A DNA stretch of 19,983 bases from contig JAEOTN010000555.1 of NCBI GenBank assembly GCA_016839865.1, forward strand, positions 1-19,983, read 5' to 3'. The notes under the pieces are model-generated. The model was not told the origin of the DNA. It searched no databases and saw only the letters and a list, made by a program, of their open reading frames with translations. Shown one piece after another: positions 1 through 19,983 of the stretch; positions within the stretch are counted from its first letter, which is position 1; the number at the start of each line of letters is the position of its first letter. The DNA is from Promethearchaeota archaeon (lineage in GTDB: Archaea; Asgardarchaeota; Lokiarchaeia; Sigynarchaeales; MK-D1). A program made the translations under genes and the position numbers.

Positions 1-75
1 CGGAGCATTCAAACGATTAGCTTTGGTTGTATAAATGCGCGGAATTAGGATGTATACCAAACCGAAATGGATGAT

Positions 76-102
76 TGGTCAATAAAAATGATAGATTGAC
101 CA
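76..102. repeat. 8-bp inverted repeat upstream of thioredoxin gene
   Basis: TGGTCAAT at 76-83 and ATTGACCA at 95-102 are perfect reverse complements separated by an 11-nt AT-rich loop. The repeat lies about 80 nt before the thioredoxin start, in a stretch with no convincing gene. It could be an operator, or a hairpin ending a gene to the left of the window. An 8-bp match is only modestly above chance in AT-rich DNA, so the role is open. Confidence 0.3.
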
Positions 103-183
103 TGACAGGTCTAGCAAAGACTATATGGTTTGAGAAAAAAAGACAATTAATTAACTATGAAATTTACTGATAGGTAACATAAA

Positions 184-630
184 ATGAGTGATGAAGAAGA
201 AGTACGAAAAATTCGTGAACAAAAAGAGGAATTATTGAAGAAAATGATATCTATGCCACAAGAAATTTTCCATATAGATTCGGTCGACCAATTTAACGAC
301 ATAATCGAAAAATATAAGGACCAGATCATTGTAATCGACTTTTGGGCAGAGTGGTGCGGACCTTGCAAGATGTTCGGGCCAATATTTGAACAAGTTCAGA
401 AATCCGAATGGGGACAGAAGTTTATTTTTGCAAAGTTGGATACCGAGAAACTTCCAGGTATTTCCCAGCAACTCCAAGTTATGGGCATCCCATTAGTGAT
501 GTTTATTAAAGGTAAGAAAGAACTATTCCGACAAGCTGGTGCCATGCAACGTGGGCAATTCGAAATGCTACTCGGTCGAGTGAAAGAAGCAGTAGATAAA
601 ATGGAATCAGGTTCTCCAATGCATTCATAG
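184..630 (+). CDS. Thioredoxin-family protein
   Basis: This 148-residue protein is a cytoplasmic dithiol/disulfide oxidoreductase of the thioredoxin fold. The active-site motif WCGPC sits at residues 57-61, preceded by the usual strand (VIDFWAE), and the cis-proline loop GIP is at 101-103. Both are diagnostic. About 30 charged residues (EEEVRKIREQKEELLKKM) precede the fold. A short helical extension of this kind is familiar in archaeal thioredoxins and is probably not a signal peptide. No membrane segment is present. The gene starts at ATG 184 and ends 4 nt before the convergent dim1 stop, so it is probably a single-gene transcript. The redox partner cannot be read from the sequence, and no thioredoxin reductase lies nearby. 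Family assignment is very secure; the specific substrate is unknown. Confidence 0.95.
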   Translation: MSDEEEVRKIREQKEELLKKMISMPQEIFHIDSVDQFNDIIEKYKDQIIVIDFWAEWCGPCKMFGPIFEQVQKSEWGQKFIFAKLDTEKLPGISQQLQVMGIPLVMFIKGKKELFRQAGAMQRGQFEMLLGRVKEAVDKMESGSPMHS

Positions 631-634
631 ATAC

Positions 635-1507
635 TTATTTATTTTTGTGTAACAATTGGGTAAACAATTCCCAAATCTCTAATGGCGTTAATTGCCATAC
701 TCTCTTATTTTTCAAATTTACTGGAATTTCATCTTCTGAATCAAATTCCTTAAGAAGACACAATTCTGGGAAATTTTTCAGGTTCTTTTTCAGAAATGAG
801 ATCGCTTTCGGGATGATTTTATTTTTATAGGGAAATATTCCTGCAAGAAACTCGATAAATGCGGGAACGTGGGGATTTTCAAGAAAATCATCCTTAAAAT
901 TGAGTTTAATAATTCCACTTTCTACATCCGGTTGTGGATAGAAATCAAACCGTGATACTTTTCGTAAGTCCTCAATATTGAAAAATAATTGAGATATCAC
1001 GCTAAGTCTTCCATATCCTTTGGCTTTTGGAGGGGCTTTCATCCGGTTGATGAATTCCTCCTGGAGCATTAAAATAATTAACTCAGCTTTTTCTTCAGAA
1101 GTTACGATTTTTTGGATTAAAGGTCCTGATATATGATAAGGAACATTGGAAATCAGTTTTGTATGCTTAGGAAATGATGAGAACTTCAAAACGTCTTGAG
1201 TAATCAAGGTAAAATTCTTGTTTGAACCTAATTTACCACCCAAATATTGACTGATTTTCTTATCGATTTCAACAGCACAAACAAGACTAGCCTTTTCCAC
1301 CAACTTTAGGGTTAGGCTACCGAATCCAGGGCCAATTTCTAGAACTGTGTCCTTCTCCGAGTCTAAATCTGCTTGATCAACAATAAAATTCGCTACTTGT
1401 TCATTGATTAAGAAACATTGTCCTTGTTTTTTTCTTATGACAATTCCATTTTGTTGAGATATCCGAACGATTTCTTCTTTGTGATTTTGGAATTGCATGT
1501 GGACCAT
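635..1507 (-). CDS. ksgA: rRNA adenine dimethyltransferase (Dim1/KsgA family)
   Basis: The 290-residue product matches the S-adenosylmethionine-dependent enzyme that dimethylates two adjacent adenosines in the 3' hairpin of 16S rRNA, a late step in small-subunit assembly. Near the N-terminus is the family's GQ-x-FL start motif (GQCFLIN, 29-35). The SAM-binding loop LEIGPGFGSLT is at 56-66, an acidic strand end AVEID at 78-82, and the catalytic motif NVPYHIS (NxPY type) at 121-127. Length is usual for the family. It is the last gene of the L21e-rpo4-DUF655-dim1 operon. Its ATG at 1507 directly abuts the DUF655 stop codon (zero-nucleotide gap), implying translational coupling. A second ATG three codons in is an alternative start. 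This gene order is conserved in many archaea, which supports the call. Confidence 0.95.
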   Translation of the reverse strand: MVHMQFQNHKEEIVRISQQNGIVIRKKQGQCFLINEQVANFIVDQADLDSEKDTVLEIGPGFGSLTLKLVEKASLVCAVEIDKKISQYLGGKLGSNKNFTLITQDVLKFSSFPKHTKLISNVPYHISGPLIQKIVTSEEKAELIILMLQEEFINRMKAPPKAKGYGRLSVISQLFFNIEDLRKVSRFDFYPQPDVESGIIKLNFKDDFLENPHVPAFIEFLAGIFPYKNKIIPKAISFLKKNLKNFPELCLLKEFDSEDEIPVNLKNKRVWQLTPLEIWELFTQLLHKNK

Positions 1508-2242
1508 TCAGAAGCGTTTTTGATACGGTTTTTTGTATGAACGGTTTCCATGAGGCCGTCCTCCCTCACTTGGTTGCTTGGGTTTACGTCTTTTCACAAA
1601 TAAATAGTGTTTTTCTTCATCATCAATGATTTCATTTAAGATCCGTTTAGCAATCAAGTTTTTGATGTTATGAATACTTTTAATTTGTTCATCAAAATCT
1701 TTGTAAGATTCAAATGGAACTTTATTTCTATGATCGATTATTTCCCACAGTAATTTTTGACCTACACCTGGTAATAAATTCAATTTGTGTCTTTTTGTTG
1801 TAATTGGTCCTGCAGTATTAAGAAAAGTTACATATAGAGGTTCCGATTCCTCTAAATGCATCTCAATAGTACTTTGGAGAAGATCTTTCCCTGTTTGGGT
1901 CAATTTATGATATTTTAATCGTTTTCGAACCTTCCCAACGATGCTATCAGGACCTAAAACGACTCTATCCTGAAGTTTTATTTCGGCTCCTCGTTTGTAA
2001 GATAACTCAAAGAGATTGAAATCTGGAGTTTCGATCGCTTGAACTAGTGGAAATTGACCACTTCTTCCTTGACTAATATGTCCATGTTCCAAAACATCTA
2101 AGATATAGATCACTGTGCCAGATGGTAAGCTAAATTCTCTCGGTTTCTTATAATGACTCCCTTTGTAGTTCCGGTTGTTTCGATTTTGGGATCGATTATT
2201 ATAATATTTTTTCTTATTATCTGAATATCGTCTATCTGACAT
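1508..2242 (-). CDS. DUF655 family RNA-binding-like protein
   Basis: This 244-residue protein belongs to the archaeal DUF655 family. The recognisable core runs from YILDVLEHG (46-54) through the IxxRIxY-like strand region (VGKVRKRLKYHKLT, about 102-115). It continues to a helix-hairpin-helix segment, LNLLPGVGQKLLWEII (154-169), and the PFESYKDF stretch after it. The helix-hairpin-helix and the flanking basic, low-complexity tails (Asn/Arg/Tyr/Lys-rich residues 1-35 and Lys/Arg/Pro-rich 217-244) suggest nucleic-acid binding. The biochemical function of the family is not established. Its position between rpo4 and dim1 is the standard archaeal neighbourhood and points to transcription, translation or ribosome assembly. 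Unlike its neighbours it is preceded by a 228-bp gap, so it may have its own promoter. The tails look longer than in a minimal family member. Confidence 0.9.
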   Translation of the reverse strand: MSDRRYSDNKKKYYNNRSQNRNNRNYKGSHYKKPREFSLPSGTVIYILDVLEHGHISQGRSGQFPLVQAIETPDFNLFELSYKRGAEIKLQDRVVLGPDSIVGKVRKRLKYHKLTQTGKDLLQSTIEMHLEESEPLYVTFLNTAGPITTKRHKLNLLPGVGQKLLWEIIDHRNKVPFESYKDFDEQIKSIHNIKNLIAKRILNEIIDDEEKHYLFVKRRKPKQPSEGGRPHGNRSYKKPYQKRF

Positions 2243-2470
2243 GGTATTTCACTTTATGATCTAACTATTCGTATACTGAGCGAATTATCAAGGATGGAAT
2301 ATTAAACCATTCCAAAACATTAAGGACCTTGCAAAAATCGTTCTACTATACGCTTTCTTATCGGCTTTTAACATATCACTCCGTTTGGTCCTTTAAGACA
2401 ATTAAAACTAGATTTGTCGAGGTACTCCAAGTTTCTAGTGAAAAGAACTATTTAATCTTATGGTCGGGCT
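2243..2470 (-). other. 228-bp intergenic gap inside the L21e-rpo4 / DUF655-dim1 gene series
   Basis: No open reading frame or tRNA/C-D box signature is evident here. The gap holds two inverted repeats. TGGAAT (2295-2300) pairs with ATTCCA (2309-2314) across an 8-nt loop. AAGGACC (2322-2328) pairs with GGTCCTT (2387-2393) across 58 nt. On the minus strand an AT-rich TTTAATA element lies about 60 nt before the DUF655 start and could serve as a TATA box. Read as RNA, the second repeat could close a structured element. The gap is large for an operon whose other junctions are 0-8 nt, so it probably holds a promoter, a processing site or a small RNA. Confidence 0.35.
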
Positions 2471-2818
2471 CTATTTTGCTAGGTCATGGAGTTTATTGAT
2501 AAGATTATTGAGTTCACTATCCTCAAGTTTGGATGCCTTTAGATCCTTTTCCAAGATTACACGGAGTTCTTCAATGGTGGATGGCAAAATATTGATTATC
2601 TGAATAGCTTGTGATTCATCCAAATTGTAGGATTTCATGAGCATTTTTTTGATTTTATCAATTTTTTTTACCGATACCTTAGAAAATGTTCGTGCATAAA
2701 TCAAGCTACTTTCCTGAAAAGAATCAAATTCCCCTTTTCTTTTCTTGTGAAGATCCTCTAAAACTTCGAGAACCTCAGGAATTGTCATTGTTTTTTTTTC
2801 TAAGATTTTGCGAACCAT
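2471..2818 (-). CDS. rpoF: DNA-directed RNA polymerase subunit Rpo4 (RpoF)
   Basis: The 115-residue product matches archaeal Rpo4/RpoF, the homologue of eukaryotic Rpb4. With Rpo7 it forms the stalk of archaeal RNA polymerase, which helps promoter melting and binds nascent RNA. Evidence is the short length, the N-terminal segment ending in MTIPEVLEVLEDL (11-23) and the all-helical remainder. The characteristic C-terminal HRDC-like segment (QIINILPSTIEELRVILEKD) carries the family's N-x-P-x-T-x-EEL pattern. The position directly downstream of L21e (8-nt gap) is the classic archaeal arrangement and strongly supports an otherwise weakly conserved family. The Rpo7 partner is not in the window. 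The start ATG at 2818 gives a normal-length protein. Confidence 0.9.
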   Translation of the reverse strand: MVRKILEKKTMTIPEVLEVLEDLHKKRKGEFDSFQESSLIYARTFSKVSVKKIDKIKKMLMKSYNLDESQAIQIINILPSTIEELRVILEKDLKASKLEDSELNNLINKLHDLAK

Positions 2819-2826
2819 GTTCTTCC

Positions 2827-3153
2827 CTATTTCTTCTTCTTTGGTTTATTTTTTTGATGATAAGCATTTAATCTTAAGTGCTCTTTGCCTAAAATCAGTG
2901 TTTTTTCCTTATTTTGGTCTTTTACTGCGATTTCGTAGCAACGTCCCCGTTTTCCAATTATCGTTCCTGTTTTCCCGTGGAATCGACGATGTGGAAAACC
3001 TCGTTTCTGATAAGCGGGATCTCCAATTACGTCGACCTTATCTCCAATCTTGTATTTCACAAGAAATCTACGTAGGCTTTTCAGACCTCGGTCTCGGACA
3101 TTTTTCCGAAGGATGCTTCTTGACTTAGTTCTATATCCATGATGCTTAACCAT
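2827..3153 (-). CDS. rpl21e: 50S ribosomal protein L21e
   Basis: This 108-residue protein is the archaeal/eukaryotic large-subunit ribosomal protein eL21. The family pattern is clear. An N-terminal GYRTKSRSILRK stretch is followed by a YKIGDKVDVIGDPAYQKRGF strand region and then the core HRRFHGKTGTIIGKRG (SH3-like beta barrel that contacts 23S rRNA). A C-terminal lysine-rich tail (KNKPKKKK) is typical of rRNA-binding proteins. It is the first gene of the operon leading to rpo4, DUF655 and dim1. A GGTGA Shine-Dalgarno-like sequence lies 7 nt before the ATG (minus strand, 3161-3165), with an archaeal TATA/BRE promoter about 45 nt upstream. Nothing looks broken. Confidence 0.95.
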   Translation of the reverse strand: MVKHHGYRTKSRSILRKNVRDRGLKSLRRFLVKYKIGDKVDVIGDPAYQKRGFPHRRFHGKTGTIIGKRGRCYEIAVKDQNKEKTLILGKEHLRLNAYHQKNKPKKKK

Positions 3154-3198
3154 AAAAGCGTCACCAGAGTTGTGTTAAAAAAGTGAATAATCCCTTTT

Positions 3199-3213
3199 GT
3201 ATAAACTTTTTCA
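3199..3213 (-). promoter_or_regulatory. Candidate archaeal promoter (BRE + TATA) for the L21e operon
   Basis: On the minus strand the sequence GAAAAAGTTTATAC contains an A-rich BRE-like run followed by a TTTATA box. The box lies about 46-52 nt before the L21e ATG. Start of transcription about 26 nt downstream of the box would leave a leader of roughly 20-25 nt containing the GGTGA ribosome-binding site. The box falls between the Pus10 stop and L21e, so the ribosomal operon can be expressed separately from pus10. This is read from sequence only. Confidence 0.5.
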
Positions 3214-4602
3214 TACCTTTCCAACATCAATTATATCGAGTTCAGCACATTTGAGGGGTACTCCGAATAATTCAGCTAATGATGGTTTGGTTCTCCCCTC
3301 ATCTCCCGATATAAATTCTTTAATGTATGTTCCCCCCATCGCTTTAATTTTCGACCGGAAGTGGTATTTATTTATCCATTTAAATTCAATCTCGTATATA
3401 CTTCGTTTACGTGTGAGATCAGCTCTACGGTGAACTACTCGTAACGGTGTTCTCTGTTGTAAGGGTTGTTCTGTAACTTTCGTAATTATATTCGGTACTA
3501 GTGATCTGAAATGCTTCCTATCTAATTTTTCATCGCTTTTAATTAATGCATTATAGGTTTTTGTGGTGGATTCCCCGCTAGATTTCAAGAGTTTAATTTC
3601 AGAGCGCGGAACTATTTCTAGATCAATAATTTCTACTTTTTTCCCGTCCGACTTCTTCAATTGAGTTTGAATCTTATGTAAATCGAGGGTTCGGATTTTC
3701 GGTTCCTTTAATTCTATAATAAATGGACGTCCCGTTCCAATACAACGAGCATCAATATCTTCTCTCCCTGCACCATGAAATACTGATTTTTCCGACTGAG
3801 AATAGCGAACAAATAACGGACTAATGAGTTCCTCAACACTGGTAGGATATTGTTTTCCAGTAAAATCGCATTCTTTGCATCCATTTCCCCGACACTGCTT
3901 GTGAGGCCAGTGGGTTTGTGGAATGCCTCGTAAATATTTCTTATATTTCCCTTTAATACACAATGGGTTAGACGAGATGGAAACACTATGGTGCTGGCTT
4001 TCTACATTTAGGTGAATAATTAATTCGGGCAGGTTAAATTCGACTGGTTTCTTCCAAATGCTTTCAAGTTGTTTCCCCAACACTCGATTTATGTTTTTTT
4101 TTAGTGATTCTCCCGTGTTTATACTCAATCTAGCTCGAAATTCGTCTTCTTTGTCTAAAATCTTTGCGCTTACACTCGTTCCTACTAAATAATTAGAAAA
4201 CTCATAGATTTCAGCAGTTTGTACTATTTCTTGAACAATTTTTTCTGTTTTGGCAAATGTATTTGAACATAAATAGCAGGAAAAATCTGTTGTGAATTGG
4301 CAATCTGAATCAAATTTATTTGCTACTAATTTTGCTGGGGTATAATCAGCATTCACTGCAATTTTCTTTACCAAATCCAAGTTTGCAATGAAAATTTCAT
4401 CATTGTCACTTGTATCATTTAATTTTTCATTATATTCTAATAATAGGGTATTGTAGAGGGAGTGTGCTCGTTCACTATTCGACAATCCCGTTCCTAAATA
4501 AGCAAACTGTCGGCCAAAACACTCAGCACACAATTTATACTCTGAAATCATTTTTTTTGCGATATCTAAAATTAAGTAGTTAGTTTCCAAATAGCATCCC
4601 AT
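3211..4602 (-). CDS. pus10: tRNA pseudouridine synthase Pus10
   Basis: The 463-residue protein matches Pus10, which makes pseudouridine at position 55 (and in many archaea 54) of the tRNA T-loop. The N-terminal half carries the zinc-binding CxxC pairs, C25/C28 within CAECFGRQFAYLG and C109/C112, expected of the Pus10 N-terminal/THUMP-like module. A further C237-x4-C-x2-C245 knot lies in CRGNGCKECDFTGK. The catalytic domain contains HGAGREDIDARCIGTGRPF (276-294), where an aspartate at 282 or 284 is the expected nucleophile. The C-terminal part ends with TYIKEFISGDEGRTKPSL and LDIIDVGKV, a typical ending of the catalytic fold. Length is usual for archaeal Pus10. It is transcribed divergently from the CPBP-like gene at 4673 and lies upstream of the L21e operon, with a 57-nt gap. 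Confidence 0.95.
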   Translation of the reverse strand: MGCYLETNYLILDIAKKMISEYKLCAECFGRQFAYLGTGLSNSERAHSLYNTLLLEYNEKLNDTSDNDEIFIANLDLVKKIAVNADYTPAKLVANKFDSDCQFTTDFSCYLCSNTFAKTEKIVQEIVQTAEIYEFSNYLVGTSVSAKILDKEDEFRARLSINTGESLKKNINRVLGKQLESIWKKPVEFNLPELIIHLNVESQHHSVSISSNPLCIKGKYKKYLRGIPQTHWPHKQCRGNGCKECDFTGKQYPTSVEELISPLFVRYSQSEKSVFHGAGREDIDARCIGTGRPFIIELKEPKIRTLDLHKIQTQLKKSDGKKVEIIDLEIVPRSEIKLLKSSGESTTKTYNALIKSDEKLDRKHFRSLVPNIITKVTEQPLQQRTPLRVVHRRADLTRKRSIYEIEFKWINKYHFRSKIKAMGGTYIKEFISGDEGRTKPSLAELFGVPLKCAELDIIDVGKV

Positions 4603-4672
4603 CTATGAATAAAATAGCATATAAACAGAAACATTAAACGTTTTTCCATATTATACATAAAAGAACATTACC
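4603..4672. promoter_or_regulatory. Divergent promoter region between pus10 and the CPBP-like gene
   Basis: This 70-nt AT-rich spacer separates two divergently transcribed genes and must hold both promoters unless they start inside genes. TATA-like elements are visible for each direction: GTTTATATGC on the minus strand (about 4617-4627) and TTATACATAAAAG on the plus strand (4651-4663). Their short distances to the start codons suggest leaderless or nearly leaderless transcripts, although each box is somewhat closer to its ATG than ideal. Confidence 0.35.
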
Positions 4673-5806
4673 ATGTCTGAAGAGATTCCTCCTCCAACTG
4701 AGAAAAAGAAATGTCCAAAATGTTCTCGAGAATTACCTATTGATGCGCATTTTTGCCAAAGTTGTCAATATTCATTTAGCAATACTCTCGCTAATTCCGA
4801 AACCAATGTTAATTCTCAGTGGCGACGTGTAAAAAAACGCATAAAACAACAAAACAGTACTGTGGGTAAAACCAAGTCGAAATCCATTTTACGTACATGT
4901 ACAAATTGTAATGCAGTAGTCGATTCGATTGTATTAGAACAATGCCCCCTATGTATGCATGGACTCCCTTCTTTACCCCCGACTCAAAAGGATCAGTTAG
5001 ATCGAATGTTGTTTACTGGGAAAAAACTCGTATCTGAAAAAGAAATGAGAATTGATCGCAATGTCTGGACGAGTTGGAAGGAAATTTTCAATGTAATCTT
5101 CAGCTCCTTGCTAATATTCGTTTTAGCAGCATTAGTGGACTATGTTCTTGCTTTTCAAGAAGCTAGTTTCGATCCTGAATTATTTGTTTTACTACGGGGA
5201 TTGATTAATTTGGGTGCTTTTGTGACCTTAGGTATCTATCCATTTGTCTATGTACGTTTAAACAAACTAAAATGGGAAAAAATTGGATTTAAATCGAATA
5301 AACTTCTGTTTTGCATCCTTGTTGGGGTAGTAGGCGGCGGCATGTTATACTTCTCAGAATATGGAATTGAATATCTGATGGATTTCCTTCCTAATATATA
5401 CTTAAATCCAATAGTGAATACCCTATTTGGTAAACCAGAACCCTTAGTGGATTTTACTGCAGTTACTTTTCCTCTTAATTTAGCATTTATTGGAGGATTC
5501 TTACTGGCACAAATAATGGAAGAAATATTGTTTCGTGGAGTACTTCAAAATGGGATCTATGATATAGCAAAGAAAAAGAAGCGATCTAATCCTGGATTGA
5601 GAGGAGTTCTGTTCACTACGCTGATCTATGCTGGTTTTAATTTCTTCTTTAATTTTTCTGGGTATCTTCTTGTATTCAATCTAGCACTATCGCTTATTAC
5701 TGGCATTCTCTATGAGCTATCGAACCGTTCCTTGACGATAGTGATCTCCGCAAAAACAATATATGTCGGCTTAAGCATTCTATTTGCTTTTATACCCCTC
5801 CTCTAA
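4673..5806 (+). CDS. CPBP/CAAX-protease-like membrane protein with two zinc ribbons
   Basis: This 377-residue protein has a cytosolic N-terminus with two CxxC pairs forming zinc ribbons (C14/C17 with C28/C31, and C76/C79 with C91/C94). About six hydrophobic membrane segments follow, between residues 138 and 377. The C-terminal half resembles the CPBP intramembrane metalloprotease (Abi/CAAX, Rce1-like) fold. It has the first catalytic motif EExxxR at 283-288 (MEEILFRGVLQ). The later motifs normally supply histidines. Here the second motif reads IYAGFNFFF, with N323 where His is expected, and the fourth reads VISAKTIYV, with K361 where His is expected. The protein may therefore be a non-proteolytic relative, for example a membrane scaffold. 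The zinc ribbons suggest protein or nucleic-acid contacts. It is followed after 81 nt by a kinase-like gene on the same strand. Confidence 0.75.
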   Translation: MSEEIPPPTEKKKCPKCSRELPIDAHFCQSCQYSFSNTLANSETNVNSQWRRVKKRIKQQNSTVGKTKSKSILRTCTNCNAVVDSIVLEQCPLCMHGLPSLPPTQKDQLDRMLFTGKKLVSEKEMRIDRNVWTSWKEIFNVIFSSLLIFVLAALVDYVLAFQEASFDPELFVLLRGLINLGAFVTLGIYPFVYVRLNKLKWEKIGFKSNKLLFCILVGVVGGGMLYFSEYGIEYLMDFLPNIYLNPIVNTLFGKPEPLVDFTAVTFPLNLAFIGGFLLAQIMEEILFRGVLQNGIYDIAKKKKRSNPGLRGVLFTTLIYAGFNFFFNFSGYLLVFNLALSLITGILYELSNRSLTIVISAKTIYVGLSILFAFIPLL

Positions 5807-5887
5807 CAACACATTAATTCCAAACTTTTTTTGGTGGAAAAACGTACTTAATATTGGAAGAACGAAACAACGTGAGAACGGGAAATA

Positions 5888-6589
5888 ATGGTAAAACGGG
5901 TTAAAAAACAACCCAAAGGTCCTAAAATCATATTTTTTGAAGGGATCCACGGTGTTGGGAAGAGTAGTGTATTTCATGGATTAAAACGACTCTATAGCTC
6001 GACGAAATACAAATTCTACCCAGAACGTTTATTAATGAAGCCCTTGTTTCCATTTGGTTCTCAAGATATTCAAATTGCATTTCGATCAGAGTTACATTTC
6101 CTACAACAGATGATTGAGCGCAATAAACTTATTGAAAACGACCTTTCTAAAAGAAAACGACCTAGCGCATTCATACTAGACCGTTCCGCAATTAGCGTAA
6201 TCATTTATTCCAAATCATTGGGAATCAAGGATAAGGATCTGAAAGTAATTTTAGACCTTTATCGGTCTGTGAATTGGTGCGAGAACATTATGATTTATCT
6301 TTATGCAAAACCCGAAACTCTCCTTACTCGAATAGCTAAACGTGGTAGCTTAGATCCAGAAAGATTGCAGTGGAATGAGGATGATATAAATTACATAAAG
6401 AAATTGGAGAAATACTATTCTATCCACATTAAGAAGATGGAAAATAAAATCCAAGTCATTTCAATCGATACTGAGGGTTGCACCCTGGATAAAGTAATAG
6501 AAATGGTGAAGACTGAACTCGATAAAATTTTACCCCTTGAAATCCCTCCACCAGGTCAAAAACTCATTGATTCTTGGTTAACGCCTTAG
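5888..6589 (+). CDS. Thymidylate kinase-like / deoxynucleoside kinase-like P-loop protein
   Basis: The 233-residue product is a P-loop phosphotransferase of the nucleoside/nucleotide kinase superfamily. Strand IIFFEG leads into the Walker A motif GIHGVGKS (19-26). A DRS motif at 98-100 (FILDRSAIS) matches the D-R-[ST/Y] found in thymidylate kinases and deoxynucleoside kinases. An Arg-containing lid-like segment TRIAKRG is at 147-153. The R-rich helix and lengthy middle region fit a dNMP/deoxynucleoside kinase rather than a GTPase, as there is no NKxD. The exact substrate cannot be assigned. The C-terminal tail is proline-containing and extends past the fold. It sits between the zinc-ribbon CPBP-like protein and the coat-adaptor-like protein, so a signalling or regulatory role is also conceivable. 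The start ATG at 5888 follows a GGGAAA stretch. Confidence 0.75.
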   Translation: MVKRVKKQPKGPKIIFFEGIHGVGKSSVFHGLKRLYSSTKYKFYPERLLMKPLFPFGSQDIQIAFRSELHFLQQMIERNKLIENDLSKRKRPSAFILDRSAISVIIYSKSLGIKDKDLKVILDLYRSVNWCENIMIYLYAKPETLLTRIAKRGSLDPERLQWNEDDINYIKKLEKYYSIHIKKMENKIQVISIDTEGCTLDKVIEMVKTELDKILPLEIPPPGQKLIDSWLTP

Positions 6590-6765
6590 TACACGTTTAT
6601 AAAATTGTAAAAAAAACCTTAACAATATGTGCTACTATCTATTCTATAAGATAGAACACGAGTTGATTTTCGATTTTTGTAGATAGATCATGGATAAATG
6701 AGGTAAAAACTGCAGCTCAAGACATCAATCGCGCAATAAAAAAACAAGATTTCATTCAAGCGAAA
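6590..6765 (+). promoter_or_regulatory. Upstream region with TATA-like box, tiny ORFs and a likely out-of-frame N-terminus
   Basis: A TATA-like TTCTATAAGATAG lies near 6643-6655, overlapping a CTATCT/AGATAG inverted repeat. Transcription about 26 nt downstream would start just before an ATG at 6690. That ATG opens only M-D-K-stop, and a second ATG at 6698 opens M-R-stop. From about 6697 the frame of the downstream gene is open and encodes a plausible helix joined directly to its first ATG at 6766. This suggests the real start is 6690 with a one-base shift in the AAA run at 6696-6698 (see findings). Confidence 0.45.
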
Positions 6766-8097
6766 ATGCTAATTGAAAAGCTTATTCAATATCGAAAAGA
6801 TGGAGCGAACCCACGAATACGTCAAGATGCAGCTATTGCACTTGATTATATTACTCAAAAATATGGGAAAGAGCAACCTGAAGACTTTTTATCAGAAGAT
6901 TGGAAAGGAGATTTTAAAGGGATTAGAAAGCGGTTAAATAGATTGATCCAAACCCGAAACACAATGGAATTAAAACTATTGATCGAACGTATGAATGCTG
7001 TAACTACTACTAACATTGATCCTGATGTGAAATCTCAAGCTTTGAATATTCTCAGTGATATTGCGAACTATAACGCGAAATTGACTGATCAATTCGAGCA
7101 AAAATATCTTCGTCTTCTAATTAACGAGAAACATTCCAATCTGCAAAGACAACTCAACGATTTACTCGTTAGAATCGATCCATCAAGTTACTATGGTGAT
7201 TATGAAAAAACTTTAGAGAAATTAAGCCAAAGAGAGAAATCAATTAGTATTACGGTGAAACATGACTTTTCTAATGATTTTTTACGGTATAAAGTTCAAA
7301 TTTTAAATAATACAAATCAGATAATATGGGATGTAAATTACCGCATCAATTTGTATGAAAATAATTTCGTTATAAGGAAAATCTCTCCTGAGTATTACGA
7401 TTTTTTCGAAGGAAATGTGATCTTCTTATCTGTATTACGACCAGGAGATATGAAAGAAATTATTGCAACTATAGAACCACGTGCCGCGCAAATTTACCTA
7501 GAAGGTATGGTAAACTACAAGAAAGAAAATGAAAATGATTACTATGCAATCCCTGCAAAAGATTTGATGTTAGATCTATTAGAATATACACCAAAATTCC
7601 AAAAGTTGGAGAAAAAAGTAGGTGTGAGTCATATCAGGGAATTCTTTGATTTCCATGTGAAATATAAAAGTTCCAATGTATTTGCATTACCGGATTCAAT
7701 TACCCCAAAAGAAACATATTTAATTGGAAAACGCATTCTCGAGCATCTTCATTTAATTATCACATTAGATGTGATTGATGAAGAGCCATTCTTTGGAGAA
7801 GCATTGTTCTACGGTAAAACACATTCTAACGAGGAAACCGTGGTAATTCTACGATCTTCTGCTGAGAATCAATCATTAGAAATCACTATCGGTACTAATA
7901 ATAATTCAAATTTAGTTGCGTTACAGATAAGTTTTGATACGCAATTACGTCAACAAATATCTACGCATCCAAATTTCGGATCTAAAGATAAACTCATAGA
8001 ATTGAGATGTCCACAATGTCTTAGTAACTACGACAAAGTTAGAGAGTGGTGCCCTTGGTGTGGAGCTACCATCAATGAGGAAAATCTCCTTTCCTAA
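6766..8097 (+). CDS. Putative coat-adaptor-like protein: alpha-solenoid + appendage-like beta-sandwich/platform + zinc ribbon
   Basis: From ATG 6766 this is 443 residues; from a shifted ATG at 6690 it would be about 469. Residues 1-155 are helical and HEAT-like, with repeating pairs such as RIRQDAAIALDYI and VKSQALNILSDIA. Residues 158-278 look like an Ig-like beta-sandwich of adaptin/gamma-COP appendages, with KVQILNNTNQIIWDVNYRIN followed by LRPGDMKEIIATIEP. Residues 285-397 look like an alpha/beta platform subdomain (ALFYGKTHSNEETVVILR followed by a short strand pair). A zinc ribbon (C415/C418, C429/C432) ends the protein. That order is what an AP/COPI large-subunit fragment would show, but similarity is judged by eye. 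No catalytic motif, signal peptide or membrane segment is seen. It could instead be an archaeal HEAT plus sandwich protein with no trafficking role. It follows the kinase-like gene after 176 nt and is probably cytosolic. Confidence 0.6.
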   Translation: MLIEKLIQYRKDGANPRIRQDAAIALDYITQKYGKEQPEDFLSEDWKGDFKGIRKRLNRLIQTRNTMELKLLIERMNAVTTTNIDPDVKSQALNILSDIANYNAKLTDQFEQKYLRLLINEKHSNLQRQLNDLLVRIDPSSYYGDYEKTLEKLSQREKSISITVKHDFSNDFLRYKVQILNNTNQIIWDVNYRINLYENNFVIRKISPEYYDFFEGNVIFLSVLRPGDMKEIIATIEPRAAQIYLEGMVNYKKENENDYYAIPAKDLMLDLLEYTPKFQKLEKKVGVSHIREFFDFHVKYKSSNVFALPDSITPKETYLIGKRILEHLHLIITLDVIDEEPFFGEALFYGKTHSNEETVVILRSSAENQSLEITIGTNNNSNLVALQISFDTQLRQQISTHPNFGSKDKLIELRCPQCLSNYDKVREWCPWCGATINEENLLS

Positions 8098-8141
8098 TAG
8101 CAAAAATTAAATTTTTATCTTGCATTTGGGGAGTCATTAGC

Positions 8142-9749
8142 ATGAAGTCTCAAAAGGAATTAGGTGTACCCATCCCACACCATAAAACATTAGTAACACG
8201 AGTGATGAAATCCGTTTCAAAAGAGCAACGAGAAATGGCTCTAAAAGAAACAGAATACAATGTTTTCTCATTTCCAGCAGATCTCTTATTCCTCGATTTC
8301 TTATCGGACAGTGGAACAACTACAATGACGGATCTTCAATGGTCATCACTGTTTCATGGAGATGAGTCATATGGAAGAAACAAAGGATACTACGTTTTGC
8401 TGGATGCATTTCGAGATATTTTTGAAAGAGGAGATTCACCAAAGAAATCAGTTGAGTTAATTCTTTCTGGAGAAGATAACGTAGAAAAACTCATGAATGA
8501 ATTATATTTGGTTCCCTATGAAGGAGGGTTTGTCAATGGTGGCACTCATCAATTGGATCGTCCTAATTCTTTTATTGTTCCTCAAGGTCGTTGTGCAGAA
8601 TTCCTCCTTTTTTCGACAATTTCTAGAATTCTCATGGAGCGAGATCCCTCTAAAGATTATTACATTCCAAATAATGGTCACTTTGACACCACTGAAGCGA
8701 ATATAACACAAAGTGGTCTACATGCAGTTAACCTTTTTGATAAAAAAACCATTCTCCAAGATTTTCCTGTGGAGAAACTAGAGATCGAAAATCCGTTTAA
8801 AGGAAATATGGATATCCAAAAATTAAAGGATTTTGTGAAAAAATATGGTTCAGAACAAATACCGATAGTCTATTTAACAATAACCAATAATACTGCTGCA
8901 GGTCAACCCGTTTCTATGAAAAATATCGAAGAAGTGTCAAAAATTGCTCATGAAAACAGCATACCAATGTTTTTTGATGCTTGTCGATTTGCTGAAAATG
9001 CTTATTATATTAAACTCTATGAATCAGGATATCAAGACTGGTCTGTTGCAGAAATCGTCAAGAAAATGTTCTCGTATGTCGATGGGTTTACTGTATCATT
9101 TAAGAAAGATGGTCTGGCTAATATGGGAGGAGGATTATTTTTCAGAGATAAAGGAATATTCCATCGCAATTTTACAAATGATAGAGATATTGGTACTCAG
9201 TTAAAGGTGGCTCAAATTCTCACATTCGGAAACGATTCCTATGGAGGAATGAGTGGTCGAGATATAATGGCACTAACCGTAGGATTATATGAAGGGACAA
9301 AAGAACACTATCTGGCTAATAGATTGCGTCAAGCACGATATTTTGCTGCTGAACTAGCAAAACGGAATATCCCTGTCATATTACCTTCAGGAGGTCATGC
9401 AATATATATTGACATGAATCGATTTTTTGAAGGAATTGATATGAAAATAGACGACTTTGGTGGTGTAGGATTTACAATCGAATTAATTCGTCACTATGGT
9501 GTACGTGCATGCGAATTGGGACCATTCGCTTTTGAATGGGATCAGAAGACGGATGAACAGAGAAAAGGAATTTTGAATGTAGTTCGTTTCGCAATCCCAA
9601 GAAATGCATATGATACATCCCAAATTGATTATGCAGTTGCAGCTATTGATGAATTATATAAAAATAGAGAGAAAATCCACAAAGTTGAGATAGCTCGCGG
9701 TCGAACTTTACCCCTTCGTCATTTTCAAACTGGACTACAGCCAAAATAA
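8142..9749 (+). CDS. Tryptophanase / tyrosine phenol-lyase family beta-eliminating lyase
   Basis: The 535-residue protein is a fold-type I PLP enzyme that removes the side chain of an aromatic amino acid, giving pyruvate, ammonia and indole or phenol. Family motifs are clear: LLTDSGT-type FLSDSGTTTMTD (53-64), QGRCAE (148-153), TNNTAAGQPVSM (248-259), FFDACRFAENAY (277-288) with PLP-pairing D279, and VSFKKDGLANMGGG (318-331). The Schiff-base lysine is expected to be K322. The substrate-pocket residue that is Arg in tyrosine phenol-lyase (ERG) is Leu here (CELGPF, L459), which favours tryptophanase-like specificity. It is 60-80 residues longer than classical enzymes, mainly from an insert at about 97-142. 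Phe replaces the usual Gly/Ala before KKD. A GGGGAG ribosome-binding site (8128-8133) supports ATG 8142. It converges on the winged-helix gene at 9762. Confidence 0.85.
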   Translation: MKSQKELGVPIPHHKTLVTRVMKSVSKEQREMALKETEYNVFSFPADLLFLDFLSDSGTTTMTDLQWSSLFHGDESYGRNKGYYVLLDAFRDIFERGDSPKKSVELILSGEDNVEKLMNELYLVPYEGGFVNGGTHQLDRPNSFIVPQGRCAEFLLFSTISRILMERDPSKDYYIPNNGHFDTTEANITQSGLHAVNLFDKKTILQDFPVEKLEIENPFKGNMDIQKLKDFVKKYGSEQIPIVYLTITNNTAAGQPVSMKNIEEVSKIAHENSIPMFFDACRFAENAYYIKLYESGYQDWSVAEIVKKMFSYVDGFTVSFKKDGLANMGGGLFFRDKGIFHRNFTNDRDIGTQLKVAQILTFGNDSYGGMSGRDIMALTVGLYEGTKEHYLANRLRQARYFAAELAKRNIPVILPSGGHAIYIDMNRFFEGIDMKIDDFGGVGFTIELIRHYGVRACELGPFAFEWDQKTDEQRKGILNVVRFAIPRNAYDTSQIDYAVAAIDELYKNREKIHKVEIARGRTLPLRHFQTGLQPK

Positions 9750-9761
9750 TTTCAATTACGG

Positions 9762-10052
9762 TTATTCATCTGAGATTGCGAGAATTTCTTCAATCTCTTT
9801 TATCTTTTCCAGCAAACTACCGCCTTTTTCTGTTAAAATGATCACTTTATCATAATCATCATTTAAGCGGTATTTTATCAATCCTTCTTTTAAAAGATCT
9901 TTCTTGACTCGGTAATATTCATTAAGATACGATCCTTTCTCCTTCAATGCCTGAAAAAAGACAGATTCTTCAGCTTCCGATCCCAATTCAGATAAGATCT
10001 CTAGAGAAAGACCAAAACCACGACGACGAAAAAGTGAAAAAAAGGTATCCAT
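9762..10052 (-). CDS. Small winged-helix DNA-binding protein
   Basis: This 96-residue protein has the pattern of a single winged helix-turn-helix domain. A helix (GFGLSLEILSELGSEAE) comes first. It is followed by a second helix pair including SYLNEYYRVKKDLLKEGLIK, where the recognition helix ends in LLKEGLI. Next is a hydrophilic wing (RLNDDYDKVIILTEKG) with the LTxKG signature common in MarR/PadR/ArsR-like and archaeal wHTH regulators. The C-terminus is a helix that may drive dimerisation. No ligand-binding domain is present. It is divergent from the class II dehydroquinate synthase gene, 109 nt away, with an imperfect palindrome just outside its own start, so it could regulate itself or that gene. 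Target genes are inference only. Confidence 0.7.
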   Translation of the reverse strand: MDTFFSLFRRRGFGLSLEILSELGSEAEESVFFQALKEKGSYLNEYYRVKKDLLKEGLIKYRLNDDYDKVIILTEKGGSLLEKIKEIEEILAISDE

Positions 10053-10059
10053 TATAATA

Positions 10060-10075
10060 TCGTGTATATTTACGA
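10060..10075. promoter_or_regulatory. Imperfect palindrome, candidate operator for the winged-helix regulator
   Basis: The 16-bp sequence TCGTGTATATTTACGA is a near-palindrome (12 of 16 positions match its reverse complement: TCGT-N2-ATAT-N2-ACGA). It begins 8 nt upstream of the start of the winged-helix gene, inside the divergent promoter region shared with the dehydroquinate synthase gene. It overlaps an AT-rich TATA-like element, so bound protein could block transcription. A match of this quality can also occur by chance. Confidence 0.3.
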
Positions 10076-10148
10076 AAATTTAAGGATTTCTCAGCAAAAT
10101 AAAATAAGCAATACAGACTTATGTAATATGCATTATCAGTAAAACTAC

Positions 10149-10154
10149 GAGGAA
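10149..10154 (+). promoter_or_regulatory. Shine-Dalgarno site for the dehydroquinate synthase gene
   Basis: GAGGAA sits 7 nt before the ATG at 10162, an ideal spacing for base-pairing with the 16S rRNA 3' end. It settles the start codon and shows that this organism uses Shine-Dalgarno initiation for at least some genes. Confidence 0.6.
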
Positions 10155-10161
10155 TATTCAC

Positions 10162-11307
10162 ATGAAAAAGATTATAATTTCACTGAATGAACAAATTCCA
10201 GAAAATATCATCGACGATTTTGTCAACACGGGCGCAGAAAATGGAATTACTGATTTTCTTGTAGATGACCTCCATTTTCTGAAAAAAATCACAAAAGTGG
10301 AACATGTGAATGTTTATTCTCGTAAAATCGACTTTAATCCTAAATTTCTCATCATAGATATGCCAACAGAGGTAAAGATTCAATCTAAATTAGAAGAAAG
10401 CTCTAAATCAAATTATATGGTAGGGATACATCACAGGCTTTCCAACAAAGAGGACGAAAAAAGTATTATCACTATTGCGAAATCTTATCCGGACATTGCA
10501 TTTATTATCGTGGAGATCTCAAAAACAGAACAGAAAGTGTTACCATTTGAAAATTTAATAGCTGAATTACTATCTGTTGATATAATGCTATATGCACAAG
10601 TTGATTCTGTTATTGATACAGAACTTATGACAAAGATCCTGGAAGTAGGTGTTGATGGCATTGTTTTTACTCCTACACAAATAGAAGATATAACATATTT
10701 AAATCGATTAACCGGTGACATTCCTACTTTTGAGCTTAATGATGCACAACTTATCGATATTAAAACCATTTCCAAGGCGGATCGGGTATGTGTTGATACT
10801 ACTTCCCTATTAACTAAGAATGAAGGGATGCTAGTTGGTAGTACGGCAAAAGGATTTGCCCTTATTCAGGCAGAAGTTACCCAGAATGAATTTGTCACTT
10901 CTCGACCTTTTAGAATTAATGCAGGGGATGTTTCAGCTTATACTTTAGTCCCATCTTTTGATGAGAAAGGTGATTTTCAAACAAAGACTAAATACTTGTC
11001 AGAAATCCAAGCAGGTGATGATGTCATAATCGTGAATACAAATGGAAGTATGCGAATCGTTACAGTAGGAAGGGTTAAGATTGAAACACGTCCTATGCTG
11101 TTGCTAAATTTCGAGATATTTGATGAGAAACAGCCAATTCCGATGAATGTAATTTTACAGAATGCAGAAACGGTCCATTTAATACAACCAGATGGCAATC
11201 TTTTATCCGTTACGAAACTCAAACGAGGAGACAAAATTCTTTCCTATATTGGTCCAGGTGCAACCCATTTTGGTACTCCTATTAAAGAAACAATAATCGA
11301 AAAATAA
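10162..11307 (+). CDS. 3-dehydroquinate synthase, class II (archaeal AroB')
   Basis: The 381-residue protein matches the archaeal enzyme that converts 2-amino-3,7-dideoxy-D-threo-hept-6-ulosonate to 3-dehydroquinate in the alternative entry to the shikimate/aromatic amino-acid pathway. It uses oxidative deamination and cyclisation with NAD. Signature segments are DRVCVDTTSLL (207-217), GMLVGSTAKG (222-231), RPFRINAGDVSAY (248-260), TKYLSEIQAGD (276-286), VGRVKIETRPMLL (302-314), ILQNAETVHL (331-340) and GATHFGTPIKETIIEK at the C-terminus (366-381). The N-terminal half is less conserved, as usual. Length is normal. The partner that makes its substrate (the aldolase AroA') and the other shikimate genes are not in this window. 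This gene is either isolated or its pathway is scattered. It ends 11 nt from the convergent MFS gene. Confidence 0.93.
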   Translation: MKKIIISLNEQIPENIIDDFVNTGAENGITDFLVDDLHFLKKITKVEHVNVYSRKIDFNPKFLIIDMPTEVKIQSKLEESSKSNYMVGIHHRLSNKEDEKSIITIAKSYPDIAFIIVEISKTEQKVLPFENLIAELLSVDIMLYAQVDSVIDTELMTKILEVGVDGIVFTPTQIEDITYLNRLTGDIPTFELNDAQLIDIKTISKADRVCVDTTSLLTKNEGMLVGSTAKGFALIQAEVTQNEFVTSRPFRINAGDVSAYTLVPSFDEKGDFQTKTKYLSEIQAGDDVIIVNTNGSMRIVTVGRVKIETRPMLLLNFEIFDEKQPIPMNVILQNAETVHLIQPDGNLLSVTKLKRGDKILSYIGPGATHFGTPIKETIIEK

Positions 11308-11318
11308 AAATAAAAACT

Positions 11319-12713
11319 TTAATGCTTTAGAGATTTAGCACGTTCAGCGAGAGTATTGTGCACGTCATCTAAGTCTTTTTCTATCTTAAAGAAAATTGGG
11401 AGCCACAACAGGACATTCAATGCCCAAAAACCTACAGCAACCCACATTGCAACTTTTAATCCTAGAGTTGTGCTTGAGGAAGCAACGTTTACAATATCAA
11501 CAATCCACCCAGCTATTAAGGGACCAATACTCAATCCAACCAAATCAAGAGTTTGGGCTAAACTAATCATTGTAGCACGATTCTCAGGCAAATTTACGTC
11601 AGCAAGCGTGCTAAACCAATTCGGCTCTACCCCTTTATTTACTCCTTGTGTTAACACTATTGCAATAATCGAAACAATAGCTTGAGGACTTGAAAATAGA
11701 TCTCCAATTGTTGGATCTGGTCCTGGAACGGTGAAAGGTATCAGCATAAACACTATAAAAGTAATGATCGGAATTCCGTTACACAAAAGAGCAATCAACA
11801 CTTTTGCTTTACGGTTTTTTTTATATGCTACATCCCCAATTTTGCCAAATATTAACGTACCAATGATACTTACTATGAAAGCTAATAAGATCAAAATTGT
11901 CGCTAATGATTCTGGTATGGCGTGGATTCTTTCTAAGTAGAGGAAAATCAAGAAAAATATTATACCTGATGGAATCGTGTCAACAAAATTGACAATTAAC
12001 CAGAAATTTGTGCGATTTGTGTACATTCGCTTTAGATCTCCTTTCTGAAGTTTGAATACATATTGGGCTTCCCCTAAATCCTGAAGCTCATTTTCCATTC
12101 CTCCTCTTTTGGGTTCTTTTATAGCAATGATAGTCAATCCAACCATCAAACTCAGTGCTCCTGTGATCAAATATCCATAATTCCAAAGAACATCAGTAGC
12201 CAATAAGCCTCCAGCAATCATTCCCGTTAACTGCCCGACTGCTAGCCCCACGCTTATATATGCAAAAGACATTGTTCTTTTCTCAGGTTTAGTTAAATCC
12301 CCTACCATACTGAATACTGTGGGAATGATTGCACCTATTCCAATTCCATTGAGACATCTTGTTATGAAGAAAAAATAGTACCCAAACGCCCATTTGGGAG
12401 TAAAAAAGGTAAGAATTGAGAATATACCATATAACATTGTTCCACTAAATGTAATCCATTTACGACTTGTTCTATCAGAAGATATCCCCGCAATAACCAT
12501 TGCCGCCCCAGATACTATTACAAATACAGATTGTATAATAGAAAGTTTGCGAACATTGTTTGGATCTCCTAAATACCCCCAAAACCTAATCAATAAAACA
12601 TCTAAATAAGCAGGTATAAGGCTTTGATCTGCATTAGAAAACATAAGAATGAGGAATAAGGCAAAAATAGTAAAAAATACCCCTATTCGTGTTTGTTTAC
12701 GTTGTTGAGTCAT
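11319..12713 (-). CDS. Major facilitator superfamily transporter
   Basis: This 464-residue membrane protein has about twelve hydrophobic helices in two halves of six. The first cytosolic loop has the MFS motif A variant GISSDRTSRKW (76-86), matching G-x-x-x-D-R-x-x-R-[KR]. A second, weaker copy GKIGDVAYKKNRK follows at the equivalent loop of the C-terminal half, as expected from the internal duplication. Gly-rich helix motifs such as GIGIGAIIPTVFSM and ISVGLAVGQLTGM lie in the first half. The substrate cannot be read from the sequence. The C-terminus is a charged cytosolic tail (KIEKDLDDVHNTLAERAKSLKH). It lies 51 nt downstream of the Roadblock gene on the same strand, so the two may be co-transcribed. 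Confidence 0.88.
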   Translation of the reverse strand: MTQQRKQTRIGVFFTIFALFLILMFSNADQSLIPAYLDVLLIRFWGYLGDPNNVRKLSIIQSVFVIVSGAAMVIAGISSDRTSRKWITFSGTMLYGIFSILTFFTPKWAFGYYFFFITRCLNGIGIGAIIPTVFSMVGDLTKPEKRTMSFAYISVGLAVGQLTGMIAGGLLATDVLWNYGYLITGALSLMVGLTIIAIKEPKRGGMENELQDLGEAQYVFKLQKGDLKRMYTNRTNFWLIVNFVDTIPSGIIFFLIFLYLERIHAIPESLATILILLAFIVSIIGTLIFGKIGDVAYKKNRKAKVLIALLCNGIPIITFIVFMLIPFTVPGPDPTIGDLFSSPQAIVSIIAIVLTQGVNKGVEPNWFSTLADVNLPENRATMISLAQTLDLVGLSIGPLIAGWIVDIVNVASSSTTLGLKVAMWVAVGFWALNVLLWLPIFFKIEKDLDDVHNTLAERAKSLKH

Positions 12714-12764
12714 AAAAAGAAAGTGTGATGTTAAAATTCTTAATGATATCGTTTTGTGAGTGGA

Positions 12765-13694
12765 TTATTTCTTCTCTTTTTTCTTATCTACATAACCTAA
12801 TTCACCCAATACGTCAAGCATTGCGTCATCATCGAATTCTGCATACTCGTTTGCAGCGAATTGATTAAATTCCGGACTTCTCTCGGCTTGTGTTTGTGGT
12901 GTGGGGCCAGGTGCACTTGGTTGTTGAGTCGTGCCAATTTCTAACGCTTCAACATCTTCTAATGGAACAGGAGGAACTTCATTTTCATATACTGGAAAAT
13001 CTTTGTCTTCGATCTTCAATTTGTAGGTTGATTGTGTGCTAACAGTCTCTGGTTTTTCTGGTTCAATATTCTGACCGATCATATACTCCTCACTAATTGA
13101 GACAATTCCATCTGATGCAGTTTTTTGTGTAGGAGAAGGAACTTCATCTCCTTCCCACTCATCTAGGAAACTAAGAACATCTTGCATAGCCGTTAAATCA
13201 TCACTTGCTGATACATCTGTCTCGAACATTTGTTCAATATTCTCTTCGGGTTTTTCTTTACGAGCTTTTTCTGCATCTAATTCCGCTCGCAATTCCTCAG
13301 TTACTTTTCCACCTGCGAGTATAAATGAGAATTTTTTACATCGTATACGTAATAACTCAAGATAATACCCAATTCGTGCTAAATTAGTCAAACCAGCAAA
13401 AGTGAGATAATTATTATCAATATGCATGAGGATAGCATATCCATCTTTCCCTCGAATGAGAATTTCCTTCAAATTTCCATGATGAAGGTTTTGAACAAAA
13501 TTCAATCCCACATCTATTAGAGCGGCTGAAGATGCCGCTAATGGGTCAACATCTACTTGAAAGGATTCTGCAGTAGCAATTTTCATCCCATTTCGGGACA
13601 GAATGGTCAAATTCTGTAGATCACTTGAATTCTCTATTCTCACCAGTTCATCCATTAGATTTTTTCTAATAGTATCACTTACATCGGTTGACAT
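12765..13694 (-). CDS. Roadblock/LC7 domain protein with long acidic tail
   Basis: This 309-residue protein starts with a Roadblock/LC7 domain, about residues 8-128. It has the pattern LMDELVRIENSSDLQNLTIL, NGMKIATA, SSAALIDVGLNFVQ, EILIRGKDGYAILMHID and YLTFAGLTNLARIGYYLELL. Such domains dimerise and act as platforms or regulators for small Ras-like GTPases, and they are strongly expanded in Asgard archaea. The remaining 180 residues are low-complexity, Glu/Pro/Gln/Thr-rich and probably disordered. A short acidic-hydrophobic motif (AEFDDDAMLDVLGELGY) and a lysine cluster lie at the very C-terminus and could be a peptide docking site. No GTPase gene lies in the window. The gene is followed by the MFS gene and is divergent from the tRNA-binding gene. 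Confidence 0.85.
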   Translation of the reverse strand: MSTDVSDTIRKNLMDELVRIENSSDLQNLTILSRNGMKIATAESFQVDVDPLAASSAALIDVGLNFVQNLHHGNLKEILIRGKDGYAILMHIDNNYLTFAGLTNLARIGYYLELLRIRCKKFSFILAGGKVTEELRAELDAEKARKEKPEENIEQMFETDVSASDDLTAMQDVLSFLDEWEGDEVPSPTQKTASDGIVSISEEYMIGQNIEPEKPETVSTQSTYKLKIEDKDFPVYENEVPPVPLEDVEALEIGTTQQPSAPGPTPQTQAERSPEFNQFAANEYAEFDDDAMLDVLGELGYVDKKKEKK

Positions 13695-13753
13695 TTTTTC
13701 ACGACGATATCGTTTGAGATCATCATGTCACTTCATCGTAAAAAGTTTTTGCG

Positions 13754-13760
13754 TATAAAA
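13754..13760 (+). promoter_or_regulatory. TATA box for the tRNA-binding protein gene
   Basis: TATAAAA lies 39 nt before the ATG at 13799. Initiation about 25-28 nt downstream would leave a short leader of roughly 15 nt. It lies in a 104-nt divergent intergenic region. This is read from sequence and not tested. Confidence 0.45.
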
Positions 13761-13798
13761 CGAGCTACATTCAAATTTATGCGATTATTGTATAGTGT

Positions 13799-14149
13799 AT
13801 GAGTGATGAACCAACTGTTTCGTATGAGGATTTTAAGAAATTAGATATTCGAGTAGGATTGATAATCGAAGCCGAAGATCTCGAGAAATCTGATCACCTT
13901 CTAAAACTAAGAGTAGATATTGGTGAGAAAGAACCTCGTCAGATCATAGCTGGATTGAAAGGATATTATAATCCCAAAAAATTAGTTAATCAAAAAGTAA
14001 TTGTGCTTGTTAATCTCCAACCTCGAAAAATGATGGGTTTAGAATCTCAAGGGATGTTACTCGCTGCAGATGTTGATGATAAACCATTTTTATTGAAACT
14101 ACCTAAAGGGGATGCTGAAGCATTTCAACCTGGTACTCCTCTTACGTGA
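13799..14149 (+). CDS. Stand-alone tRNA-binding OB-fold protein (CsaA / MetRS C-terminal-like)
   Basis: The 116-residue product is a single tRNA-binding domain of the type found at the C-terminus of methionyl-tRNA synthetase, in CsaA and in EMAPII/Arc1p. Conserved points are FKKLDIRVGLIIEAEDLEKS (12-31), where the D-I-R-V-G start of the OB fold is diagnostic. They continue with the central strand-turn RQIIAGLKGYYNP (47-59), then KVIVLVNLQPRKMMGLESQGMLLA, including the LxPRKxxGxxSxGM signature. It lacks a catalytic synthetase domain and probably acts as a separate tRNA-binding or MetRS-associated subunit. CsaA-like chaperone function is an alternative. It is preceded by a good TATA box and followed by an 8-T run that may end the transcript before the SGNH gene. 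Confidence 0.9.
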   Translation: MSDEPTVSYEDFKKLDIRVGLIIEAEDLEKSDHLLKLRVDIGEKEPRQIIAGLKGYYNPKKLVNQKVIVLVNLQPRKMMGLESQGMLLAADVDDKPFLLKLPKGDAEAFQPGTPLT

Positions 14150-14153
14150 ACAA

Positions 14154-14161
14154 TTTTTTTT
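14154..14161 (+). terminator. Poly-T terminator candidate
   Basis: Eight consecutive T residues begin 5 nt after the stop of the tRNA-binding protein gene. Archaeal RNA polymerase commonly terminates at T-runs without a hairpin. It lies just before the next promoter-like element. Confidence 0.45.
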
Positions 14162-14168
14162 ATGTTAC

Positions 14169-14177
14169 TTTATATAT
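14169..14177 (+). promoter_or_regulatory. TATA box for the SGNH hydrolase gene
   Basis: TTTATATAT is centred about 33 nt before the ATG at 14206. This would place transcription initiation only a few nucleotides before the start codon, a near-leaderless message of the kind common in archaea. Confidence 0.5.
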
Positions 14178-14205
14178 CTCACAGAATAACAACAGTGGAT
14201 AAGAA

Positions 14206-15330
14206 ATGTGTGCAGAACAAATGGTTTGTGAATTAACTTGGTCACAGATCCTCGCAAAAGGGTATGTATTTGGCATACCATTTCTGCATAATGGTAAATT
14301 CAACGATGGTACTTCAAATCGGGATGTAAGATCTATACAAAGAGGGGTAATCCATCGCTTTCCTCACACATTACGAAGATCGTTACCATATTTGTACGAG
14401 CGATCAAGATGTACAAGTGGAATAAGAATCGAATTCACTACTGATGCAAAATCGATCCAAATTGTATCAAAAATTACCTACATGAAACATCGAGAGAATT
14501 ATAGCAATATGGCTCAAGGAGTTATTGATCTCCTTGTTGATGGTAAAATATGGAGCCATTATTATCCAAAATGGGAAAATCCTGATAAAATCTATTTGCC
14601 ATCATCAGGTTCTCATCGAATATCACTGATTTTACCTACCTATGCTGGAATTCAAATTTCCAGAATTATACTTCATAATCTGACAGAATTATCCAACCGG
14701 TCCCCCAATTATCTGCTAGAAAACCGCCCGATCGTGTATTATGGTTCTTCTATTACCCAAGGTGGGTGCTCTAGTCGACCATCACTCTCATATCCTCATC
14801 AATTATCTGAAATCTTTTGCATGAATTATGTGAATTTAGGCATTTCAGGTAATGCACATGGTGAATCAGAAATTGCACAATATATTAGTAGCAGTTTTTC
14901 ATATGCAGCAATGTTTGTGTTGGATTGGGGTGCAAATCTGTTAGATCCTCAATGGGAAAACTTATTGGAGCAAAGGTATGAGCCATTCTGGCGTATTATC
15001 CACAAATCCAATCCCAATATTCCAATTTTGTTTGTAGGACTTCAGAACTATTCCTATGATGTCAGTTCCGAACCAGAAACCCGAGCACGAATCCAACAAA
15101 AACGTGAATTTATTCAAGCTTCGGCTATGAAAGCATGTGTAGAGATTAACCAAGATGGAAAACGAAAACTCTTCGATTATATAGATGGAACTACGATTAT
15201 TGATACCACTCATCTTGATTTAACCGTAGATGGAGTTCATCCAAATGATATCGGTCATAAAATATACGCTGAATTATTGGAATGGAAAATTATCGACCTT
15301 TTAGGGAATCATATCAAGGTGGATTTATAG
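14206..15330 (+). CDS. SGNH/GDSL-type hydrolase with N-terminal beta domain
   Basis: This 374-residue protein is a putative esterase or deacetylase. The C-terminal SGNH domain has block I YYGSSITQGG (178-187), with S182 the likely nucleophile in a GSS rather than GDS context. Block II-like NLGISGNAHG is at 210-219. A block III-like DWGANL (240-245) supplies N244, and block V DGVHPNDIGH (342-351) supplies the catalytic D342/H345 pair. Residues 15-165 form a strand-rich domain as in the GxDLY-plus-SGNH architecture, often linked to carbohydrate or acyl-ester cleavage. No signal peptide or membrane anchor is visible, so it is probably cytosolic. The substrate is unknown. Its stop codon overlaps by 6 nt with that of the convergent FwdB-like gene. 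Confidence 0.85.
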   Translation: MCAEQMVCELTWSQILAKGYVFGIPFLHNGKFNDGTSNRDVRSIQRGVIHRFPHTLRRSLPYLYERSRCTSGIRIEFTTDAKSIQIVSKITYMKHRENYSNMAQGVIDLLVDGKIWSHYYPKWENPDKIYLPSSGSHRISLILPTYAGIQISRIILHNLTELSNRSPNYLLENRPIVYYGSSITQGGCSSRPSLSYPHQLSEIFCMNYVNLGISGNAHGESEIAQYISSSFSYAAMFVLDWGANLLDPQWENLLEQRYEPFWRIIHKSNPNIPILFVGLQNYSYDVSSEPETRARIQQKREFIQASAMKACVEINQDGKRKLFDYIDGTTIIDTTHLDLTVDGVHPNDIGHKIYAELLEWKIIDLLGNHIKVDL

Positions 15331-16536
15331 CTTTTGGAAAATGTGTCTTATCGTCTTGATTTCCTCTGAAGGAGGACTCCATTTGATTAAATCTACGTTA
15401 ATTCCATCCATACGTACAGCTGTGTCATTACATTCGATTCCTGGTATTGCAAAAGGAATTGTAATAACTGCCTTATTGCTAATCGGTGATTTAAAATTAT
15501 CAAATAGGATTATTTTCTTTTCAGGATATTCAAAAGTATGGGGATTAAACTCATCCCGCAGATATTCTCCTCCAAATACAACAGCAAGATCAGAAGGTTC
15601 ATCAATTGGCTTTAATGAGTCTAATTGATTTCCAATAATTTTGGTCAAAGCGTTAAATAATCCACCATCATTGGATTTTGGTGTCACAGGTAAAAATGCA
15701 AATCTTCCTTTGACATTTTCATTCAATTTTTGGATAAGATGAGATATTTCATCTATTTGGATATGGTCGGTGATCGGTGAAATACCTAGAATTATACCGT
15801 ATTCTGTTGCTTGAAGGAAGGATTTTAATTCCCTCAGATTATCAACTGAGAGCGTACCAATAGATAATTTCTCCAGAGGTTTATCTGCCAATAACTCTAG
15901 AAATCCATTCACTAATTGGGAATTAGATTGTTCTGAAATATCAATAAGAATATCCTTCAATCTAGTAAGATATGACTCAGTTTTTTGGATTAAGATGAAT
16001 TTTTTCATCTCTTTTCCTGAAAGACGGTACATTCCTCTACTAAAAATAAGTTTTCCAAATAATTTTGGATGAGAATGAGTTGGATCTATATTCCAGAAAA
16101 TGAATAAATCTGCATTATTAATTGCTTGTCCGATAGTAGTTCGAGCTGAGATCCGATAGTTATCCATTAGGGTTTCTAAATTATGAACCGTAACATTCTT
16201 TCCTATGTTCAGCAATGATTTTATAGTAGTGAGTATCTGAATCTGATCTTGATATCCTACTGCTCCTAATCCATAGAATCTAATTGAATTTAACTCGGAA
16301 ATCTCTTTTTTCAAGAGATTAGTTGCTCCTTCAATATCAAGAAACATTTCTAATCCCATCTGTTTTTGTATAGGCTGTTGAATGCGGATTTCTGATAAAT
16401 AATTCCTTATGAAACTATTTCCGCGAAAACAAGAATTTATTGTTGTTTTAACTTCCCCATTTTCTCGTTCAATATAGATATCATCACAAAGTAATGAACA
16501 ACCAAAACACTGGACTTGCTTAGTCTTCAATATCAC
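15325..16536 (-). CDS. FwdB-like protein, divergent and probably lacking the Mo/W site
   Basis: The 403-residue product resembles formylmethanofuran dehydrogenase subunit B, the Mo/W-bis-pterin subunit that reduces CO2 to formate or formyl-methanofuran. The N-terminal [4Fe-4S] cysteines are kept (C10-x2-C13-x3-C17 and C36). FwdB-like segments follow: RIQQPI, NADLFIFWNIDPTHSHPKLF (141-160, like ADVIIYWGxNPxxAHPRH), and IPFAIPGIECNDTAVRMDGI near the C-terminus. The segment that normally carries the metal-ligating Cys (ASVCHGPS) reads LETLMDNY (120-127), with Met at the Cys position. The later MRGHYNV/GYPRYNPGE region is shortened and unrecognisable. It may therefore be a structural or electron-transfer homologue, comparable to the FhcB subunit of the bacterial formyltransferase/hydrolase complex. 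It is the third gene of an Fe-S operon, 6 nt after its upstream neighbour. Confidence 0.75.
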   Translation of the reverse strand: MILKTKQVQCFGCSLLCDDIYIERENGEVKTTINSCFRGNSFIRNYLSEIRIQQPIQKQMGLEMFLDIEGATNLLKKEISELNSIRFYGLGAVGYQDQIQILTTIKSLLNIGKNVTVHNLETLMDNYRISARTTIGQAINNADLFIFWNIDPTHSHPKLFGKLIFSRGMYRLSGKEMKKFILIQKTESYLTRLKDILIDISEQSNSQLVNGFLELLADKPLEKLSIGTLSVDNLRELKSFLQATEYGIILGISPITDHIQIDEISHLIQKLNENVKGRFAFLPVTPKSNDGGLFNALTKIIGNQLDSLKPIDEPSDLAVVFGGEYLRDEFNPHTFEYPEKKIILFDNFKSPISNKAVITIPFAIPGIECNDTAVRMDGINVDLIKWSPPSEEIKTIRHIFQKL

Positions 16537-16542
16537 ATTCTC

Positions 16543-17019
16543 CTAATAAATCTTAATCGCTTCCTGTGGGCAATAGCTCTCGCAGATCGAACAATTACGA
16601 GCTTCTGCATCATTTTCCAATCTTCTACAATGATCCAATTTTACTAGTTTAGCTTTACCATCATAAATTTGAAAGATAAGTTGAGATTCTAGTGGATACT
16701 TGGGACATTTACCACTCATAACATTGTCACTGTATCTCGCTTGTATAGGACAAGCTAAGATACATACACCGCAACCATCACATTTTTCCTCATCTATTTC
16801 AATGTGAGTTTCCCGATCGGTCAGTACTGGAGCAAGATATTCTTCCAATTCTTTCTTTTGATGTGAGAATTGCGGTTCTAATAAATAAGGACATTCCTCA
16901 ATTTTCGCTTTACCTTTAGCTAAATCTGCTGCAAAAGCCATACAGCTAGACCTCCCACAATCCTTACAATTGGTTTTAGGAGTTAGTTGGTATACCTTCA
17001 TAACGGAAATTGTTCCCAT
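16543..17019 (-). CDS. Fe-S protein: ACS gamma-type cluster domain plus ferredoxin domain
   Basis: From ATG 17019 this protein is 158 residues, and another ATG lies at 17001. A TTG at 17037 would overlap the upstream stop and is less likely. It begins with the four-cysteine Fe-S domain of acetyl-CoA decarbonylase/synthase gamma subunit and related proteins: VYQLTPKTNCKDCGRSSC then AFAADLAKGKAKIEECP (Cys 18, 21, 26, 43). A ferredoxin-like part follows with CDGCGVCILACP (80, 83, 86, 90). A split second site is C131 and NCSICESYCP (143, 146, 150), plus an extra C105. It should carry about three [4Fe-4S] clusters and act as an electron carrier. It lies between the polyferredoxin and the FwdB-like gene (7-nt and 6-nt gaps), so the three proteins probably form one complex. 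No corrinoid or CODH domain is present. Confidence 0.8.
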   Translation of the reverse strand: MGTISVMKVYQLTPKTNCKDCGRSSCMAFAADLAKGKAKIEECPYLLEPQFSHQKKELEEYLAPVLTDRETHIEIDEEKCDGCGVCILACPIQARYSDNVMSGKCPKYPLESQLIFQIYDGKAKLVKLDHCRRLENDAEARNCSICESYCPQEAIKIY

Positions 17020-17026
17020 CTTGCAA

Positions 17027-18130
17027 TCATTCCACAATTTGTTGCTTTTTTAAGTATTTACGCAGTTTATCTTTACGTTTATGATGGATAAACATACGCA
17101 CATTTGCTTTATGAAAATTATCTTTCATTTTTTGGATTAATGGAGCATTTTTCAATCGCTCTTTTTCATGTTGCTCAATGGAAAAGGGAGCATCAGGAGT
17201 GATTTTGTCATAATCAAAATCAATTTTTTTCTCATCTGGCTGTATGATCACAAATTCTTCTTTTCTCTCAACATTTTCTTCCAATTCCTCTCGAGACAAT
17301 GTGAGATCATTGAATTGTTTATTCCAGCGGGTGATCCATGGTTTATTAATAGATTCCTCTGGTATTATTAAATCAACTGAATTACGAGTTACAATAATAA
17401 TTTCTTCTGGACAGGCATTTTCGCAGGCACCACAATACATACAAGTGTCTTCATTACACGCAATTTTGCCATATTTTGTTACATCTTCCGCAGTTTGAGG
17501 AATGAAAAACGATTCCGTTGGACATATGTTTACACATGCTTTACATCCATTAGGATCGCACTTGTAAAGTTGTTCCTTTAAAATTAATACTTCTCCTTCG
17601 AATGGGCTCTTAAATTCCATTGATTTAGTTGGACAATTGTTTACAACCTGCATAAGATCTTTAGCGTGATGTCTTCCTCTCTTAATATTAATGGGTTTTC
17701 GAATTTCAATACAAAATTTGCATATATTGCTTTTTTTATCCTTCTTACACGTCTTTTTATCATACTCCCACATCTGGGGTAGGACAGGAAAGATTGGATT
17801 TTGAATTGGTTGCCCAATTTCATCTGCTATCTCGTAAACTGAGTTGATGCACACACTAACACACATAAAACAAAAACTACACTTGTCTGTATCGATTAGA
17901 ACTGCAGGCATGTCATCGATAAGTTCTTGCGCTATATCTGGAACTGGCCCCATTTCTATTGCACGCTCAGGACAAACAACATAGCATAGACTACATCCTA
18001 CACATTTATCCAAATCATAAATAAGATACTTCTTATGGTCCATATATTTCCAGCGTTCAATAATTAGATTCTTGTTGACATCCATTGTTTTATCGACTTT
18101 TCGAAGACCACTTTCGGTACGCTGCGCCAT
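17027..18130 (-). CDS. FwdF-like polyferredoxin
   Basis: Starting at ATG 18130 the protein has 367 residues. A GAGG ribosome-binding site lies 8 nt upstream, and ATG 18136 or TTG 18148 are alternatives. It has five [4Fe-4S] binding sets: CVGCSLCYVVCP (43-54), CSFCFMCVSVC (84-94), a spread set C128/C137/C140/C166, CDPNGCKACVNICP (191-204) and CMYCGACENACP (230-241). Its order and spacing resemble FwdF/FmdF, the multi-cluster electron wire of formylmethanofuran dehydrogenase. The methanogen protein has more clusters (about eight). The last 120 residues are charged, helical and cysteine-free, with a very basic end. It is the first gene of the operon and is likely to feed electrons to or from the two downstream proteins. 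Cytosolic. Confidence 0.82.
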   Translation of the reverse strand: MAQRTESGLRKVDKTMDVNKNLIIERWKYMDHKKYLIYDLDKCVGCSLCYVVCPERAIEMGPVPDIAQELIDDMPAVLIDTDKCSFCFMCVSVCINSVYEIADEIGQPIQNPIFPVLPQMWEYDKKTCKKDKKSNICKFCIEIRKPINIKRGRHHAKDLMQVVNNCPTKSMEFKSPFEGEVLILKEQLYKCDPNGCKACVNICPTESFFIPQTAEDVTKYGKIACNEDTCMYCGACENACPEEIIIVTRNSVDLIIPEESINKPWITRWNKQFNDLTLSREELEENVERKEEFVIIQPDEKKIDFDYDKITPDAPFSIEQHEKERLKNAPLIQKMKDNFHKANVRMFIHHKRKDKLRKYLKKQQIVE

Positions 18131-18183
18131 AGCCATATCCTCGTGCAATACTCAAAAAATGAACGTTTGTGCAGATAAAAAGA

Positions 18184-18206
18184 TATTCCATATCTATTTT
18201 GGAATA
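18184..18206. repeat. 7-bp inverted repeat upstream of the polyferredoxin operon
   Basis: TATTCCA (18184-18190) and TGGAATA (18200-18206) are perfect reverse complements with a 9-nt AT-rich loop. They lie 54-76 nt before the polyferredoxin start, in the position of a promoter or operator. The repeat could also mark transcript ends of the dehydrogenase gene. Confidence 0.35.
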
Positions 18207-18208
18207 GT

Positions 18209-18230
18209 AAAAAAGTTGGAAGGAAAAAAA
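18209..18230 (-). terminator. Poly-T terminator candidate after the dehydrogenase gene
   Basis: On the minus strand, directly after the dehydrogenase stop codon, there is a run of seven T (18230-18224) and a second run of six T (18214-18209). Archaeal polymerase terminates on such runs, so the dehydrogenase and the Fe-S operon behind it are probably separate transcripts. Confidence 0.45.
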
Positions 18231-19271
18231 TTATGCTTTTAAGGCAATTTTTCCAAAGTGAATTCCGGAATCCAGATAACATTCAGCTTCCTGCGCTTCA
18301 GATAGTCTGAATTCTTTACCAACTACTGTTTTAAGTTTTCCTTCAAACACTAACTTCATAACATCGCGAAATTCTTGTTGATTACTCATTGTGGAACCAA
18401 GAATTTCTAGTTGTTTCCAGAACACTGCATTAAGATTGATTTTTGAAACTGGACCTGTAGTTGCCCCACACGTGACTAATCTCCCACCAGGTTTTAACAT
18501 TTTTAGACTATTGGAGAAAGTTGCAGGTCCAACGCTATCTACCACAATATCTATACCTTGTCTCTGTGTCATCTCCTTAAACACAATTTTGGGATAATCG
18601 GGATTTTCTATGTAATTGACTACGTGATCTGCCCCCAATTCCTTAAGGCTAGTTGCTTTTTCTGCTGTAGATGTTGATACGATGACTGTTGCACCAAAAT
18701 ATTTTGCTATTTGCAGTGCACAAACAGATACGCCTCCACTACCCCCTTGTATGAAGACAAAATCTCCTTGTTTTACCCGTGCTTTAGTGGTTAGCATCCT
18801 CCATGCTGTCAAATAGCTCAGAGGCGCTGCTGCTGCTTCATCTAGAGGAAACTTCTCAGGAATTTTAATCACATTTGCTGCAGGAATTGTAAATTGTTCA
18901 GCATAAGTTCCTGCTTCAAATTCTCCCTTGATCGAGAATTTTTTACAGAAATTATGATTTCCCAACATGCACATCTCACATTCACCACAACTAGTTCCTG
19001 GATTAATTGTTACCATATCACCAACTTTGATAGAGGTATTTTGGACAGTAGAACCAATTTGTAGAATCTCTCCACACCCATCACTCCCGAGGATATGTGG
19101 GAATTCTAGTTTTAATCCAGGCCATCCAGCTGTGACAAAAATATCCAAATGATTCAATGCCGAATACGCAGTCTTCACCAATATTTCATTAGGTTTGCAA
19201 CTTGGTTCTTCGAGATCTCCGAATTTTATCTCACTTAATGACCCATGCTTTTCAATATAGGCTGCTTTCAT
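18231..19271 (-). CDS. Zinc-binding MDR dehydrogenase / quinone-oxidoreductase-like protein
   Basis: From ATG 19271 this is 346 residues; a GTG at 19289 would add six. It is a medium-chain dehydrogenase/reductase. The structural-zinc cysteine lobe CGECEMCMLGNHNFC is present (Cys 95, 98, 101, 109), as are the NAD(P)-binding turn GGSGGVS and the GADHVVNY and PGGRLVTCGA segments. The classical catalytic-zinc ligands are absent. The first reads ALNHLDIF with Asn in place of Cys, and the GHE motif is replaced by LGSDGCGEI. This NHLDxx/GSD pattern is a known subfamily of zinc-binding dehydrogenases closer to quinone oxidoreductases and enoyl reductases. It is therefore better treated as a reductase of unsaturated carbonyls than as a true alcohol dehydrogenase. 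The substrate is unknown. It precedes the Fe-S operon by about 100 nt. Confidence 0.88.
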   Translation of the reverse strand: MKAAYIEKHGSLSEIKFGDLEEPSCKPNEILVKTAYSALNHLDIFVTAGWPGLKLEFPHILGSDGCGEILQIGSTVQNTSIKVGDMVTINPGTSCGECEMCMLGNHNFCKKFSIKGEFEAGTYAEQFTIPAANVIKIPEKFPLDEAAAAPLSYLTAWRMLTTKARVKQGDFVFIQGGSGGVSVCALQIAKYFGATVIVSTSTAEKATSLKELGADHVVNYIENPDYPKIVFKEMTQRQGIDIVVDSVGPATFSNSLKMLKPGGRLVTCGATTGPVSKINLNAVFWKQLEILGSTMSNQQEFRDVMKLVFEGKLKTVVGKEFRLSEAQEAECYLDSGIHFGKIALKA

Positions 19272-19399
19272 AGATATTGAATCTTCCACCGATTACATAA
19301 ATCTTCTTTTTTTAAATTAAATGGGAGATCTATAGAGAGAGAAAGAATTATTAGAGAAAACTAAGATAACAAAGACATAAACAAGAAGAAGTGATAATT

Positions 19400-19983
19400 G
19401 TGCCTCGAATCGAATTTTATATCAACACGAAAACGGGATTAATGCTCCACAAATTCTCAGTTAAAAAAAATGCTTCAATAGATGAAAAGAACGATCAACT
19501 CGTTTCTGGATTACTATCCGCTATTAATTCGTTTGCATCCGATATCGGTTGGTCAGATGGAGTGTCGATGATTCGATCCGGATCCATCGAAGCAAGATAC
19601 AGTCAAGGAGAACATGTTTTTGGGATATTAATCGTAGATTATTACAAACCCGGTATTGCAGATTCAGAGTCTGCACTAGATGGATTTGCTCGAGATATCA
19701 CGGAACGTTTTGAGTCTGTGTATGCAAAGGAGTTAGCTGAGGCAAAAAGCACTAATAAATACGATATCACTTTGTTTCAAGATTTTGGTAAGCATATAGA
19801 TGACGTAATCTATGCAAATAATAATCAAATTGCTGAAATTTACCAGCAACAAATCTTAGTTCAATCCATATATTCTGACGTACCTCAAGAAATGATTCTC
19901 CCATTAATGCATCGTTTGAAATCGGGTGAAAACATATTAGATGACCTCCCAGATCTCATATTGAAATATCCCGTTATGCTGAA
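19400..19983 (+). CDS. Longin/Roadblock-like protein, truncated at the window edge
   Basis: This open frame starts at GTG 19400, or an in-frame GTG at 19391, and runs off the right end (at least 194 codons). The N-terminal 120 residues look like a longin or roadblock-type alpha/beta domain. A strand and turn (RIEFYINTKTGLMLHKFSVK) come first. Then comes the helix QLVSGLLSAINSFASDIGWS, where L-x-S-G-L-[LI]-x-A-I-x-S-F is a recurring pattern of Asgard longin/roadblock-like proteins. A strand pair GVSMIRSGSIEARYSQGEHV, the strand FGILIVDYYKP and a long helix follow. The remainder is helical with no clear motif. Such proteins are thought to work with small GTPases. No TATA box is obvious. A GAAGAAG stretch upstream could serve as a weak ribosome-binding site. 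Product length and C-terminus are unknown. Confidence 0.65.
   Translation, partial: MPRIEFYINTKTGLMLHKFSVKKNASIDEKNDQLVSGLLSAINSFASDIGWSDGVSMIRSGSIEARYSQGEHVFGILIVDYYKPGIADSESALDGFARDITERFESVYAKELAEAKSTNKYDITLFQDFGKHIDDVIYANNNQIAEIYQQQILVQSIYSDVPQEMILPLMHRLKSGENILDDLPDLILKYPVML

What the first reader, a model, noticed from the sequence alone, without database searches (positions are those of the whole stretch)
6690..8097. Archaeal protein with the domain plan of a vesicle-coat adaptor subunit
Seen: helical repeats, then a beta-sandwich (158-278 from ATG 6766) containing LNNTNQIIWDVNYRI and LRPGDMKEIIATIEP, then an alpha/beta segment (285-397) containing ALFYGKTHSNEETVVILR, then a zinc ribbon. 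Known: AP and COPI large subunits combine an alpha-solenoid with a beta-sandwich plus platform appendage. Inference: this could be a compact ancestor or parallel of coat adaptors. The fused zinc ribbon is not part of any eukaryotic adaptin or COP I know. By-eye similarity cannot exclude a generic sandwich protein.
Basis: partly seen in the sequence, partly recalled or inferred. Interest (0 to 1): 0.72.

Follow-up and report, generated by a model that had tools for sequence, protein, structure and literature searches.

The report
Lokiarchaeal HEAT-repeat protein with adaptor appendage

Summary
The reading frame and its domains are real. The 16 best Foldseek matches in the PDB are all AP2 or COPI appendages (best E 3.1e-11); the 17th is a BBSome subunit. 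The N-terminus is a short HEAT-like solenoid; the C-terminus is a Cys4 zinc ribbon, invariant in 15 of 15 aligned members. The full architecture was found in 7 of 227 genomes of the phylum, a match to the sandwich+platform profile in 124 of 227. By iterated profile search the module is homologous to Asgard proteins carrying VPS28 and PCI domains. Archaeal adaptin-appendage proteins are already published (Makarova 2024, Eme 2023), so the module is known; its fusion to a HEAT-like solenoid is the new part. Sequence homology to eukaryotic appendages was not shown: profile-to-sequence scores lay within shuffles, no Pfam adaptin model passes its cut-off, and the two lobes do not superpose together. 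In the sister subfamily the gene lies near Ras/Rag-type GTPases. Best reading: a soluble, GTPase-linked recruitment adaptor. 'Ancestor of coats' is not shown.

The parts
6679..8097 (+). whole gene, about 472 codons if it starts at 6679 like its orthologues (GTA there in the window; first in-frame ATG at 6766)
6679..7209 (+). N-terminal HEAT-like helical solenoid, about 10 helices, ~170 aa
   Evidence: AF2 helices H2-H175; HEAT_ECM29 in 4 of 8 members, best E 7.5e-6; VIA matches to ARM/HEAT proteins including AP2 alpha trunk
7243..7575 (+). Ig-like beta-sandwich (first lobe of the appendage)
   Evidence: AF2 model of window:7192-7974, strands 18-128, pLDDT mostly 83-94; Foldseek/VIA
7624..7962 (+). 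platform (second lobe): helix-strand-helix-four strands-helix
8008..8064 (+). Cys4 zinc ribbon CPxC...CPWCG
   Evidence: invariant in 15 of 15 members; NOB1/HypA-type zinc-ribbon models touch it

Best explanation
It is a soluble adaptor or scaffold of Asgard archaea. Its two-lobed appendage (sandwich + platform) is a hub that binds short peptide motifs of partner proteins. The N-terminal HEAT-like solenoid docks it onto another protein or complex, and the zinc ribbon adds a further contact. It probably works with Ras/Rab/Rag-type GTPases and the ESCRT-related membrane machinery, much as AP/COPI appendages recruit accessory factors under Arf control. Shown here: the predicted fold, domain order, conservation, and sequence homology of the module to other Asgard appendage proteins. 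Inferred: peptide binding, docking, GTPase control, membrane role.
Against: No interaction partner is known. The window's own neighbours (deoxynucleoside kinase, beta-eliminating lyase) are not trafficking genes, nor are those of G092 by reading. The GTPase neighbours of subfamily 2 are convergent (divergent in G162), so not one operon; three of the four genomes share the same neighbourhood; and Ras-type genes are common there (37-61 places per genome). Over both lobes the 16 AP2/COPI matches superpose poorly (rmsd 11-19 A, TM on the query 0.29-0.37). In VIA, TRAP, integrin and pilin Ig domains rank among the AP rows (ranks 5-11). VPS28 is over its cut-off in only 1 of 7 holder genomes.
Confidence: 0.6

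Rival explanations
1. Fold analogy: a generic Ig sandwich and an alpha/beta helix-grip domain were joined independently, with no link to adaptins or trafficking; the protein is a scaffold for some other process.
For: Sequence tests against gamma-COP, AP2 alpha and beta2 are negative. The adaptin-ear Pfam model rings no more often in this phylum (26 of 227) than in control genomes (2 of 14). The two lobes do not superpose together on any appendage. Window neighbours are metabolic or housekeeping genes.
Against: Same two folds in the same order, and the top 16 PDB matches are all AP2/COPI. Of the 12 loci fetched as best PF02883 hits in the phylum, 11 carry sandwich+platform, though these belong to few families.
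Confidence: 0.25
2. A direct relative of the AP/COPI large subunits: the trunk-plus-appendage plan existed before eukaryotes, and this is a compact survivor that still belongs to a coat-like complex.
For: HEAT-like domain and appendage in one chain in the right order. The full-length model aligns to gamma-COP 5a1u_E over more than the appendage (Foldseek E 1.2e-4, 532 columns; VIA 208 residues, model 64-412 on chain 444-873). PF00928 (mu C-terminal domain) is found in 4 of 7 holder genomes, over its cut-off in 2, 0 of 14 controls.
Against: The solenoid has ~170 aa, not ~600 (recalled), and does not match Adaptin_N. There is no long hinge. The helical matches are tied with CLASP, CAND1, importin and designed repeats. 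G001 and G002, the two genomes with the closest orthologues, have no PF00928 match; PF01217 (small subunit) is over its cut-off in 0 of 7. rmsd of the full-length COPI alignments is 15-25 A.
Confidence: 0.1
3. A metal-chaperone or ribosome-factor relative, as some databases suggest ('Zn finger protein HypA/HybF').
For: HypA (E 7.7e-4, below cut-off) and NOB1 zinc-ribbon models touch the C-terminus; one source names a homologue HypA/HybF.
Against: The HypA match is confined to residues 369-435 of 443 and lies under its cut-off; the predicted fold of the rest is accounted for by the appendage and the solenoid.
Confidence: 0.03

Closest known systems
Adaptin-appendage (IG + TBP-fold) proteins of archaeal ESCRT systems (Makarova et al. 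2024, PMC10936438; passages and section 6 read)
   Same: IG sandwich and a helix-grip platform. The paper reports an appendage protein with a Zn-ribbon and an uncharacterised N-terminal domain in the Methanobacteriales 'Meth_adaptin' systems, and Asgard proteins that join appendages to Vps28-C and longin, with TPR, IG-like and HTH/PCI domains as further parts.
   Different: Here the partner domain is a HEAT-like solenoid, no Vps28-C was detected, and the gene is not in an ESCRT locus. The Meth_adaptin protein itself was not available for comparison.
AP2 alpha/beta2 and AP4 beta appendages
   Same: Both lobes in the same order for AP2; platform for AP4 beta.
   Different: 10-14% identity in the Foldseek alignments, lobes do not superpose together, no long hinge, trunk of ~170 instead of ~600 residues (recalled), extra zinc ribbon.
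COPI beta- and gamma-COP appendages (9qpq_H, 1pzd, 1r4x, 5a1u_E)
   Same: 9qpq_H is the best Foldseek match (E 3.1e-11; its numbering 722-953 fits beta-COP, recalled).
   Different: As for AP; no sequence significance.
BBSome subunits (6vbv_7, 6vbu_9)
   Same: sandwich plus platform region matches.
   Different: BBSome subunits carry beta-propellers (recalled); the N-terminus here is all-helical.

Membership tests
Archaeal adaptin-appendage proteins | IG-like sandwich followed directly by a TBP/helix-grip platform | tested here: met
   predicted structure
Archaeal adaptin-appendage proteins | sequence homology to Asgard appendage proteins with VPS28-C/PCI | tested here: met
   window-family profile vs L049 E 6.2e-10 and L050 E 7.9e-8 over both lobes (first round); VPS28 and PCI over cut-off there
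Archaeal adaptin-appendage proteins | encoded in an ESCRT locus (feature of the published Meth_/Halo_adaptin systems, not of every appendage protein) | tested here: not met
   no ESCRT gene recognised in the window; in G001 a Snf7 gene lies about 9 kb upstream
AP/COPI large subunits | bilobal appendage fold | tested here: met
   matches cover both lobes but do not superpose as a rigid pair (rmsd 11-19 A)
AP/COPI large subunits | Adaptin_N trunk | tested here: not met
   no PF01602 match to the N-terminus among 8 members; none of the 25 PF01602 places in 7 holder genomes is at this gene, and 3 of 14 controls ring too
AP/COPI large subunits | long flexible hinge between trunk and appendage | tested here: not met
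   5 residues between last helix and first strand in the better model, 18 in the first, where this stretch is uncertain
AP/COPI large subunits | appendage matches Pfam PF02883/PF09066 over cut-off | tested here: not met
   0 of 227 genomes over cut-off for each model
AP/COPI large subunits | partner medium and small subunits in the same cell | tested here: inconclusive
   PF00928 in 4 of 7 (2 over cut-off; none in G001, G002, G158), PF01217 in 2 of 7 (0 over cut-off); the window's own genome is not held
AP/COPI large subunits | binding of short peptide motifs by the lobes | not testable with these tools
   an invariant Phe (F316, 23 of 23) lies near the place of the known platform Trp by element order; lead only
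GGA monomeric adaptors | N-terminal VHS domain and GAE ear without platform | tested here: inconclusive
BBSome subunits | N-terminal beta-propeller | tested here: not met
   N-terminus all-helical

The most novel reading that the evidence does not exclude
Asgard archaea have a single-chain, HEAT-trunk-plus-appendage adaptor paired with Ras/Rag-type GTPases, i.e. the functional plan of an AP/COPI large subunit in compact form, sharing a common ancestor with the eukaryotic coat adaptors. [quoted passage not shown]
Probability: 0.15. Interest if true: 0.9.

Novelty: new variant of a known kind. Interest (0 to 1): 0.62.

Why it matters
How vesicle-coat adaptors arose is open. Appendage-type modules were known in archaea; here one is joined to a helical solenoid in a soluble protein, and in a sister subfamily the gene sits near small GTPases. 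That gives a small (~470 aa) target for structure determination and pull-downs that would test whether the recruitment hub of AP/COPI predates eukaryotes.

Tried and rejected
Sequence proof of homology to eukaryotic appendages was tried and failed. hhalign of the family and of the 61-row Asgard profile against gamma-COP, AP2 alpha and beta2 sequences gave scores inside the shuffled range: 5 and 23 of 61 decoys each scored as high (59 of 61 for the gamma-COP sandwich alone, 21 of 61 for its platform). An impression by eye that the gamma-COP sequence resembled the protein was therefore dropped. The extended profile against PDB sequences has the AP-1 gamma ear at rank 3, but at E 0.23.

PF02883 in the phylum: 26 of 227 genomes ring at E<=0.01 but 2 of 14 controls do too, so frequency is no evidence. 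PF09066: 3 of 227; these land in HEAT/winged-helix proteins (by reading) that the window-family profile does not reach. The weakest matches (L020, L021, L023-L027, L029, L030) were not recovered and were dropped as chance or ribbon-only; L045 likewise.

HypA/NOB1 membership rejected: the matches are at the C-terminus; HypA is below its cut-off. The first full-length model left the sandwich unresolved (pLDDT <50 at 177-199 and 203-253); the second, of sandwich+platform alone, resolved it. The window's whole genome is not held, so its ESCRT and GTPase genes could not be searched. A GGA-like reading (VHS + ear) was considered; it is neither supported nor excluded. The peptide-pocket idea (F316) rests on recalled positions of AP2 W840 and gamma-COP W776 and was not tested in structure. 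Families absent from the VIA lists were not taken as excluded.

Full report
What is there. The ORF 6766-8097 (+) encodes 443 aa. Full-length relatives are about 30 residues longer at the N-terminus (MDRSW...). The window is open in frame upstream with the same residues as far as a TGA at 6664; at 6679, where orthologues L001 and L002 have GTG, the window has GTA and L005 has GTT, so the start is uncertain. The finding's 6690 is an out-of-frame ATG. Searching 5.8 billion proteins gives 17 clusters at E<=0.001, 20 at E<=10 with a 15-row profile, and four more with a second profile, 24 in all, fragments and the window's own included. The organism names seen are Lokiarchaeota or Promethearchaeota, except one member labelled Bathyarchaeota (P0021); it matches the product of locus L009 of genome G162, which the phylum search places in the same phylum as the Lokiarchaeota MAG G001. 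That the window itself is lokiarchaeal is inferred from these relatives. The gene order thioredoxin - KsgA - DUF655 - Rpb4 - eL21 - Pus10 - CAAX protease - deoxynucleoside kinase - this gene - beta-eliminating lyase - ... is kept in L002/L041 (G001), and the stretch from this gene on in L001/L040 (G002) (names; eL21 recalled). None of these neighbours is a known trafficking gene; a Roadblock protein lies 4.7 kb downstream.

Relatives. In 227 genomes of the phylum the 15-row profile matches 28 at E<=0.01, many weakly. Full-length matches are in 7: G001, G002, G092 (this family) and G158, G159, G161, G162 (a sister subfamily, 24-26% identical; the G162 match is in two overlapping pieces). Starting from the sandwich+platform of these two groups, iterated hmmsearch over 489 ORFs of fetched loci, 24 proteins and 1956 shuffled/reversed decoys found no decoy below E 0.1 in four rounds. 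It ended with 37 locus ORFs; 11 of these belong to the seed groups and 2 are second copies, leaving 24 further genes. Of these 24, 20 cover both lobes and 4 (L014, L015, L017, L019) the platform only; by reading, 20 end in a zinc ribbon (all but L022, L028, L049, L050). Architectures: short sandwich+platform+ribbon proteins of 328-362 aa (L042-L044, L046-L048, L051-L053); forms with TPR-like or hydrophobic N-terminal stretches by reading (L012, L016, L018, L032); zinc-ribbon arrays with platform; and PCI/UFL1-like winged-helix + sandwich + platform + VPS28 (L049, L050; PCI 89.8 and 73.3 bits, VPS28 26.5 and 24.7 bits, cut-offs 22 and 24.5). The extended profile A4 has a match in 124 of 227 genomes at E<=0.001 (at most seven candidates per genome were scored, and weaker matches may be partial). 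Of 12 loci fetched as the best PF02883 (adaptin ear) hits in the phylum, 11 carry sandwich+platform; L045 does not.

Limits of the homology claim. PF02883 is the top Pfam family for 5 of the 9 relatives scanned (L042, L044, L052, L053, L032; E 2.5e-4 to 1.3e-3), always below its cut-off; elsewhere it appears at E 0.084 for L010 (1 of 10 scanned) and 0.086 for 1 of 15 family members. 26 of 227 genomes ring at E<=0.01, but so do 2 of 14 controls. The A4 profile against PDB sequences finds the AP-1 gamma ear at E 0.23. hhalign against single gamma-COP, AP2 alpha and beta2 sequences is within the range of shuffles. So the link to eukaryotic adaptins is by fold and domain order, with weak sequence hints only; within this archaeal phylum it is by sequence.

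Genomic context of the sister subfamily. In G158, G159 and G161 the gene lies tail to tail (6, 6 and 32 bp) with a 345-349-aa protein carrying a C-terminal Ras domain (E 1e-42 to 2.4e-45), followed 78-100 bp on by a Gtr1/RagA-type GTPase (E 5e-9 to 2.6e-13); in G162 two Ras-family genes lie on the other side, the nearer 859 bp away. The N-terminal ~175 residues of the 345-349-aa proteins have no Pfam match and look longin-like by eye; this was not tested further. Ras matches are dense in these genomes (49 places in 5.1 Mb, 45 in 6.4, 61 in 7.8, 37 in 4.2), roughly one per 100-140 kb by hand, so adjacency of this kind would be expected for a few per cent of genes; the three genomes with the same neighbourhood count as one event. 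It is a suggestive, not a proving, link. Seven of 7 holder genomes have ESCRT-III Snf7 over its cut-off (0 of 14 controls); in G001 a Snf7 gene lies about 9 kb upstream of the orthologue. VPS28 is matched in 2 of 7, over cut-off in 1, G001, in the same open frame as a sandwich+platform match. The mu C-terminal domain PF00928 is in 4 of 7, over cut-off in 2, 0 of 14 controls, but not in G001 or G002; small-subunit PF01217 in 2 of 7, none over cut-off. Arf-family matches number 21-58 per genome.

Mechanism. Most likely a soluble recruitment adaptor: the solenoid docks, the appendage lobes bind short motifs of partners, the zinc ribbon adds a contact, with small GTPases as probable upstream regulators. 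Predicted fold, order and Asgard homology are shown; binding and regulation are inferred from what AP/COPI appendages do (established knowledge). An invariant Phe at 316 (23 of 23 sequences) sits, by element order, near the Trp used by AP2 alpha and gamma-COP platforms (positions recalled); this is a lead only.

Known or new. Makarova et al. 2024 (PMC10936438; passages and section 6 read) describe adaptin-appendage regions (IG + TBP fold) in archaeal ESCRT systems, including a Methanobacteriales protein with a Zn-ribbon and an unknown N-terminal domain, and Asgard fusions with Vps28-C and longin, with TPR, IG and HTH/PCI domains. Eme et al. 2023 (PMC10307638; [quoted passage not shown] No description of a HEAT-appendage-zinc-ribbon protein was found in the listings of nine searches or in the passages read; supplementary files and bioRxiv were not available, so an earlier mention cannot be excluded. 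Hence: new variant of a known kind.

Noticed in passing
window 6679: Two orthologues start with GTG here; the window has GTA and L005 GTT, with no ATG/GTG/TTG in frame between the TGA at 6664 and 6766: a sequencing error, a point change or a rare start codon (ATT at 6673).
   Followed up: partly
L033:4615-6410, L034:7220-8977, L035:10377-12165, L036:6346-8071: Ras-domain proteins and Rag/Gtr-like GTPases near the sister-subfamily genes; the N-terminal ~175 aa of the 345-349-aa Ras proteins have no Pfam match and look longin-like by eye.
   Followed up: partly
L049 and L050: PCI, UFL1- and DDRGK-like winged helices + appendage + VPS28 in one ~800-aa chain, each of these Pfam models over its cut-off: an ESCRT-like and UFMylation-like mixture.
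   Followed up: partly
L057:13140-15886 (genome G001): A 685-aa zinc-ribbon protein that by reading resembles the published Znr_PH_CC_SB ESCRT-I candidate lies next to a Snf7 gene, about 9 kb upstream of this gene's orthologue.
   Followed up: partly
window 19391-19981: Protein without Pfam match, weakly similar (single-comparison E 0.009) to the C-terminus of the appendage protein L022.
   Followed up: partly
window 4673-5806: CAAX-protease-like protein with N-terminal zinc ribbon, two genes upstream, order kept in G001.
   Followed up: no
window 12765-13694: Roadblock/LC7 domain protein 4.7 kb downstream, order kept in G001 and G002.
   Followed up: no
G092:C536:13997-14335 and G161:C533:29283-29912: Adaptor mu C-terminal domain (PF00928) over its cut-off in 730-aa open frames.
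   Followed up: no
L014, L015, L017, L019: Arrays of zinc ribbons (by reading) ending in a platform domain plus ribbon; the profile finds no Ig sandwich in them.
   Followed up: no
L054-L056: HEAT-repeat plus winged-helix proteins (by reading; open frames of 916-924 aa) with a partial, sub-threshold B2-adapt-app_C match.
   Followed up: no
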